A DNA stretch of 64,000 nt. It comes from Clostridiales bacterium. GTDB taxonomy: Bacteria > Bacillota > Clostridia > Christensenellales > QALW01. Positions 1 to 64,000 of this stretch are shown here, in pieces. Under the pieces are notes generated by a model. That model saw only the letters and a program-made list of their open reading frames with translations. It searched no databases and was not told the DNA's origin. Each line of letters begins with the position of its first letter. The stretch's first letter is position 1. Made by a program: the position numbers and the translations under genes. Location: NCBI GenBank assembly GCA_015069575.1, contig SVIH01000009.1, positions 1 through 64,000 of the forward strand. The letters are read 5' to 3'.

Positions 1-1
1 A

Positions 2-139
2 GATGATTCATTTGAATTTAATTTGTACGGTAAAAAAGGTGATGGAACTCATTTGATAACACTTGGTGCAACAAACCTTTTAAAATTAACTGATGCTGAA
101 AAGGTTCAGGCAACGGAAAAAGGATGGGTACTTCAATGA
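2..139 (+). CDS. 3' end of a phage structural (tail-region) protein, partial
   Basis: An open frame enters from the left edge and stops at TGA 137-139; only about 45 C-terminal residues are visible. The stop overlaps the ATG of the next gene (ATGA at 136-139), a translational-coupling arrangement. The fragment has no recognisable domain. Its assignment to a phage tail or baseplate protein rests only on the lysis genes that follow, so function is inferred from position. Confidence 0.45.
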   Translation, partial: DDSFEFNLYGKKGDGTHLITLGATNLLKLTDAEKVQATEKGWVLQ

Positions 140-420
140 ATTATTTTCTGTTGATAGTTGAAATAATAAGTGGATTAACGGTTATAACAGGCGTTTTAAG
201 CGCGTTCTTTATATGGATAAAAAGGCTTGTTGAAGGGCAAAAATGTCAGTTAAGGTCCGATATGTTGCGCACATATTACAAACACAAAAATGAAAAACAA
301 ATCCGTCAATATGAATTTGAAAATTTTATTTTTATGTATAAAGCATATAAGGCATTAAAAGGCAATTCTTTTATTGATGAAATTTATAGCGTAGTTACCC
401 AGTGGCAAATAATTACATAA
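136..420 (+). CDS. Phage-type small membrane protein upstream of endolysin
   Basis: About 94 residues. An N-terminal hydrophobic segment (roughly residues 3-30) is followed by a basic, amphipathic C-terminal half with the phrase QLRSDMLRTYYKHKNEKQIR. I chose the ATG at 136 because it overlaps the upstream stop as ATGA; an in-frame ATG at 124 would add four residues. Small proteins of this shape commonly sit just before the endolysin in Clostridia phages, but I know no assigned function. Holin or lysis-regulator roles are possible and unproven. Confidence 0.6.
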   Translation: MNYFLLIVEIISGLTVITGVLSAFFIWIKRLVEGQKCQLRSDMLRTYYKHKNEKQIRQYEFENFIFMYKAYKALKGNSFIDEIYSVVTQWQIIT

Positions 421-430
421 GGAGAAAAAT

Positions 431-1129
431 ATGAGAACAAAAGTAAATGAACAGGCTAAAATTTGGCTTGGCAAAAAAGAATCTGATGGAACACATAAGG
501 AAATAATTGATATTTATAATTCTTACAAACCTCTTGCAAGGGGATATAAGGTAAAATATACTGATTCCTGGTGCGCTGCATTTGTTTCAGCAGTAGCAAT
601 TAAATGCGGTGTAACGGATATTATTCCCCTTGAATGTTCTTGCGGTAAAATGATTGAAAAAGCACAAAAAATGGGTATATGGGTGGAAGATGACGCATAT
701 ACACCAAAAGTAGCTGATATTATTTTATACCACTGGAAAGATTCAGGAATTGGTGATAACAAAAGTTGGCCAAATCATGTTGGCATTGTTGAAAGTGTAA
801 CAAATAATACCATAAAGGTTATTGAAGGCAATCTGAATAACGCAGTAGGGTATAGGAATATAAAAGTAAACGGAAAAACTATTCGTGGATATATCTGCCC
901 AAAGTATAAAGAAGAACAAAAGGCGGAACAGAAATCATATTACCCACAGTATAATGGCAAAACCAATAGTATAGTTGATGCCCTTAAAAGCCTTAAAATT
1001 GATTCGTCATTCAATCACAGAAAAGAAATTGCAAAAGCAAATGGCATCAGCCTATATTTAGGTTTGGCAAGTCAGAATATAAAGTTGTTAACATTGTTAA
1101 AACAAGGAATTTTAATTAAGGAGAAATAA
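431..1129 (+). CDS. Phage endolysin, CHAP-domain amidase/peptidase
   Basis: A 232-residue cell-wall hydrolase. Residues about 25-155 form a CHAP (NlpC/P60-like) domain with the catalytic Cys48 in the SWCAAFVS motif and a His in PNHVGIVE. The C-terminal ~60 residues (SIVDALKSL ... NIKLLTLLKQG) look like the small cell-wall-binding module often attached to Firmicutes phage amidases. It is preceded by AAGGAG and followed 3 nt later by the holin gene, forming a lysis cassette. There is no signal peptide, as expected for a holin-dependent lysin. Confidence 0.85.
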   Translation: MRTKVNEQAKIWLGKKESDGTHKEIIDIYNSYKPLARGYKVKYTDSWCAAFVSAVAIKCGVTDIIPLECSCGKMIEKAQKMGIWVEDDAYTPKVADIILYHWKDSGIGDNKSWPNHVGIVESVTNNTIKVIEGNLNNAVGYRNIKVNGKTIRGYICPKYKEEQKAEQKSYYPQYNGKTNSIVDALKSLKIDSSFNHRKEIAKANGISLYLGLASQNIKLLTLLKQGILIKEK

Positions 1130-1132
1130 AAA

Positions 1133-1333
1133 ATGAAATTATCCAATAAAACTTACGATGCTTTAAAGTGGATAGCCTTGTATTTTCTTCCTGCCCTTGC
1201 AACACTCTATTTTGCTTTAGCAGGTATCTGGAATTTACCATATGGTGAACAGGTGCTTGGCACAATTTCAGCACTTGATACATTTTTAGGCGTGCTTCTT
1301 GGGTTAAGTAGCGCAAAGTATAAAAATAATTAA
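1133..1333 (+). CDS. Phage holin, Dp-1 type
   Basis: A 66-residue protein with two hydrophobic segments (about 12-32 and 44-58), a short polar turn and a charged C-terminus. The string KWIALYFLPALATLYFALAGIW is typical of the pneumococcal phage Dp-1 holin family (Pfam Phage_holin_Dp1). It is the last gene of the lysis cassette and would form the membrane lesion that lets the CHAP endolysin reach the wall. A strong terminator follows at once, marking the end of the phage operon. Confidence 0.85.
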   Translation: MKLSNKTYDALKWIALYFLPALATLYFALAGIWNLPYGEQVLGTISALDTFLGVLLGLSSAKYKNN

Positions 1334-1337
1334 CAGT

Positions 1338-1364
1338 AAACACCTGATTTTTATCAGGTGTTTT
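1338..1364. terminator. Terminator after phage lysis cassette
   Basis: Perfect hairpin AACACCTGAT / ATCAGGTGTT with a T-rich loop and a T tract. The stem is symmetrical, so it can also end the leftward DUF4363 transcript. Confidence 0.85.
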
Positions 1365-1367
1365 GCT

Positions 1368-1715
1368 TTAGAAAATATTTAATATATGCAAAGAATTCAT
1401 TGTTTGAATATGCTTAATCATATTTACAACTACTTGTTTGGATTCTAAGAATTCATCGTAATCAGCGTTTTTTTCAGCCTTCATTGCCCAAAGATGCTGG
1501 CTTACTTCTTCAAGTTCGTTATGGTTAATTAAAATACCTGCTTTATCTGAAATTTTCTCCCATTTTTCTGCTAAATTATCAATTTGTTCAATGCTTTGTG
1601 CAGATTCAATATCGTCAAGTATTTCAACAAATTCGTTGTTAAGGTAGTGCTCCCAAAAAACAGAACCTGCAATAAAAATAGCCAGAAACAGCAAAATAAT
1701 TAAAAGGTTTCTCAT
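1368..1715 (-). CDS. DUF4363 family membrane-anchored protein
   Basis: 115 residues: an N-terminal membrane anchor (about 3-20), then a helical, acidic extracytoplasmic region. Length and the helix pattern with EHYLNNEF and WEKISDKAGILINH-like segments fit DUF4363, a family that accompanies DUF421 proteins in Clostridia. The ATG overlaps the stop of the upstream DUF421 gene by 4 nt, so the two are translationally coupled and probably act together. Molecular function is unknown. Confidence 0.75.
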   Translation of the reverse strand: MRNLLIILLFLAIFIAGSVFWEHYLNNEFVEILDDIESAQSIEQIDNLAEKWEKISDKAGILINHNELEEVSQHLWAMKAEKNADYDEFLESKQVVVNMIKHIQTMNSLHILNIF

Positions 1716-2395
1716 TCAGGTATCTCCTTAACTTTTTTATTTCTGTAATGAACATATAATTGGCTTCCGTCATATAAGGCTAATAAAATGTCTTTAAAAT
1801 CACTTTGACCGGTTTTGGATTTAAGCCAGAACATATCTTTTTTAATATATTCAAGGTTTTTCTTTTGCGCCCTGCCATCTAAAATAACAGCAACATTGAT
1901 TTCTTCTTGTTTGGGGCTGAATTTTAAATCATGTGGCTGAACTGAACGAACATCACTTTTTAATATTACACTTATTTCACCATTAGTTTCCAAAATAGCA
2001 TAATGTACCTGAGAAATGTCAAAAATGTCATTTGAACGCAGTTGCTCCATTAAATCGTTTAAAGTGTAGCGTACTTGCTTAAGAGCATCTTCTAAAATAA
2101 CACCTTTTTCAATTAAAACACGGGGTGTTCCGCAAATCAATTTGCGCAAGAATGTTGATTTAAGTGAAAGTTCCGAAAAAACAAGACCCAAAACAAGCAA
2201 AACATAAATAGGAATAATTCCCCACAGTAAAGGCGTTGCAAGGTCGGACATAGGTACTGTGACAAGATTTGATGAAATTAACATAACTGCAAATTCGTAA
2301 GGTTGCAGTTGACCGATTTGCCTTTTGCCCATAAGCCGAAGCATAAATAAAAGGGTTATAAATAAAACGACTGTTCTTAAAATAATATTTGCCAA
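1712..2395 (-). CDS. DUF421 (YetF/YcaP-type) membrane protein
   Basis: 227 residues. Three hydrophobic segments (about 4-22, 35-52 and 60-80) precede a cytosolic alpha/beta domain. The motif RLMGKRQIGQLQPYEFAVMLI is the family signature. B. subtilis YetF-type proteins belong to this family and some are linked to germination or membrane stress, but no activity is established here. It is first in a two-gene operon with the DUF4363 protein and divergent from the SH3-domain gene. Confidence 0.85.
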   Translation of the reverse strand: MANIILRTVVLFITLLFMLRLMGKRQIGQLQPYEFAVMLISSNLVTVPMSDLATPLLWGIIPIYVLLVLGLVFSELSLKSTFLRKLICGTPRVLIEKGVILEDALKQVRYTLNDLMEQLRSNDIFDISQVHYAILETNGEISVILKSDVRSVQPHDLKFSPKQEEINVAVILDGRAQKKNLEYIKKDMFWLKSKTGQSDFKDILLALYDGSQLYVHYRNKKVKEIPE

Positions 2396-2540
2396 AGTAA
2401 ACGCACCTCTCTTATTAGATTATCTCCAAAATTTTCAAAAAAATAAATAAATTTTAAACAATGCAAGTTCGCTATGTACAATAGTTAAAAAGTGTGGTAT
2501 AATCATAGTGAAAATTTATATTAAAAGAGGGGGGATTCGC

Positions 2541-3368
2541 TTGGATAAATTCAAACTTGCATTAAAGTATATTTTTACACGCTTGTTAATTGTTTTAATC
2601 TTAGTTGGTCTTGTTACTGGTGCGTTTTTTTCAAGCATGAAAACCTCCAATATATATTTTCTTTTAAACGATGCGTTAAAGGCAAGGCTGGATATAATTC
2701 TTTTAGGAACTGCAGTTGAAGATAAGTCAGGCTTCTTTTCATATGATTATCTTAATAATGCAGAATATTCAAATATGCGTTCTAAATACAGTTTGTACAA
2801 AATAACAAACTATGGTCATAAGTACGAATACAGTAACCTTTTTGTTTGGCCATGGCAAAGAAAAAAGACTGTTACTGTTAAAGAAGCGGTGTATGCTATA
2901 AACGGTGAATTTGATACATCGCAGATGACTAAGGCTGAAGCAATGGCTTTAGATGTTTACAATATTCCCCAGTGGCAAGCATCGGTTTATAAAGTTAAAC
3001 TTGTTTACGAAAACGGAACATGGTTAATTGATGGCGTTATTCGAAAGGGTGATTATGATTATGAAGCCCCTAAAACTCCTGATTTAACGCAAGAAGAAAT
3101 TGAAGCATTGCGTACACCCACGCCTGCGCCAACGCCAACACTTGCGCCTGAACAAAACAAAGGTGACAGGCCTGCAACGATTTCAAGCGCTATTCGTGGC
3201 GATAAAATAAACTTAAGGGAAGGACCTGCTACTGAGTATGATATTCTTGAGGTGCTTGATAACGGCGCAAAAATAACTGTTAAGGAAGAAAGTGACGGTT
3301 GGTATCTTGTTGTCAGCCAAAGCGGTAACACAGGATATGTAAGCGGATATTACGTTCAATTTGATTAA
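2541..3368 (+). CDS. Membrane-anchored SH3b domain protein
   Basis: About 276 residues from TTG 2541, chosen because AGAGGGGGG lies 6 nt upstream; an in-frame ATG at 2508 has no ribosome binding site and lies next to a TATAAT at 2498-2503. A transmembrane segment (about 10-30) leads to an extracellular region, a Pro/Thr/Ala linker (TPTPAPTPTLAPEQ) and a C-terminal bacterial SH3 (SH3_3) domain with NLREGPATEYDILEVL, which usually binds cell wall. It is followed 15 nt later by the VanW gene, suggesting a shared envelope role. The middle region is unassigned. Confidence 0.8.
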   Translation: MDKFKLALKYIFTRLLIVLILVGLVTGAFFSSMKTSNIYFLLNDALKARLDIILLGTAVEDKSGFFSYDYLNNAEYSNMRSKYSLYKITNYGHKYEYSNLFVWPWQRKKTVTVKEAVYAINGEFDTSQMTKAEAMALDVYNIPQWQASVYKVKLVYENGTWLIDGVIRKGDYDYEAPKTPDLTQEEIEALRTPTPAPTPTLAPEQNKGDRPATISSAIRGDKINLREGPATEYDILEVLDNGAKITVKEESDGWYLVVSQSGNTGYVSGYYVQFD

Positions 3369-3383
3369 TAGGAAGTATTAATA

Positions 3384-4940
3384 ATGGAAGGAAAAGAACT
3401 TATAAATAACGACAAAGGTTTTTATCATATTGTAACTGTTATAGTATGTCTTGGCATTGTTCTTTTGGCAAGCCTTGCGTTGCTTATAAGTTACATTGTT
3501 CAACTTAATACAGATAAAACCAAAACAAAAGAATATAAAGCAATTCATCAATATAACAACACTTATTTTTCAGATAAAATTTTTAACGGCATTACTGTTT
3601 CAGGTTGTGATGTTGGTGGAATGACCGTTCAACAGGCAAAAGAATTTTTGTCCGGAACAGTGGATTACAACATAAAAACCCGTGAACTTATTATTAAATT
3701 TGAAGATAAACAATGGCGTTTTGATAGGGAAGTATTAAAACTTACCGTTGATGTTGAAAAGGCTGCTCAACTTGCCTATGAAACAGGCAGGACAGGGGGC
3801 AAAGAACAACAGCAAAAAATAAAAGATACTCTTGATAAAAACGAAAATATAGATATTTCTGCAATTATAATAGAAGATTCTGATTCTTTGTATAATGCTT
3901 TGATGTCTATTAAAAAGGAAATTGATATTAAGCGCGTAAATGCAACGGTTTCATTTAAATATGAAAACGGAACGCCCAAATACACTTATACCGATGAATC
4001 AAAGGGCAGAAGCCTTGATCTTATGAAGGCTTACCATGATATAACCCAACTTGTAAAAAATGAAAGCGAAATTATTGAATATACTATTGTGCCTGATGTA
4101 GTTGAACCGGAAGTAAAAAGGGCAGATATAGAAAAGCAATATCAACTTTGTTCAACATTTACCACTGAACTTTCGGCATATTCTTCTGAAGGAAGAATAC
4201 AAAACATAACCCGTGCTTTACAGGCGCTTGATAACAGGGTATGGATGCCTGGTGAAATATTTTCATTTAATCAGTGGGTTGGCGCAAGAACTGTAGAAAA
4301 CGGCTTTGGTTTAGGCGTTTTTATAAACGAAGATCAGCAGTATGATGAAACTGTTGGTGGCGGAATTTGTCAGGTATCAACAACCATTTATTATTCTGCA
4401 TTATTGGCAGGGGCAAACTCAGTTGGCAGAAATGCACCTATTGAAATTATTGAAAGGCGTCCGCACACATGGCCTTCAGTGTATATTTCAAGGGGGCTTG
4501 ATGCAACTGTTTCCTGGCCACATACAGATCTTAAAATGTATAATAACAATAAAACTCCTTATTTTATGAATACTGATATTGTTCGTAAAGGCAGTAAACT
4601 TTATGTTACAGTTGAGTTTTACGGCATACCGCTTCCTAATGGTGCAAAGGTTGTAATCGAAACTGAAACAATACAGGAAATCGATCCGGGCGAAGCTGAA
4701 TATATTGCAGATACAAGCAATAAATACAACCTTGCTTTAGGGCAGGAAAAAGTGGTTTCTGAAGCCCGTACAGGATACACTGTAAATGTATATCAGATTT
4801 GGAACGAAGCAGGAAAAGAGCCTGTTAAATCACTATTAACTGTTTCAAAGTATGAGCCAATAAAAGCAAAGATATATGTTTCTAATGAAACTTGGGCACA
4901 AAGGCAACAGGCACAGCAAACGCCTGAAGCAACAGCATAA
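3384..4940 (+). CDS. VanW family protein with peptidoglycan-binding-like domain
   Basis: 518 residues. One transmembrane helix (about 16-40) is followed by a PG_binding_4-like region (about 65-250, including FNGITVSGCDVGGMTVQQAKEFL). The VanW domain (about 265-400) carries NRVWMPGEIFSFNQWVG and GGGICQVSTTIYYSALLAG. The C-terminus is a G5-like or disordered tail rich in Gln and Thr. YoaR/VanW proteins are extracytoplasmic and associated with the wall, but their reaction is unknown. Co-transcription with the SH3b protein is likely. Confidence 0.9.
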   Translation: MEGKELINNDKGFYHIVTVIVCLGIVLLASLALLISYIVQLNTDKTKTKEYKAIHQYNNTYFSDKIFNGITVSGCDVGGMTVQQAKEFLSGTVDYNIKTRELIIKFEDKQWRFDREVLKLTVDVEKAAQLAYETGRTGGKEQQQKIKDTLDKNENIDISAIIIEDSDSLYNALMSIKKEIDIKRVNATVSFKYENGTPKYTYTDESKGRSLDLMKAYHDITQLVKNESEIIEYTIVPDVVEPEVKRADIEKQYQLCSTFTTELSAYSSEGRIQNITRALQALDNRVWMPGEIFSFNQWVGARTVENGFGLGVFINEDQQYDETVGGGICQVSTTIYYSALLAGANSVGRNAPIEIIERRPHTWPSVYISRGLDATVSWPHTDLKMYNNNKTPYFMNTDIVRKGSKLYVTVEFYGIPLPNGAKVVIETETIQEIDPGEAEYIADTSNKYNLALGQEKVVSEARTGYTVNVYQIWNEAGKEPVKSLLTVSKYEPIKAKIYVSNETWAQRQQAQQTPEATA

Positions 4941-5028
4941 AATCGATTATAAATAGATAAAATTGGTCTTTACAAATTATAGTTGATATTATATAATTTA
5001 TATATACAAATTTTAAAGGAGAATAATT

Positions 5029-6282
5029 ATGAGCTCACGATATGAATCCGCAAAGGCAATTTATGCAAAATACGGCGTAGATACCGATGCAGCAATTTCA
5101 AAACTTAAAAACATTCCCGTTGCAATTCACTGCTGGCAGGGCGATGATGTTACCGGCTTTGACCATGACGGTCCTCTTACAGGCGGTATTCAGACAACAG
5201 GTAACTATCCCGGTAAAGCAAGAACACCCCAGGAACTTATGGCAGATATGGATAAGGCTATGTCCCTTTGCCCAGGCGCTAAAAAGATCAATGTTCATGC
5301 TTGCTATGCTATCTTTGAAGATGGTCAGTTTGCTGACCGCGATAAACTTGAACCCAAGCACTTTAAAAAATGGGTAGAATTTGCTAAGGAAAGAAATATG
5401 GGTATTGATTTTAACCCCACATTCTTCTCACACGAAAAAGTTAAAGATGGCCTTACACTTTCAAGCCCTGATAAAGCAACAAGAGATTTCTGGATCGAAC
5501 ACGGTAAAGCATGTATCCGTATTTCACAGTACTTTGCTGAAGAAACAGGCGTTCCTTGCGTTATGAATATCTGGACAGGTGATGGCTATAAAGATATTCC
5601 TGCTGACCGCCTTGGCCCAAGGGAAAGATATAAGGATTCTATTGAAAAAATTCTTGCTGAACCATTTGATAAAAACCTTGTTAAACCATGCGTTGAATCA
5701 AAAGTTTTCGGTATCGGTGTTGAATCATATACTGCAGGTTCTGCTGAATTTACACTTACATTTGCAGCAACCCATGATGGATGTCTTCCTTTAATGGATA
5801 ACGGCCACTATCATCCAACAGAAGTTGTTTCTGATAAGATATCTGCACTTCTTTGCTTCTTCCCTGAAATAGCACTTCACATCACCCGCGGTGTTCGTTG
5901 GGATTCTGATCATGTTCTTCTTTTTGATGATGAAACAAAGGAAATTGCAAAAGAAATCGTTCGTAACAATGCTGTTGACCGCGTATATATGGCTCTTGAC
6001 TACTTTGATGCATCAATTAACCGTATCTCTGCATGGGCAGTAGGTATCCGTTCATGGCAGAAGGCACTTTTAAATGCTCTTGTTACACCAAATGAAAAAC
6101 TTAAACAGCTTCAGGATAACAACCAACTTACTGAACTTATGATGCTTATGGAAGAAACAAAAACACTTCCCTTTGGCGATATCTGGGCTGAATACTGTGA
6201 ACAGTGCGGTGTTAAGGCTGATGCTTCTTGGTTTGAAGAGGTTAAGAAGTACGAAGCAGAAGTTCTTTCAAAGCGTGCATAA
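5029..6282 (+). CDS. rhaA: L-rhamnose isomerase
   Basis: 417 residues, the usual RhaA length. It converts L-rhamnose to L-rhamnulose in the cytosol with Mn2+/Zn2+. The N-terminus (VAIHCWQGDDVTGF) and the metal-site segments around GVESYTAGSAEFT, HYHPTE and RWDSDHVLLFDD are diagnostic. AAAGGAG precedes the ATG. No rhamnulokinase, aldolase or rhamnose regulator is near, so the rest of the pathway must lie elsewhere. It may connect to the glycyl radical enzyme 5 kb away if that acts on 1,2-propanediol, but that is speculative. Confidence 0.95.
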   Translation: MSSRYESAKAIYAKYGVDTDAAISKLKNIPVAIHCWQGDDVTGFDHDGPLTGGIQTTGNYPGKARTPQELMADMDKAMSLCPGAKKINVHACYAIFEDGQFADRDKLEPKHFKKWVEFAKERNMGIDFNPTFFSHEKVKDGLTLSSPDKATRDFWIEHGKACIRISQYFAEETGVPCVMNIWTGDGYKDIPADRLGPRERYKDSIEKILAEPFDKNLVKPCVESKVFGIGVESYTAGSAEFTLTFAATHDGCLPLMDNGHYHPTEVVSDKISALLCFFPEIALHITRGVRWDSDHVLLFDDETKEIAKEIVRNNAVDRVYMALDYFDASINRISAWAVGIRSWQKALLNALVTPNEKLKQLQDNNQLTELMMLMEETKTLPFGDIWAEYCEQCGVKADASWFEEVKKYEAEVLSKRA

Positions 6283-6400
6283 TGAAATAAGCGGCGCATT
6301 TCTTTGTTGCGGCAACCGTGAACACTCAGTTACTTACTGATAATGTAAGCGCCTTCGCGTTCAGAACACCGCGCCTTGAATTACTTATTTCTTTCATTTT
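6281..6400. repeat. Palindromic intergenic element, copy A of a two-copy repeat
   Basis: The core at 6324-6378 matches 20821-20874. GTTACTTAC, TGTAAGCGCCTTCG and a run of spaced matches after it are shared, while the loop inside CTTAC/GTAAG differs in length and sequence. This copy also has outer complementary arms (AATGAAATAAG near 6281 and CTTATTTCTTTCATT near 6384), so it could fold into a long hairpin. Nature unknown. Confidence 0.6.
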
Positions 6401-6441
6401 GCGAAGCGTAATGAAAACCGATGTAAATTAAATACATATAC

Positions 6442-6475
6442 AAAAAGAGTTAAGGCATAAACTTAACTCTTTTTT
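6442..6475 (+). terminator. Terminator placed directly before the next gene's RBS
   Basis: Hairpin AAAAAGAGTTAAG / CTTAACTCTTTTTT with loop gcataaa and a T6 tract. Only about 4 nt separate it from the GAGAGGT ribosome binding site of the gene at 6495, so it could act as an attenuator. Confidence 0.85.
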
Positions 6476-6494
6476 ATAAAGAGAGGTAAAAAAT

Positions 6495-7400
6495 ATGAAG
6501 AAAAATGGTGCACTTGATATTATTTTTAAGATTTTTTCAATATTGCTTTGTATAATTCTTGTACCAACATTAATTATAACTGTAATTGTTGGTACAGTTT
6601 CAAATGTAGTTAAGCCCGAAACGCTTGTAAAAGTTGTAAAAACTGTTGATGTTCAGCAGATAATTACAGAAACACCTGATATTTCACAGGCACTTGAAGA
6701 AGCAAAAATTGCGCCTGAAGTTATTGAGCAGGTTCTTGAAAGTAATGTTGTTGAACAGGTTGTTTCTTCTTATGCTGAAGATTTAAGCAACTATCTTTTA
6801 ACAGGTGAAAGTAGTTTTAGCGCTGAACAGATAAAAAATATTCTTAATGAAAACAAGGATGAAGTTAAATCGGTGCTTTCAGCAGTTGCCCCGGAAGATG
6901 TAACTGTTGAAGAAATTGAAGCAGAACTTGATACCTTTATTAATGAACAAATCGGACCAATGATTAACGAGGTTTTACCAAAACCACAGGAAGTAATACA
7001 GGATATTCCTGAAGATGTAAAAGAAGTTATTAAAGTGTTTAACAGCGGTATAGTAACAAAAATTTGTATTGGCGCTTGTTTAGTTCTTTTTGCGTTAATT
7101 CTGTTGCTTCGTTTAAGGGAATATTCCTTCTTAATTTGGTATTCTGTTGTTTCAATTATTACAGGCGTTTTCATTGCAAGCATTTATTCAGGTTTTGCAA
7201 TGGTGCCTTCTATGTTACCAAGCGAATTGCCTGTGCCATTAGAAACAGTACAGTCCATAATCAGTGTTTTAACACAAAATATGCTTATTTCTTTCATTGT
7301 GCTTTTTGTTTTAGCAGCCATTTGTATGGCAGGATTCTTCTTAATCAGTAAGTATAAAAATAAAAAAGAACAAACTAAAGAAGAAGTTTCTGAAGCATAA
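6495..7400 (+). CDS. Hypothetical membrane protein with large extracytoplasmic loop
   Basis: 301 residues, unrecognised. One hydrophobic segment near the N-terminus (about 10-33) is followed by an acidic, helical region of about 140 residues rich in Glu, Val and Ile. Three further transmembrane segments (about 185-203, 210-232 and 258-285) and a Lys/Glu tail follow. The topology suggests the acidic region is outside the cell. It sits between rhaA and a MATE pump, with a terminator on each side, so it is probably monocistronic. Confidence 0.7.
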   Translation: MKKNGALDIIFKIFSILLCIILVPTLIITVIVGTVSNVVKPETLVKVVKTVDVQQIITETPDISQALEEAKIAPEVIEQVLESNVVEQVVSSYAEDLSNYLLTGESSFSAEQIKNILNENKDEVKSVLSAVAPEDVTVEEIEAELDTFINEQIGPMINEVLPKPQEVIQDIPEDVKEVIKVFNSGIVTKICIGACLVLFALILLLRLREYSFLIWYSVVSIITGVFIASIYSGFAMVPSMLPSELPVPLETVQSIISVLTQNMLISFIVLFVLAAICMAGFFLISKYKNKKEQTKEEVSEA

Positions 7401-7407
7401 TAAATAA

Positions 7408-7438
7408 AGGCTCGAAAACAAAGTTTTTGAGCCTTTTT
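7408..7438 (+). terminator. Intrinsic terminator
   Basis: Stem AAGGCTC / GAGCCTT with additional A-T pairs and a T tract, just after the stop of the hypothetical membrane protein. Confidence 0.8.
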
Positions 7439-7499
7439 ATATTGTCAAAAAAAATAAAAGGTGTTACAATGTTTAAGGTGAAAGTTAGGGGGGATAAAA

Positions 7500-8855
7500 T
7501 TGGCAAGGCAAGAATTTGATGTTACTGAAGGGCCTTTGTTAAAAAAGACCTTACTTTATACCATTCCTATTATTTTAACAAGTATTTTACAACTTTTGTT
7601 TAATGCGGCTGACTTAATAGTAGTTGGAAGTGCTTCAGAACTTTATGTGGCTGCTGTTGGTGCAACAAACTCAATTACGAATCTTTGCGTAAATCTTTTT
7701 ATTGGATTAAGTAGCGGTGTTGCAGTTGTAACATCTACCCAAATAGGTGCCCGTAATTATAAAGGTGTCCAAAATGCAGTTCATACAACTATTCCTTTAG
7801 CATTAATAAGTGGTGCGTTTTTATCTGTTGTAGGCATTCTTATTGCAACACCTGTACTTACTTTAATGGGTACGCCAACTGAAATTCTAGGTTATGCAAG
7901 CACCTATATGAAGATATTCTTCTTAGGAATGATACCTAATCTTATATATAACTTTGGCTCAGCAATATTAAGGGCGGCGGGGGATACAAAAGGTCCTTTT
8001 TATTATCTTACTATTGCTGGCGTAATAAATGTAATTTTAAACCTGTTCTTTGTTAAAGTTTTACATATGAATGTTGATGGCGTTGCCATTGCTACAGTAA
8101 TTTCGCAATTAATATCTGCTATCTTTGTTATTAATGCGCTTATTAAACGAACCGATATGTGCAGGCTTGATTTAAAAAGTATACGCTTTGAAAAGCAGGC
8201 ATTTAAAGATATCACTAACATTGGATTACCAACAGGATTCCAAGGTGTGCTGTTTTCGATAGCAAATGTAATGGTGCAGTCATCAGTTAATACCTTTGGT
8301 CCTATGGCTTTGGCGGGCAATGCTGCAAGCGCCAATGTGGAAGGCTTTGGATATGTAACCATACATTCATTCTACCATTCCACTATAACCTTTATCGGTC
8401 AGAATATGGGCGCAAAAAAATATGACAGAATCAAAAAAGTGTTTGCCGTTAATGTTGCCTGTGTTTTAGGATTTGGCGCTGTTGTTGGCTTGTTCTACGG
8501 CCTTTTAGGCAGACCGTTACTTGCGCTTTATAATGTTACTGATCAGGAAGGCATAAACTTTGGCTTAACAAGGCTTGCTTTTATTGCAGTGCCGTATTTT
8601 GTGTACGGTCTTTCAGATATAACAGCAGGCGCAATAAGAGCCATGGGCTCGCCAATTTTGCCAACAATAAACAGTATTGGCGGTGTTTGCGGATTAAGAC
8701 TTTTAATGATATTCACCGTATTTAAATTCTTTGGTACACCGGAATCCCTGTTTATTACATATCCAATATCATGGGGCGTAACATTTATAACAGGAGTTAT
8801 AATATTTATGTTTGTTTATAAAAAAATTAAAAAGCAAGCAACGCAAGAACAGTGA
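7500..8855 (+). CDS. MATE family efflux transporter
   Basis: 451 residues with about 12 hydrophobic segments in two six-helix halves, the size and layout of MATE (NorM/DinF) Na+- or H+-coupled drug and metabolite exporters. The N-terminus (TEGPLLKKTLLYTIPIILTSILQLLFNAADLIVVG) and GSAILRAAGDTKGPFYYL are typical. The start is TTG 7500, supported by AGGGGGGAT 8 nt upstream. Substrate cannot be predicted. The gene is monocistronic and ends in a GCACCC-stem terminator. Confidence 0.9.
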   Translation: MARQEFDVTEGPLLKKTLLYTIPIILTSILQLLFNAADLIVVGSASELYVAAVGATNSITNLCVNLFIGLSSGVAVVTSTQIGARNYKGVQNAVHTTIPLALISGAFLSVVGILIATPVLTLMGTPTEILGYASTYMKIFFLGMIPNLIYNFGSAILRAAGDTKGPFYYLTIAGVINVILNLFFVKVLHMNVDGVAIATVISQLISAIFVINALIKRTDMCRLDLKSIRFEKQAFKDITNIGLPTGFQGVLFSIANVMVQSSVNTFGPMALAGNAASANVEGFGYVTIHSFYHSTITFIGQNMGAKKYDRIKKVFAVNVACVLGFGAVVGLFYGLLGRPLLALYNVTDQEGINFGLTRLAFIAVPYFVYGLSDITAGAIRAMGSPILPTINSIGGVCGLRLLMIFTVFKFFGTPESLFITYPISWGVTFITGVIIFMFVYKKIKKQATQEQ

Positions 8856-8884
8856 AAAAAGCACCCGAAAGGGTGCTTTTTTAT
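8855..8884. terminator. Bidirectional terminator, left member of pair a
   Basis: Stem AAAAAAGCACCC / GGGTGCTTTTTT with loop GAAA. It serves both the MATE gene and the leftward coiled-coil gene. A reverse-complement copy of the hairpin lies at 10544-10572. Confidence 0.9.
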
Positions 8885-8886
8885 AG

Positions 8887-10170
8887 TTAGAGTGGTCTGA
8901 ACCCTGTGCAATTATAAGCAGAATCTAAATTTTTTATTCTACAATGATTTTGGTTTGCACATGCATGGCATCTTTTAACTCTGCTTGAAGCTGCAAGATT
9001 ATTTTTACGGCGTTCTTCGTCCAGCATAGCTTTAGCTTCACGTTGACGATTATATTCTTGAGTTTGGCGGAATTTTTCTTCTGCATCAAAACGACGCTTT
9101 TCTTCTCTTTGACGTTGGCGTTCCTGTTGTTCGCGGAAGCTTTTTTCTTCTTGATAACGGCGCTCTTCATCCTGTCGGCGTATTTCTTCTTCGTATTGCC
9201 TTTGTTCTTCTTGCTCTTGACGGAAAACAATATCTTCATACAGGTTGATAGCTTCTTTTAAATTATCTGCTCTGTTGTTTTCTAAAAGTTCAATAATTTG
9301 ATTTATTGCAGGTAAATAATCTTGTGGTAATAAATCATTAAATTCAACAAGTTTTTCGCAGGCAGGAATATATTCTTCGTTGTTTATTTTTTCTATAGTA
9401 TCTGCTTTTTCTTTTTCGATTTTTTGAGATATTTCGTTTTCTTCTTCGACATAAAGTTTTACTTCTTTACGCCAATCAACAAACTTGCTTAAGAAAAGAT
9501 TGTGTTCTTCGTTATATTTTTCTGATTCAGTTATGTAATTTGCTTTTGCTTCAGAAAAAGCATTTGTAGCTTCTTTCTTTGCTTTCATAATCTTTAAAAT
9601 ATATATTATTATAAGCGGTGAGCAAAGTAATAACATAATTAAGCCGGTTAAAAAACTATCAAACATAAACATTAATGACATACCGGCCCAAATGCAACCT
9701 ACAATAAGCAAGCCTTTAGATTTGAATTTTGCTACGGTTACAATTTCTTCATGTTTTTTTAAGTCAGGTTCTTTAGGTGCAGGGATAGCTTCTTTGTACA
9801 ATTCATCTGCGTAGGATAAAGCTTCTTCATCTGAAGGATATTCGCCTCCCTCGTCATCTAAAGAAAAAATAGCTTTTGTTGCTAATAATGAAGCAAGAGA
9901 TTTAAGCCGTTGGTATTCTTCAAAGTTATCTACCATGAAATAGCTAAGTCTAATGCCGTTATTAGATGCTGCATATTCTAATCTATCCTGAACATCCTTA
10001 CCAATGAGTTTTTTAAGGGATGTGTGATTAAATTCAGGCATAGTGTGTTTTCGTGAATAATTATCTTCAATATCATAATTATCCATTTTAGTCTTAATTT
10101 CAACAACTGTTTCAAATAATTCTGAAATTTTCCTTAATTTTGTTATAAGTTCTTTTTTGTTTTGTTCCAT
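8887..10170 (-). CDS. Coiled-coil membrane protein with C-terminal Cys motif, unknown function
   Basis: 427 residues, not recognised. Residues 1-150 are soluble and partly helical. Two adjacent transmembrane segments (about 152-170 and 172-193) form a hairpin. A long charged coiled coil (about 195-400) is dominated by Gln, Glu and Arg from about 310. The C-terminus has CHACANQNHC and a later Cys (four Cys in about 30 residues), which could bind a metal. AAGGAG precedes the ATG. It is divergent from an XRE regulator, with two similar dyads between them, which suggests control by that regulator. Confidence 0.75.
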   Translation of the reverse strand: MEQNKKELITKLRKISELFETVVEIKTKMDNYDIEDNYSRKHTMPEFNHTSLKKLIGKDVQDRLEYAASNNGIRLSYFMVDNFEEYQRLKSLASLLATKAIFSLDDEGGEYPSDEEALSYADELYKEAIPAPKEPDLKKHEEIVTVAKFKSKGLLIVGCIWAGMSLMFMFDSFLTGLIMLLLCSPLIIIYILKIMKAKKEATNAFSEAKANYITESEKYNEEHNLFLSKFVDWRKEVKLYVEEENEISQKIEKEKADTIEKINNEEYIPACEKLVEFNDLLPQDYLPAINQIIELLENNRADNLKEAINLYEDIVFRQEQEEQRQYEEEIRRQDEERRYQEEKSFREQQERQRQREEKRRFDAEEKFRQTQEYNRQREAKAMLDEERRKNNLAASSRVKRCHACANQNHCRIKNLDSAYNCTGFRPL

Positions 10171-10189
10171 AATGTAACTCCTTTATTAA

Positions 10190-10250
10190 TAAAATAAAAT
10201 TCCATAACAGAATTTTATTTTATTATAATTCCGTTGCGGAATTTTGTCAA
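10190..10250. promoter_or_regulatory. Two related dyads between divergent genes (candidate operator)
   Basis: The first dyad is AATAAAATAAAATTC / GAATTTTATTTTATT around loop cataaca. The second is AATTCC / GGAATT around gttgc. Both share an AATTCC...GAATTTT pattern. Their place between an XRE gene and its divergent partner fits an XRE operator. The first dyad could instead form an RNA hairpin. Confidence 0.5.
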
Positions 10251-10303
10251 GTTTTTTTAGATATATAATTTTTGTATATAATAATGTAAAAGGATGATTA
10301 TAT

Positions 10304-10543
10304 ATGAAAATAAGAAAAAAACAGTATGGTGACTGCAATATGGTGGGTGAACATATTGAAAGACTGCGTAAAGAGAAAGGCATAAGGCAAAAGGACTTTA
10401 TTGAAAAAATACAATTAGCAGGATATGATATGAATCCTTCAAGTTATTCAAAACTTGAAGGACAGTTAAAGGTTGCAACAGATAAGGAACTTTTTGCCAT
10501 AGCAAAAGTCTTAAATGTTACTATAGATGAACTTTTTAGATAA
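10304..10543 (+). CDS. XRE family helix-turn-helix regulator
   Basis: 79 residues forming essentially one Cro/C1-type HTH: IERLRKEKGIRQKDFIEKIQ, then DMNPSSYSKLEGQ and LFAIAKVLNVTIDELF. The ATG at 10304 has AAGGA 9 nt upstream; an internal ATG at 10340 would give a bare HTH domain and is also possible. It is divergent from the coiled-coil membrane protein, whose expression it probably controls through the dyads between them. The stop codon runs into a GCACCC-stem terminator. Confidence 0.85.
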   Translation: MKIRKKQYGDCNMVGEHIERLRKEKGIRQKDFIEKIQLAGYDMNPSSYSKLEGQLKVATDKELFAIAKVLNVTIDELFR

Positions 10544-10572
10544 AAAAAGCACCCTTTCGGGTGCTTTTTTAT
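10544..10572. terminator. Bidirectional terminator, right member of pair a
   Basis: Stem AAAAAAGCACCC / GGGTGCTTTTTT with loop TTTC. It is the exact reverse complement of the 28-nt hairpin at 8855-8884. It separates the XRE gene from the convergent GRE activase gene. Confidence 0.9.
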
Positions 10573-10577
10573 CATTA

Positions 10578-11357
10578 TTATCCGCCAATCTGCGCTTTAA
10601 TTCCTGTGTTTAATGCGCTTTGCAAAAGTATTTGCATATGTTCGTCTGTTGGTGTTTTAATATGATGTAATGAATATTCTCTGTTTAAGCCTTTATACTT
10701 ATCAACACCAAATGGGTGATAGGGTAAAAGGTGCATTTCCTTAACACCGATAGAAACTGCATATCTTGCAATAGCCTCAATTTCCTGTTCAGTATCGTTA
10801 AAGGTAGGAATTACAGGCACGCGCACAATCAATTTTACACCGCTGTGCGCAATCTTTTTTACATTTTCTAAAATTAATTCGTTAGGTTGGGTAGTAAATT
10901 CCTTGTGCTTTAAACTATCCATATGTTTGATATCCATTAAAACGGTATCAAGGTGTGGCAAAAATCGGGCAACTGTTTCCCAAGGAACGCATGCAGTAGT
11001 TTCAATAGCAGTATTGATTCCGCGCGCGTGGGCTTCTTCTAAAAGCGCCACCGCAAAATCAGGCTGACACATTGATTCACCGCCGGAAAGGGTAATACCA
11101 CCACCAGAACGGCGGAAATAGATTCTATCCTTTTCAACTTCGTTAAGAACTTCTTCAACAGTAACATCTCTGCCAACGGTTTTTATTTTGCCGTTTTTGG
11201 ACATTTGCTGAATTTTATATTCCTGTGATTCAGGATTGCAACACCATCTGCACCTTAAAACGCAACCTTTTAAGAAAACAATAGTGCGAATACCTGGTCC
11301 ATCATGAACGGAAAATTTTTGAATATCAAAAATCCTTCCCTTAGTATCTAAAGCCAT
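10578..11357 (-). CDS. Glycyl radical enzyme activating protein (radical SAM)
   Basis: 259 residues. The motif GCVLRCRWCCNPES gives the CX3CX2C ligands of the radical SAM [4Fe-4S] cluster. GGGITLSGGES and the later VPVIPTFND match PFL-activase-like enzymes. The linker after the cluster is short and has no extra ferredoxin-type cysteines, unlike the two-cluster activases of choline lyase or glycerol dehydratase. It would install the glycyl radical on the protein encoded immediately upstream; its ATG overlaps that gene's TAA by one base. Confidence 0.92.
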   Translation of the reverse strand: MALDTKGRIFDIQKFSVHDGPGIRTIVFLKGCVLRCRWCCNPESQEYKIQQMSKNGKIKTVGRDVTVEEVLNEVEKDRIYFRRSGGGITLSGGESMCQPDFAVALLEEAHARGINTAIETTACVPWETVARFLPHLDTVLMDIKHMDSLKHKEFTTQPNELILENVKKIAHSGVKLIVRVPVIPTFNDTEQEIEAIARYAVSIGVKEMHLLPYHPFGVDKYKGLNREYSLHHIKTPTDEHMQILLQSALNTGIKAQIGG

Positions 11358-13885
11358 TAAAATCCTCCCTGTTCGGTACGGTTAATAATGTCATTCTGAA
11401 GTGAGCGTGAAAGTGTTGTAAACAATGCGCTGTATCCTGCAACACGAACAACAAGAGATTTGTAGTTTTCAGGATGTTTCTGTGCATCGATTAAGGTTTC
11501 ACGGCTAACAACATTAAATTGCATATGGCTTCCTTTTTGGTCAAAGTAACCGCGAACAAGCGAAACAAAACTTTCAAGCCCTGATCTGCCTTTAAGGGCA
11601 GTGGGATGGAATTTCATATTATAAAGTGTACCGTTTGAAGCAATAAAATGGTCAAGGCGTGAAACTGAGTTTGCTGCTGCAGTAGGGCCTGAAACATCTC
11701 TGCCTGCTGCAGGTGAAACACCGTCAGCAATAGGCGTGTAGGCAAGTCTTCCGTCAGGAGTAGCGCCGGTTTGTGCGCCTAAGGGAACATTAGCAGAAAC
11801 GGGATATAAACCTGCGTGGAACTTACCGCCGCGTGGGTTATTGAATTTTTCAAGTTCACGGGTATAAACGTATGCAACTTCACGTGCAAAAGCGTCAATA
11901 TCATGAAGGTCGTTACCAAATTTATCTTGTGCAATAATATCATCAAGCATTTGTTTGTAGAAGGCCTTCTTTTGTGCTGAACAAGGGTTTGATGAAACTT
12001 TATTGTAAATGTTTAAAATGTTTTCTTTATCGGTATTTACGCCGTTTTTATGAAGCTCAAGAACAACTTTTGCTGTAAGTTTTTGTGCCATGGCACTATC
12101 CATATCTTCACCAAAGTTGTTTTCAACAGCTTCTTTAAAATCGTTAAGAGTATATTTTTTCTGTTCAAAAACGAGTTTTTTAATAGCCCAAAGACCGTCT
12201 GCCATGTTGGCAACACCAAAGCCTTGGGGGCCTGTAAAGTTGTATACAGCGCCACCTTCCTGAACGGATTTTCCACGCTTAATGCAATCATCAATCATTG
12301 ATGAAAGGAAGGGAAGCGGTGCTCTTTCCATATGAGCAAAGTCAATAGCGTTATCGGCATTTACCATAAGGCTTACCATATAATCACTTTGCTTTTTGTA
12401 TGCATCAAATAATTCGTCAAAGGTGGTCATAGAAGAAACATCCTGTGTTTTAGGTCCAACCTGAACACCTTTATCAACACCTTGTGAAAATACCATTTCC
12501 AAGGGCCTTAACATATTAAAGAATGCAGCATCGTGCCAACCGTCAGTTTTGCCTGATTTTTGAGGTTCAACACAGCCGATGATGTTATAATCACGGGCAT
12601 CTTCGATTGTAAGACCACGGCTTACAAGGGAAGGTATAATAACTTCGTCATTATAATATGCAGGCAAGCCAATACCTGTGCGTGTAACTTCGGCAGCCTT
12701 AATCATAAATTCGTGTGGGGTAAGGTTCCAAATGCGAACTGAAAGTGATGGCGCAGGAAGTAAAACATGCATAGAAGCCTCAAGGCACATATAAGAAACG
12801 TCATTGGTAACATCAACACCGTCAGAATTTTGACCGCCACAAATAAGGTTCTGGAACATTGAATAGCCTGCAAAACCTTCAGCAGAAGCAAGGTCACGAA
12901 CTTTAGAAAGATCGTTAAGTTTTACCCAAACGCAGTCAACAAGTTCCTGTGCCTGTTCAAGTGTTATTTTACCGCTTTCAATATCCTTTTTGTAGAAAGG
13001 ATACATATATTGGTCAAAACGGCCCGGTGAAATTGAGTGGCCGGAAGATTCCATCTGAATCAGAAGCTGAATAAACCAGAAAGACTGGCAAGCCTCATAA
13101 AAACTTGTTGCAGGGTTTAAAGGAACGTTTTTACAGTTTTGTGCAATTTGCAAAAGTTCAGCCTTGCGGGTTGGATCAGATTCCTTATTGGCTAAATCGT
13201 TGGCTAAAACGCTGTACCTTAAAGCGTATTCAATAACAGCATCAAGGCTGATAATTACTGCTTCAAGAAAACGGCTTTTCTTTGCAAAATTATCGTCGGT
13301 AACCTTGCAGCTTTTAAGTTCGTTTTCAGCTTCAAGGCGAATACCTGCAAGTCCTTTATTAAGTACCTTACCATAATCAACAGTAACATGACCAACACCG
13401 TTATAAAAATAGTTGCCGGGTGTAAAGAAATTATGTTCAATAGCAAGGCGTGCTTCGGGCGCCATATATTCGGTAGCAAGTTCGCTTGTGGTTTTACCTA
13501 ACCAATAAGCGTTTGCCTTTTTTAAACGCGCTTTTGTTTGGTCAGAAATATAAAATGGGTCAGCAGAGCGTGTTTCAAGGGTATCGAATTCGCTTTCAAG
13601 CCAGTCAAAAGAAAATTCAGGAAATGTTTGACAGCTTCTTGGTGCCTGGGTAGCAGAACCAACAATAAGCTCCAAAGGTCTTATTGTTATAGGAATGTTC
13701 TTTAAAATATTACTAAAAGCCTTAGCCTTTCTGATAATGGTAGGCTCAGCTTCAGTTTTAATAAAAGATTCTGTCATTAATTCCGCGCGGTCAGCTTCAA
13801 TCTGAGGCATCTTTTCATAAAGATGGTCAATCAGTTTCTGAATACGCGGTGATTTTTCAATTCCTGTTAAAAGTCTCTGATCCAT
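11357..13885 (-). CDS. Glycyl radical enzyme, PflD/dehydratase-like
   Basis: 842 residues, PFL-like domain plus glycine radical domain. The active-site Cys438 and Glu440 lie in IIGCVEPQKSG; a Cys-X-Glu pair is characteristic of GRE eliminases and dehydratases rather than true pyruvate formate-lyase, which has Cys-Cys. The radical Gly817 is in RVAGYSALF near the C-terminus. The substrate (glycerol, propanediol, hydroxyproline or another) cannot be fixed from motifs alone. There are no microcompartment or aldehyde dehydrogenase genes nearby. AAGGAG and a consensus promoter at 13927-13955 precede it. Confidence 0.88.
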   Translation of the reverse strand: MDQRLLTGIEKSPRIQKLIDHLYEKMPQIEADRAELMTESFIKTEAEPTIIRKAKAFSNILKNIPITIRPLELIVGSATQAPRSCQTFPEFSFDWLESEFDTLETRSADPFYISDQTKARLKKANAYWLGKTTSELATEYMAPEARLAIEHNFFTPGNYFYNGVGHVTVDYGKVLNKGLAGIRLEAENELKSCKVTDDNFAKKSRFLEAVIISLDAVIEYALRYSVLANDLANKESDPTRKAELLQIAQNCKNVPLNPATSFYEACQSFWFIQLLIQMESSGHSISPGRFDQYMYPFYKKDIESGKITLEQAQELVDCVWVKLNDLSKVRDLASAEGFAGYSMFQNLICGGQNSDGVDVTNDVSYMCLEASMHVLLPAPSLSVRIWNLTPHEFMIKAAEVTRTGIGLPAYYNDEVIIPSLVSRGLTIEDARDYNIIGCVEPQKSGKTDGWHDAAFFNMLRPLEMVFSQGVDKGVQVGPKTQDVSSMTTFDELFDAYKKQSDYMVSLMVNADNAIDFAHMERAPLPFLSSMIDDCIKRGKSVQEGGAVYNFTGPQGFGVANMADGLWAIKKLVFEQKKYTLNDFKEAVENNFGEDMDSAMAQKLTAKVVLELHKNGVNTDKENILNIYNKVSSNPCSAQKKAFYKQMLDDIIAQDKFGNDLHDIDAFAREVAYVYTRELEKFNNPRGGKFHAGLYPVSANVPLGAQTGATPDGRLAYTPIADGVSPAAGRDVSGPTAAANSVSRLDHFIASNGTLYNMKFHPTALKGRSGLESFVSLVRGYFDQKGSHMQFNVVSRETLIDAQKHPENYKSLVVRVAGYSALFTTLSRSLQNDIINRTEQGGF

Positions 13886-13926
13886 ATATAACTCTCCTTA
13901 TTAAAGGTGATTATTCTCCGTATCAT

Positions 13927-13955
13927 ATTTTACACCTAATTAAAGCAAATGTCAA
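13927..13955 (-). promoter_or_regulatory. Promoter of the GRE operon
   Basis: On the minus strand, TTGACA (13950-13955) and TAAAAT (13927-13932) are separated by 17 bp, about 40 bp upstream of the GRE start codon. Confidence 0.75.
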
Positions 13956-14065
13956 CACAAAACAAACAAAAAAAAGTAAAAAAAACGCATTTTCAAAAAC
14001 AAAAACGGTAAAAACAAACAAAAAACAGGAAAAACTACAACAAAAAGTGTTAAAAACAAAAAAAT

Positions 14066-14095
14066 AAAGGAGAGCAGTCTCTCCTTTTATATTTT
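14066..14095 (-). terminator. Terminator of the minus-strand Cys/Asn-rich gene
   Basis: Stem AAAGGAGA / TCTCCTTT with loop of 4 nt. On the minus strand it is followed by ATTTTTTTG. Confidence 0.75.
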
Positions 14096-14103
14096 TTATG
14101 TAT

Positions 14104-14385
14104 TTAGCAAGTACCGTTTGTTCTGAAATTAGTGCTGTTATTGCAAGCATTACAGTTGTTACATGCGTTGCAGTTGTTGCAACCACAACAGTTAGAAGTG
14201 CTATTTAAAATTCCGTTACTGTTATTATTAAATAATAAAATAAAAATTAAAAAGAAAAACAAAAGATTGTCAGAGCAAGAGTTATTATTCAACAGTAAAA
14301 TAATTAAAAAGAAAAACAGTAAAGAAGAATTATCAAAAGTACTTCCATTTAAGCAGTCGTTTGTAAAACAATTATTACATTCCAT
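14104..14385 (-). CDS. Small Cys/Asn-rich protein with twin hydrophobic repeats
   Basis: 93 residues, unrecognised. Two near-identical blocks, SSLLFFFLIILLLNNNS and DNLLFFFLIFILLFNNNS, are separated by a Cys-Ser-Asp linker. The C-terminus repeats NCNACNN with about ten Cys in all. A very strong AAGGAGGT precedes the ATG. On the minus strand CATACATT (14414-14421) resembles a sigma-E -10. It is divergent from another Cys-rich twin-hydrophobic protein. A spore-surface or membrane-structural role is a guess. Confidence 0.65.
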   Translation of the reverse strand: MECNNCFTNDCLNGSTFDNSSLLFFFLIILLLNNNSCSDNLLFFFLIFILLFNNNSNGILNSTSNCCGCNNCNACNNCNACNNSTNFRTNGTC

Positions 14386-14474
14386 AAAAGAACCTCCTTT
14401 TTACTTTTAATAAAATGTATGACGGTTTTTATCAGTTTATGTATATGGTTTTGTAACACAAAAAAACAAAAAAA

Positions 14475-14483
14475 CATATTATA
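14475..14483 (+). promoter_or_regulatory. Possible sigma-K-type -10 element
   Basis: CATATTATA fits the CATAnnnTA pattern of sigma-K promoters, with an AC dinucleotide about 16 bp upstream, ahead of the Cys/Gly-rich gene. The region is AT-rich, so a chance match is possible. Confidence 0.3.
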
Positions 14484-14534
14484 AACTGTAAGCACGTTCT
14501 TACAAATAAAATTCTTTTATAAAGGAGTATAAAT

Positions 14535-14756
14535 ATGGGTAAATTCTTTTCAGGTTCTGACTGCGGATGCAATGATTGTACATGGATCATCATCTTATTG
14601 ATCATTCTCTTCTGCTGCGGTGGAAATAATGGCTGCGGCGGTGGCTTTGGCGGTGGCGATAACTGCTGCTGGATTATTATCTTAATTCTTATTATTTGCT
14701 GCTGCTGTGGTTCAGGAAACGATAACTGCAACAATCAGGTAGGCTGCGGTTGCTAA
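14535..14756 (+). CDS. Small Cys/Gly-rich protein with twin hydrophobic repeats
   Basis: 73 residues. Two hydrophobic runs, TWIIILLIILFCCGG and CWIIILILIICCCCG, are separated by a Gly-rich loop (GCGGGFGGGD). The C-terminus is NCNNQVGCGC; there are about 15 Cys. Similar Clostridia proteins are often auto-labelled chorion-class high-cysteine proteins, a name without functional meaning. AAAGGAG precedes the ATG. The repeats and Cys content suggest a cross-linked membrane or spore-coat component; this is inference. Confidence 0.7.
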   Translation: MGKFFSGSDCGCNDCTWIIILLIILFCCGGNNGCGGGFGGGDNCCWIIILILIICCCCGSGNDNCNNQVGCGC

Positions 14757-14790
14757 AAACAGGCGGAGTAAACACTCCGCCTAATTTTTT
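14756..14790. terminator. Bidirectional terminator, left member of pair b
   Basis: Stem AGGCGGAGT / ACTCCGCCT, loop aaac, T tract on the right and AAAAAC on the left. A stretch of about 27 nt is identical to 15998-16024. Confidence 0.9.
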
Positions 14791-15298
14791 ATGCAATTTT
14801 AAATGTTTTTGTCACTTTAAAATCTTTAAAGCTTATAAATTCTTCAACCTCAACAACAATATCGGTTGTGGAATCGTTTAATTCATAAGCAACCTCAACA
14901 TCAAGAGTTGCGCCTTTTTTAATATCCTTCAATTGATTATCAGAAGAATAATTTGCACTATCATCAAGAATGTATGCTTCATTTAATCCGATACCATTTT
15001 GAAAAACGCTATCCTGTACTGCAACAGTAAATGATGTAGCAGTATCCTTATTATTAGTATAACTATACAATACGATAACAGCGGGTTTTCCATCATAAGT
15101 TTTGGCAAGCCTGCAACTTTTAATTTCAATTTTGCAATCAGTAAAGCCCGAATTATTGTCTTGCTGTGCGGTGCCGGTACCTTGATCGGTTGTTGAAGTA
15201 TCTTCTGATGAGCTACCTATAGCCAGTGCACCGAAAAGGCAGATTACAAGAATGGTGGCTACAAAGGTCAGTAGCTTTTTAAGTGTTGTTTTTGTCAT
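14789..15298 (-). CDS. DUF5067 domain secreted/membrane-anchored protein
   Basis: 169 residues. An N-terminal signal anchor (about 8-27), a Ser/Thr/Gln linker, then an immunoglobulin-like DUF5067 domain (about 52-165) with VIVLYSYTNNKDTATSFTV and DSVFQNGIGL, characteristic of that family. GGAGG precedes the ATG, which lies inside the end of the upstream membrane-protein gene (20 nt overlap), so translation is coupled. Function unknown; related domains occur in Gram-positive surface lipoproteins. Confidence 0.8.
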   Translation of the reverse strand: MTKTTLKKLLTFVATILVICLFGALAIGSSSEDTSTTDQGTGTAQQDNNSGFTDCKIEIKSCRLAKTYDGKPAVIVLYSYTNNKDTATSFTVAVQDSVFQNGIGLNEAYILDDSANYSSDNQLKDIKKGATLDVEVAYELNDSTTDIVVEVEEFISFKDFKVTKTFKIA

Positions 15299-15674
15299 TT
15301 TTGTTCCTCCAAAGTTTTTTTATTATAATGGCTATTAAGATTGCCATTAAGTACATAAATATATCAATATAATCAAATGTTCCGTTAACAATGTTATATT
15401 GCTGCAACAATTCCCAACATATGCTTGTAAGAAATGTAAGAAAAACAGAAATCCAACTTTTATGTATCAAAGATAATGTATAATATAATGCGTAAGCCCA
15501 TAAGGCATCGGGCAAGTAAAAGGAAAGTGTTAATAAAAAACTTTTTGTTTTTACATCTAAAATATTAAAAACACTCGTGCGCCCTAATAGGTAAAAAATA
15601 ACACCAATTATCAATGAAAGCAGAAAATTTGTTAAACAAAAAATCAAATATTTTTTATAAAATTTATTTATCAT
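15279..15674 (-). CDS. Hypothetical four-helix membrane protein, possibly leaderless
   Basis: About 131 residues from ATG 15674, with four hydrophobic segments and a Lys/Asn-rich tail (KKLWRNKNDKNN). The segment ICWELLQQYNIVNGTFDYIDIFMYL resembles the conserved Glu-containing stretch of VanZ-like proteins, but this is weak. I chose 15674 because a perfect promoter (TTGACA-17-TATACT) occupies 15682-15710. This excludes the longer frame starting at 15713 and places transcription start at the ATG itself. It forms an operon with the DUF5067 gene. Confidence 0.65.
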   Translation of the reverse strand: MINKFYKKYLIFCLTNFLLSLIIGVIFYLLGRTSVFNILDVKTKSFLLTLSFYLPDALWAYALYYTLSLIHKSWISVFLTFLTSICWELLQQYNIVNGTFDYIDIFMYLMAILIAIIIKKLWRNKNDKNNT

Positions 15675-15681
15675 AGCAAGA

Positions 15682-15720
15682 AGTATAACACAAATGTGTT
15701 TAATTGTCAACATATGTGTT
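15682..15720 (-). promoter_or_regulatory. Promoter with two operator-like dyads
   Basis: On the minus strand, TTGACA (15705-15710), 17 bp spacer and TATACT (15682-15687). The spacer holds the dyad AACACAAATGTGTT (15687-15700). The related AACATATGTGTT (15709-15720) overlaps the -35. The divergent XRE regulator is the obvious candidate to bind here. Confidence 0.7.
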
Positions 15721-15767
15721 CAAAATAAATTACAAAACATCATACAATATCATATGGGGGTGATATT

Positions 15768-16013
15768 GTGTCAGATATATATCTTGATTCACAGGTCGTA
15801 GGTGAAGCCATCTATTTTTGTCGCAGGCAAAAGCGTATGTCCCAAGAAGTTTTAAGTGGGCTTGCTGATATTGGAAGAACACATTTAAGCGCAATAGAAC
15901 GCGGTGAGCGTAAGCCAACATTAGAAACTTTATACCGTATAAGTAATGCGTTAAATATGAATATGAGTGATATTGTTAAAGAAATAGAAAAAAGACTAAA
16001 ACAGGCGGAGTAA
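15768..16013 (+). CDS. XRE family helix-turn-helix regulator
   Basis: 81 residues from GTG 15768, supported by GGGGGTGAT. Cro/C1 HTH: AIYFCRRQKRMSQEVLSGLADIGRTHLSAIERGERKPTLETLYRISNALNM. It resembles the small self-standing XRE repressors of Clostridia. It is divergent from the membrane-protein/DUF5067 operon, whose promoter carries two related dyads, so repression of that operon is likely. Its last codons (Gln-Ala-Glu-stop) form the left arm of the terminator. Confidence 0.88.
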   Translation: MSDIYLDSQVVGEAIYFCRRQKRMSQEVLSGLADIGRTHLSAIERGERKPTLETLYRISNALNMNMSDIVKEIEKRLKQAE

Positions 16014-16030
16014 ACACTCCGCCTGTTTTA
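15998..16030 (+). terminator. Terminator, right member of pair b
   Basis: Stem AGGCGGAGT / ACTCCGCCT with loop aaac, flanked by AAAAC and GTTTTA, overlapping the stop of the XRE gene. Same orientation and sequence as 14756-14790. It can also terminate the convergent DUF2508-like gene. Confidence 0.9.
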
Positions 16031-16033
16031 TTC

Positions 16034-16225
16034 TTATTCAAAATCTTCATTTGTAATGCTCTCTTTTTTTATAGTGCTTAAAAGCCTTATGTATTGCTTT
16101 TTCTTTGCTTCAAGGTTAAAAATAGCATAATCAATATCTTCTTTTGTAATAGCATTATTAAAAATAGTTATGGCGTGATGCCATTGTTTTTTTGCCTGCT
16201 CAAGTTCCAATTCGTTGTTTTCCAT
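16034..16225 (-). CDS. DUF2508 (YaaL-like) small protein
   Basis: 63 residues, all helical and charged. AKKQWHHAITIFNNAITKEDIDYAIFNLEAKKKQYIRLL matches the DUF2508 pattern of a Trp followed by a paired-helix D-x-AI segment. DUF2508 proteins are common in sporulating Firmicutes and have no known activity. The GGAGGG ribosome binding site lies inside the 3' arm of a hairpin (16233-16266), so expression may be conditional. The gene follows YhaM on the same strand. Confidence 0.6.
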   Translation of the reverse strand: MENNELELEQAKKQWHHAITIFNNAITKEDIDYAIFNLEAKKKQYIRLLSTIKKESITNEDFE

Positions 16226-16232
16226 AAAAAAA

Positions 16233-16266
16233 TCCCTCCGCTAAAAACTATTCAGCGAAGGGAACT
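16233..16266 (-). promoter_or_regulatory. Hairpin containing the RBS of the DUF2508-like gene
   Basis: On the minus strand, CCCTTCGCT pairs with AGCGGAGGG around an AT-rich loop and is followed by a T7 run that ends at the ATG. It looks like a terminator for yhaM whose 3' arm is also the Shine-Dalgarno sequence of the next gene. Confidence 0.6.
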
Positions 16267-16307
16267 TTTATGAAAAAACAATTTATGCAAATATGAATAT
16301 ATGTGCA

Positions 16308-17261
16308 TTAATCCTCTGTTTTCTTATAAAGACGCCTGTTATTTAAAAGCCATTGTTTTTCAGAGAATCCACCTTCATTTACTTCAGAAAGCGCTTTTCT
16401 AAAATCGTACATTCTTGCATCAATCATATCAAGATAATGCAACATCTCTGCTTCGGGGAACATAGGCCTTTTAATTGCACCAAATTCAGGCTCATAGTGG
16501 TGTGAAACCAACATATGTTGCAATAAAACAGTAGTTTCGTCACTTGCGCCAACTGCTTTTGCGGCTTCCTGAATAACAAGGGGGCCCTGCACAATATGCC
16601 CGAGTAAAAGACCTTTCTTAGTGTAATCAGAAACAAGCCCAAGTTCTGAAGAATCCATTTCTTCTGTTTTTTCCAAATCGTGCAAAATAACACCGGCAAA
16701 AAGCCAATCGGTATTTAAATCAGTATAAATTTTACTTAATGCATCAGCGGCAGCAAGCATAGTAGTTGTATGATACAAAAGCCCTGAACGGATTGAATGA
16801 TGGTTTGCCTGCGCAGCGGGGTAATATAAAAGTTTTTCCTTACGCAGTTTAACAGCATATGTAACAATATCTTTAATATCTTGCTTATTTATACGGTTAA
16901 TATATGATTTTAACACATCAAACATTTCTTCAGAAGATTTAGGCGCCGCAGGAACAAAATCTTTAATGGAAACAGGATCGTCTTCAGTAGCAAGGCGAAT
17001 TCTTTCGATTTTTAACTGCATTGTGTTCATCCATGAAACCACAGAACCGCGAATTTTAACTAATATATGTGGCTTAAAATCTTTAAATTGTTCTTCATTA
17101 TAGTTCCAGATTTTGCCGTTTAATTCACTAAAAGCATCGGCAACAGTTAAATCGGCGTAGTTTTTGCCTGTTTGCCCTGTTTTAACGCTAAAAGATCTTA
17201 TAAGCACAAAGCCTTCAAAACTATCACCGGCTAAAAGGTCAGACAACTTTTTTTGTTCCAT
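16308..17261 (-). CDS. yhaM: 3'-5' exoribonuclease YhaM family
   Basis: 317 residues from ATG 17261, which has AAGGTGG 5 nt upstream; a GTG at 17270 lies inside that site and is unlikely. An OB-fold (about 10-95) is followed by an HD domain (about 155-290) with HHSIRSGLLYHTTTM, the HD pair in VILHDLEK, and HMLVSHHYEPEFG. YhaM degrades RNA, and possibly ssDNA, from the 3' end using Mn2+. The length matches the family (about 314). Confidence 0.92.
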   Translation of the reverse strand: MEQKKLSDLLAGDSFEGFVLIRSFSVKTGQTGKNYADLTVADAFSELNGKIWNYNEEQFKDFKPHILVKIRGSVVSWMNTMQLKIERIRLATEDDPVSIKDFVPAAPKSSEEMFDVLKSYINRINKQDIKDIVTYAVKLRKEKLLYYPAAQANHHSIRSGLLYHTTTMLAAADALSKIYTDLNTDWLFAGVILHDLEKTEEMDSSELGLVSDYTKKGLLLGHIVQGPLVIQEAAKAVGASDETTVLLQHMLVSHHYEPEFGAIKRPMFPEAEMLHYLDMIDARMYDFRKALSEVNEGGFSEKQWLLNNRRLYKKTED

Positions 17262-17345
17262 AACAACCACCTTAAAAATAATCTTTTAATAATTATAACA
17301 TAAACAGCACAAAATATAAAGAGAAATTTGTTAAGGAGTTTAAAT

Positions 17346-17444
17346 ATGAAAAAATCAAAAAAGATAAAATCTGATGTTTTAGGCAGTTACACAGGCATGG
17401 CGCAAGACGGAGATAAACCCACACAGGATGCTGACGATTTATAA
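17346..17444 (+). CDS. Conserved 32-residue small protein (DVLGSYTG...QDADDL type)
   Basis: The ORF encodes MKKSKKIKSDVLGSYTG, then a short Met-Ala-Gln-Asp-Gly segment, and ends with PTQDADDL. AAGGAG lies 7 nt before the ATG. I recognise the pattern (basic start, SDVLGSYTG, acidic QDADDL end) as a tiny protein recurring in Clostridia genomes; function unknown. It lies alone between yhaM (divergent) and spoIIE. Confidence 0.7.
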   Translation: MKKSKKIKSDVLGSYTGMAQDGDKPTQDADDL

Positions 17445-17462
17445 AAACTTGTAAAAATATAA

Positions 17463-17560
17463 AAATCCCCAATATAAGTTTTGTTTTTTAACTTTAAAGC
17501 GACAATTATGGGACAGGCTCCTATATAAAATATAAGTATCAAATTATATTTGGGGGATTT
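17463..17560 (+). promoter_or_regulatory. spoIIE leader with long inverted repeat and RBS in the 3' arm
   Basis: AAATCCCCAATATAA (17463-17477) is nearly complementary to the segment at 17544-17560, whose GGGGGA is the spoIIE ribosome binding site. About 66 nt lie between them. GCGACAA near 17500 is a weak match to a Spo0A box on the other strand. Confidence 0.45.
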
Positions 17561-17562
17561 TT

Positions 17563-19788
17563 GTGAAAAAATTATTTAAACCCATAATGTATTTAATTAT
17601 GGGAATCTTTTGTGCAAGATGCGATTTTCTACAGGGAATGTACCCTTTAGGTATTGCATTACTTTGCGTGGCATATACATCAAAAAACTTTTTTTATATT
17701 TTTTCCGGCACGATGGTTGGGGCAATAACCATAAATTTTGTTCCTGAAGAAATGCTTATAAATACTTTGCCGTATGTGTTATTACTTCCTTGTCTGATGC
17801 TTATGAAAAAACGAAAAATTGAAAAACTTGCTTTTTCAATGATTCTTGCATTTTTAGTATTTTTAATACCTGCATCAACTCTGAAAACGGATATCTATTC
17901 GCGGACAGTTCTTGTTTTTGATGGGCTTATGGCGATATGTCTTGTGCCGATAATTAAAAGGCTGTATCGTTCTTTTAATGAACTTAACAGCCGTTTATCC
18001 TTGGAACAAGCAGATATTTTAGCCTTATGCACAATTGGTGCTATTATGATATCGTCACTGCCCAAAACTAATATATTCGGCTTTGATTTACGGATATTTG
18101 CATTGTTATTAACTTCAAGTTTTGCTATAGTTGCTTTTGAAGCAAAAGGCGGTATATGGGCATCTGTTTCAGGAATAATGTGGGTAATAAAAGGCGGAGA
18201 TGTAACAATAGCATTAATTCTTGTAACAGGTGGAATCTTTGCAGGAATGTTGCAAAAGAAAAGGGGCGGAGTATTTTTAGGATTTATTTTAGGGGATGCA
18301 TTAATAAGTTTGTTTATGCTTAACACTCTTAACTTAAGTTTAGGCATAGTAAATATTATAGCAGGTTGCCTGTATACATTATTTTTAAAAGAAGAAATTA
18401 TACACAGATTCAAGCGTCTTGCAGGAATTCAGTCAGGTGTAAACGACCTTGAAATGCATTACATAGAAAATCTTCGCCAAAGCCAAAAGGCAAAAATCGA
18501 AAATTCAGCGCGAATGTATCTGCAACTTTCAAAAGCATTTGTATCTGTACGCCATGGCGAAAATTTCAGAAATAAAATAGTGAATGAAAGCTTGGAAGTT
18601 TGTGCAGATTGTAATAAAAAGGAATATTGCCATAAAAACAGAAAAAGTGACACAGTGCTTGAACTTCACCAAGCAGCAGAAAAAGTAATTGAAAATGGCA
18701 AAATTACAAGTTTACCTCTTACATTAACAGCAAGATGCGTAAAGCCTATAGAACTTCTTGTAAAAATACAAGATGTTTTTAATAAATATAAACTGTATTT
18801 TGAAGAAAATCCGAATACTGAAACAGAAATGGCAACTCAATTAAAAAGTATTGCTGATATGCTTTTTGCACTGTCTGATTCTATTTCACAACTTCCTGAA
18901 TTCGATAAAGAAATGGAAAATCAGGCGCGTGATATAATTACTTCCCGTATTGGTGCTATAAAGCAAATATCATGCAAAAAAAGTGGTGAAAGCCATATAA
19001 TCAGCCTTAATTTAAAAGAAAACAGCAAGGATATGGGGCAAAGGGTAGTTAAAGCATTTGAAGATGGTTTTTTAGGAAAATATCGATTTCTTTCAGGCGG
19101 AGTTGATAAAAACGGCGGATTTCAAGGGGATTTTGCACCTGTTCCAAAATATAAGGTGGAAGCATGTGCGTTAAGACAAAATAAAAAGGGACAAACTGTG
19201 TGCGGTGATTCTTTTACATATCTTGAAAATGAAAACAGTAAATATATTGCAGCAATATCTGATGGCGCAGGTAGCGGATACAGGGCAAAAAAAGAAAGCG
19301 AAGGCGCACTTGATTTATTGGAAGCCTTCTGGGAAGCAGAAATAAAAAGAGAAGAAATGTTTTTAATAATGAATAGGCTTTTATTGTTAAAAGGTGAAAA
19401 AGAAGATTATTCTACCGTTGACGTAACAGAATTTGATCTTGAAAACGGTGTAATGTACTGGACTAAAATTGGCGCAGTGCCGGGATATATTGTAAGAAAA
19501 GATAATGTTGAAAAAATTGAATCAGGCGCGTTGCCTATGGGAATAGTTACAAAAATAAACCCTGTAACAACAAAAAAACTTGTGCAACAGGGCGATATAA
19601 TTGTTCTTGTATCAGATGGTATATATGATGGGCTTAATAGTGGCAACGAAGATAAACTTAAAGAATTACTTTTGCCTTTAAAAAAAGAAACACCAAAAAA
19701 CATTGCACAAACTATTTTAGAAAATGCCCAAAGCACAAGTATTGATGATGATATGACGGTACTGGTGTTAAAGGTTAGTGCTGCATAA
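17563..19788 (+). CDS. spoIIE: Stage II sporulation protein E (PP2C phosphatase)
   Basis: 741 residues from GTG 17563. The N-terminal ~290 residues hold about ten membrane segments. A central regulatory region with a Cys cluster (CADCNKKEYC) follows. The C-terminal PP2C domain (about 525-740) carries CGDSFTYLE, AAISDGAGSG and DDDMTVLVLK metal-binding motifs. SpoIIE dephosphorylates SpoIIAA to activate sigma-F in the forespore, so its presence marks a genuine endospore former. It is monocistronic, followed by a CCAACGATT-stem terminator. Confidence 0.95.
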   Translation: MKKLFKPIMYLIMGIFCARCDFLQGMYPLGIALLCVAYTSKNFFYIFSGTMVGAITINFVPEEMLINTLPYVLLLPCLMLMKKRKIEKLAFSMILAFLVFLIPASTLKTDIYSRTVLVFDGLMAICLVPIIKRLYRSFNELNSRLSLEQADILALCTIGAIMISSLPKTNIFGFDLRIFALLLTSSFAIVAFEAKGGIWASVSGIMWVIKGGDVTIALILVTGGIFAGMLQKKRGGVFLGFILGDALISLFMLNTLNLSLGIVNIIAGCLYTLFLKEEIIHRFKRLAGIQSGVNDLEMHYIENLRQSQKAKIENSARMYLQLSKAFVSVRHGENFRNKIVNESLEVCADCNKKEYCHKNRKSDTVLELHQAAEKVIENGKITSLPLTLTARCVKPIELLVKIQDVFNKYKLYFEENPNTETEMATQLKSIADMLFALSDSISQLPEFDKEMENQARDIITSRIGAIKQISCKKSGESHIISLNLKENSKDMGQRVVKAFEDGFLGKYRFLSGGVDKNGGFQGDFAPVPKYKVEACALRQNKKGQTVCGDSFTYLENENSKYIAAISDGAGSGYRAKKESEGALDLLEAFWEAEIKREEMFLIMNRLLLLKGEKEDYSTVDVTEFDLENGVMYWTKIGAVPGYIVRKDNVEKIESGALPMGIVTKINPVTTKKLVQQGDIIVLVSDGIYDGLNSGNEDKLKELLLPLKKETPKNIAQTILENAQSTSIDDDMTVLVLKVSAA

Positions 19789-19792
19789 AATA

Positions 19793-19824
19793 AAAACCAA
19801 CGATTAATTAAATCGTTGGTTTTG
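19793..19824. terminator. Bidirectional terminator between spoIIE and trxB
   Basis: Stem AAAACCAACGATT / AATCGTTGGTTTT with loop aatta. Confidence 0.9.
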
Positions 19825-19827
19825 TTT

Positions 19828-20733
19828 TTATAAACTATCAATATATCTGCAAGCGTTTACTGCGCAGGTTGCGCCATCGCTTGTTGCTGTGGTTATCTGC
19901 CTTAAATTTTTGCTTCTGCAATCGCCTGCTACAAAAACACCCTCTGTTTTTGTTAAGCAGGATTCATCAGCATCAACGTAGCCCCAAGCGTTAAGGTCGC
20001 AAAGGTCTTTAAAAGGTGTGTTGTCAGGCTCTAAACCAATAGCAACAAATAAGCCTTCGCAATTTATATCAATCTTTTCGTTGCCCTTGTTAATAATAAT
20101 GCCGTTAAATTCGTCTCCGTCTTTAACTTTATCAACGGTTGCGCCTAAAACAACTTCAATGTTATCTTTTCCGGCAATAATTTCCTGCAAGCGTTTTTCA
20201 CCTGTTAAAAATTCAAGGTTCTGAACAATAATAACCTTTTTACTTGTTTCAGATAATAAAATTGCTTCCTGCAGGGCAGAGTTTCCGCCACCGATTAAAG
20301 CAACGGTCTTGTCCTTATAAAAAGCGCCATCGCAAACCGCACAGAAGGAAATGCCTTCACCTAAAAATTTTTCTTCGTTTTCAACATTTAAGTGGCGGTG
20401 TTTTGCACCAACTGCAATAATTAAAGCCTTGCAACTGTATTCGTTGCCGTCTTCGGTAATCACGGTTTTAATGCCATTTTCATTTTTAACAGAAACAACA
20501 TTTTCAACTTCAACATCTGCGCCTTGTGAAAGTGCTTGTTCAACCATTTTATCTGCAAGCTCAGCGCCTGTGATGGATTCAAAACCCGGATAATTTTCTA
20601 CCTTTGGTGAAAACGCAATTTGTCCGCCAAATGCCGCTTTATCTAAAAGCAAAACGGATTTATTTGCTCTGCGAGCATAAACTGCAGCGGTTAATCCTGC
20701 GGGGCCTGCGCCTACTATTATAATATCGTACAT
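19828..20733 (-). CDS. trxB: Thioredoxin-disulfide reductase
   Basis: 301 residues from ATG 20733 (GAGGT upstream); the frame runs open further but lacks homology there. FAD-binding GAGPAGLTAAVYARR at the N-terminus, redox pair CAVCDG, NADPH-binding GGGNSALQEA, and C-terminal FVAGDCRSKNLRQITTATSDG. It reduces thioredoxin with NADPH. It lies downstream of nrdG-nrdD on the same strand. Because NrdD carries a fused thioredoxin-like domain, this reductase may serve it directly. Confidence 0.95.
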   Translation of the reverse strand: MYDIIIVGAGPAGLTAAVYARRANKSVLLLDKAAFGGQIAFSPKVENYPGFESITGAELADKMVEQALSQGADVEVENVVSVKNENGIKTVITEDGNEYSCKALIIAVGAKHRHLNVENEEKFLGEGISFCAVCDGAFYKDKTVALIGGGNSALQEAILLSETSKKVIIVQNLEFLTGEKRLQEIIAGKDNIEVVLGATVDKVKDGDEFNGIIINKGNEKIDINCEGLFVAIGLEPDNTPFKDLCDLNAWGYVDADESCLTKTEGVFVAGDCRSKNLRQITTATSDGATCAVNACRYIDSL

Positions 20734-20769
20734 ATATACCTCGTTAGAGCACAATAAACGCCACAACCA

Positions 20770-20880
20770 TAAAATTTTGATAAACAAAATTTTATTTCCT
20801 GTGTTACAGGTCATATTCAAACTCGGTTACTTACCGTTTTGTAAGCGCCTTCGTTTTCAATGCCCTGTGTCTTGGTTTGT
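20770..20880. repeat. Intergenic region with hairpin and copy B of the two-copy repeat
   Basis: 20821-20874 repeats the core at 6324-6378 (GTTACTTAC, then GTAAGCGCCTTCG). Upstream of it TAAAATTTT / AAAATTTTA forms a 9 bp hairpin, and CCTGT near 20799 could pair with ACAGG near 20865. It separates nrdD from trxB. Confidence 0.6.
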
Positions 20881-20926
20881 AACATTTCTTGAACTCTATA
20901 AATTTTGTGATTATTTTACTTTATAT

Positions 20927-20952
20927 TTCAGGGCGAACAGTTATGTCCGCCC
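20927..20952 (-). terminator. GC-rich hairpin after nrdD
   Basis: CAGGGCG / CGCCCTG with a 12 nt loop, immediately after the nrdD stop codon. It has no clear T tract, so it may be an RNA-stabilising or weak terminator hairpin. Confidence 0.5.
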
Positions 20953-20960
20953 TGAATAAA

Positions 20961-23327
20961 TTATTTATTGATAAACTGTTTGATTTCTGCAACCATTGTG
21001 TATTTTGTGATTTCACCGTTTAAAACATTAACTAATGTGGGAGCCTGCTTAATACCAAGTGATTGTGTAAGTTCAACATTTTCGTGGGCGTAAACCTTTG
21101 TGTAAGGAATATTTGCTTTTGCTAAAAGAGTTTCAGCAATCTTGCAGTTGGGGCAGGTTGCTGAAGCAAACAGATAAACGCCATCTGCTAAAACAGCAGT
21201 TTCTTTTTCGCAAGCACAAACTTCTTTTTCTGCCTTGGGGCCTTCGTGGGTAAGTTTTGAATTTGCAATATCGTAAGTTTTTCTTTCCTTATATTCCTGG
21301 CTCTTTCCATCGTTCCAGTTCTTAACAGGACGGTAGTAACCTGTGATACGGCTGTAAACTTCTGTTTCAGTTCCACAAATGGGGCAGGTATATTGTTCAC
21401 CTGTTATATAACCGTGGTCACGGCAAACTGAATAAGTTGGTGAAAGTGTATAGTAAGGAAGTTTGTAGTTTTCAGCAATCTTTCTGATAATGTTTGCAGC
21501 AGCCTTCCAATCAGGAAGTTTTTCACCTAAGAAAGCATGGAAAACAGTACCTGAAGTATAAAGGGTCTGTAATTCGTCCTGAATATCAAGGGCAGTAAAG
21601 ATATCATCAGTAAAGCCAACAGGAAGGTGTGATGAGTTGGTGTAGTAAGGTGTTTCAGCGTCAGATGCGCAGATGATATCGGGATAATGCTTTCTGTCAT
21701 GCTTTGCAAGACGGTAGGAAGTGGATTCAGCAGGTGTTGCTTCAAGGTTATAAAGGTCACCATACTGTTCCTGATAATCAGAAAGTCTTTCACGCATATG
21801 GTTAAGAACTTCTTTTGTAAATTCCTGTGTTTCGGCGTGAGTCATATCTTTTTTGATCCATTTTGCATTAAGACCTGCTTCGTTCATACCAACAAGACCG
21901 ATGGTTGAGAAGTGGTTGTTAAATGTTCCAAGATATCTCTTTGTATAGGGATATAAACCTTCTTCAAGAAGCCTTGTAATAACTGTACGTTTAACTTTAA
22001 GTGAACGGGCAGAAATATCCATCATATGATCAAGGCGCTTGTAGAAATCTTCCTTATCCTTTGCAAGATAAGCGATTCTTGGCATATTGATGGTAACAAC
22101 ACCAACAGAACCTGTTGATTCACCGCTACCAAAGAAACCACCTGACTTTTTACGTAATTCACGAAGGTCAAGACGAAGCCTGCAGCACATTGAACGTACA
22201 TCAGAAGGCTCCATATCGGAGTTGATGTAGTTGGAGAAGTAGGGTGTGCCGTATTTAGCGGTCATTTCAAACAAAAGTTTGTTGTTTTCTGTTTCTGACC
22301 AGTCAAAATTGCTGGTAATTGAATATGTAGGAATGGGGTACTGGAAGCCTCTGCCGTTAGCATCGCCTTCAACCATGATTTCGATAAATGCACGGTTAAC
22401 CATATCCATTTCTTTCTTACAGTCTTTATATTTAAAGTCCATTTCCTTGCCGCCAACGATAGCGTTAAGCTCAGCCAAGTCAGCAGGAACTGTCCAGTCA
22501 AGAGTAATGTTGGTAAATGGTGACTGTGTTCCCCAACGGGAAGGAGTATTTACACCGTAAATAAAGGACTGAATGCACTGTTTAACTTCCTTATAAGTAA
22601 GGTTATCAACCTTAACGAAAGGTGCAAGATAAGTATCAAATGATGAAAATGCCTGTGCGCCTGCCCATTCATTTTGCATAATACCAAGGAAATTTACCAT
22701 CTGGTTGCAAAGTGTTGAAAGGTGAGCAGCAGGAGCTGAGGTAATCTTTCCGGGAACACCGCCTAAACCTTCCTGAATCAACTGTTTTAATGACCAACCT
22801 GCGCAGTAACCTGTAAGCATTGAAAGGTCATGAATATGAATGTCAGCATTTCTGTGGGCGTTTGCAATTTCGTCATCATAGATTTCTGAAAGCCAGTAGT
22901 TAGCAGTAATAGCGCCTGAGTTTGAAAGGATAAGTCCGCCTACTGAATAAGTAACGGTGGAATTTTCCTTAACACGCCAGTCAGTAACTTTAACATAACT
23001 GTCAACAACATCCTTGTAGTCAAGAATGGTTGATTTCATATTTCTTAATTTTTCCCTTTGTCTACGATAGAGAATGTATGCTTTTGCAACATCAGCATAA
23101 CCTGCCTGAACAAGCACGGTTTCAACTGAGTCCTGAATATCCTCAACCTGAACGATCTGATCCTTGATCTTAGGCTCAAAATCAGATGTAACCTTAAGCG
23201 CAAGGAAATCAATAATATTTTCGTTGTACTGTCTTTCACATGCTTCAAAAGCCTGTGTGATAGCATCTGATATTTTCTTAATATCAAAATCTACTATCTT
23301 GTTATCGCGTTTTAAAACTCTGAACAT
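20961..23327 (-). CDS. nrdD: Anaerobic ribonucleotide reductase NrdD with fused thioredoxin-like domain
   Basis: 788 residues. An N-terminal ATP-cone (about 1-95, MFRVLKRDNKIVDFDIKKI) is followed by the class III reductase barrel. A zinc-ribbon-like CPICGTE leads into the glycyl-radical segment SRITGYYRPVKNWNDGK. After a linker, residues about 715-788 form a glutaredoxin/thioredoxin-like domain with CPNC and a cis-Pro (KQAPTLV). Typical NrdD proteins are about 700-720 residues, so the redoxin is an added C-terminal fusion. It makes dNTPs without oxygen. nrdG precedes it by 12 nt. Confidence 0.95.
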   Translation of the reverse strand: MFRVLKRDNKIVDFDIKKISDAITQAFEACERQYNENIIDFLALKVTSDFEPKIKDQIVQVEDIQDSVETVLVQAGYADVAKAYILYRRQREKLRNMKSTILDYKDVVDSYVKVTDWRVKENSTVTYSVGGLILSNSGAITANYWLSEIYDDEIANAHRNADIHIHDLSMLTGYCAGWSLKQLIQEGLGGVPGKITSAPAAHLSTLCNQMVNFLGIMQNEWAGAQAFSSFDTYLAPFVKVDNLTYKEVKQCIQSFIYGVNTPSRWGTQSPFTNITLDWTVPADLAELNAIVGGKEMDFKYKDCKKEMDMVNRAFIEIMVEGDANGRGFQYPIPTYSITSNFDWSETENNKLLFEMTAKYGTPYFSNYINSDMEPSDVRSMCCRLRLDLRELRKKSGGFFGSGESTGSVGVVTINMPRIAYLAKDKEDFYKRLDHMMDISARSLKVKRTVITRLLEEGLYPYTKRYLGTFNNHFSTIGLVGMNEAGLNAKWIKKDMTHAETQEFTKEVLNHMRERLSDYQEQYGDLYNLEATPAESTSYRLAKHDRKHYPDIICASDAETPYYTNSSHLPVGFTDDIFTALDIQDELQTLYTSGTVFHAFLGEKLPDWKAAANIIRKIAENYKLPYYTLSPTYSVCRDHGYITGEQYTCPICGTETEVYSRITGYYRPVKNWNDGKSQEYKERKTYDIANSKLTHEGPKAEKEVCACEKETAVLADGVYLFASATCPNCKIAETLLAKANIPYTKVYAHENVELTQSLGIKQAPTLVNVLNGEITKYTMVAEIKQFINK

Positions 23328-23339
23328 AACTTTTACCTC

Positions 23340-24020
23340 TTATCTTTCGCCCCGAAGTTCAGCTTCAGGAATATATTTTTTTATTTCGTTTAAAAATTCA
23401 AGCATTTCTTCTTTTTTAAAAGCTTCTCCACCTTTAATAAGATTGCCCGAATCTACAAAACCTTGAATAAAGTATTTTTTTTCACCTTTTAAAAGTTCAC
23501 CAATTTCAGTAAAATCTTTTAAAGTGTGAATGCCTTTAACGCAAGTTGTGCGGAATTCGTGATCTTTTCCACTATTCCTTATTATATATATGCTTTCAGA
23601 ATAAGCAGAAATATCAATATCGCTGCCTGTTGCTTTTTTGTAATTACTAAAGCCTGCCTTAATATCCATCGCCACATAATCAACAAGGTCAATAACTTCC
23701 TTTAACCTTTCAGGCAACGCACCGTTTGTATCTAACTTAACCATATATCCAAGTGCTTTTATCTTTTTTATAAAATCTTTAAGGTCAGGTTGTAAAAGGG
23801 GTTCGCCACCGGTTATGCAAACACCGTCTAAAATACCAACACGCTTTTTTAAATAATCAAGAACGTATTCAACCTGATTATCATTTTCCATTGGCTTTTG
23901 TACCAAGGAAGCGTTATGGCAAAAAGGACACCGTAAATTGCATCCGCCGGTAAAAATTGTACAAGCGGTTCTTTGTGGAAAATCAAGTAAGGTCAGCTTT
24001 TGAAACCCTTGTACGTTCAT
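23340..24020 (-). CDS. nrdG: Anaerobic ribonucleotide reductase activating protein
   Basis: 226 residues. Radical SAM motif GGCNLRCPFCHN (CX3CX2C), followed by GGEPLLQPDL and the DTNGALPERL segment. It generates the glycyl radical in NrdD. Here nrdG is the first gene of the operon, ahead of nrdD, the reverse of the usual order. The promoter upstream carries a NrdR-like box. Confidence 0.93.
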   Translation of the reverse strand: MNVQGFQKLTLLDFPQRTACTIFTGGCNLRCPFCHNASLVQKPMENDNQVEYVLDYLKKRVGILDGVCITGGEPLLQPDLKDFIKKIKALGYMVKLDTNGALPERLKEVIDLVDYVAMDIKAGFSNYKKATGSDIDISAYSESIYIIRNSGKDHEFRTTCVKGIHTLKDFTEIGELLKGEKKYFIQGFVDSGNLIKGGEAFKKEEMLEFLNEIKKYIPEAELRGER

Positions 24021-24356
24021 AAAAAGCGCCTTCTTCTCATTTTATATTTTCTTATTTTGTGAGCATAGTATAACATATAAAAAATCCCTTGTCAATACAA
24101 AAAAACACAATATCTTGTGTTTTTTGTAAAAATTTTTTACAAAATGTTGTTGTTTAGGTTAATAGTTGAATATATGCACATATGTCGCATATAAGCATAA
24201 ATGTATAAAAATAACGGTTTTTAAATAAAAATCAATAAATAAAGGCACTTTATACAGAAATAAAATTTTTTAGAATTTATAAATATGCAAATTGACAAAA
24301 AAATCACTTAAATATATAATACAAATAATTATTTAGAACAACATAGGAGAGACAAT
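24021..24356. promoter_or_regulatory. Divergent control region: NrdR boxes, nrdG promoter, NSS promoter
   Basis: A 336 bp gene-free stretch. On the minus strand, TTGACA (24090-24095) and TATACT (24067-24072), 17 bp apart, serve nrdG. Just upstream ACACAATATCTTGTGT (24105-24120) matches the NrdR-box pattern. A weaker ACAAAATGTTGT (24139-24150) is centred 32 bp away, the usual tandem spacing. On the plus strand TTGACA (24292-24297), 17 bp and TATAAT (24315-24320) serve the transporter. ATATGC / GCATAT near 24174-24194 is a further dyad. Confidence 0.75.
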
Positions 24357-25712
24357 ATGGAACAAAAACGAAACAGTTTTACAGGCAAGATAGGTTTCGT
24401 GCTTGCAGCGGCAGGAAGTGCTGTAGGCTTAGGCAATATATGGCGTTTTCCATATCTTGCAGCACAGTACGGTGGCGGAATATTTTTACTTGTTTATATT
24501 TTGCTTGCCGTTACCTTTGGATTTGCTTTAATGTGCGGTGAAATTGCTTTAGGCAGAAAAACAGGAAAAAGTGCAATCGGAGCATTCAAGGATTTAAAAA
24601 GCAAATACTCTTTTATCGGTATTATTGCATCAATTATACCCGCAATTATATTACCTTATTATTCGGTAATAGGTGGATGGGTAACAAAATATTTAGCAGT
24701 ATTTATAACAGGAGGAATGAATCAGGCATCACAGGATGGCTATTTTAATTCCTTTATTTCTCAAACAGGCTCACCGATTTTATACTTCCTTATATTTATC
24801 GGAATTACTTCTCTCGTCGTTTTACTGGGCGTTGAAAAGGGAGTTGAAAAGGTTTCAAAAATAATGATGCCTGTTTTAATTGTGTTAACGCTTTTTATTG
24901 CAGTGTATTCAATGTTTATTCCCGGCGCTATGGATGGCGTACTTTATTATATAACACCCGATATTTCAAAATTTTCAGCAAAAACAGTGCTTGCGGCTAT
25001 GGGCCAACTTTTTTATTCAATGTCCTTGGCTATGGGAATTATGATAACCTACGGCTCGTATATGAAAAAAGATGTTAACCTTGAATCATCTGTTTCACAG
25101 ATTGAAATCTTTGATACAGGCATCGCTTTTTTAGCAGGGCTTATGATAATCCCGTCAGTATTTGCCTTTTCAGGTGGAGATCAGGCAGCATTAGGGCAAG
25201 GACCGGGGTTAATGTTTGTAACCTTACCAAAGGTATTTGATTTTATGCCGGGCGGCTCAATTATCGGAACATTGTTCTTTTTGCTTGTTCTTTTTGCGGC
25301 GCTTACCTCATCGATTTCTTTAATGGAAACGGTAGTATCTATTGTAAAAGATAAAACGGGATGGGATAGAAAGATAATTTGCGGTATAGTTCTTTTGTTT
25401 TCAATCATTTTAGGAATTCCATCTTCATTAGGTAATGGTATTTGGGCAAACGTAAAAATACTTAATATGGATATATTGTCATTATTTGATTTTATTTCAA
25501 ACAGTATTTTAATGCCGATAGTAGCGCTTTTAACATGCTTCTTTATAGGCTACATTATTAAGCCTCAAACAATAATTGATGAAGTTGAATTAAGCGGAAA
25601 ATTCAAGCGCAAAAAGTTATTTGTGGTAGTAATTAAATATATAGCGCCAATTTGCATTGTTCTGATTCTTTTAACTTCTTTGCTGCAAGCGTTTGGCTTG
25701 TTTACAATATAA
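24357..25712 (+). CDS. Sodium-dependent transporter, NSS/SNF family
   Basis: 451 residues with about 11-12 membrane segments. The N-terminal signature GFVLAAAGSAVGLGNIWRFPYLAAQYGGG contains the unwound TM1 substrate/Na+ site of the LeuT fold. Bacterial members (LeuT, TnaT, MhsT) import amino acids with Na+. The length matches the shorter bacterial subgroup. A consensus sigma-A promoter lies 35 bp upstream. Substrate cannot be stated. Confidence 0.93.
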   Translation: MEQKRNSFTGKIGFVLAAAGSAVGLGNIWRFPYLAAQYGGGIFLLVYILLAVTFGFALMCGEIALGRKTGKSAIGAFKDLKSKYSFIGIIASIIPAIILPYYSVIGGWVTKYLAVFITGGMNQASQDGYFNSFISQTGSPILYFLIFIGITSLVVLLGVEKGVEKVSKIMMPVLIVLTLFIAVYSMFIPGAMDGVLYYITPDISKFSAKTVLAAMGQLFYSMSLAMGIMITYGSYMKKDVNLESSVSQIEIFDTGIAFLAGLMIIPSVFAFSGGDQAALGQGPGLMFVTLPKVFDFMPGGSIIGTLFFLLVLFAALTSSISLMETVVSIVKDKTGWDRKIICGIVLLFSIILGIPSSLGNGIWANVKILNMDILSLFDFISNSILMPIVALLTCFFIGYIIKPQTIIDEVELSGKFKRKKLFVVVIKYIAPICIVLILLTSLLQAFGLFTI

Positions 25713-25749
25713 AAAAAGAGCCTTCAAAAAGAAGGCTCTTTAATTTTTT
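25711..25749. terminator. Bidirectional terminator
   Basis: Stem AAAGAGCCTTC / GAAGGCTCTTT with loop aaaaa and T tracts on both sides, between the NSS transporter and mreB. Confidence 0.9.
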
Positions 25750-26762
25750 TAAAGTCCCGTTGGCTCATCAGGATCAAGATAATCAAGATTATCCAAACAT
25801 TTACCTGCACCGATGGCAACGCAAGAAACAGCGTCTTCGGCAACATAACAGTTAACACCAAAGGTTGATGAAATCAGTTTATCAAGACCAAGCATTAAAC
25901 TTCCTCCACCTGTTAAAACAATGCCACTTTCAATAATGTCTGCAGCAAGTTCAGGCGGTGCCTCATCAAGAACTTTGTGAATTTCAGCTAAAATTCTGTC
26001 AAAAGAATCCTGTAATGCCTCTTGAATTTCTTCGCTTGTAACTTCAATACTTTTAGGTAATCCTGTTAAAAGATTTCTTCCCATAACTTCAGAAACAAGC
26101 GGTTCGCTTCTTGGCCATGCTGTGCCGATGTTTATTTTAAGCATTTCAGCAGTGCGTTCACCAATAAGCAAATTGTGTTTTCTGCGCATATATTTAACTA
26201 TATCATCATCCATTTTGTTGCCGGCAACTTTTATAGATGAACTTAAAACGCTGCTACCAAGTGATAATAACGCAATATCAGTTGTTCCGCCGCCAATATC
26301 AACTATCAGCACACCATGGGGTTTATTAATATCAATATTAGCGCCTATTGCTGCTGCGCGCGGTTCTTCCATTATGTAAGAGCATTTTGCCCCAAGCCTT
26401 TGTGCTGCGCCTAAAACTGAACGCTGTTCAACATCTGTAACGCCTGAAGGAACGCACATAATTATTCTTGGGCGGAACAAACTTTTTTTAGGCAAAGCCT
26501 TTTTCATAAACAGTTCAAGCATATCCTGCGTAACATCACAGTCAGAAATAACACCATCTTTAAGGGGCCTGACAACTGAAATAGTTTCCGGCGCCCTGCC
26601 AAGCATACGTTGTGCTTCAAAGCCAACACCCTGAACTTTTCCTGTTTCGGTATCAACTGCAACAATGCTTGGCTCACGCAAAACGATGCCTTTGCCTTTA
26701 ACATAAATTAATACAGTTGCAGTACCTAAATCTATGGCAATATCCTGTCTTTTAAATAGCAT
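25749..26762 (-). CDS. mreB: MreB/Mbl family rod-shape actin homologue
   Basis: 337 residues from ATG 26762 (GAGGTT upstream); the frame extends 17 codons further without a ribosome binding site. Actin-fold motifs: DIAIDLGTATVLIYVKGKG (phosphate 1), VDIGGGTTDIALLSLG (phosphate 2) and SGIVLTGGGSLMLGL (adenosine). It polymerises under the membrane and guides wall synthesis. It stands alone, without mreC and mreD, so it may be an Mbl-like or second paralogue. Confidence 0.92.
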   Translation of the reverse strand: MLFKRQDIAIDLGTATVLIYVKGKGIVLREPSIVAVDTETGKVQGVGFEAQRMLGRAPETISVVRPLKDGVISDCDVTQDMLELFMKKALPKKSLFRPRIIMCVPSGVTDVEQRSVLGAAQRLGAKCSYIMEEPRAAAIGANIDINKPHGVLIVDIGGGTTDIALLSLGSSVLSSSIKVAGNKMDDDIVKYMRRKHNLLIGERTAEMLKINIGTAWPRSEPLVSEVMGRNLLTGLPKSIEVTSEEIQEALQDSFDRILAEIHKVLDEAPPELAADIIESGIVLTGGGSLMLGLDKLISSTFGVNCYVAEDAVSCVAIGAGKCLDNLDYLDPDEPTGL

Positions 26763-26882
26763 AATAACCTCGAAAATATAATTTGCATAGTATTTTATCG
26801 TATTATAACACAAATGATTTACAAATTCAAGTCAAATATGTTTAAATTTATGTTAAAACACTTTAGTGTAATACCAATTTTC

Positions 26883-26910
26883 TTGACGAATTTTATTTTT
26901 TTAGTATAAT
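26883..26910 (+). promoter_or_regulatory. Promoter of cysE
   Basis: TTGACG, 16 bp spacer, TATAAT, with AAGGGAG and ATG 26937 downstream. Confidence 0.6.
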
Positions 26911-26936
26911 AATATATATTTATAAGGGAGTAGCGT

Positions 26937-27548
26937 ATGTTTAAAGAAATCAAAGAGTTGCTTCAGGCGTACAAGGAAAGAGACCCTGCTGCAACAAGTA
27001 ATATTGTAATATTTTTACTTTATCCCGGCGTAAAAGCGGTTATTGACCATAGAATTGCCCATTGGTTTTATAAGCACAACTGTTTTTATATTGCGCGGTC
27101 AATTTCACAAAGGTCAAGAAGGCGTACAGGCATTGAAATTCACCCTGGTGCAACTATCGGCAAACGCCTTGTAATAGATCACGGTATGGGAATTGTTATT
27201 GGTGAAACTACAATAATCGGTGATGATTGCCTTTTATATCAGGGCGTAACCTTAGGTGGTTCAGGTAAAGAAAAGGGCAAGCGTCATCCCACATTGGGTA
27301 ACAATGTGCTTGTAGGCGCAGGCGCAAAGGTGCTTGGCTCATTTACCATCGGCGATAATGCCCGAATTGCCGCAAATGCAGTAGTTTTGAACGAAATTCC
27401 TGCAAATGCAACAGCAGTTGGTGTTCCTGCAAAGGTTGTCAGGGTTAAAGGTAAAAAGGTTGATATGCTTGACCATATCCATGTACCCGATCCTGTTCAG
27501 CAAGCACTTAAACAAATTAACGAGCGTATTGATAAGTTGGAAAAATAA
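26937..27548 (+). CDS. cysE: Serine O-acetyltransferase
   Basis: 203 residues, the short Firmicutes-type CysE. The N-terminal helical part has the HRIAHWFYK segment. The left-handed beta-helix of hexapeptide repeats follows (IEIHPGATIGKRLVIDHGMGIVIGETTIIGDD), with the catalytic His in IDHG and the GGSGKEKGKRHPT loop. It makes O-acetylserine from serine and acetyl-CoA for cysteine synthesis. cysK is not adjacent. The C-terminus (after about 180) is a charged helix. Confidence 0.94.
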   Translation: MFKEIKELLQAYKERDPAATSNIVIFLLYPGVKAVIDHRIAHWFYKHNCFYIARSISQRSRRRTGIEIHPGATIGKRLVIDHGMGIVIGETTIIGDDCLLYQGVTLGGSGKEKGKRHPTLGNNVLVGAGAKVLGSFTIGDNARIAANAVVLNEIPANATAVGVPAKVVRVKGKKVDMLDHIHVPDPVQQALKQINERIDKLEK

Positions 27549-27560
27549 ATATTAAAAAGT

Positions 27561-27588
27561 AAAGGGGAATCAATGATTCCCCTTTCTT
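27561..27588 (+). terminator. Terminator after cysE
   Basis: Stem AAAGGGGAATC / GATTCCCCTTT with loop aat, then CTTATTT. Confidence 0.85.
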
Positions 27589-27623
27589 ATTTCATATTTT
27601 CGCACAGGATTATGGTACAAGGC

Positions 27624-27929
27624 TTATCTGTTTTTTTTGCAATAGTTTATTACAGCAAAAGTCCCTTTTGATTTACCGTTCCAAAAAGCGATTACTTCAT
27701 CTGCATAATTAACTATCTGTTTGTTACGAATTAAAGGAGCACCTTTATTATATCTTCTGTAATCAGGTAAAAATTCAGTAAGCTTAAAGTTATGCGTTAT
27801 TGCATATTCAGCAACTTTTCTATCTACACCTTTTGCACCGCCGGAAACAATCTCTGTACAGTTGTGGGGCAGATGTAGTTTAATATCAATGTTGTTTACT
27901 GTTCTTGAACCAATAATTGCAACTTTCAT
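27624..27929 (-). CDS. SLOG/DUF2493-like Rossmann protein
   Basis: 101 residues. MKVAIIGSRTVNN at the start, EIVSGGAKGVDRKVAEYAITH in the middle and LIRNKQIVNYADEVIAFWNGKSKGT near the end match the DUF2493/YspA group of the SLOG superfamily. These are small nucleotide- or NAD-derivative-binding folds related to DprA and LOG. In other contexts SLOG proteins act as nucleotide sensors or processors. AGGAGG precedes the start. It is divergent from an interrupted ribbon-helix-helix gene, with a palindrome at its promoter. Confidence 0.8.
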   Translation of the reverse strand: MKVAIIGSRTVNNIDIKLHLPHNCTEIVSGGAKGVDRKVAEYAITHNFKLTEFLPDYRRYNKGAPLIRNKQIVNYADEVIAFWNGKSKGTFAVINYCKKNR

Positions 27930-27945
27930 AAAACCTCCTTAAATA

Positions 27946-27966
27946 GTATACTTAAAATAAGTATAC
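27946..27966. promoter_or_regulatory. Palindromic operator between SLOG and RHH genes
   Basis: GTATACTTA AAA TAAGTATAC is a perfect 9 bp dyad just downstream of a minus-strand TATAAT (27974-27979). Related ACTTAAAATATACTTAA half-sites lie toward the RHH gene. It is a plausible ribbon-helix-helix operator. Confidence 0.6.
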
Positions 27967-28033
27967 ATTTAACATTATAACACAAAATAAACTTAAAATA
28001 TACTTAAATTAAGATAATTTAAGGAGTTTTTTT

Positions 28034-28219
28034 ATGAGAAATAAAAATAATAAGCACCTTGGCATTGAAATTGACCCTGAACTTCACTAAAAACTGCACT
28101 ATATTTCAAAGTATTTTGGGCGTTCAGCCAATGGTCAGATTTTGTATCTGATTAAGCAAGCAATAAAAGAATTTGAAAAACAAGAAGGTAATATTGTTTA
28201 TCCACAAGAAAGTGAATAA
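28034..28219 (+). pseudogene. Ribbon-helix-helix protein gene with in-frame TAA
   Basis: AAGGAG precedes ATG 28034. The frame reads 18 codons (ending IEIDPELH), a TAA at 28088-28090, then 42 more codons in the same frame (ISKYFGRSANGQILYLIKQAIKEFEK) to TAA 28217-28219. Ignoring the stop, the product is a typical Arc/CopG-type DNA-binding protein of about 61 residues. No alternative start codon with a ribosome binding site is seen after the TAA. A single nonsense mutation is the simplest reading; a sequence error or recoding is possible. Confidence 0.7.
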
Positions 28220-28253
28220 TAAAAGGCAACTGCAAAAGCAGTTGCCTTTTTTT
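28220..28253. terminator. Bidirectional terminator
   Basis: Stem AAAAGGCAACTGC / GCAGTTGCCTTTT with loop aaaa, shared by the RHH remnant and the leftward pheST operon. Confidence 0.88.
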
Positions 28254-30624
28254 ATCTTAATTTTGCGCCAAATCGATATTCAAGTGAACGAACTATCTTA
28301 TCAAAGGCTTTCTGTGCTTCTTCGGCCTTTAAGGTGCGTTCAGGGTTAAGCATTGTAATGTTAAATGCAACGCTCATTTTATTTTCACCTAAAGAATCGT
28401 TTTTATAAATATCAAACAATTTCACATCTTTAACAAGTTGACCGCCTGCTGATTTAATAGCATCAAGCATAGGTCCGATTTCCTGATTCTGATCAACTAA
28501 AACAGCAAGATCGCGTTCAATTGCAGGATATTTTGGAAGTGCCTTATAAAGCACTTTTGAAGATGCGATTGCAAAAATGTTCTGTAAATCAAGTTGTGCT
28601 ATTAATGGTCTTAAATCAATATCAAACTTATTTGCAACATCAGGATGAATTTCGCCTAAAACGCCTAAAACATTGTTGCCTGCTTTAATAATAGCCTGTC
28701 TGCCCGGATGCATAAAGGGCTCATTGCTTCTTTCGTAAGTAGCCTTAATGTTAAAGCGGTCAAAAATAGTTTCAACGATTGCTTTTAATGTGTAAAAATC
28801 TTCGTTTTCACCCATAACGCCAAAACAAAGAGTCTTTCTTTCTTCAGGCTGTTCTTCAACAGGAATGCTTTTGGGAATAAACAGTTTGCTTATTTCAAAC
28901 AAGCGCATATTTAAAGCGCCCTTATTAAAGTTTGTACCCATAACTGTAAGCATACTTGAAAAAAGTTGAGTACGCATAATGGAGTAATCTTCGCCTAATG
29001 GGTTAATAAGTTTAACAGTGTTGTCCGAAGAAATACCAAGCATATCGTAAGCCTTTTGTGAAATAAATGAATAAGTTGCAATTTCATTTAAGCCAAGGCT
29101 AACAAGAATTTCCTTAACAGTATCACTCATTAAATGCTGTTTTGTTTTAGTACCCCTTGTAAGCACGCCTGAAAGCGGGCGTGAAATAATATGATCATAT
29201 CCGTAAACGCGGATAATTTCTTCTGCTATATCGTGTACGCCTTCAATATCATCTCTGCGTGAAGGAATGGTGCAGATAATTACTTCATCCTTTAATTCAG
29301 CCTTAATGCCAAGGTTTTTAAGGATAGTAAGAATAATATCGGTAGGAACGCATACGCCTAAAAGTTCTTCAATACGGTTAAGTGGTGCATTAATAACCTT
29401 TTCTTCGGGCAAGGTTTCATAAACATCAGGATTCCAGTTTGTTACATCGCCTGCATCTAATGCATCAATAAGGTTTAATGCGCGTTTAAGCGCAAATTCG
29501 CTTGTTAAAGCATCTACACCTTTTTCAAAACGACTGCTTGCTTCTGTATTAATACCTAAAGCGCGGGCAGTTTTTCTAACACTGTCACGGCGGAATTTAG
29601 CAGATTCAAAGAAAATGCCTGTGGTGGTTTCTTTAATCTCGCTATTTTCACCACCCATAACACCTGCAATACCAACTGCTTTTTTACCATCAGCAATAAC
29701 CAGCATATCACTGTTTAAAACATGCTCTTTTGAATCTAATGTGGTAAGGTTTTCACCTTCTTTTGCCCTGCGGACAATAATATGATTGTCACAGATATCA
29801 TCAATATCAAAAGCGTGCATTGGCTGACCTGTTTCAAGCATAACAAAGTTAGTAATATCAACAATGTTGTTAATGGGGCGCATACCTGCACAAAGCAAGC
29901 AATCTGCCATCCACTTTGGTGAAGGAGCAACTCTTATATTTTCAACCAGAGCCCCAACATACCTTGGGCAAAGGTCAAAATCTTCAACAGTAACATTAAT
30001 AGGTGTTTTTGTATCCTTTTTAACGGTGTAAGTAATTTCGGGTAATTTGATTTCCTTGTTTAAGCAAACAGCAACCTCACGGGCAATACCTAAAACTGAA
30101 TTACAGTCAGGGCGGTTAGATGTTATAGAAAAATCAATAATGCAATCGTCAGCGCCGATAACAGTATTCATATCTGTGCCGGGCGCCCATTTTTCATCTA
30201 AAATAAGAATACCGTTTACTTCAGAACCGGGAAAACCGCTACCAAGTAAGCACAGTTCTTCACCTGAACACATCATACCAAATGAAGCAACACCGCGCAA
30301 TTTACCCTTTTTAATGTGCATGCCGTTAGGTAAGTGAGAATCGTTTAATGCAGCGGGAACCATGGCACCAACAAAAACGTTCTGGGCACCTGTTACGATC
30401 TGCACATTTTCTTCCTGACCAACGTTTAACTGACAAATCTGTAAATGGTCAGAATCGGGATGCTTTTCGATTTCCAAAATTTTACCAACAACAACATTAG
30501 ACATAACGCTTGCTTTTTCGATACCTTCAACCTCAAAACCCTGTGAGGTCATCTTATCGCATAAAACTTCAGGCGCAACATCTATATCAACATATCTTTT
30601 TAACCAATTAAGTGAAACTTTCAT
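28252..30624 (-). CDS. pheT: Phenylalanyl-tRNA synthetase beta subunit
   Basis: 790 residues, full length. N-terminal EMAP-like tRNA-binding domain (about 40-150), B3/B4 editing domain (about 205-390, with ASSRFEKGVD), B5 domain (about 400-475), catalytic-like domain and C-terminal ferredoxin-fold anticodon-binding domain (about 695-790, YPAIERDLAVLVD). It pairs with PheS as an alpha2-beta2 enzyme and edits Tyr-tRNA-Phe. It lies 14 nt after pheS in the T-box-controlled operon. Confidence 0.96.
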   Translation of the reverse strand: MKVSLNWLKRYVDIDVAPEVLCDKMTSQGFEVEGIEKASVMSNVVVGKILEIEKHPDSDHLQICQLNVGQEENVQIVTGAQNVFVGAMVPAALNDSHLPNGMHIKKGKLRGVASFGMMCSGEELCLLGSGFPGSEVNGILILDEKWAPGTDMNTVIGADDCIIDFSITSNRPDCNSVLGIAREVAVCLNKEIKLPEITYTVKKDTKTPINVTVEDFDLCPRYVGALVENIRVAPSPKWMADCLLCAGMRPINNIVDITNFVMLETGQPMHAFDIDDICDNHIIVRRAKEGENLTTLDSKEHVLNSDMLVIADGKKAVGIAGVMGGENSEIKETTTGIFFESAKFRRDSVRKTARALGINTEASSRFEKGVDALTSEFALKRALNLIDALDAGDVTNWNPDVYETLPEEKVINAPLNRIEELLGVCVPTDIILTILKNLGIKAELKDEVIICTIPSRRDDIEGVHDIAEEIIRVYGYDHIISRPLSGVLTRGTKTKQHLMSDTVKEILVSLGLNEIATYSFISQKAYDMLGISSDNTVKLINPLGEDYSIMRTQLFSSMLTVMGTNFNKGALNMRLFEISKLFIPKSIPVEEQPEERKTLCFGVMGENEDFYTLKAIVETIFDRFNIKATYERSNEPFMHPGRQAIIKAGNNVLGVLGEIHPDVANKFDIDLRPLIAQLDLQNIFAIASSKVLYKALPKYPAIERDLAVLVDQNQEIGPMLDAIKSAGGQLVKDVKLFDIYKNDSLGENKMSVAFNITMLNPERTLKAEEAQKAFDKIVRSLEYRFGAKLR

Positions 30625-30638
30625 TTTTATTTTCCCCC

Positions 30639-31661
30639 TTATTTAAACTGTTTAAGGAAACGGATATCGTTTTCAAAAACAAGGCGAAGATCAGGAATCT
30701 TAAAACTTGTGGTAGTAATACGGTCAATACCGATACCAAAAGCGAAACCTGAATAAACTTCAGGGTCAATACCGCATTCCTTTAAAACATTGGGGTGAAC
30801 GATACCTGCGCCTAAAATTTCAATCCAACCTGTGCCTTTACATACTCTGCAACCTTTACCGCCACATTCTGTACAGGAAAGGTCAACCTCAACACTGGGT
30901 TCAGTAAAGGGGAAGAATGATGGGCGGAACTTAACTTTAACATCAGGCCCGTACATTTCGTGTGCAAATTCTTCTAGAACATATTTCAAATGGCAAAGGT
31001 TAATGCCTTTGTCAACAACAAGACCTTCAAGCTGATGGAAAACAGGTGAGTGTGTTGCATCAACCTCGTCAGCGCGGTAAACACGACCCGGGCATATAAC
31101 ACGAATGGGAACAGAACGTGTTTTCATGGTACGGATCTGCGCCGCAGAAGTCTGTGTTCTTAAAAGAAGGTTTTTTGCAATATAAAAGGTGTCCTGCATA
31201 TCCCTTGCAGGATGATCTTCAGGCAGGTTAAGTGCTTTGAAGTTATAATAATCAGTTTCAACCTCAGGCCCGTCAACAATATCAAAGCCCATACTTCTGA
31301 AGATTTCGCACATTCTTTCCTGTGTTAAGGAAAGTGGATGAAGTGTGCCTCTAAGTTCAGGGCTTGCAGGAATAGTAACGTCAACAACTTCGTTTTTTAA
31401 CTGCTCCTGTCTTTTTAAACTATTAAGATTTTCTTTTTTGTTCTGAATAGCGCCTTCAATAAGATTTCGAAGTTCATTAACTTTTTGACCCATTTTTGGT
31501 CTTTCTTCAGGGCTTAATGAACCCATTGATCTTAACAGTTCAGTTAAATAACCTTTTTTGCCACAGAAGGCAACACGAAGATTTTCAAGATCGTTAAGAT
31601 CTTTAATGGTATCAAGTTGCTGTTCAAAACGCTCTTTAACACCTGCTAATTTTTCAAGCAT
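30639..31661 (-). CDS. pheS: Phenylalanyl-tRNA synthetase alpha subunit
   Basis: 340 residues. An N-terminal coiled coil (1-85) binds tRNA. The class II catalytic core includes HPLSLTQERMCEIFRSMGF, the motif 2 region TSAAQIRTM and RVYRADEVDATHSPVFHQLEG, and motif 3 GFAFGIGIDRI. AGGAGG precedes the ATG. Expression is governed by the T-box leader immediately upstream. Confidence 0.96.
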   Translation of the reverse strand: MLEKLAGVKERFEQQLDTIKDLNDLENLRVAFCGKKGYLTELLRSMGSLSPEERPKMGQKVNELRNLIEGAIQNKKENLNSLKRQEQLKNEVVDVTIPASPELRGTLHPLSLTQERMCEIFRSMGFDIVDGPEVETDYYNFKALNLPEDHPARDMQDTFYIAKNLLLRTQTSAAQIRTMKTRSVPIRVICPGRVYRADEVDATHSPVFHQLEGLVVDKGINLCHLKYVLEEFAHEMYGPDVKVKFRPSFFPFTEPSVEVDLSCTECGGKGCRVCKGTGWIEILGAGIVHPNVLKECGIDPEVYSGFAFGIGIDRITTTSFKIPDLRLVFENDIRFLKQFK

Positions 31662-31679
31662 AATAAATTCCTCCTAAAA

Positions 31680-31935
31680 AAATAAAAAGACCTTTCGCCA
31701 AGGGACGAAAGATCGTGGTACCACCCTAATTTACACTCAAACAAGTGCCTCAACAACATAACGGTGTTGCGCCGCCCAAGCCTACTAAAAATTCAACAGG
31801 GAACTCTAAAGGGAACTTCGCAATATAAAATACAAAGGCATTTACACCAAACAGCCTCTCTCTGTGTGCACTTAAATAAAGCTACTTTTCTTTTTCACAG
31901 TCTTTAATTATTTACAAAGGATATTTTAGCATAAG
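31680..31935 (-). ncRNA. T-box riboswitch of pheST
   Basis: On the minus strand the leader carries the T-box core AGGGTGGTACCACG (31713-31726), upstream stem I landmarks AGAGAGG and GGTGTAAA, and a terminator GACCTTTCG / CGAAAGATC followed by a T-rich run (31682-31717). A TTC triplet at 31813-31815 lies where a Phe specifier codon is expected. Uncharged tRNA-Phe would favour the antiterminator and turn on pheST. Confidence 0.9.
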
Positions 31936-32113
31936 GTTAAATTTTGCGCAAGTGTTTTTTTAAACAAGGTCATTTACTGTGCTTTTGAAGAAAACGGCGT
32001 CTGAATGGCTTTTTGCGGGAATATTGTTGTCAAAAAAAGATAAAATGATTTTTGTTGAAATTTAAAATAAAATATTATATAATACTAAATAAGACAAAAA
32101 AGGAATGTGCGTT

Positions 32114-32824
32114 ATGGAAAAACTCTTTGTTGTTTCTGATATACACGGGCATTATACTTTATTAAAAGAAGCTTTAATAAAAAGCGGTTTTGATAAAGAT
32201 AATCCTGAACATAAAATAATCTGTTTAGGTGATTATTTTGATAGGGGAAGCGAAAATAAGCTTGTTTTATCTTTCTTTGAGCGTCTTCAAAATAAAGTGC
32301 TTTTAAAGGGTAATCACGAAGAACTTTTACTTAAACTGCTTGAAACAGGCAAAGTTTTGCCACATCATTATATGAACGGAACAATCCAAACACTGCAGGA
32401 ATTCTTTGGTAAATACTGTATTGATCCTGCTGATGATAGCGTTGATTTTTCAGGAAAAACAAGTGATGTAAAGCGCATAACAGATTTTATAAATGAAACT
32501 ATAAACTATTATGAAACCGATGAATATATTTTCGTTCACGGTTTTTTGCCACCGGAAGATTACAAGTTAGCAACTGATGAAGATTGGCAAAAAGCAAGAT
32601 GGTTAAGATGGTCCGATGTTTATACAGGGGAAAGACCATTAAAAGATAAAACTATTGTGTGTGGGCATATGCCTGTATTAATTGCAAGATTGTTTGATAA
32701 TACGCGTCCTATGGGCGATGCAAGCATTTTTTATGGTAACGGAATAATCGCCCTTGATGCAGGAACTGCTGATTCAAAACACGTAAACGTTTTAGTAATA
32801 GAAAATAAACATAAGGAAGTATAA
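32114..32824 (+). CDS. PPP-family metallophosphatase
   Basis: 236 residues from ATG 32114; the ATG at 32105 is directly adjacent to the AAGGA and so too close. Calcineurin-like motifs are complete: FVVSDIHGHY, CLGDYFDRGSENK, KGNHEE and CGHMPVLI. The fold matches bacterial serine/threonine phosphatases and ApaH/PrpE-like hydrolases. The stop is 3 nt from the ATG of the TIR-MORN gene, so the two are one operon. Reversal of a phosphorylation or hydrolysis of a nucleotide signal are both possible. Confidence 0.85.
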   Translation: MEKLFVVSDIHGHYTLLKEALIKSGFDKDNPEHKIICLGDYFDRGSENKLVLSFFERLQNKVLLKGNHEELLLKLLETGKVLPHHYMNGTIQTLQEFFGKYCIDPADDSVDFSGKTSDVKRITDFINETINYYETDEYIFVHGFLPPEDYKLATDEDWQKARWLRWSDVYTGERPLKDKTIVCGHMPVLIARLFDNTRPMGDASIFYGNGIIALDAGTADSKHVNVLVIENKHKEV

Positions 32825-32827
32825 ATT

Positions 32828-35638
32828 ATGGCTTTATTTAATACAGAAGATTATATTAAAAAGGTGATGGAATCTGAATCTATTGATGATTGCCCCAAAG
32901 TACCTTTGCCTGAAATTGAAGAAAAACAAAATTACATATTTATAAGTTATTCTCACAAGGATTATAAACAGGTGTTTTCCGATTTAGCGTTAATGTATCA
33001 AAAAGGCGTGCGCTTTTGGTATGATTATGATCTTGAAGCAGGTAAAAACTGGAATAAGGAAGCCTTTAAAAAGATAAGAGATCCCCGTTGTAGCGGTGTT
33101 ATTTTCTATTTAAGTGAAAACTTGTTTTTAAGCCAGTCGGTTATTGAAGAAATCCGCATAACTTTAGGCTTAGATCACGATAATCAGCAAACAGATGACC
33201 CTGTAAACTATTTTAGTGTAAACTTAACTGAAAACAGACCTTCTGATATTATTTTTAAAGCAAGGGCAAGTATGACTGACGAGGAATGGATCGCAAGGGG
33301 CTATGATGGTGACTGGAACTTAACCCTTTTAACTGCCTTCAGGGATAAGGCAACCTATGTTAAATTTAATGCGCCCGACCATAATGAACAGCTTATTACA
33401 CAAATCAAAAAGAACTTTAATGTTATGGATGATTTAAGCAATAAGCAAGGCAAATACGAAGGTGAAATGCTTAATGGCAAGCGCCACGGTTATGGCAAAG
33501 CAACTTATGATAATGGTTTAATTTACGAAGGCTATTGGGAAAATGATCAAAAGCACGGAAAGGGTAAATATACTTATCCTGAAAGTAGTAAATCCGAATA
33601 CTTTGAAGGTACTTTTGCTAATGATGTTATTCAGGGTTACGGCGTGTATCAGGTTAAAAACGGTACAAAATACGAAGGTAATTTTACAGATGGTAAAACT
33701 ACCGGTTATTTTACCGCCACTTATACTAATGGCGAAGTTTATATCGGTCAGCTTGTAAATTCAATACGTCAGGGCAAGGGCAAACTTATTTATAATGAAA
33801 AAGATATCCGTGATTATTATGAAGGCGATTGGGATAACGGGAACCGCCACGGCGAAGGTACGCTTCTTTGGAAGAGTGGCCAAAAATACACAGGTCAGTG
33901 GGGAAGTAATGTGCTTAACGGCAAAGGAAGAATGGATTATGCCGAAACTAGTACATGGCTTTCCTACGAAGGCGAATATAAAAACGATAAAAAAGAAGGC
34001 CACGGCAAAATGGAATACCGTAATGGTGATTCCTGGGAAGGTGAATTTAAAAACGACAGCAAATATACAGGTGTTGGCACGGTAGTTTATAACGATGGCA
34101 GAAAATATACGGGCGAGCTTAAAGAACTTAAATTTGAGGGACAGGGCACCATTACTTATACTAGCGGTGAAACCTATACAGGTGAATTTAAAAATGACAA
34201 ACGCGAAGGCTTTGGTAAATGCGTTTATTCTAGCGGCAGAGTTTATGAAGGCCAGTGGAAAGATAACAAGTGGGACGGCATAGGTAAGGTTACTTATGAA
34301 AAAGGCAATAAATGGATATCCTATGAAGGCGAGCTTAAAGAAGATAAAATTACCGGCACAGGTAAAATAACTTATGCTGAAAGTAGCAAAATGCTAACCT
34401 ATGAAGGCGGTATGCTTGAAGCATTACGGCACGGTGAAGGCACTTTAATCTGGAAAAACGGTGCCCGTTTTCAAGGGGATTGGGTTAAAGGCATCTGGGA
34501 AGGCAAGGGCCGTCTTGATTACGAAGAAGGTAACGAATGGCTTTATTACGAAGGTGAGTATAAAAACGATAAAAGAGAAGGCTTTGGCAAAGTAGAATAC
34601 CGCAACGGTGAAACATGGGAAGGCATCTGGAAAGAAGGCGGTAGATATACAGGTGTTGGTACCTTAGTATATACCGGTGGCAATAAATATGTTGGCGAAA
34701 TTAAAGAATTTAAAAGGGATGGTACAGGCACATACATTCAAACCAACGGTGAAAGCTACGAGGGTGAATTTAAAAACGATTTATATGATGGCAAGGGAAA
34801 ACTTATTTATCCTAAAAATAACAATGTTATTTCATATAGCGGTGAATTTAAAGAAGGTATGCGTCACGGCAACGGAAAGCTGATTTTTGCTACGGGTGAT
34901 ATTTATGAAGGCCAATGGTTTTTAGATAAACGCCACGGTTACGGTGTAACAACCTATGCTATGAATAAAGGTCTTTATAAACAATATCGGGGCGGATGGC
35001 TTAACAGTAAGGAACATTTTTACGGTGAGTATACTATGCTTGATGGTTCAAAGAGAACGGGTATGCTTGAAGATGGTTTGCTTAACGGTGCAGGCACTAT
35101 TGTTAATAAGCACGGTAGAGCAAAACGCGTAATATGGAAAAACGGTACCCTTGACCCACAATCCAATAAGTTTACCAGATGGCTTTGGAATTCAATGCAG
35201 AATGTGAATGGCTATACAGGCGAAGAAAAGAACGGTGTTCCTGATGGTTTTGGCGTATATCATTATGATGATGGCAGTGTTTACGAAGGTAATTTTAAAG
35301 ATGGCAAGTACGAAGGCTCAGGGCGTTTGGTTGATAGGTTAGGCAACGAATACATAGGTGATTTTAAAAACGGTAAGCTTAACGGAAAATGTTCAATAAA
35401 CAACGGTGATTGGAAGTACGTAGGTCAGTGTGTTGATGATGAGATGCACGGCGAAGGTGAATTGCATATAAAATTCTATTATTATGTCGGCACCTTTGAG
35501 CATAATCAACCTAAAGGCGAAGGCTATGTAACAGGCATATCAGGAAATAAATATAAATTTATTGACGATAAGTGTACCGATGAAAAAGCAGCTGATGTAA
35601 TCAAAGATTTCTTTAAAACAACTATTACTTTAAGATAA
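32828..35638 (+). CDS. TIR domain protein with about 28 MORN repeats
   Basis: 936 residues. An N-terminal TIR-like domain (about 34-195) has YIFISYSHKDY, VRFWYDYDLEAGKNW and SENLFLSQSVIEEIRITL, whose Glu is a candidate NADase residue. Residues about 210-910 are an unbroken series of about 28 MORN repeats (YEGxWxNGxxHGxGxxxY), including a duplicated block of about 130 residues (around 329-460 and 523-655). There are no membrane segments. TIR domains cleave NAD+ or bind partners; MORN arrays bind lipids or scaffold proteins. Operon with a phosphatase. I know no described system with this composition. Confidence 0.85.
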   Translation: MALFNTEDYIKKVMESESIDDCPKVPLPEIEEKQNYIFISYSHKDYKQVFSDLALMYQKGVRFWYDYDLEAGKNWNKEAFKKIRDPRCSGVIFYLSENLFLSQSVIEEIRITLGLDHDNQQTDDPVNYFSVNLTENRPSDIIFKARASMTDEEWIARGYDGDWNLTLLTAFRDKATYVKFNAPDHNEQLITQIKKNFNVMDDLSNKQGKYEGEMLNGKRHGYGKATYDNGLIYEGYWENDQKHGKGKYTYPESSKSEYFEGTFANDVIQGYGVYQVKNGTKYEGNFTDGKTTGYFTATYTNGEVYIGQLVNSIRQGKGKLIYNEKDIRDYYEGDWDNGNRHGEGTLLWKSGQKYTGQWGSNVLNGKGRMDYAETSTWLSYEGEYKNDKKEGHGKMEYRNGDSWEGEFKNDSKYTGVGTVVYNDGRKYTGELKELKFEGQGTITYTSGETYTGEFKNDKREGFGKCVYSSGRVYEGQWKDNKWDGIGKVTYEKGNKWISYEGELKEDKITGTGKITYAESSKMLTYEGGMLEALRHGEGTLIWKNGARFQGDWVKGIWEGKGRLDYEEGNEWLYYEGEYKNDKREGFGKVEYRNGETWEGIWKEGGRYTGVGTLVYTGGNKYVGEIKEFKRDGTGTYIQTNGESYEGEFKNDLYDGKGKLIYPKNNNVISYSGEFKEGMRHGNGKLIFATGDIYEGQWFLDKRHGYGVTTYAMNKGLYKQYRGGWLNSKEHFYGEYTMLDGSKRTGMLEDGLLNGAGTIVNKHGRAKRVIWKNGTLDPQSNKFTRWLWNSMQNVNGYTGEEKNGVPDGFGVYHYDDGSVYEGNFKDGKYEGSGRLVDRLGNEYIGDFKNGKLNGKCSINNGDWKYVGQCVDDEMHGEGELHIKFYYYVGTFEHNQPKGEGYVTGISGNKYKFIDDKCTDEKAADVIKDFFKTTITLR

Positions 35639-35671
35639 AAAAATCGCAACCTCAAAAGGTTGCGTTTTTTT
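35636..35671. terminator. Bidirectional terminator between TIR-MORN and RyR operons
   Basis: Stem AAATCGCAACC / GGTTGCG plus flanking A/T pairs, loop tcaaaa. Confidence 0.88.
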
Positions 35672-35948
35672 ATTTCTCAATTTTATAACCAAGTGAAATT
35701 ATAACTTTTAATGTTTCCAGGGCAGTATTGCGGTCATAGTCTTTTTCTATTTCAGGTAATTGGCTATAAGGCACAAGGCAAGGTGTTTCTTTTTTATCTT
35801 CATCGCGTTTTGCACCGTATTTCCAGCCTTCGTTTATTCTGTTTTTTGCCCAAACATTATGAACATTTTCTGCAATTTTTTCAGTTAGTTCTTTTAATTC
35901 GGGGGATAAAACAATATCTTTTGTGTCAATAGGCTCTGGATTAAACAT
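35670..35948 (-). CDS. Stand-alone RyR domain protein
   Basis: 92 residues, almost entirely one RyR domain: AENVHNVWAKNRINEGWKYG, then PCLVPYSQLPEIEKDYDRNT and LKVIISLGYKI. These are the conserved His-Trp, GW-YG and LVPY-L-EK-D segments of the repeat first named in ryanodine receptors. In bacteria RyR domains occur in putative nucleotide-signalling and conflict systems. It follows the channel-like gene by 1 nt, with AAGGAG inside that gene's end, so it is co-translated. Confidence 0.88.
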   Translation of the reverse strand: MFNPEPIDTKDIVLSPELKELTEKIAENVHNVWAKNRINEGWKYGAKRDEDKKETPCLVPYSQLPEIEKDYDRNTALETLKVIISLGYKIEK

Positions 35949-35949
35949 A

Positions 35950-37857
35950 TCATTTCTCCTTATCTAATTGGGTGGCAACTTCAAAAATAGCAGGGATTTC
36001 ACGAACTATCATAATATCGTATTTTTTAAACTCTGCAAGTTTATAACCCTTTTCTTTTGCGATTAAATTGTATTCGTTTTCCAAATCGTCAAGGTCGTCC
36101 CAAGGAATAATGCATGGATGCCCTTTTGAAATCAGGTCCTTATGATTTTTAGTTTCGTTGGCGTATTTTTTAATATCGTCTATGGTGGTTGAATTATAAC
36201 CTTCTGTTGCCATAAAGGCGTTCCAACGCAAATGTTCGTTTTTGCTTAATTTTAATAAAAGTTTTTCGTCTTGAATTAAGCGTTTGTATTCTTCTATTTC
36301 TTCAATATTTGGGAACGCGTCTTTTAAAACACCGCTTGCAAAAAGTTTTGCATTTAAGTGAATAGCCGCTGCCATCGAATTGCGCCTGTCGTATTCTTTA
36401 GTTTTAAAATCGTGGTTTGCCATCTTAAAGATTTCAGAATTTTTATCTTCCGTAAGAGCGCCCCAGTATGCAAGATGTACTGCAAAAGCAAGGTTTTCCA
36501 GATGTGAATTAAAGATGGTGTTCTTTGAATAAATGGATTCCAAAGTGCCAAACAAGTGAATATTTCTGTTTTCTAAAAAGGCGGAATTTTCAAAAAGTGA
36601 ATGTGTTTTTTTGCTTGAACGCACTCTTGTAAAAAATTGCGGTAATTTTTCCTTATCAAAATCTCTTTTTTGCCTGAAAATTCTGTAAAACTTTTCAGTA
36701 ATAGTAAAGTTGAGTCCGTCATCACCCATACAAACAAAAACATGGGTGGCATCTGAACTGTTATTCTTATTAAAGAATGCCACATCAAATGTTTGACTTA
36801 AAACATCAGCGTTAATAAATTCAATGGTATCATCATTTTTTAATAAAGGACATTCTGCTAAAAACTGCCCTTTAATTTTATCGGCATTTTTATCATAAGC
36901 TCTGATTTTAAGGTTAAGCCCTTCAATCTGACCTGCCCAATAAACAGTTTTAAGCATACGGATTCCATAATTGCCTAAACCGATAAGCGCAACAGAAATT
37001 TCTTTAAAGCCTGAAGGTAAAATATAAAGGGGATGTTCAAAAACAAGGTGACTGCAAAGTAAAGCAGTTTCGTCAATACACCTTACTTCAACGTTTGAAT
37101 TTTTATTAATTAAACTTTCTAAAAAGTCAACATTTGCGCCACTGTTACAAAAAGCATAAATAATGGTTTTAACATCTTTCTTTTCCTGAATCTTTGTTAT
37201 TAAACCTTGCGCAAGATCAACATTGTTATCTTCATCTTTTTCAATTAAATATATATGATATTTTTTATTTTTAAATAATTTTAATCCAAAAACAGAACCG
37301 TGTAAAAGCAGAGCGCCTTCTTTCCTTGCACCTGTTTTTAAGCCTTCGTCACAATCCTTTGCATTTAAAAAGATAATTTTGCCGTCTTTATCAATGGTCT
37401 TTGCAAGGCTTAATGATTTTTCGTTTAATGCAGAAAAAACATAGCACTTTTCTTTAATGGATAAAGTATATCTGATTCTGTCAAAAGCATCGCCTATAAA
37501 GGAAATTATTAACCCTGATGTTACGATAGGGCAAATAATATAGCAAAGATAATTGATTATCAAGTAAGCGCTTTTTAAAAATCCCGAAAGCTGAATATCT
37601 GCTAAAAATTCATAGTCCTGCCCGCCACCTAAGGTTTTAAGGGCATAAATAAGGGATTGTAAAACAGCATATAAACCGTCAGAAATACACTTAACCCCAT
37701 TAAAAAATACAGGCAAAATCATAACAAAACTTGCAAATAAAGTGCCCGTCATAATTAAAGAAATACATCCTTTGATTCTATGGCGGTTATTAAAAGCCAT
37801 AAATCCGGAAATTAATAAAATGATAATACCGATAATAAAAGAAATAATTTCAAACAT
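35950..37857 (-). CDS. Channel-like membrane protein with two NAD-binding-type lobes and C-terminal RyR domain
   Basis: 635 residues from ATG 37857 (AAGGGAAA upstream). Three or four hydrophobic segments (about 1-22, 29-53 and 95-122) surround a re-entrant-looking stretch ending TLGGG. Two Rossmann-like lobes follow: about 135-270 (CYVFSALNEKSLSLAKTI) and about 285-440 (VALIGLGNYGIRML), as in RCK/TrkA-N domains of ligand-gated K+ channels. The C-terminus (about 545-615) is a RyR-like domain (EHLRWNAFMATEGYN, PCIIPWDDLDDLENEY). A canonical TVGYG filter is absent, so ion selectivity is unknown. Confidence 0.75.
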   Translation of the reverse strand: MFEIISFIIGIIILLISGFMAFNNRHRIKGCISLIMTGTLFASFVMILPVFFNGVKCISDGLYAVLQSLIYALKTLGGGQDYEFLADIQLSGFLKSAYLIINYLCYIICPIVTSGLIISFIGDAFDRIRYTLSIKEKCYVFSALNEKSLSLAKTIDKDGKIIFLNAKDCDEGLKTGARKEGALLLHGSVFGLKLFKNKKYHIYLIEKDEDNNVDLAQGLITKIQEKKDVKTIIYAFCNSGANVDFLESLINKNSNVEVRCIDETALLCSHLVFEHPLYILPSGFKEISVALIGLGNYGIRMLKTVYWAGQIEGLNLKIRAYDKNADKIKGQFLAECPLLKNDDTIEFINADVLSQTFDVAFFNKNNSSDATHVFVCMGDDGLNFTITEKFYRIFRQKRDFDKEKLPQFFTRVRSSKKTHSLFENSAFLENRNIHLFGTLESIYSKNTIFNSHLENLAFAVHLAYWGALTEDKNSEIFKMANHDFKTKEYDRRNSMAAAIHLNAKLFASGVLKDAFPNIEEIEEYKRLIQDEKLLLKLSKNEHLRWNAFMATEGYNSTTIDDIKKYANETKNHKDLISKGHPCIIPWDDLDDLENEYNLIAKEKGYKLAEFKKYDIMIVREIPAIFEVATQLDKEK

Positions 37858-37959
37858 AATTTTTTCCCTTGCATTTTTAATTATGATAATTATACAACAT
37901 TTTGAAACAAATTGCAAATTTTATTAAAAACAGATTATTAGCAAAAAAATTTTTAAATT

Positions 37960-37967
37960 CATATTAT
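37960..37967 (+). promoter_or_regulatory. Possible sigma-E -10 element of the cotJ operon
   Basis: CATATTAT upstream of cotJA resembles the sigma-E -10. cotJ is sigma-E dependent in B. subtilis. AT-rich context weakens the match. Confidence 0.35.
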
Positions 37968-38017
37968 GTATTAGCAGAGTCTTTCTGTTAAAAACGTTTG
38001 AAAGGATTTTTTTGTAT

Positions 38018-38194
38018 ATGCAAAAAATTTGTATAAAAGACGAAGATCTAGCTGTTTTAAACAGCTTTCCTTTAGGCAAAGCATATGTGCCATACCAAAG
38101 ATTTACAAGCCCTGTTTCACCTGAAAAGGCATTGGAAATGGGCACTATCTGGCAGGAACTTTATCAGCCTTATCATAAAGGAGGAAAATTTTAA
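38018..38194 (+). CDS. cotJA: Spore coat associated protein CotJA
   Basis: 58 residues from ATG 38018; TTG 38012 is an alternative with a closer AAAGGA. The sequence LGKAYVPYQRFTSPVSPEKALEMGTIWQELYQPY is the CotJA signature. In sporulating Firmicutes cotJA-cotJB-cotJC encode inner coat proteins made in the mother cell. The TAA overlaps the ATG of cotJB (TAATG), so the genes are coupled. Confidence 0.92.
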   Translation: MQKICIKDEDLAVLNSFPLGKAYVPYQRFTSPVSPEKALEMGTIWQELYQPYHKGGKF

Positions 38195-38439
38195 TGAACC
38201 AGAAAGAAATGATGAAAAGACTTCAACAGTTAGGTTTTACCTTAGTTGAATTAAACCTTTATCTTGATACCCATCCTGATTGCGTAAAAGCTCGTGAACT
38301 TTATAACCGATATTCTCAAGAACAGGCTATGTTAAGGGAACAGTATTTTCAAAAGTACGGTCCAACCCTTAACTTTGGCGTTTGTCCTGCAGGGGACAGT
38401 TTTTCCTGGGTAAATTCACCTTGGCCATGGGAAAATTAA
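38194..38439 (+). CDS. cotJB: Spore coat protein CotJB
   Basis: 81 residues. LQQLGFTLVELNLYLDTHPDC, YNRYSQEQAMLREQY and the C-terminal WPWEN are characteristic of CotJB. AGGAGG lies in the end of cotJA. The gene is intact and followed 16 nt later by the 5' part of cotJC. Confidence 0.94.
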   Translation: MNQKEMMKRLQQLGFTLVELNLYLDTHPDCVKARELYNRYSQEQAMLREQYFQKYGPTLNFGVCPAGDSFSWVNSPWPWEN

Positions 38440-38455
38440 GAAAGGGGTAAAAGAT

Positions 38456-38656
38456 ATGTGGATTTATGAAAAAAAGTTACAGTTTCCTGTAGATATTAAA
38501 ATGAAGGATTTAAAAATGGCAAAGTTTCTCTTTGCTCAGTACGGCGGACCTGATAGTGAATTAAGTGCTTCTCAAACATACCTTGCACAGCGCTACACTA
38601 TGCCAACGCCCGAAACAAAGGCTCTCTTAAATGATATCGGTATATCGTTACGTTAG
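38456..38656 (+). pseudogene. cotJC: cotJC, 5' part of a gene split by the 13.4 kb element
   Basis: Sixty-two codons (MWIYEKKLQFPVDI ... TKALLNDIG) match the N-terminus of the manganese-catalase-like CotJC. After GG 38639-38640 the frame enters the element and ends four codons later (ISLR, TAG). The missing C-terminal part is intact and in frame at 52057-52447. Joining both at the shared GG gives 191 codons, a normal CotJC length (B. subtilis 189). AAAGGGG precedes the ATG. Confidence 0.93.
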
Positions 38657-38664
38657 TTGTGCAT
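38620..38664. other. attL of the cotJC element
   Basis: Half cotJC (to 38638), GG at 38639-38640, then tatatcgtta and the arm CGTTAGTTGTGCAT (38651-38664). The arm is the exact reverse complement of 52031-52044 at the other end. Confidence 0.88.
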
Positions 38665-38692
38665 TGACATTCCCATTTAAATATAATATAAT
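38664..38692 (+). promoter_or_regulatory. Consensus promoter of the recombinase operon, overlapping attL
   Basis: TTGACA (38664-38669), 17 bp, TATAAT (38687-38692). The first base of the -35 is the last base of the att arm, so recombinase bound to attL could repress its own promoter. Confidence 0.85.
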
Positions 38693-38730
38693 CGGAAAGG
38701 AGATGAATATAACAAAAGGAGAGCATTTAG

Positions 38731-39036
38731 GTGGATACTATTGAATTCATTGTTGGCAAAATTGTAGAAAAAAACGGTGCTGATGCGAAACGCTTTATTA
38801 TAAAAAAGGACGAGTTTCTAAATACATTTGTTAAAGAATATACTGTTATCATAAAGCAAAGTGTTGAAAGGACCAATATGATAACAAATCCGGAAATTTT
38901 AACTTCCAACATTGATATTTCAAATATCGCGGAGCTGCAAAAGGCAATTACTAAGCATTTATTTACCAAACTACACACTAATAATTTAATCAGTGAAAGA
39001 GAGTTTGATGAGTTATGCAAAGGAGAATCTTTATAA
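38731..39036 (+). CDS. Small protein upstream of the recombinase, SHOCT-like C-terminus
   Basis: 101 residues from GTG 38731 (AAAGGAG upstream). Mostly helical. The last ~25 residues (LHTNNLISEREFDELCKGE) resemble a SHOCT oligomerisation/binding motif. It overlaps the recombinase start by 22 nt, so the two are coupled. A position directly beside the integrase would suit a recombination directionality or accessory factor, but nothing in the sequence proves it. Confidence 0.65.
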   Translation: MDTIEFIVGKIVEKNGADAKRFIIKKDEFLNTFVKEYTVIIKQSVERTNMITNPEILTSNIDISNIAELQKAITKHLFTKLHTNNLISEREFDELCKGESL

Positions 39037-40832
39037 ATAATATGCAATTCAATGATGATATTTTTGGTTTGGATACCAAAAACGCCGTAAGTTCATATGG
39101 TGTGTATACCGAAGAAGCAAAACCCAAAATGCCTTTGATATATGAAACAGAACGAAGTATAAACGTGTGTGCATACTGTCGAGTTTCTACGGACAAGCGG
39201 GACCAGGCAAACAGCTTTGAAGCGCAACAGGACTACTTTAATGAAGCTTTTAGTCGCAGAAAAAATTGGAAGCTTAAAACTATATTTGCAGATAATGGAA
39301 TCAGCGGTACTTCACTTAAAAATCGAGATAGCTTTGAACAAATGATAAGGGAAGCAAGGGCAGGAAAATATCAGCTTATTATAACAAAAAGCGTTTCGCG
39401 TTTTTCAAGGAACGTTCAACATATTATGAGTTTTGTAGAAGAATTACGCGAACTTGGCGTTTACATATGGTTTATTACAGATAAAATTTGTACCGATGAT
39501 GAAAACTACCGTAAAGCACTTATTGCTGCGTCTGATGCCGCAGAAGCAGAAAGTAGAGCAGCATCTGAGCGAGTTCGTTGGGGACAAAGGTACAAAATGC
39601 AACAAGGTGTTGTGTTCGGCCGCAAGGAAATGTTTGGCTATAACATCAAAAGAGACGAAGATGGAAAACAGTTTTTTGAAATAATACCCGATGAAGCAGA
39701 AATTGTTCGCCGCATATTTAGAATGTACGCAGATGGCTTGGGCACTTTTAAAATAGCACGTCGATTAGAGGAAGAAGGAATTAAAACAAAAAGGTACAAA
39801 AATGGTTGGTCTAACACCGTTATTCTTAAAATACTCCGCAATGAAAAATATGTCGGGGATTTAAAGCAAGGTAAAACCTATACAACGGACTATATTTCCC
39901 ATAAAAAGAAATACAACCGTGGAGAATATGCAACGCATTTTGCACCAAACCACCACGCTGAAAGTGCTATCGTTAGCCGAGACCTCTGGGAGCTTGTGCA
40001 AAAGAAATTAGAAGAAAATACCCCTTCAGACGAAGTGAAGAAAAAGCATAGCAACCGCTATTGGTGTAGCGGAAAGGTGTTTTGTGGGGAATGTGGCTCG
40101 CGTTATGTTTCTCATATTAAACATTTAAAAAACGGTGGTATTCATAAAGCCTGGAAATGTTGGGAAAATCAACAATACGGATATAAAAAACAACGGCTAA
40201 TAAATGGCGAGCCGGTTATAGATGAAGAAACAGGCGTAATAATAGAAATTGGGTGCAACAATCAAAGCGTTAATGACAAAGTGTTAAAGCAAGGCGTGCA
40301 TGATATACTGGAAGTTGTTATTGGCCCCATAATGCATAAAAATTACGAAAAATTAAAAGCAATAATATTAAAACGCAAAAAAGAAGATACCACCGAAACA
40401 AAGATAAAGAAGTTGGAAAAAAGACTAATTTCATTAGAAGATGAATGCGCAGATATAACACGACATATTTTAAAATCTCAAAGAGAAGATGAAATTGTGC
40501 CAATGGGTTTGCTTTTAGCACAAAAGCAGGTGGAAGAAGAAATAACTGCTACACAAAACGCAATAAATGAGTTGCGAAGAACAGAAAAAAATTACGATGT
40601 AGAAAATGCCGAAATGCTTTTAAAACTAGACAAACTCAAGGAGATTGTAGAACTTAAAGACGATAAAATAACAGAAGATATATATAGAAGTATTGTTGAC
40701 AAAATAGAAGTTTTTGATGGACATATACTGAAATATTATATCGCAGGTTGGGACAAGCCTATTGCTATGCAATATACGACAACAGGAAAACTGGATGCAT
40801 TTACAGTAGAGTTTGTAATATTGGAAGAATGA
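39015..40832 (+). CDS. Large serine recombinase
   Basis: 605 residues as framed; ATG 39042 is an alternative start. After a 48-residue extension comes the resolvase catalytic domain with nucleophile Ser58 in YCRVSTD and the SRFSRN helix (about 50-200). The recombinase domain (about 215-320, FGYNIKRDEDG ... SNTVILKILRNEKYVGD) and a zinc ribbon (CGECGSRY ... WKCW) follow, then a coiled coil (about 450-550). Such proteins integrate and excise elements at short att sites, here in cotJC. SpoIVCA of the B. subtilis skin element belongs to the same family. Confidence 0.94.
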   Translation: MQRRIFINNMQFNDDIFGLDTKNAVSSYGVYTEEAKPKMPLIYETERSINVCAYCRVSTDKRDQANSFEAQQDYFNEAFSRRKNWKLKTIFADNGISGTSLKNRDSFEQMIREARAGKYQLIITKSVSRFSRNVQHIMSFVEELRELGVYIWFITDKICTDDENYRKALIAASDAAEAESRAASERVRWGQRYKMQQGVVFGRKEMFGYNIKRDEDGKQFFEIIPDEAEIVRRIFRMYADGLGTFKIARRLEEEGIKTKRYKNGWSNTVILKILRNEKYVGDLKQGKTYTTDYISHKKKYNRGEYATHFAPNHHAESAIVSRDLWELVQKKLEENTPSDEVKKKHSNRYWCSGKVFCGECGSRYVSHIKHLKNGGIHKAWKCWENQQYGYKKQRLINGEPVIDEETGVIIEIGCNNQSVNDKVLKQGVHDILEVVIGPIMHKNYEKLKAIILKRKKEDTTETKIKKLEKRLISLEDECADITRHILKSQREDEIVPMGLLLAQKQVEEEITATQNAINELRRTEKNYDVENAEMLLKLDKLKEIVELKDDKITEDIYRSIVDKIEVFDGHILKYYIAGWDKPIAMQYTTTGKLDAFTVEFVILEE

Positions 40833-40889
40833 TTTATCATATGGAACAGATGTCCCGTTTTTGAGATTTTAGTATTATCGCATTGTAAT

Positions 40890-40936
40890 ACAACTGAAAA
40901 CAAAAAGTTGTTGATTTGTTAAAAATATGGTATAAT
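40890..40936 (+). promoter_or_regulatory. agr operon promoter with upstream dyad
   Basis: TTGTTG (40908-40913), 17 bp, TATAAT (40931-40936). ACAACT / AGTTGT, spaced 10 bp, overlaps the -35 and is a candidate site for the LytTR regulator. Confidence 0.5.
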
Positions 40937-40966
40937 TATTTTGAAATAAGATGATGAGGTTAAGCT

Positions 40967-41671
40967 ATGAATGTTGCAATATGCGATGATGATAAGGTGT
41001 TCCAAGAAAAAATAAGAACTCAACTTTCAAAAGTTGAGTTCTTCAAAAACAGCAATTATATATTCTGTGAAACAGGGGAGGATTTGTTGAAATCTTTTGA
41101 TTCAACTCAACCTTTTGATTTTGTTTTCTTAGATGTAGATATGCCGAAAATGAATGGGTTGGAGGCTGGAGAAACTCTTAATAAACTTTCGCCTAAAACA
41201 ATAATTATTTTTGTGTCCAGTTATCCGCAGTTTGCAATTGATGCTTTTGATTGTAATGCAATAGGTTATCTTCTTAAAGGTTGCAACCAAGAAAAATTCA
41301 ATAGAACTATAGAGAAAGCAATCTACAGATACAAAGATCTTAATACACAATTGCACTTAAAAACAGGAACTGAAATGGTTAAAGTAGACCTTAATACAAT
41401 ATTTTATGTTGAATACTCAAGGAAGTATTGCCAATATCATACTGCTAACGCTATATACGCAGTACGGCAACAGTTACATGAAGCGTTAACAGAATTAAAT
41501 CCGTTTGGATTTATACAAATATATCAATGCTATATTGTTAATTTAGCTAAAATTAAAAAGATTCAAACATCTAGCGTTGTTTTGGAAGGAGATACTGAAT
41601 TACCTATAAAAAGAGGAACCAGCAAGGAATTAATAAAAAAATATAACGACTATATGACCAAGAGGTGTTAA
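40967..41671 (+). CDS. AgrA-like response regulator (REC + LytTR)
   Basis: 234 residues. Receiver domain 1-120 with acidic pocket CDDD (6-9) and phospho-acceptor Asp56 in FLDVDMP. C-terminal LytTR DNA-binding domain (about 130-232) with FYVEYSRKYCQYHTA, RQQLHEALTELNPFGFIQIYQCYIVNL. It is stop-to-start coupled with the kinase gene. In agr circuits this type of protein activates the agr operon and target genes when the peptide is sensed. Confidence 0.9.
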   Translation: MNVAICDDDKVFQEKIRTQLSKVEFFKNSNYIFCETGEDLLKSFDSTQPFDFVFLDVDMPKMNGLEAGETLNKLSPKTIIIFVSSYPQFAIDAFDCNAIGYLLKGCNQEKFNRTIEKAIYRYKDLNTQLHLKTGTEMVKVDLNTIFYVEYSRKYCQYHTANAIYAVRQQLHEALTELNPFGFIQIYQCYIVNLAKIKKIQTSSVVLEGDTELPIKRGTSKELIKKYNDYMTKRC

Positions 41672-43009
41672 ATGGAAACTATATATAACATAATTTTTGC
41701 GTGTTTGGATGCTGCATTATCATATATTACGATAAGTTATTTGTTTTCGGCATTCAGTTTAACAAAAAGAATTAAATTTAAGTATTTACATATAATTGGT
41801 TTGTGCGTAAGCATTGTTAACACTTTATTTATCAATAAAGCTCTGTTAATATTATTTATCACTTTCTTATGTGCTTTAATATATTCTTATGGATACAATA
41901 TAAAGTGGTATAATAACTTGTTTATTTCTTTTGTCTCAGTTGCGTTAAGTGCTTTATCCGAATTAATAGTCGGTATTGTAATGATGACAGTTTTTTCAAT
42001 GCCCTTTGATAACACTGTTACAGGAGCGGCATATTTTATAGGTTTAATACTTTCGCGTTTTATAGCATATATAATTACATACATAATAAAAATTTCAAAG
42101 CACAAATTATTTCATAAAGATTTTCGTAAAAAGTGGCTATTGATATTCATTTTGCCTATTGCAACCGTTCTTGTATGTGGGGTGCTGTTTAAAAATATAA
42201 GTATTGGACAGGCAGATCAAAGTGAATTTGTTATATTTATAATACTTTCTTTGCTTGTAGCAAGCAATGTGTTTGTTTTTTATTTTATTGATGATATTTA
42301 TGAAGCAATTGCAAATAAAGAAAAATTGAATTTAGCACAAAATCTTATAAAGCAACAAGAAAAACAATATGAGGAATTATATGCTAACAGTAGAGAATTA
42401 AGAAAATTAAGGCATAATTATAAAAACTTTTTACTCGGCGTTATAGCTGAAATAGAGAAAGAAAATTATGACAACATAAAAAAATCGTTTGATAGTGAAT
42501 TAGGTATATTAAACGTTACTCCTGCGGAAGAGATTCAAACAGGTAATGCTACCTTTGATTCACTTCTAAATTATAAAGTAGCACAGGCATCGCAGTATGG
42601 TATAAATTTTGAGTTTGAATTTCAAAAAATGAGCAGGGTTAATTTTTCAGATATAGACCTTGCCGTTTTAATAGGTAATGCAATTGATAATGCTATTGAA
42701 GCAACGGTACAAGTAGAAAACGAACAAGAAAAAATAATAGAATTTTCTGCAAAGGTAAATAACTCACAACTTATTATAAGCATTATTAATCCTACAGATA
42801 AAGATGTTGACGTGCTTAATTTGAGCACAAACAAAAAAGATGCTTACAATCATGGCTTTGGCGTTTTAACGATGATGCAAATAGTGCAAAAATACCAGGG
42901 TGATGTGGTCTTTAATTATGAAAACAAAAAGTTTGAAACTATAATTTATATTAGTTTGCCCGACGGTTCTATAAACGCGACAAAACAAGGTCAAATTACC
43001 GCAATATAA
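41672..43009 (+). CDS. AgrC-like sensor histidine kinase (GHKL)
   Basis: 445 residues. Six or seven hydrophobic segments (1 to about 215) form the peptide-sensing domain. The dimerisation segment follows with the phospho-His in LRKLRHNYKNF (about residue 248). The GHKL ATPase has IGNAIDNAIEA (N box) and NHGFGVLTM (G box). It has the architecture of AgrC (HPK10 family). It starts at the base after the response regulator stop. Confidence 0.9.
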   Translation: METIYNIIFACLDAALSYITISYLFSAFSLTKRIKFKYLHIIGLCVSIVNTLFINKALLILFITFLCALIYSYGYNIKWYNNLFISFVSVALSALSELIVGIVMMTVFSMPFDNTVTGAAYFIGLILSRFIAYIITYIIKISKHKLFHKDFRKKWLLIFILPIATVLVCGVLFKNISIGQADQSEFVIFIILSLLVASNVFVFYFIDDIYEAIANKEKLNLAQNLIKQQEKQYEELYANSRELRKLRHNYKNFLLGVIAEIEKENYDNIKKSFDSELGILNVTPAEEIQTGNATFDSLLNYKVAQASQYGINFEFEFQKMSRVNFSDIDLAVLIGNAIDNAIEATVQVENEQEKIIEFSAKVNNSQLIISIINPTDKDVDVLNLSTNKKDAYNHGFGVLTMMQIVQKYQGDVVFNYENKKFETIIYISLPDGSINATKQGQITAI

Positions 43010-43034
43010 AGACATCATATTGAAAGAATTTTTT

Positions 43035-43072
43035 AAAGTGATATTATTTTTACATAAATAATATCACTTTTT
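43035..43072 (+). terminator. Terminator between agrC and agrB
   Basis: AAAGTGATATTATTT pairs with AAATAATATCACTTT around ttacat, followed by a T-rich run. It lies 20 nt before the agrB start, so agrBD needs readthrough or its own promoter. Confidence 0.75.
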
Positions 43073-43091
43073 GTTTTTTGGTGATTTAATA

Positions 43092-43691
43092 ATGTATAAA
43101 AAATTAGCAATTTTAATAACCGACAAATTAATCAGGTCCAATTCTGCAGCCGAAGAAAAACGGGCAATTTATGAATATGGATTTCAATTAATGTTTAATG
43201 CATTGGTTAACTTTATATCGTTTTTGACTTTAGCATTAATATCAAAAACTTTTGTACCGTGCTTGTTCTTTATGATAGGCTTTTTCGCTATAAGGGGGCT
43301 TTCAGGCGGATTTCACGCTTCGTCTCCGCTTAAGTGCTATCTTTTATCCACAATAAGTCAGGTGCTATTCATTTTAATTTATAATGTTATTCCTTCATCA
43401 ATATATTTGACGTTGTTTAGCGTAGTAACCACAACAATAATAATTGCATTGTTTGTTTTTGCTCCTGTTGATCATAAAAACAAACCTTTTTACGGTACCG
43501 AGTATGTGCGCTTTAAAAAGCGGAGTAGGATATATGCATTAATTATTCCGTTTGTTATGTTGCCGTCATTTTTTATGCAACCTGTACAAACGATGGCGTT
43601 CTCGTATTTATTTGGCTCTTTTGTGGCTACCTTTGCTATGGTTGTGGCAAAAATAATAAGAATTAAAGAAACACGTAATAAAGCATCATAA
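43092..43691 (+). CDS. agrB: AgrB peptidase (pheromone maturation)
   Basis: 199 residues from ATG 43092 (GGTGAT upstream). Several membrane segments. The catalytic pair His75 and Cys82 lies in RGLSGGFHASSPLKCYLL, exactly the HX6C arrangement of AgrB cysteine endopeptidases. AgrB removes the AgrD C-terminus and closes the thiolactone ring. The AgrD gene follows 31 nt later. Confidence 0.93.
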   Translation: MYKKLAILITDKLIRSNSAAEEKRAIYEYGFQLMFNALVNFISFLTLALISKTFVPCLFFMIGFFAIRGLSGGFHASSPLKCYLLSTISQVLFILIYNVIPSSIYLTLFSVVTTTIIIALFVFAPVDHKNKPFYGTEYVRFKKRSRIYALIIPFVMLPSFFMQPVQTMAFSYLFGSFVATFAMVVAKIIRIKETRNKAS

Positions 43692-43722
43692 AAAGATGCT
43701 AAAAATAAAGGAGGAAATTTTT

Positions 43723-43872
43723 ATGAAAAAAATCAAACAGTTTATTATTAAGAATGGTGGCTTGCTTGCTGCTCTTGCACTTACAATAGGTGTATTCTCT
43801 GCAACTGGGGCATCATGCCTTTGGTTTAATCAGCCTGAAGTTCCTGAAGCATTAAATAGCTATAGAAAGTAA
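43723..43872 (+). CDS. agrD: AgrD pheromone precursor, predicted ring CLWFN
   Basis: 49 residues with AAAGGAGG upstream. The layout is typical of AgrD: amphipathic leader (MKKIKQFIIKNGG), hydrophobic stretch, core TGASCLWFN, then the conserved acidic/Pro tail QPEVPEAL. By comparison with S. aureus AgrD (CDFIM before DEPEVP) and the clostridial CLWFT-type ring as I recall it, the mature peptide should be a five-residue thiolactone closing Cys to Asn, with a short N-terminal tail. The exact ends are inferred. Confidence 0.9.
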   Translation: MKKIKQFIIKNGGLLAALALTIGVFSATGASCLWFNQPEVPEALNSYRK

Positions 43873-43885
43873 ACGCCCCCCAGTA

Positions 43886-43932
43886 AAAAGCAAACTATCC
43901 TACAATTTGAAAGTAGGATAGTTTGTTTTTTT
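43886..43932. terminator. Bidirectional terminator after agrD
   Basis: AAACTATCCTAC / GTAGGATAGTTT around aatttgaaa, T tract on the right and A-rich left side. Shared with the convergent XRE gene. Confidence 0.88.
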
Positions 43933-44269
43933 ATTTGTTTTTTAGTAGTTCTTGCTTCAAGGTATTAATTGCGGTTGTTGTCAAAGTAACTTCCTTGCCA
44001 AAGAGGTTTTTTGTTAGTTTGGCTATAATCTGCTCTTTTGTGAGATTTGAAAGAATACAAATTTGTTGCAATTGAGTTATATTTTTACAATCTAATAATT
44101 CATCAGGTGTTATCCCGTACATTTTTGATAAGATTTGTATGTTTTCTTTAGGAATTAAAATTTTATTGTTTTCATAAGCTCTGTATGTTCTTGTGTTTAT
44201 TGCTAAAAACTTTGCAAGGTCTTTTTCGCTTAATCCAATAAATTCACGTATAATCTTAAGGTTGTTCAT
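43931..44269 (-). CDS. XRE family regulator
   Basis: 112 residues. N-terminal HTH: LKIIREFIGLSEKDLAKFLAINTRTYRAYENNK. The C-terminal half (CKNITQLQQICILSNLTKEQIIAKLTKNLFGKEV) is helical and of unknown role. GGAGAACTCT lies upstream of the ATG. It is convergent with agrD and could regulate element genes; the target is unknown. Confidence 0.8.
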   Translation of the reverse strand: MNNLKIIREFIGLSEKDLAKFLAINTRTYRAYENNKILIPKENIQILSKMYGITPDELLDCKNITQLQQICILSNLTKEQIIAKLTKNLFGKEVTLTTTAINTLKQELLKNK

Positions 44270-44436
44270 TAGAGTTCTCCTAAATATTATTTGTCATAAA
44301 TTAGACTTTTTGACCAAACACAAGCAAAAGAAATATTATTGCAATTATTGACTAATTTTACGAACTTATATATAATATGATTAAATTTATTCAAATATAT
44401 GTAAACAAAAAAGTTTTTTAATATGCATTGTGCCTG

Positions 44437-44463
44437 CTATCAAAAAGTCTACCTTTTGATAGT
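44437..44463. terminator. Inverted repeat after the small resolvase
   Basis: CTATCAAAA / TTTTGATAG separated by about 8 nt, next to the resolvase stop. It may be a terminator or a recombination site; there is no strong T tract. Confidence 0.45.
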
Positions 44464-44468
44464 GGATT

Positions 44469-45379
<911 letters not shown>

Positions 45380-45841
45380 ATGCCAGAAACTGAAGTCTTA
45401 TCAAAAAAGATTATAAAAATAAGAAAAACACTAAAACAAAATCAGTTTGAGTTTGCAGAAAATTGTGGCATTAGTGTTGAAACATTAAGCTTAATTGAAC
45501 GTAAAAAAGCGGATCCACGGTTAAGCACGATTCAAAAAATTGCGGCTTATACGGGTGTTCTTGTTTCTGATTTGGTTGATGTTGGCATAATAGGATATGA
45601 AATGGATTGTATATACGAAATAAGAGAAGATTTAATAAAAGATGAAAGCGGTAAAAATGTAAAAGTGTATGGTATAGATGTTTTTCGAACAGTATGCATG
45701 AATAAGGAAATACTTTTTTCTATACCAAATATTTTTGTTGATTACTATAGAATTCAACGACTTGTAAATATGTGTAATGAAAATTCTGTTAGTGTATTAC
45801 ATATCAGTGATATTATTGACGATGCGTTGCTTTTAGAATAA
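45380..45841 (+). CDS. XRE family regulator with C-terminal extension
   Basis: 153 residues. HTH at about 10-65: IIKIRKTLKQNQFEFAENCGISVETLSLIERKKADPRLSTIQKIAAYTG. The C-terminal ~85 residues have no recognised domain and contain a short Cys-containing segment. AAAGAGG lies upstream. It sits just before the RHS gene on the same strand, with a separate promoter for the latter. Confidence 0.8.
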   Translation: MPETEVLSKKIIKIRKTLKQNQFEFAENCGISVETLSLIERKKADPRLSTIQKIAAYTGVLVSDLVDVGIIGYEMDCIYEIREDLIKDESGKNVKVYGIDVFRTVCMNKEILFSIPNIFVDYYRIQRLVNMCNENSVSVLHISDIIDDALLLE

Positions 45842-46033
45842 AAAAATCTTATTTAATATATTTAATGTAGAATTTATAAAAACAGGAATTGATAATGCCT
45901 GTTTTTTTAGTTTACAAGATATAAAAGTTGTAAATACGAGTAAAACAGTAATAAAAAAACACACCATATTAGTTCTAATAGAAACAACGGACTAAAATGT
46001 AAAAAACAGTCCTTATTCTGTGGTCTTGAATTA

Positions 46034-46061
46034 TTGACATAGATACCCTGTAAGGTATAAT
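46034..46061 (+). promoter_or_regulatory. Promoter of the RHS gene
   Basis: TTGACA, 16 bp, TATAAT, about 40 bp before the ATG at 46100. Confidence 0.75.
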
Positions 46062-46099
46062 AAAATTGTAAATTATTGTATTTCAAAGGAAAAAAGGTT

Positions 46100-49000
46100 A
46101 TGAAAAAACGCACATTTATTACGGTGTTGTCTTTTTTGTTGGCTTTAACAATTTTCTTTCAGGTGATGCCTGAAAATATTGTAAAAGCGCAGGAAAATTT
46201 AGAATTAGAACCCGTAACACAAACAGAACAAAAAGAAGCAGAAATTCTTTATGAAATCGAAGAACGACGTGAAGAAGCTGTTAAGCACTTCAAAATGAGC
46301 GATGGCTCAGTGATGGCGGCGGTGTATTCTGACGTTGTACATAAAGAAGATGCAAACGGCGATTTGGTTGATATAGACAATACGTTAGAAGAAGACGGCG
46401 ACGTATATAAAAACGTTGACGGAACTTTTGACGTAAGCTTTGCGAAAAAACCAAAGAGCAACAAAATGGTTGAGATTAACTATAACGGTTATGAAATCAG
46501 CTTTGGTATTGAAAATATAAAAAACAAATCCGTTAAGGTTAAAAACGGTGAAAAGAATAAAAAAAGCTCTTTAACACAAACCTCATCACAGGCGCGTTAT
46601 GACGGAGCTTTTAACGGCATTGACCTTGTTTATGACCTTACAGGCTCAAAAATCAAGGAAAGCATTGTTATTAACGAATATGCAGGTATCAATGAATTTA
46701 CCTTTGTTTACCGTTTTGGTGGTTTAAGCCCTGTTTTAAACGATGACGGCAGTATTGACCTTTTTGACGGTGAAACAAAGGTTCTTGAAATTCAGGCACC
46801 GTTTATGTTTGATAGTGCTAATGCTGAAAGCACAGACATCAAAGTAACTCTTACGCAACAGGGTAGCAAGTATAATTATACTCTTAGCGCAAGTGAAGAA
46901 TGGCTTACCGCAGAAGAACGTGTTTATCCTGTTACGATTGATCCTACAACATCAACATATCACTATAAAACAAACGTTTATGATACTTATATAAATTATC
47001 AGAGTCCTACAGTTTCTTCTTTTAGAGAAAATAGGGATAGGCTTCTTGTAGGTACGTCCAACGGTGGTGGCGAATATTCCACTACTTTTGAAGGATACAG
47101 AACATATATCTGGTTTGATATGCCTAATATTCCTGCAGGTTCAAGGGTAAGTAACGCATTACTTACATTGTATTGCCATGCTGATGAGTGGAGAAACTGG
47201 GACGATATTGAAGAAGATATTCGCATAGATTTATATGAGCTTTTACCCGGTGCACAGCACGCCAATGATATATGTTGGAATAACAAGGATACTTTAGTCA
47301 CGGTAAAAAATACACCCACAGACTACCAGTGCTTAAGAAAGGCCGAGCTTTCGGAAACCAATTTCTATTATGAGTGGAATATCACAAGCCTTATTGACAG
47401 TTATTATGAAACAAAAAATAGTGGAAATATACCTAATAATTATGCTCCCGGTATGATGCTTCGGTTCGCCAATGAATCTGCAGATACTAATGATTTTTAT
47501 GCAGGTTTCCATTCAGGAAACAGTACAATAACGGAATATCATCCTTCAATAATAGTATACTATCAAGATGCCAAAGGCATTGAGGGCTATTACGACTATT
47601 TTGCATCAAGTTTAGACGATAGCGGTGTAGGTTACGTTAATGCTTTTAATGGAAGCCTTAACTATGTAAATACTGTAGTTTCAGAAAGCGGAACAAGGCT
47701 TCCTGCAACAGTTTCAGCGTATTATAACAGTGCAAATGTAAGCGGTTCAACAAGCGGATGGAATTTTAGTTTTAATCAAAAAATAACTTATAATTCTGAA
47801 CTTGATTTCTACGCCTATACTGATGCAGACGGAACAACACACTATTTTAGAAAATATAACAAAGAGTACGTTGACGAGACAGGCAGTGGTTTGATTTTAA
47901 AAAACGTTCCTAACAGTACCGATATTCAGCTTAAATATGAAGATCAACCAAGCAAAACTGTGTTTGAAAAAATATATGGTAATTGGTACATAAAAAGCGT
48001 AGAAGACGGTTTAGGAAATACTCAGACATATGAACACAGCGGTACATTAGTAACTTCTATTAAAGACGGTGCTGACAGGATAACAACAATCGGTTATAGC
48101 GGAGCAACAGTTACGAGCATAATTGATGCATCAGGAAAAACTACAACCTTTGAATATTCAACAATAAGCCCTAACCAAAAAACTATTACAAAAATAAATT
48201 ATCCTAATGGAAAATCTGTTCAGATACAGTATTTTACCGGTGGATATATTTATCAGGTGATTGCGTCTACTAATGCTAAATATGTATATAATTATGACGC
48301 ATTTAATCGTGTTTGTGCAATAGGAGAATATGATAGGCAGTGGCAGTATATTAATCGTTATACCCTTAACTACGCCCATAAAAACACAACAAAAATAACA
48401 GATAAAAATAACGATAGTTTATTGTATCAGTTTGATTTTTACGGCAAAACCGTAAGCGTTGTTGATGATGACGGCAACGCTATGTATAACGCATATTCCA
48501 ATATGACGCCCGAAACCACAACGGATAACTATTATTTAAGAAACAAATTAATGGTGCAATCCGATCTTCAGTCAACAGTAATAAATTATCTTAAAAATAT
48601 AAGTGCGGAACAAAATAAGACCGGCTGGGTAAAGGAAGGCGGCGCAGTTGAAATTGATAGTGACCAATTTATCGGTTACAATTGCTTTAAGGTTATTGGT
48701 GGTAGTGCATATCAAGAAGTGCCGGTTATAAAAGACAGAGAATATACATTTTCTTCGTATATAAAAACGACTTCAAGCAATAGCGCATATCTTAAAGCAA
48801 CGGGGTCCTGTACCACAGTTATAGGTGAACAGATTAGCACTGACAATGAATGGGAACGCCACTCAATTACTTTTAAAGCAACACAAACAGGCAACGTTAA
48901 AGTGTATATGTGTTCAGATAACACTGCATTTTTTGATTTGTTGCAAGTTGAAGACGGTCCTGCGGCAAACCGCGTAAACTTACTTGTTGGCGGTGATTTT

Positions 49001-52000
49001 GGTAAATATGAAAATAGCTGGAACAAAGAAGGCGGAGCAGTAACTGTTACCCAAAATGTTGCCGGTCCCAAATATTCAAGCGTTGTTCAATCACAAACAA
49101 CAAATGCTGTTTTAAAGATGCAAGGAAACTATATGGGTGACGTTTATGCATATCAAAACGTGCATCTTAACGTTTCTGATAAAGGCAGTCTTGTTTTAAG
49201 CGGATGGGCAAAGGCAGATGCCGTTCCTGATAATGAAGAATACAATTCAGGCAGATGGTTTGGTATGTACGTTAAATTAACTTATGCCGATACCGATAGA
49301 ACTACAAAAATCATTCCTGTTGAATTTAATACCGCAGTACGTATTGAAGGCTCAACCACAGCTGACAGTTGGCAATACGTTTGTGCCGCAATTCCGTTGG
49401 ACAGTGATTACGTTGACCATCTTAACGTTTTAACTGCATCTGTATATCTTTGCTATAACAATAACATTAATACTGCATATTTTGATAATATTCAGCTCTA
49501 TTACGAAGAATTTGGTCAAAGCTACGCTTATGACGAAAAAGGCAACGTAATAACTGCCGTAGATCAGGCAAACCAGACTACAAACTTTACTAACACAGGC
49601 AGCGATTTATCTACACTTTCTGACCCTGACGGCAGTAATTATGAATATTTTTATAGCAGCAATAAACTTTTGAGTGAATATAAAAGCGCAACAGGCGTTG
49701 GTGCAAAATATCGTTACGATAAATACGGCAACCCTAAAGAAGCAATTACCTATAGCGGTCTTTATACTGAAAGTATAGATGAAGGATATTATTATATTGA
49801 TATCTTAGGCATGTTTTTAATTAAAAACGGTACAAATGCAGATGTTTCTTTTAATGCAACAAATCAAGATAACAAGCTTGTTCAGTTAATAAAAACTGAA
49901 GGCGGATATTATAAGATTAAAATCGGAGATAAATATCTTGAACGCACTCAGTATTCATATGACAACTTGCGTTTTGACAATTTTAATAACAGCAAAGGAC
50001 AGGGTTGGAAATTTATTCCCGATGAAAACGGTGGATATCAGATAGTATCCCAATCTCCGTATGGCGAAAATGGTTACGTGGGCAATATTTATCTTGAATA
50101 CAGCTTTGTTGAAGGTAATGTATGTGTTACAAAACACAAATCAGATAATGTATGGTATTTACATAAAGTAGATATAGATACTTCTAAAATCGGAGATATA
50201 AATCAGGCATCACAGATAAAGGATATGCACAAATATTATTTTGTTTCCGCAAAAACAGGGCGTGCACTTAATTACGAACTTGATAATATTTCACTTATGT
50301 TAACCGATGTAGAAGGTGCAGAATTTACATTACATACAGTTGGCAACAAATTTGTAATTTTGCCTGATTTAAGTTATGGTGAATATTCGCCAATCATCTA
50401 TGCCGATTCAACACATCCAACATATGAGGTTTCACCTGATCGCGAACAGCCTAAATACTTTACGCGTCTTATCCCTAATGAAAACGGCGGGTTTAGGTTG
50501 TATTCAGACTATTACGGAAAATATATTAAGGTTGGTAATGATAATTATGCAGTTACCGTTTCCTCTACACCGTCAACCGATAATTCTGATGTTTGGTATA
50601 TTTTTGAAAGGTCAAAAAATATAGTAACATCTGCTGAATATTCTGAAAACTACAAGGGTAACTACCTTACCAGTGAGACCGATGCATTAGGTAACAGCGT
50701 AACCTACACTTATGATTTTGCTTCCGGCAAAATGATGAGCGTAACTGATGCAATAGGCAATACAACAAACTATCAGTATGATTCTGACGATAAATTAACA
50801 AGCGTAACACAGGGCGGTATAACCGTTCAGTATGGTTACGATAGCAACAATCAGCTGGCGACCATCACTCACAACAACTTTACGTATAATTTTATTTACG
50901 ATGCTTTAGGCAGAAACGATCAAACAAAAATCGGTACGCGCTTGCTTGTTGATAATCTGTATTGTGCTGAAAGCGGTTTGTTAAAGCAGTCAGTTTACGG
51001 TAACGGTCAAAAACGTGAATATGAGTTTGATAATCAGTACCGCGTAAAGAAACTGATTATTGACAATATTGACCGTTTCAGCTATACTTATGATTATGAA
51101 GGTAACTTACACGAGGTTAAGGATCTTGTGCAAGGTATCACATACAAATACATTTATGATATGCTTGGCAGACCTGTACAGGTTCGCACATCTGATGGCT
51201 TCAGGATAAAGCTTGCGTATGATGAATTTAACCGCGCAAGTGACGTTAAATTTGAGTTTGGCTCAAGCAATTTAACAACCTCTTGGCGCTACGGTAAATC
51301 AAGCATTGTTTATGGTGTTAAGTATAACGGAACAGAAAAGATTACCTACAATTACGATTCTTTAATGCGCCGTACAAACACCACGATTAATACAACAACC
51401 CCCTTTGTTACAAACTACAGCTACAAAGACCACGCAAGTGACTACAATCGTACGTCAACACAGTTACAAGCGATTTCGTATAGTAATAATAAGGGCTTTA
51501 AATATACCTACGATGCTAACGGCAATATTACAAGCATAAAAGACCAAAATAACAATGCCGTTGCAGATTATTTCTATGATGAACTTAATCAATTGGTGTG
51601 GGAGGATAATTTACAATTAAATAAGACCATTATGTACGCATATGATAATGGCGGTAATATTCTGAATGTTGAAGAATATGAATATTGCTGTGATTACGAT
51701 CCTGATAAATTAATTTCGCAAAAAAATTATACCTATGGCGATAGTGAGTGGAAAGACCTTTTAACTAATTATAACGGCATAGACATTAATTACGATACTA
51801 TCGGCAACCCACTTAATTGGATAAATGGAGAATCATTTACGTGGAGTGGTGGCAGACAGCTTACAGGCATCACCAAAGGCAACAACACCATTTCTTATGC
51901 ATATAATGATAGCGGTATAAGGACAAGTAAGACGGTTAATAATGTTCACTTGTTAAAAGCCCTTGAAAATACAGGGTTTTTGTGGTATAATAAAGATGGT

Positions 52001-52015
52001 ATATATGTTGTTTAG
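46100..52015 (+). CDS. Giant secreted RHS/YD-repeat (WapA-like) protein, 3'-truncated
   Basis: 1971 residues from ATG 46100 (AAAGGAAAAAAGG upstream). Signal peptide 1-35. DNRLRE-type domain about 277-490. YD repeats from about 560 to 800. A carbohydrate-binding-like region about 815-1130 with two NKEGGAV-type modules. Beta-trefoil-like repeats about 1230-1505. More YD repeats about 1515-1950. The protein ends 16 bp before attR, before any RHS-core closing motif or toxin domain. The last ~22 residues come from promoter/hairpin DNA. No immunity gene follows. Confidence 0.85.
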   Translation: MKKRTFITVLSFLLALTIFFQVMPENIVKAQENLELEPVTQTEQKEAEILYEIEERREEAVKHFKMSDGSVMAAVYSDVVHKEDANGDLVDIDNTLEEDGDVYKNVDGTFDVSFAKKPKSNKMVEINYNGYEISFGIENIKNKSVKVKNGEKNKKSSLTQTSSQARYDGAFNGIDLVYDLTGSKIKESIVINEYAGINEFTFVYRFGGLSPVLNDDGSIDLFDGETKVLEIQAPFMFDSANAESTDIKVTLTQQGSKYNYTLSASEEWLTAEERVYPVTIDPTTSTYHYKTNVYDTYINYQSPTVSSFRENRDRLLVGTSNGGGEYSTTFEGYRTYIWFDMPNIPAGSRVSNALLTLYCHADEWRNWDDIEEDIRIDLYELLPGAQHANDICWNNKDTLVTVKNTPTDYQCLRKAELSETNFYYEWNITSLIDSYYETKNSGNIPNNYAPGMMLRFANESADTNDFYAGFHSGNSTITEYHPSIIVYYQDAKGIEGYYDYFASSLDDSGVGYVNAFNGSLNYVNTVVSESGTRLPATVSAYYNSANVSGSTSGWNFSFNQKITYNSELDFYAYTDADGTTHYFRKYNKEYVDETGSGLILKNVPNSTDIQLKYEDQPSKTVFEKIYGNWYIKSVEDGLGNTQTYEHSGTLVTSIKDGADRITTIGYSGATVTSIIDASGKTTTFEYSTISPNQKTITKINYPNGKSVQIQYFTGGYIYQVIASTNAKYVYNYDAFNRVCAIGEYDRQWQYINRYTLNYAHKNTTKITDKNNDSLLYQFDFYGKTVSVVDDDGNAMYNAYSNMTPETTTDNYYLRNKLMVQSDLQSTVINYLKNISAEQNKTGWVKEGGAVEIDSDQFIGYNCFKVIGGSAYQEVPVIKDREYTFSSYIKTTSSNSAYLKATGSCTTVIGEQISTDNEWERHSITFKATQTGNVKVYMCSDNTAFFDLLQVEDGPAANRVNLLVGGDFGKYENSWNKEGGAVTVTQNVAGPKYSSVVQSQTTNAVLKMQGNYMGDVYAYQNVHLNVSDKGSLVLSGWAKADAVPDNEEYNSGRWFGMYVKLTYADTDRTTKIIPVEFNTAVRIEGSTTADSWQYVCAAIPLDSDYVDHLNVLTASVYLCYNNNINTAYFDNIQLYYEEFGQSYAYDEKGNVITAVDQANQTTNFTNTGSDLSTLSDPDGSNYEYFYSSNKLLSEYKSATGVGAKYRYDKYGNPKEAITYSGLYTESIDEGYYYIDILGMFLIKNGTNADVSFNATNQDNKLVQLIKTEGGYYKIKIGDKYLERTQYSYDNLRFDNFNNSKGQGWKFIPDENGGYQIVSQSPYGENGYVGNIYLEYSFVEGNVCVTKHKSDNVWYLHKVDIDTSKIGDINQASQIKDMHKYYFVSAKTGRALNYELDNISLMLTDVEGAEFTLHTVGNKFVILPDLSYGEYSPIIYADSTHPTYEVSPDREQPKYFTRLIPNENGGFRLYSDYYGKYIKVGNDNYAVTVSSTPSTDNSDVWYIFERSKNIVTSAEYSENYKGNYLTSETDALGNSVTYTYDFASGKMMSVTDAIGNTTNYQYDSDDKLTSVTQGGITVQYGYDSNNQLATITHNNFTYNFIYDALGRNDQTKIGTRLLVDNLYCAESGLLKQSVYGNGQKREYEFDNQYRVKKLIIDNIDRFSYTYDYEGNLHEVKDLVQGITYKYIYDMLGRPVQVRTSDGFRIKLAYDEFNRASDVKFEFGSSNLTTSWRYGKSSIVYGVKYNGTEKITYNYDSLMRRTNTTINTTTPFVTNYSYKDHASDYNRTSTQLQAISYSNNKGFKYTYDANGNITSIKDQNNNAVADYFYDELNQLVWEDNLQLNKTIMYAYDNGGNILNVEEYEYCCDYDPDKLISQKNYTYGDSEWKDLLTNYNGIDINYDTIGNPLNWINGESFTWSGGRQLTGITKGNNTISYAYNDSGIRTSKTVNNVHLLKALENTGFLWYNKDGIYVV
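51963..51991 (+). promoter_or_regulatory. Outward promoter at the right end of the element
   Basis: TTGAAA (51963-51968), 17 bp, TATAAT (51986-51991), inside the last codons of the RHS frame and pointing at attR. In the excised circle it would read across attP into the recombinase genes. Confidence 0.65.
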
Positions 52016-52030
52016 GACATCTTTTGCAAG

Positions 52031-52075
52031 ATGCACAACTAACGAAACAATGTAGGCACCGAAGAACTTGCCCAC
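52031..52075. other. attR of the cotJC element
   Basis: Arm ATGCACAACTAACG (52031-52044), aaacaatgta, GG (52055-52056), then cotJC sequence. With attL it reconstructs a 50 bp attP: 14 bp arms, 10 bp spacers and a central GG; spacers match as a dyad at 7 of 10 positions. Confidence 0.88.
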
Positions 52076-52447
52076 TGGGAGATGCTGGGAACCATGATTT
52101 ATCAGTTAACCAAGGATGCAACACCTGAAGAAATGCGTGAAGCAGGTTTAGGTGATTATTATGCAACACGCGGTAAAGGTGTTTTTCAATCAAGCCCATC
52201 AGGCGAACCTTGGACCAGTGCATATATTCAGGTACTTGATGATCCTATTGCAAACCTTACCAACAATATGGCAGCAGAACAAAAGGCACGCGCCGCCTAC
52301 GAACGCCTTATGAACTTAACCGACGATATCAGCGTTATTCAGCCACTTTCACTTTTGCGTGAAAGGGAAATCGTTCACTTCCAGCGTTTTGGTGAAGCTC
52401 TTATGTCCTTACAAACCGACTGTATGAAAGGGTATGCAAAAGGCTAA
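52057..52447 (+). pseudogene. cotJC: cotJC, 3' part of the split gene
   Basis: In the frame continuing from GG 52055-52056 this reads GTEELAHWEMLGTMIYQL and on to a stop, the C-terminal two thirds of CotJC. It carries the ferritin-like Glu and His ligands (EELAHWE, REREIVHFQRFGE). It has no ribosome binding site of its own; an internal ATG at 52082 could give a fragment. No frameshift or stop has accumulated, consistent with a recent insertion or with selection for a functional excised form. Confidence 0.92.
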
Positions 52448-52507
52448 GAACAGGTGCAATTATTATTTTTAACTGCCTTTTACCAAGTTTATTATATTTT
52501 ATAAAAA

Positions 52508-52539
52508 CTAACTGCCGACGCTTGTTCGGCAGTTTTTTT
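52508..52539 (+). terminator. Terminator after cotJC, left member of pair c
   Basis: AACTGCCGAC / GTTCGGCAGTT followed by T7. The same stem recurs at 53515-53542. Confidence 0.88.
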
Positions 52540-52615
52540 GTGCTTGCAAAAACGAAAAAATGTGATATAATCTTTGTAACTCAATGTTAAAAAACATATT
52601 AAGGAGAACAAACAA

Positions 52616-53508
52616 ATGAAAAATTTTTAGCAATAATTTTATCCATTATGCTTTTATTATCGTTTGTTGCTTGTGATGAAAGCAACAATGAAGAAGCATC
52701 ATTAACTCAAAGCCCAACTGCAACTGTTGAAGATCAAAATAACGAAAATGAAGTAACACCTACTGTTGCACCTGATAATTTAACAACTGCTGTTACTCAA
52801 ACAACAACTGCAACAAACACTCCAACAAACGCGCCAACAAATGCGCCAACAAGCGCTGTAACACCTACACCAACCGCAAAAGCGCATCAACACTCTTGGG
52901 GTGATTGGAAAAAAGAAACCAAAGCATATATTGATAAAAAGGGTAGTGAAAAGCGTGTTTGCTCAACCTGCCAGGCCACTGAAACAAGGGAAAGAACTGC
53001 AAACGCTGCGTATAATTCCTTCTATGATGGCGGATATCAGTACGTGCTTTCAAGCAACAATAATTTAACCGCATTTAATATTATGGGGTATGCCTGCCAC
53101 GAATTTCATCAGTATATGTATAAGACCACCAAAAGAACGGTTATTCTTAATGAATTAACTAAATATTTTGATATGGACGACAAAATGAAAAACGATGTTT
53201 TAGAAGATATGAAGTGGTACGAATATAACGAAGCTACTGATGAAATCATCCTTAGTTATAGCGCAGAAAGTTGTAATTTCTTATTAGAAGGATATAAGCA
53301 TCTTGGCGGTAATAAGTACGCAACCTATTATTCAGCAGAAGAATTCTACATTGAAGAAGATAATACTCAAGTTATAAGATATTACAAGATAGAAATTGAG
53401 TATAACAGAAGCAACGGCGGTGTGAACAAATTTGTTTCCGTTTATATTGTTGATGCTATACCAAACGATATTAAAGTTCCTGCTAATGGCGAATGGATTG
53501 AAGAATAA
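52616..53508 (+). pseudogene. Lipoprotein gene with a one-base frameshift in the signal peptide
   Basis: AAGGAG and ATG 52616 are followed by A5T5 and, in frame, a TAG. Adding one A would read a lipoprotein signal (Met-Lys-Lys-Phe-Leu then AIILSIMLLLSFVAC with lipobox FVAC) continuous with the 286-codon frame from 52648. The mature part has a Thr/Pro linker, an HSWGDW...CSTC segment and an unrecognised C-terminal domain of about 170 residues. It may be off by homopolymer slippage (phase variation), mutated, or a sequencing error. Confidence 0.7.
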
Positions 53509-53514
53509 AATTAT

Positions 53515-53542
53515 AACTGCCGACAATATTCGGCAGTTTTTT
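53515..53542 (+). terminator. Terminator, right member of pair c
   Basis: AACTGCCGA / TCGGCAGTT with an AT-rich loop and T6. Same stem and orientation as 52508-52539. Confidence 0.88.
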
Positions 53543-53647
53543 ATTATTAAATAACAAATGTTAACGATTTGTTAAGTAATCTTGACAAGATATATAAAAT
53601 AATATATAATTAACATAATATGCCAAATAAATTTAAAAGGTGTTTTT

Positions 53648-55510
53648 ATGAAATTTCTAAACAAAAGATTCATATCGTTAATTTACATTTTGCTTGATAT
53701 TGTTGCTGTAAGTGTTGCCTCTTTAGCAGGTGTAGTAGCAAGCGGAGCAATTAATACCATTGAAATAGGATATGGTATGTATTTGTATGCATTAATATCA
53801 AATGCAATAATAACTGTTGCGGTATTTATGATTTTTAAAATGTACAGCAACCTTGATATTTATGTAGGGGCGTTTGAAGGGCTTAAACTTACATTAAGCT
53901 GTATTGTTGTAACGATCTTGCATTATGTTGAGATGATGTTCATTTTAAAATTAGGTGAAACTGCTAATTTAGCGTATATGCTTATATTCTTCTTGTTGCT
54001 TGTTGCTTTAACAATAATACCAAGATATTTCCGCCGTTCAGTATTAGCAATAAAAAGTTATTTTGTTAACTATGCTAACGGTGACCGCACCCCTGTAATG
54101 ATTATCGGTGCAGGCGATGCAGGTGTTTCACTTTTAAAGGAAATTGAACGCACAAAGATAATTGATTATGCAGTAAAATGCTTTGTAGATGACGATGTTT
54201 CAAAAATCGGCACTTATATTGACGGTATTAAGGTTGAAGGCAATAGGGATAAGATTCCGGAACTTGTTAAAAAATATTCTATTGAAGAAATATACATAGC
54301 AATGCCTTCCTGCGGTGGCGAAATTGTTGAAGAACTTGCGCAGATAAGCAAAAAATGTGGTTGCAGGGTAAAAACTTTACCGGGTATGTATCAGTTTATC
54401 AGTGGTGAAGTTTCCATTAATAACTTTAGGGAAATAAGTATTGAAGATCTTCTTTCACGCAAAGCAGTAAGGGTTGATCTTGATAAGGTAATGGATTATG
54501 TAACAGATAAAATTGTAATGGTTACAGGCGGCGGCGGTTCAATAGGTAGTGAACTTTGCCGTCAGATAGCAAATCATAATCCGCACCAACTTATTATTGT
54601 AGATATTTATGAAAATAACGCCTATGATATACAACAGGAACTTCTAAAAACACATCCAAGTTTAAATCTTGTTACATTGATAGCATCTGTTAGAGATTCA
54701 AAACGCATGGAAAGAATTTTTGCATACTATAAACCGCAGATAGTATATCACGCTGCTGCTCATAAACATGTGCCTTTAATGGAAGAATCACCTAATGAAG
54801 CCATTAAAAACAACGTGTTTGGCACATTGAAAACTGCAAAACTTGCAGATAAATATGGCGTTAAAAAGTTTGTGCTTATTTCAACAGATAAGGCCGTTAA
54901 TCCAACAAACGTAATGGGTGCAACAAAGCGTATCTGCGAAATGATTGTTCAAAGTTATGATAAGATTTCAAATACAGAATTCGTTGCAGTTCGTTTTGGT
55001 AATGTTTTAGGCTCAAACGGAAGTGTTGTTCCTTTATTTAAAAAGCAAATCGAAGCAGGCGGACCTGTTTATGTTACGCACCCTGAAATTATTCGTTATT
55101 TTATGACTATTTCTGAAGCTGTAGCGTTAGTTATTCAGGCAGGTGCATATGCTAAAGGTGGAGAAATTTTCGTTCTTGATATGGGTAAGCCCGTAAAAAT
55201 TCTCGATTTAGCCGAAAACCTTATAAGGCTTTCAGGGTACGAACCATATAAGGATATAGAAATAAAGTTTACAGGTTTGCGTCCTGGTGAAAAACTTTAT
55301 GAAGAAATGCTTATGAGCGAGGAAGGCATGCAAGAAACAGAAAACAAGCTTATACATATCGGTAAGCCTATTGAAATGGATGAAGAAGCCTTTTTTGCAC
55401 AGCTTGATAAACTTAAAGAAGTTCTTAAAAAAGAACCTACCAATGCCCGTAAACTTATAAGCGAAATAGTTCCCACTTATACAGGAAACAGTGATTTAAC
55501 AAATGTATAA
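53648..55510 (+). CDS. Membrane nucleoside-diphosphate-sugar 4,6-dehydratase (PglF/CapD/FlaA1-like)
   Basis: 620 residues. Four membrane helices (about 8-125), a first Rossmann domain (about 148-270, MIIGAGDAGVSLLKEI), then the catalytic SDR domain (about 290-600) with VTGGGGSIGSELCRQI, AAAHKHVPLME and STDKAVNPTNVMGATKR. This family makes 4-keto-6-deoxy UDP-sugars, the first step to bacillosamine-like or fucosamine-type glycans. It overlaps the VanZ gene by 8 nt. Confidence 0.92.
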   Translation: MKFLNKRFISLIYILLDIVAVSVASLAGVVASGAINTIEIGYGMYLYALISNAIITVAVFMIFKMYSNLDIYVGAFEGLKLTLSCIVVTILHYVEMMFILKLGETANLAYMLIFFLLLVALTIIPRYFRRSVLAIKSYFVNYANGDRTPVMIIGAGDAGVSLLKEIERTKIIDYAVKCFVDDDVSKIGTYIDGIKVEGNRDKIPELVKKYSIEEIYIAMPSCGGEIVEELAQISKKCGCRVKTLPGMYQFISGEVSINNFREISIEDLLSRKAVRVDLDKVMDYVTDKIVMVTGGGGSIGSELCRQIANHNPHQLIIVDIYENNAYDIQQELLKTHPSLNLVTLIASVRDSKRMERIFAYYKPQIVYHAAAHKHVPLMEESPNEAIKNNVFGTLKTAKLADKYGVKKFVLISTDKAVNPTNVMGATKRICEMIVQSYDKISNTEFVAVRFGNVLGSNGSVVPLFKKQIEAGGPVYVTHPEIIRYFMTISEAVALVIQAGAYAKGGEIFVLDMGKPVKILDLAENLIRLSGYEPYKDIEIKFTGLRPGEKLYEEMLMSEEGMQETENKLIHIGKPIEMDEEAFFAQLDKLKEVLKKEPTNARKLISEIVPTYTGNSDLTNV

Positions 55511-55988
55511 AAAAATATTCAAGTGGGTTTTTTGGGCAACAACAGTCGCTTTAATGATTTGCATATTTTTGCTTTCGCATCAGGTAGCAAATAAATCCCA
55601 AAAAACAAGTGAAAGTTTTACAAGAACAATTCTTTCAGTATCAAAAAGTTTTAACGAATTGCCTGAAATAAAACAAACGCAGATTATTGAAAATGTTCAG
55701 TTTTCAGTTCGCAAAGCCGCTCATTTTTCAATTTATGTTGCGTTAGGCATAAGTCTGTTAAGTGCAATGTTTTTAACCTTTAAAAAGCGTTTTTTGTGGC
55801 TTTACAGTTTTATCGTTTGTGTGCTTTATGCAGTAAGTGATGAGATTCATCAACTTTTTGTTGTTGGAAGATCCTGCAAAATAGGTGATGTGTTTATTGA
55901 TTCAATGGGCGCACTTTCAGGTATTCTGATAGTTTTAATAATTACATCGTTATATAAAATTAAAAAAACAAAAAAAGCAAAACGATAA
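55503..55988 (+). CDS. VanZ-like membrane protein
   Basis: 161 residues, about four membrane segments. SVRKAAHFSIYVALGISLL and YAVSDEIHQLFVVGRSCKIGDVFIDSMGALSG are the VanZ-family signature. VanZ itself confers low-level teicoplanin resistance; most homologues have unknown roles in the envelope. It overlaps the dehydratase gene. Its last codons (Lys-Ala-Lys-Arg-stop) lie in the terminator hairpin. Confidence 0.9.
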   Translation: MYKKIFKWVFWATTVALMICIFLLSHQVANKSQKTSESFTRTILSVSKSFNELPEIKQTQIIENVQFSVRKAAHFSIYVALGISLLSAMFLTFKKRFLWLYSFIVCVLYAVSDEIHQLFVVGRSCKIGDVFIDSMGALSGILIVLIITSLYKIKKTKKAKR

Positions 55989-56001
55989 GTTTTGCTTTTT
56001 T
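55971..56001. terminator. Bidirectional terminator, left member of pair d
   Basis: AAAAAAGCAAAAC / GTTTTGCTTTTTT with loop gataa. A stretch of about 29 nt is identical to the one at 56882-56912. Confidence 0.9.
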
Positions 56002-56308
56002 ATTTCTTTAATCCTTTTGCAAGTGAAATAAGGTTTTCAAGCTGTTCGTTGCTCAACCCTTTTGCCGCATTTAAAAGTTCCTTTTCTTTAGCGGGGTTAT
56101 ATGAATTTATGTCAAAAAACTCGCAAGGTGTTATTCCTAAATATTCGCAAATATAGAAAAAAGCGGTCATCGAAGGAAAACTAACACCTGTTTCGATGTT
56201 GTTTATATAACTTGGACTCTGCCCAATAGACAAACTCATATCACGGGCAGAAACGCCTTTGTTAAGCCTTAATTGCGAAAGTCTTTGACTGAATATTTTT
56301 TTATCCAT
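56000..56308 (-). CDS. XRE family regulator
   Basis: 102 residues from ATG 56308 (GGTGA upstream). HTH: RLSQLRLNKGVSARDMSLSIGQSPSYINNIETGVSFPSMTAFFYICEYLGITPCEFF. A short helical tail (LLNAAKGLSNEQLENLISLAKGLKK) follows. Similar regulators are common in Clostridia. It is divergent from a SLOG-family gene, which it may control. Confidence 0.88.
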   Translation of the reverse strand: MDKKIFSQRLSQLRLNKGVSARDMSLSIGQSPSYINNIETGVSFPSMTAFFYICEYLGITPCEFFDINSYNPAKEKELLNAAKGLSNEQLENLISLAKGLKK

Positions 56309-56383
56309 AAAATTCACCAATCCTTCTATCTAATTGTACTATATATGATTGGCTAAAATATACAAAACATTCATTAAATTTTG

Positions 56384-56412
56384 TTGACATATCCAAATAA
56401 AATAGATAAAAT
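56384..56412 (+). promoter_or_regulatory. Promoter of the SLOG gene
   Basis: TTGACA, 17 bp, TAAAAT. Transcription would start at about 56419, giving a leader of about 30 nt to ATG 56451. Confidence 0.65.
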
Positions 56413-56450
56413 TATATTATATGAACAAATGTTTTGTTTTGAGGTCAAAA

Positions 56451-56882
56451 ATGGTATGTTCTTTTTTTGGGCATAGAGATGCGCCTGAGTCAATTAAAAC
56501 ACAAATAAAACAGTGTATAGTGAATGTTATTAAAGATAAAAATATTAATACTTTTTATGTCGGCGATAAAGGAAAGTTCGATTATATGGTATTACAGGAA
56601 TTAAGAAGTCTACAACAAGAGCATCCATATATTAAATATACAATTATTCTTTCTAAACTTCCTGATAAAAATGATAATATCTTTTGTTGCGATGAAAATA
56701 ATTCTATGTTTCCTGTTGAACTTGAAAAAACACCGCCTCGCTTTCAAATTGACAGAAGAAATATGTGGCTTATCAATAATGCAGATATTTTTATTACTTA
56801 TGTTATTCATTCTTGGGGTGGTGCAGCCAAATACAAAGAAATTGCGCAAAAGCGCGGTAAATGTGTTATAAACTTAAAATAA
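56451..56882 (+). CDS. SLOG/DUF1273-like protein
   Basis: 143 residues from ATG 56451, chosen for GAGGTC 6 nt upstream; ATG 56421 would be leaderless. MVCSFFGHRDAPESIKTQI, then GDKGKFDYMVLQELRSLQ and RRNMWLINNADIFITYVIHSWGGAAKYKEIAQKRGKCVINL fit the SLOG Rossmann superfamily (DUF1273/YpsA side). These bind nucleotides or NAD derivatives; function here is unknown. It forms a divergent pair with an XRE regulator between two identical terminators. Confidence 0.8.
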   Translation: MVCSFFGHRDAPESIKTQIKQCIVNVIKDKNINTFYVGDKGKFDYMVLQELRSLQQEHPYIKYTIILSKLPDKNDNIFCCDENNSMFPVELEKTPPRFQIDRRNMWLINNADIFITYVIHSWGGAAKYKEIAQKRGKCVINLK

Positions 56883-56912
56883 AAAAAGCAAAACGATAAG
56901 TTTTGCTTTTTG
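56882..56912. terminator. Bidirectional terminator, right member of pair d
   Basis: AAAAAAGCAAAAC / GTTTTGCTTTTT with loop gataa, same orientation as 55971-56001, between the SLOG gene and htpG. Confidence 0.9.
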
Positions 56913-56915
56913 TTT

Positions 56916-58679
56916 TTATAAACTCTTTTCAAGTAAGTTAGCGGAGTGTTCAATAAATTTAGCAACATCTTCAGGTGATAATGTGCCATTATTAAGGCGG
57001 GCAAGATCATAAACATATTTTATGCTTGATTCCTTTTTGTCGCTTTCTTCCATTTTGTTTATTGTCTGAATTAGCGTGTTATCTGTATTTAACACTAAGG
57101 TGTATTTTAAATTTCCGCCTGCGTTTAACATACCATAGTATTTTTGTGCTTCGTCCATACGGCGTGAAAATTCATCAAGCAATAAAATTGCAGGGATCTG
57201 GGCTGAAATCTTTTGCGCTTTAATTTCAACATTTTCGCCAATTTGCTTTTTAGTGTATTCGCAAAGCATATCAAATAAATGATTTTGTGTTTCATTGTTA
57301 TCAACAAGTTCGGCATCGCATCTTGCAAAACGAACAGGCGCGTTTTGCATTTCAATATGTTGCATAAACGGAATATCAAGCATACCATCTAAAACAACAA
57401 CCGTTTTGTTGGCGTTTTTAAGCATATCGATGTAGCTTGCTTGCTGGAATTTATCAGAAGTGTAATAAACCTTTTTATCTTCTTGATTTTCAAGATATTT
57501 TTCTAATGTAATATATGCATCATCGGAAGTTTTATAAATAATATAATCTTTAAGGCGTTCATCAAATTTCTGATCACGCAGGCAACCATACTTAATGAAA
57601 ACGTTTATATCATCCCAGTATTTTTCATAAGTTTCATTTTCGTTTTTAGCCATATTTACAAGGCGGTCAGCAATCTTTTTAGTAATATGATTGCTTATCT
57701 GCATAACAGTGCGGTCGTTTTGTAAAAAGCTACGGGAAACATTAAGTGGCATATCAGGGCAATCAATAACACCCTTTAAAAGCATTAAAAATTCGGGGAT
57801 AACTTCTTTAATATTATCAGCAACAAACACCTGATTATTAAACAACTTTATTTGCCCCTGAATACTATCCGGGTTTTGCGTAAGTTTGGGGAAATAGATA
57901 ATACCCTTTAAGTTGAAAGGATAATCAACATTTAAATGAATCCAGAACAGAGGGTCGTTAAAATCAGTAAATACTTTATGATAAAATTCTTTATATTCTT
58001 CTTCAGTAACCTCGTTTGGTTTTTTAAGCCAAAGGGGGTTAGTTTCGTTTATAGGCTTATCTTCGTTATTACCTGTTAAAATAATATCAACGGGCATAAA
58101 GCCGCAGTATTTATTCAACACAGATAAAACGGAAAAGTTCTCAGAAAATTCTTTACTTTCTTCGTTTAAATAAAGAGTAATCTCAGTTCCTGTATCGGTT
58201 TTATCTGAATCAGAAATCGTGTATTCATCACTGCCATCGCTTTCCCACAAAACTGCAATAGCATCAGTATATGATTTAGTGTTAATGGTAACCTTATCTG
58301 CAACCATAAATGCAGAATAAAATCCTAAACCAAAATGACCAATAATTGTGTTGCCTGCATCCTCATACTTTTCCAAAAAGTCTGCCGCGCCTGAAAAAGC
58401 AACCTGATTAATATATTTTTCTACTTCTTCCTTGCTCATACCGATACCGTTATCTTTAAAAGTAAGGGTAGAGGCATCTTTATTGCAAGTTACAATAACC
58501 TTATAATTTTCTTGTTCTTGGGCTGAACCCATTTGTACAAGTTTTTTATATTTTTGAATAGCATCAACGCCGTTAGAAACAAGTTCGCGGATAAAAATAT
58601 CGCGATCGCTATAAAGCCATTTTTTAATTATAGGCATTAAGTTATCTGAATTTACTGAAATCTTTCCTGTTTCTTTCAT
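56916..58679 (-). CDS. htpG: Molecular chaperone HtpG (Hsp90)
   Basis: 587 residues. GHKL ATPase domain with IRELVSNGVDAIQKYKKL, DNGIGMSKEEV and IGHFGLGFYSAFMV. Middle domain with LFNNQVFVADN and FLQNDRTVMQISNHITKK. A short C-terminal dimerisation domain. It is somewhat shorter than E. coli HtpG (624). It starts 1 nt after coaX ends, so it is the last gene of a panT-like/coaX/htpG operon. Confidence 0.95.
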   Translation of the reverse strand: MKETGKISVNSDNLMPIIKKWLYSDRDIFIRELVSNGVDAIQKYKKLVQMGSAQEQENYKVIVTCNKDASTLTFKDNGIGMSKEEVEKYINQVAFSGAADFLEKYEDAGNTIIGHFGLGFYSAFMVADKVTINTKSYTDAIAVLWESDGSDEYTISDSDKTDTGTEITLYLNEESKEFSENFSVLSVLNKYCGFMPVDIILTGNNEDKPINETNPLWLKKPNEVTEEEYKEFYHKVFTDFNDPLFWIHLNVDYPFNLKGIIYFPKLTQNPDSIQGQIKLFNNQVFVADNIKEVIPEFLMLLKGVIDCPDMPLNVSRSFLQNDRTVMQISNHITKKIADRLVNMAKNENETYEKYWDDINVFIKYGCLRDQKFDERLKDYIIYKTSDDAYITLEKYLENQEDKKVYYTSDKFQQASYIDMLKNANKTVVVLDGMLDIPFMQHIEMQNAPVRFARCDAELVDNNETQNHLFDMLCEYTKKQIGENVEIKAQKISAQIPAILLLDEFSRRMDEAQKYYGMLNAGGNLKYTLVLNTDNTLIQTINKMEESDKKESSIKYVYDLARLNNGTLSPEDVAKFIEHSANLLEKSL

Positions 58680-58680
58680 T

Positions 58681-59457
58681 TTATTTACCGTCCTTGTTCA
58701 TATTGTAAATAAGCCTTAAACCTTCTAAAGTAAGGCGTGAATCAACGATATCAATAGCCTTTGTGTGTACTGCAATAGTCTTTGCAAGTCCGCCTGTTGC
58801 TATAACTTTAGCATTTTCAAAGCCTTTTTCCTGTTTCATTTTTTCGATAATATATTCAATCTGACCGATATAGCCATATAAAAGACCTGCCTGCATACAT
58901 TGTACGGTGTTTTTACCTATAACGCTTTGGGGCAGATTAAGTGCGATAGGCGGTAAATTTGCTGCCCTTTCGCTTAACGCATCAGAAGAAACCTTTACAC
59001 CTGCTAAAATGCAACCACCTAAAAATTCGTTTTTCTCATTTGTTGCACAAATGGTAGTGGCAGTACCAAAATCAATAGTGATAACAGGTCCGCCGTAGCG
59101 TTTTATGGCAGAAACACTGTCACAGATAATATCTCCGCCTGTTTCTTTGGGGTTATCAATCTTTATGTTTAAGCCTGTTTTTATGCCTGCGCCCACAATT
59201 ATAGGCTTTTTGTGAATATAATCTGTAAGCATATGCTCGATCGTAAAGTTTATTGCAGGCACAACAGAAGACATAATTATGCCTTCAATCTGGTCAGGAG
59301 TAATGTCGCTTGTTTTAAGCATTTCCATTGTGGTGATGCCGTATTCATCACTTGTCTTTCTTAAATCGGTGGACATACGCCAGGTGCCCTTTAATTTATC
59401 GTTTTCAAACACACCAAGTTTTACGTTGGTGTTACCAATATCAAGTACAAGAATCAT
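58681..59457 (-). CDS. coaX: Type III pantothenate kinase
   Basis: 258 residues. ASKHA-fold motifs: MILVLDIGNTNVKLGVFEND at the N-terminus, GADI-like GGDIICDSV, ITIDFGTATTICA and GGCILAGVKVSSDAL. It phosphorylates pantothenate, the first step to coenzyme A, and is a K+-dependent cytosolic enzyme. It starts immediately after the stop of the ECF transporter gene (TAAATG), supporting pantothenate as that transporter's substrate. Confidence 0.95.
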   Translation of the reverse strand: MILVLDIGNTNVKLGVFENDKLKGTWRMSTDLRKTSDEYGITTMEMLKTSDITPDQIEGIIMSSVVPAINFTIEHMLTDYIHKKPIIVGAGIKTGLNIKIDNPKETGGDIICDSVSAIKRYGGPVITIDFGTATTICATNEKNEFLGGCILAGVKVSSDALSERAANLPPIALNLPQSVIGKNTVQCMQAGLLYGYIGQIEYIIEKMKQEKGFENAKVIATGGLAKTIAVHTKAIDIVDSRLTLEGLRLIYNMNKDGK

Positions 59458-60030
59458 TTATTTTACCTTCTTAATTTCTTTTAAGTTTAAAAGCCTTACA
59501 ATTGCAGGGCTTAAAATTATATTAAATAAAAGTTCAAAAACAAAGTTAATTAAGCCAAGCCCTGTTATAAAGAACATAACAAGGTCACCGCCACCAGCCC
59601 ATTCTTTAATTGCATCCATAAAGAACGTAAAGCAACCTAATAAGAATACACCTGTGTTTACAACAGGACAAACGATTGCCGCAATAACAACTGCAAGGTA
59701 TTTGTTTTTATTTTCCAGCGCCTTATAGGCAAGCCCTGAAAATAAACCTGCAAAAGTTCCTTTTAAAAGAACGGTAATAATTGTGCCGAAAACATCAATA
59801 GCTAAGAACGAAGCCGCATCGCCGTTTAAAAGCACTACCATACCAAACACAAAGCCAAGCCATGTTCCAAGTCCAACACCGCCAACTGCTGCGCCGATAA
59901 CAATAGGAACAAGCACCAAACTTACCTGGAACATGCCAAACCTAATAAACGCCCCCATAAATTGCAAAATAATAACAAGTGCAGTAAGGGCAGCGCCTAT
60001 TGTAAGAGTTCTAGTTGATAATTTTTTCAT
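59458..60030 (-). CDS. ECF transporter S component, probably pantothenate (PanT-like)
   Basis: 190 residues, about six membrane segments. FQVSLVLVPIVIGAAVGGVGLGTWLGFVFGMVVLL is typical of the ECF S-component fold that docks on the shared EcfT-EcfA module. Direct coupling to coaX (stop and start adjacent) argues for pantothenate uptake. An S component for another vitamin is possible. GGAGGT precedes the ATG. Confidence 0.85.
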   Translation of the reverse strand: MKKLSTRTLTIGAALTALVIILQFMGAFIRFGMFQVSLVLVPIVIGAAVGGVGLGTWLGFVFGMVVLLNGDAASFLAIDVFGTIITVLLKGTFAGLFSGLAYKALENKNKYLAVVIAAIVCPVVNTGVFLLGCFTFFMDAIKEWAGGGDLVMFFITGLGLINFVFELLFNIILSPAIVRLLNLKEIKKVK

Positions 60031-60191
60031 TTTTCTACCTCCATTTTGCTTCCTTTAAGGATAGCCTATGAATTAAATTTTTTTATAGTTTTTTTGTTTT
60101 ATGCTCTCCTTAAAAGGTAGAACTAAAACCTGAACTATAAAGATATTATATATCTAATATATAATTATTGCAATCAATTTTTATTTTAAAC

Positions 60192-60221
60192 AAAAAAAGA
60201 ACTGCAAGAACAGTTCTTTTT
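60192..60221 (-). terminator. Terminator after the glycan operon
   Basis: AAAGAACTG / CAGTTCTTT with loop caagaa; A tract on the left serves as T tract for the leftward operon. Confidence 0.85.
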
Positions 60222-60225
60222 GTAT

Positions 60226-61152
60226 TTATTTGTTTTTACCATTTCTTATTGTGCGGATAACATATAACGGACGACCTTTACTTTGCATAAATATGTTACC
60301 AACATATATACCAACAAGACCGATAGACATTTCAATGATTCCACCGAAAAAGCATAAAACAACAATGGTGCTTGTCCAACCTGAAAGGGTGTTTGAAATA
60401 AAATAATTAATTATTAATCCTAGCGCACCCAAAAGTGAAAGAATGGTAATTATAAAGCCTAAAAGAACGGTGAACCTCAAAACTTTATCTGATTGTGAAA
60501 CCAGTATCTCCATGGCCATTTTCATGCGTTTTTTAAAGTTGTAAGAAGATTTACCTTCATGGCGGTCGTTATGTTCAACATCAATGGAAGTTTGCTTAAA
60601 ACCAAGCCATTTAATATATGCAACATAAGCTCTGTGAGATTCGCGCATTGAACAATAAACATCAACAACTTTGCGCTTAACAATACTAAAATTGCAAATT
60701 GCAGGATCATATTTTGTATCTGTTGCAAAAGAATATATTGAATAAAACATTTTTGAAATCAATATTTTCAGACCGGAGTCTTTTCTTACAGCACGGCGGG
60801 CAAAAACCACATCATAACCTTCCTGCGCCTTGTTATAAAGGTTAATAATTTCCTCAGGCCTATCCTGAAGGTCACAATCCATAACAACAACCCAATCGCC
60901 TTGAGATTTATCAAGCCCTGCGCAGATTGCATATATTTGTCCAAAATTACGGGATAATTCAATACCAACAACTTTTTTATCCTTTTCACAGATTTCTTCA
61001 ATTACTTCCCATGAATTCTGCGGGCAGAAATCGTTTACAAGAATAATCTCATAATCGTTTGTAATTTTCAAAAGTGATTCGGTTAAACGGCGGTGCAGTT
61101 CGTTAAGCGCTGCACGGCAACCATATACAGGTACAATAACAGAAATATCCAT
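60226..61152 (-). CDS. Family 2 glycosyltransferase, DPM1/GtrB-like
   Basis: 308 residues. GT-A domain (1-225) with ISVIVPVYGCRAALNELHRRL, the DxD-type VVMDCDLQDRPEEI and RDSGLK segments. Two C-terminal membrane helices (about 230-255 and 265-290) match GtrB/DPMS-like enzymes, which transfer a sugar from a nucleotide to undecaprenyl phosphate. It is last in the operon with two small SMR/EamA-like transporters, which could flip the lipid-linked sugar. Confidence 0.9.
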   Translation of the reverse strand: MDISVIVPVYGCRAALNELHRRLTESLLKITNDYEIILVNDFCPQNSWEVIEEICEKDKKVVGIELSRNFGQIYAICAGLDKSQGDWVVVMDCDLQDRPEEIINLYNKAQEGYDVVFARRAVRKDSGLKILISKMFYSIYSFATDTKYDPAICNFSIVKRKVVDVYCSMRESHRAYVAYIKWLGFKQTSIDVEHNDRHEGKSSYNFKKRMKMAMEILVSQSDKVLRFTVLLGFIITILSLLGALGLIINYFISNTLSGWTSTIVVLCFFGGIIEMSIGLVGIYVGNIFMQSKGRPLYVIRTIRNGKNK

Positions 61153-61162
61153 TTTTTACTCC

Positions 61163-61513
61163 TTAGAAATTAAGATAAAAAACGATTATTCCGATAACAA
61201 CAAGTGCGTTACCGATAATCTTTTTAAAAGTTAATTTTTCTTTAAAAAAGAAAAAAGAAAGAACTGTAACAAGTGCGGGACCTATTGCTTCGATAACTGG
61301 CGCATCTTTATATTCAAGACCGATTCTATAAGCAACAATAGGCAAAATCATAGAAACAAGCATAAGCGCATAGCCCGAAATAACATATAAGTTAAGATAC
61401 TCTCTTATAGCAGAAGAATAATTTTTCTTAGCACCTGTTTTTAATAGAATTTGCGATGAAGATGATATTATCACTGAACCGCACATTAGTAAAATTCCCC
61501 AAAACTTACCCAT
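61163..61513 (-). CDS. Small EamA/SMR-like membrane protein, second of a pair
   Basis: About 116 residues, four helices. IGLEYKDAPVIEAIGPALVTVLSFFFFKEKLTFKKIIGNALVVIGIIV is the conserved end of EamA/SMR proteins. It begins inside the 3' end of its partner gene. Paired short SMR-like proteins (as ArnE and ArnF) flip undecaprenyl-linked sugars. ATG 61513 is preferred over GTG 61519. Confidence 0.8.
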   Translation of the reverse strand: MGKFWGILLMCGSVIISSSSQILLKTGAKKNYSSAIREYLNLYVISGYALMLVSMILPIVAYRIGLEYKDAPVIEAIGPALVTVLSFFFFKEKLTFKKIIGNALVVIGIIVFYLNF

Positions 61514-61862
61514 TATCACTATTTACTATCAACGTGCCGATAACGATGATAATTACTCCTATAATATTTGAAAAATGAATGCTTTCTTTAAAAATAAGAA
61601 AAGCCCATAGCATTGACCAGCAAAGCGCAAGGGATCTGTTAACATATGCTACTGAAAGATCAACGCGTTTTATTATTTGTTGCCATACTATTGCATAAAT
61701 ACCTAAAACAAAAAATTCGCAACCAAACCAAAGTATAAATCCTAATGAAAGAAATTGATAATTGCTTGCAAACCTTCCGCAAACACCGGCAAGGGTATAT
61801 ATAATAACAGCAAACTGTAAGAATAACATCATAGGAAGATTTATCTTTTTACTATTACTCAT
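61506..61862 (-). CDS. Small EamA/SMR-like membrane protein, first of a pair
   Basis: 118 residues, four helices. DLSVAYVNRSLALCWSMLWAFLIFKESIHFSNIIGVIIIVIGTLIV is the SMR/EamA C-terminal half. It overlaps the upstream ATP-grasp gene by 4 nt and the downstream partner by several. With its partner it probably forms an ArnEF-like heterodimer for lipid-linked sugar translocation; substrate inferred from context. Confidence 0.8.
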   Translation of the reverse strand: MSNSKKINLPMMLFLQFAVIIYTLAGVCGRFASNYQFLSLGFILWFGCEFFVLGIYAIVWQQIIKRVDLSVAYVNRSLALCWSMLWAFLIFKESIHFSNIIGVIIIVIGTLIVNSDNG

Positions 61863-63004
61863 TCTGATAACTCCGAAAGTTCAATAATTTTATTATAATC
61901 CGGTGCAGTAATAATGAAAAAACCAAATCTTGTACCACTATCAACAATTTTGTGGTCACCGATGGGCTGAATGTCGCTTACAAAAAATAAACTTTCAGAA
62001 CTATGGTTTCTGATTTTTTCAAGAATCTCAATATCTTTTTTTTCAAAAACAAATCGAATAGCTGCATATTCAGGCTTTTTAACAGGTGTTAGATCAGGTT
62101 CCTGTCCTAAAGCCACTTCTATAACCATTTTAACAAAATCATAGCCGGTTGAAAGGCGTACAAGATCAGAACCAATACAGTCCCCGCCCATTCGCGAACC
62201 TATTTCAATAATTCGTATATCACCCTGTGGTGTAATACGGAATTCACTGTGTGAAGCACCAAATTTTATTTTTAATGCATCAAGACCTTTGAATATTTCT
62301 TTCTGTACCTGCAACATAACATTTTTATCTAAATTTGCAGGCTCAAGATGACCGGTTTCGATAAAGTTAGGTGCACCTGTAGTAAATTTCTTTGTAATGG
62401 CAAGCATTGTGTGTTTGCCTTGATAAGAAATACATTCACAACTGTATTCAGGGCCTTCAATATATTCTTCTACAATAGCCATTTTTTCAAATGATTGTTC
62501 AACAGAAGCTTTTATTGCGTTATCAAGCCCGTTTTCATCAAGTACTTTGGTAATACCACGGCTACCTGAACGGTCAGTTGGTTTAACAATTACAGGAAAA
62601 GAAAACTTATCTTTTTCAAGAGTTTTTGCATCATTAACAGTTGCAAAATAAGGTGTGCCAACCCCTTCTTTTTTTAAAGCGCAACGCATTAAATATTTAT
62701 TTGTTGAAATGTTAATGCACTCATCACTATTGCAAGGTAACCCTAAGTTTTTTGCAAGATACTGTACAGTTATGTTTGCAAGATCAGATGCAATTGTTAC
62801 AACAGCATCTGGCTTTATTTTTTTACATTCTTCTAAAATAGCATCTTTTTCAATAATGCTGATAGGGTAAAAATAATCTGCGGTTTTTTCTCCAATAGAG
62901 CCGTCTTGCCATGCAAAAACGTGGGTTTCATAACCCATTTCTTTTGCTTTTAAAATAAGGGGATTTTGAAAATCATTTGCCCCAATAATAACAACTTTTT
63001 TCAT
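61859..63004 (-). CDS. ATP-grasp ligase
   Basis: 381 residues. Pre-ATP-grasp Rossmann part (1-105, KVVIIGANDFQNPLILKAKEMGYETHVFAWQDG). ATP-grasp domain (about 110-300) has FPVIVKPTDRSGSRGI, VEEYIEGPEYSCECI and the Mg-binding IRIIEIGSRMGGD. It most resembles carbamoyl-phosphate-synthase-like and PurK/biotin-carboxylase-like ligases that join a carboxylate to an amine. It could add an amino acid or other group to a sugar or cell-surface precursor made by this operon. The exact reaction is unknown. Confidence 0.88.
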   Translation of the reverse strand: MKKVVIIGANDFQNPLILKAKEMGYETHVFAWQDGSIGEKTADYFYPISIIEKDAILEECKKIKPDAVVTIASDLANITVQYLAKNLGLPCNSDECINISTNKYLMRCALKKEGVGTPYFATVNDAKTLEKDKFSFPVIVKPTDRSGSRGITKVLDENGLDNAIKASVEQSFEKMAIVEEYIEGPEYSCECISYQGKHTMLAITKKFTTGAPNFIETGHLEPANLDKNVMLQVQKEIFKGLDALKIKFGASHSEFRITPQGDIRIIEIGSRMGGDCIGSDLVRLSTGYDFVKMVIEVALGQEPDLTPVKKPEYAAIRFVFEKKDIEILEKIRNHSSESLFFVSDIQPIGDHKIVDSGTRFGFFIITAPDYNKIIELSELSE

Positions 63005-63007
63005 TTT

Positions 63008-63997
63008 TTACCATAAACCGTCAAAGCGATTTTCTTCCATTTCACGTTTATAATCTTCAAGATATTTTATGTAATCATATTGTGGTTCATAGCCAAGATC
63101 TTTTTTAGCATTTTCAATATCCATTACAAAACTTGTAAAAGTAGGTTTGTCAGGTTTTTCAATAATTACAGAAGGATTATTCTTTGGTGAGAATACTTTA
63201 ACCATGCCTTCTATCTGTTGGCGAAGGGTAGTCTTTATTCCTGTGCCAACATTATAAGTTCCACCGAAAACATTTGCAAAAACAGCCTTAAAAACCATTT
63301 GGCAAAAATCTTTAACATAAACAATATCTTTAAAGGCGTCAGGGTTGCCCCACATTTCAATAGTTTCGCCTTTTATTGCTTTATCTATCATATAACGGTA
63401 AGCAATAGGCTTTTTTACACAATCCACATAATAATATCTTTCAGGGTTATATAAGTAGATGTTTGGTAATCTGAACACAAAACTTTTAATACCAAATTCT
63501 TCTTGATAATGTTTCATTGCCTCAACAATTGTACTTTTTGTAATGGCATAAAAAGCGTGATCACCTGTATAACATAACTTTCTTTCCATTTTAGGTGAAA
63601 GCACATCTTCTTTTCCCCAGTAACCTGCCATTTCAGCCCAGGTCTGTGCATATAAAACACGGTCAGCCCCTGTTCTTCTTGCATATTCAAGTATTTGCAT
63701 ACCACCTGTAATATTAGTATCAATATACTTAAATGGGTCATATTCTTTTAAGTAAGCCGGTAAAAGCCCTGCCATATTAACTACTGCATAAACATCTTCC
63801 TGGGGAAGTTTATTAAAATCTTCACCATTACGAATATCAACCTGATAATATGTAATACCGTTTTGTTTAAACCAATCTGTGTTTTTTCTGCCTACAGCAA
63901 TTAATTCATATTTGCTTGTATCAAGATGCTCAAGGCAATAGGAAGCAAAGTACATTCCTGTGTTACCTGTTGCACCAAACAAAACTATTTTTTTCAT
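63008..63997 (-). CDS. NAD-dependent epimerase/dehydratase (extended SDR)
   Basis: 329 residues, complete. GATGNTGMYFASYCLEH (NAD-binding), VVNMAGLLPAYL, then YAQTWAEMAGYWGKE and the HAFYAITKSTIVEA YxxxK catalytic motif, and the NVGTG segment. It modifies a nucleotide sugar by epimerisation, dehydration or reduction. It is the first visible gene of the five-gene operon ending with the GtrB-like transferase; any promoter lies to the right of the window. Confidence 0.9.
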   Translation of the reverse strand: MKKIVLFGATGNTGMYFASYCLEHLDTSKYELIAVGRKNTDWFKQNGITYYQVDIRNGEDFNKLPQEDVYAVVNMAGLLPAYLKEYDPFKYIDTNITGGMQILEYARRTGADRVLYAQTWAEMAGYWGKEDVLSPKMERKLCYTGDHAFYAITKSTIVEAMKHYQEEFGIKSFVFRLPNIYLYNPERYYYVDCVKKPIAYRYMIDKAIKGETIEMWGNPDAFKDIVYVKDFCQMVFKAVFANVFGGTYNVGTGIKTTLRQQIEGMVKVFSPKNNPSVIIEKPDKPTFTSFVMDIENAKKDLGYEPQYDYIKYLEDYKREMEENRFDGLW

Positions 63998-64000
63998 TAC

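What the first reader, a model, noticed from the sequence alone, without database searches (positions are those of the whole stretch)
40967..43872. Complete mobile agr quorum-sensing locus with predicted thiolactone ring CLWFN
The response regulator, kinase, AgrB (His75/Cys82) and AgrD are all intact inside the element. The precursor core TGASCLWFN followed by QPEVPEAL parallels known AgrD peptides. A pheromone system carried by an excisable element could couple excision, RHS expression or host sporulation to population density.
Basis: partly seen in the sequence, partly recalled or inferred. Interest (0 to 1): 0.65.

Follow-up and report, generated by a model that had tools for sequence, protein, structure and literature searches.

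The report
Quorum-sensing genes inside a spore-gene element
A complete bacterial "count your neighbours" signalling system sits on a piece of mobile DNA that has cut a spore-coat gene in two, so the cargo is ordinary but its address inside a sporulation gene is unusual.

Summary
Confirmed: 40967-43872 holds an intact agr locus. It consists of a LytTR response regulator, an AgrC-like GHKL kinase, AgrB (His75/Cys82) and AgrD (TIGR04223, over cut-off). It is the only agrB in this 1.59-Mb genome and is absent from the other four genomes held for its family.

The locus is cargo of a 13.4-kb large-serine-recombinase element with exact ends: GG crossover at 38639-40 and 52055-56, flanked by imperfect inverted arms (21 of 24 matching). 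It splits the spore-coat gene cotJC in frame. A same-genus genome has cotJC split at the same codon by a different element without agr; another has it intact. At least ten genomes of the order show both halves broken there.

Two corrections. (1) The predicted ring is probably not CLWFN. In 22 of 22 AgrDs of the order the ring nucleophile (Cys or Ser) lies six residues before the [QE]P motif; here that residue is Ser, which favours a serine lactone [SCLWF]. (2) Coupling to excision or RHS expression has no sequence support. The recombinase operon and the RHS gene each have a consensus sigma-A-type promoter, and no LytTR-type repeats were found.

Mobile agr is already known from phages and plasmids. 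An agr circuit on a sporulation-gene intervening element appears to be a new combination.

The parts
38456..38640 (+). 5' part of cotJC (residues 1-61 plus GG core), preceded by cotJB 38194-38439
   Evidence: CotJB PF12652 1.1e-27; Mn_catalase match 1-63; joins in frame to the 3' part
38639..38640 (.). predicted left crossover dinucleotide GG (attL); element arm TATATCGTTACGTTAGTTGTGCAT follows
   Evidence: 21 of 24 bases match the reverse complement of the right arm
38664..38692 (+). sigma-A-type promoter TTGACA-17-TATAAT for orf101 and the recombinase
   Evidence: 12 of 12 consensus matches
38731..39036 (+). orf101, small protein overlapping the recombinase start; candidate recombination accessory or directionality factor (inference)
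   Evidence: ORF; no Pfam family; small ORFs with a similar-looking C-terminus precede other cotJC-linked recombinases
39015..40832 (+). large serine recombinase, 605 aa
   Evidence: Resolvase 3.3e-29, Recombinase 2.4e-24, Zn ribbon
40967..41671 (+). AgrA-like LytTR response regulator (receiver Asp56)
   Evidence: Pfam; residue
41672..43009 (+). AgrC-like membrane histidine kinase, GHKL type, H-box His248
   Evidence: Pfam and NCBIfam; hydropathy segments up to residue 209
43035..43070 (+). 15-bp perfect hairpin followed by a T-rich tail, candidate terminator or attenuator between kinase and agrB; a promoter-like TTGAAA-16-TATTAT (43020-43047) overlaps it
   Evidence: fold -14.7 kcal/mol; promoter scan
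43092..43691 (+). AgrB peptidase/cyclase, His75 and Cys82
   Evidence: PF04647 1.7e-35
43723..43872 (+). AgrD precursor, 49 aa, MKKIKQ...ATGASCLWFNQPEVPEALNSYRK
   Evidence: TIGR04223 3.3e-9 over cut-off; spacing comparison
43885..43930 (+). terminator-like hairpin downstream of agrD, shared with the convergent xre gene
   Evidence: fold -22.6 kcal/mol
43931..44269 (-). Xre-type regulator
   Evidence: HTH_3 8.1e-8
44469..45056 (-). small serine resolvase/invertase, 195 aa
   Evidence: Resolvase 3.6e-30
45380..45841 (+). Xre regulator with DUF6514
   Evidence: DUF6514 9.2e-11
46100..52015 (+). secreted RHS/YD-repeat protein, apparently 3'-truncated near the element end; own consensus promoter 46034-46061
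   Evidence: RHS_repeat 2.7e-21; promoter
52055..52056 (.). predicted right crossover dinucleotide GG (attR); element arm ATGCACAACTAACGAAACAATGTA precedes
52057..52447 (+). 3' part of cotJC (TEELAHWE...)
   Evidence: Mn_catalase match 61-197; junction

Best explanation
The locus is a complete, probably working agr-type peptide pheromone circuit carried as cargo by a 13.4-kb non-phage integrative element that lives in the spore-coat gene cotJC. AgrB cuts AgrD after the QP-proximal ring residue and closes a small macrocycle, most likely the serine lactone [SCLWF]; a thiolactone through the adjacent Cys is the alternative. The exported peptide activates the element's own AgrC-like kinase, which phosphorylates the LytTR regulator (inferred from family knowledge). 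The element integrates and excises at cotJC through its large serine recombinase at a GG crossover; excision would rebuild an in-frame cotJC, as for skin, gin or yin elements. Shown by sequence: gene content, exact ends, in-frame reconstitution, same-site occupation by other elements in relatives. Inferred: peptide production, kinase response, excision and its timing, and any target gene. The most likely role is private signalling that tunes the agr operon itself and unknown host genes, not excision or the RHS gene.
For: Domain matches for all four genes with catalytic residues. cotJC halves and recombinase around the element. 24-bp inverted arms around a shared GG and an in-frame join. Same-codon splitting of cotJC by a different element in same-genus G001, and intact cotJC in G002. 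Both halves broken at codon 61/62 in ten genomes of the order. A single agrB in the genome and none in the other four genomes of the family. Spo0A and SigK/SigE-like genes present, so a sporulation programme is plausible.
Against: No expression, peptide or excision data exist. The recombinase promoter looks constitutive, and no directionality factor is identified with certainty. No LytTR repeats were found. The hairpin between kinase and agrB could weaken agrBD expression. The AgrD spacing differs from relatives if Cys is the ring residue.
Confidence: 0.72

Rival explanations
1. The mature signal is the Cys thiolactone [CLWFN], with AgrB cutting between Asn and Gln.
For: Close resemblance to the C. 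perfringens ring CLWFT (PMC12312760, PMC6534674). Cys is the usual and better nucleophile: 17 of 22 comparison rings.
Against: The Cys is one residue too close to QPEVP. All 22 comparison AgrDs have Cys or Ser at -6 from [QE]P, and Asn directly before QP is a normal post-ring residue in three of them.
Confidence: 0.3
2. The agr circuit controls excision of the element or expression of the RHS gene, so that cell density times cotJC repair or RHS display.
For: Physical linkage on one element. In C. difficile, Agr1 acts in sporulation regulation (title and abstract of PMC10602386; not read in full here). A 9-mer AAAAGTTGT is shared by the regions upstream of RR and RHS.
Against: Recombinase and RHS genes each have a 12-of-12 consensus promoter. 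No LytTR direct repeats. The 9-mer is expected by chance in such AT-rich DNA (own estimate, about 0.2 to 0.5). Other cotJC elements examined have no agr hit.
Confidence: 0.12
3. The locus is a decaying passenger: the genes are intact by chance or recent arrival, but it is not expressed or has no target.
For: Low GC of the RR-HK part (0.294 against 0.333 for the element). A terminator-like hairpin before agrB. A truncated RHS neighbour.
Against: Four open genes with conserved catalytic residues, ribosome-binding sites and a terminator-like hairpin after agrD.
Confidence: 0.15
4. The element is a fixed remnant that inactivates cotJC and can no longer move; the genome copes with a second Mn-catalase-like gene.
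For: A second Mn-catalase-family gene exists at contig 6. The RHS gene is truncated at the element edge.
Against: Intact recombinase, well-matched arms and an exact in-frame join.
Confidence: 0.2

Closest known systems
agr quorum-sensing systems of clostridia (e.g. C. perfringens AgrD, ring CLWFT; C. difficile agr2)
   Same: AgrB, AgrD, GHKL membrane kinase and LytTR regulator; core residues CLWF followed by QPxxP
   Different: One residue fewer between Cys and the QP motif, with Ser in the conserved ring position; gene order RR-HK-B-D; carried on an integrative element
phiCDHM1 agr3 locus (PMC3901668) and agr genes on clostridial plasmids
   Same: Mobile carriage of agr genes
   Different: phiCDHM1 lacks a response regulator and is a phage; here the set is complete, on a small element without recognised phage genes, in a sporulation gene
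gin, skin, vfbin, SP-beta (spsM) and yin sporulation-gene intervening elements (PMC5595907, PMC10747680, PMC4191935)
   Same: Large serine recombinase element splitting a sporulation gene, inverted att arms around a central dinucleotide, in-frame reconstruction on excision; like gin, no phage genes recognised here
   Different: The target is cotJC, for which no such element was found in the searched library; carries a complete pheromone circuit; excision not demonstrated

Membership tests
agr peptide quorum-sensing system | AgrB membrane peptidase with catalytic His/Cys | tested here: met
   PF04647 1.7e-35; His75/Cys82 invariant in 10 AgrBs
agr peptide quorum-sensing system | AgrD precursor with leader, ring and charged PxxP tail | tested here: met
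   TIGR04223 36.7 bits, cut-off 19
agr peptide quorum-sensing system | Cys or Ser at ring position (-6 from [QE]P) | tested here: met
agr peptide quorum-sensing system | Polytopic GHKL sensor kinase | tested here: met
   HATPase_c_5 3.8e-21; hydrophobic segments to residue 209, His248
agr peptide quorum-sensing system | LytTR-domain response regulator | tested here: met
   LytTR 3.8e-15
agr peptide quorum-sensing system | LytTR direct-repeat sites at the autoregulated promoter | tested here: inconclusive
   None found with 9-bp repeats, at most 1 mismatch, spacing 19-24; the motif of this regulator is unknown
agr peptide quorum-sensing system | Secreted cyclic peptide activates the cognate kinase | not testable with these tools
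   needs mass spectrometry and a reporter assay
sporulation-gene intervening element (skin/gin type) | Splits a sporulation gene that rejoins in frame | tested here: met
   cotJC halves join to one 191-aa frame; intact homologue in G002
sporulation-gene intervening element (skin/gin type) | Large serine recombinase and att sites with inverted arms around a central dinucleotide | tested here: met
sporulation-gene intervening element (skin/gin type) | Recombination directionality factor | tested here: inconclusive
   orf101 is only a positional candidate
sporulation-gene intervening element (skin/gin type) | Excision during sporulation in the mother cell | not testable with these tools
   no reads or cultures; recombinase promoter looks sigma-A type, as the paper on gin reports constitutive recombinase expression for SP-beta and C. 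difficile skin
prophage | Structural, packaging or lysis genes | tested here: not met
   No phage family among the element's Pfam and NCBIfam matches; PHROGs was not run

The most novel reading that the evidence does not exclude
A sporulation-gene intervening element uses its own peptide pheromone (a serine lactone) to sense how many neighbours carry it, and by this times its excision, and so the repair of cotJC, or its host's entry into sporulation.
Probability: 0.1. Interest if true: 0.75.

Novelty: new variant of a known kind. Interest (0 to 1): 0.45.

Why it matters
Sporulation-gene intervening elements are known mainly for their recombinases. One that carries a complete cell-to-cell signalling circuit gives a testable case of whether such elements can listen to population density. 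The recurrent splitting of cotJC in related genomes also marks that gene as a common docking site. The serine-lactone prediction matters in practice, because a synthetic peptide made to the CLWFN design would probably be the wrong molecule.

Tried and rejected
Viral contigs: no relative of the window's AgrB or recombinase. AgrD-core DNA patterns in viral contigs gave only chance matches. tblastn of AgrD against plasmids gave none and against phages one weak hit; AgrB gave only distant phage and plasmid relatives. A scan for LytTR direct repeats in the intergenic regions found none. Papers joining cotJC with serine recombinases, or agrBD with integrative elements, gave no hits. The idea that agr is a standard part of cotJC elements was rejected: none of the other elements examined showed a hit, though several were cut by contig ends.

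Full report
What was checked. The response regulator has receiver and LytTR domains. The kinase is a membrane GHKL kinase with a weak but whole-length AgrC match. AgrB matches PF04647 at 1.7e-35, with His75 and Cys82 counted from the ATG at 43092. AgrD, starting at 43723 behind a GGAGG site, passes the TIGR04223 cut-off. His75 and Cys82 are among the nine invariant positions of ten aligned AgrBs. Chance is not an issue.

The element. cotJB is intact at 38194-38439, but cotJC is cut. Its first 61 codons end at 38640 and the rest resumes at 52057. The first bases inside each end form an inverted pair: TATATCGTTACGTTAGTTGTGCAT on the left and the complement of ATGCACAACTAACGAAACAATGTA on the right, 21 of 24 positions equal, around a GG present at both junctions. 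Joining the flanks at GG gives one 191-residue CotJC frame. A 605-aa large serine recombinase lies just inside the left end. The whole element and both flanks lie on one 77.7-kb contig, so this is not an assembly join.

Recurrence. In the same genus, G001 has cotJC split at the same codon by a different element: recombinase 47-48% identical, a nitroreductase and a tyrosine integrase as cargo, no agr. G002 has cotJC intact. Across 396 genomes of the order, 80 encode a CotJC-like protein, and ten genomes, this one included, have both halves broken at about codon 61-66. Five more show a single half broken there, one of them (G025) beside an intact copy. A second site near codon 137 is broken in G099, G107, G180 and G337, and probably G321. 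Recombinase genes lie next to many of these breaks. No other fetched element gave an AgrB, kinase or regulator hit. Several of those were cut by contig ends, so this is not a census.

Is agr itself mobile here? It is the only agrB in the genome, none of the other four genomes of the family has one, and 21 of 396 genomes of the order do. The loci elsewhere in the order often show the same regulator-kinase-agrB order, so the arrangement is ordinary. Of the 20 larger agrB regions fetched from the order, two gave a (weak) recombinase hit. The simplest reading is acquisition of a standard agr set by one cotJC element.

The signal. 22 AgrDs from the order were aligned on the [QE]PxxP motif. In all 22 the residue six before the Q or E is the ring nucleophile, Cys in 17 and Ser in 5, and the residue before Q/E (Y, H, N, C or F) lies outside the ring. 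In the window's ...ATGASCLWFNQPEVPEAL, position -6 is Ser and position -5 is Cys. Ala precedes the nucleophile in most relatives, as it precedes Ser here. Asn before QP occurs outside the ring in three relatives. The positional prediction is therefore a serine lactone [SCLWF] cut before Asn. The counter-argument is the likeness to the C. perfringens ring CLWFT. I put [SCLWF] at about 0.6, [CLWFN] at 0.3 and a four-residue [CLWF] ring at 0.1 (inference).

Control of excision and RHS. The recombinase operon has a TTGACA-17-TATAAT promoter just inside the left arm, and the RHS gene has TTGACA-16-TATAAT. No LytTR-type direct repeats were found in the element's intergenic regions. Thus nothing in the DNA ties agr to either. 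Constitutive recombinase with separate control of a directionality factor is the arrangement reported for SP-beta and C. difficile skin (PMC5595907). orf101 is a positional candidate for such a factor, but it would be co-expressed with the recombinase. A 15-bp hairpin with a T-rich tail separates the kinase from agrB and may make agrBD transcription conditional; this is inference.

Sporulation. The genome has Spo0A-type proteins and two SigK/SigE-like sigma factors in open frames, so a sporulation programme is plausible. It also has another Mn-catalase-family gene, so loss of cotJC may be tolerated.

Known and new. agr circuits, agr on phages (phiCDHM1, without a regulator, PMC3901668) and agr on plasmids are known. 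Sporulation-gene intervening elements in sigK, spsM, spoVFB, gerE and yabG are known. No paper in the searched open library describes cotJC as such a target or an agr circuit on such an element; subscription literature was not searchable. The finding is therefore a new combination of two known things.

Noticed in passing
window 38456-38640 and 52057-52447; L011, L014, L018, L023, L025, L026, L027: cotJC is a recurrent docking site for large serine recombinase elements in this order: the same codon 61/62 in at least ten genomes and a second site near codon 137 in at least four, with divergent recombinases and varied cargo.
   Followed up: partly
window 46100-52015: The RHS/YD-repeat gene ends about 40 bp before attR, with an unusual tail after SGIRTSKTVNNV, as if its 3' end, where a variable C-terminal domain would be expected, had been cut off by the element's edge.
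   Followed up: no
window 38731-39036; L018, L023, L025, L026, L014: A small ORF with a loosely similar C-terminal helix pattern sits directly upstream of the recombinase in several cotJC-linked elements; possible directionality or accessory factor.
   Followed up: partly
G025 and G089: These genomes show both an intact cotJC and a separate broken fragment or fragments, which could reflect mixed integrated and excised cells in the sample or a second copy.
   Followed up: no
G180, contigs 73 and 19: cotJC appears broken at more than one place in the same genome.
   Followed up: no
L104, L105, L106, L107, L118: Serine-ring (lactone-type) AgrD precursors are common in this order, 5 of 22 sampled, rather than a rarity.
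   Followed up: yes
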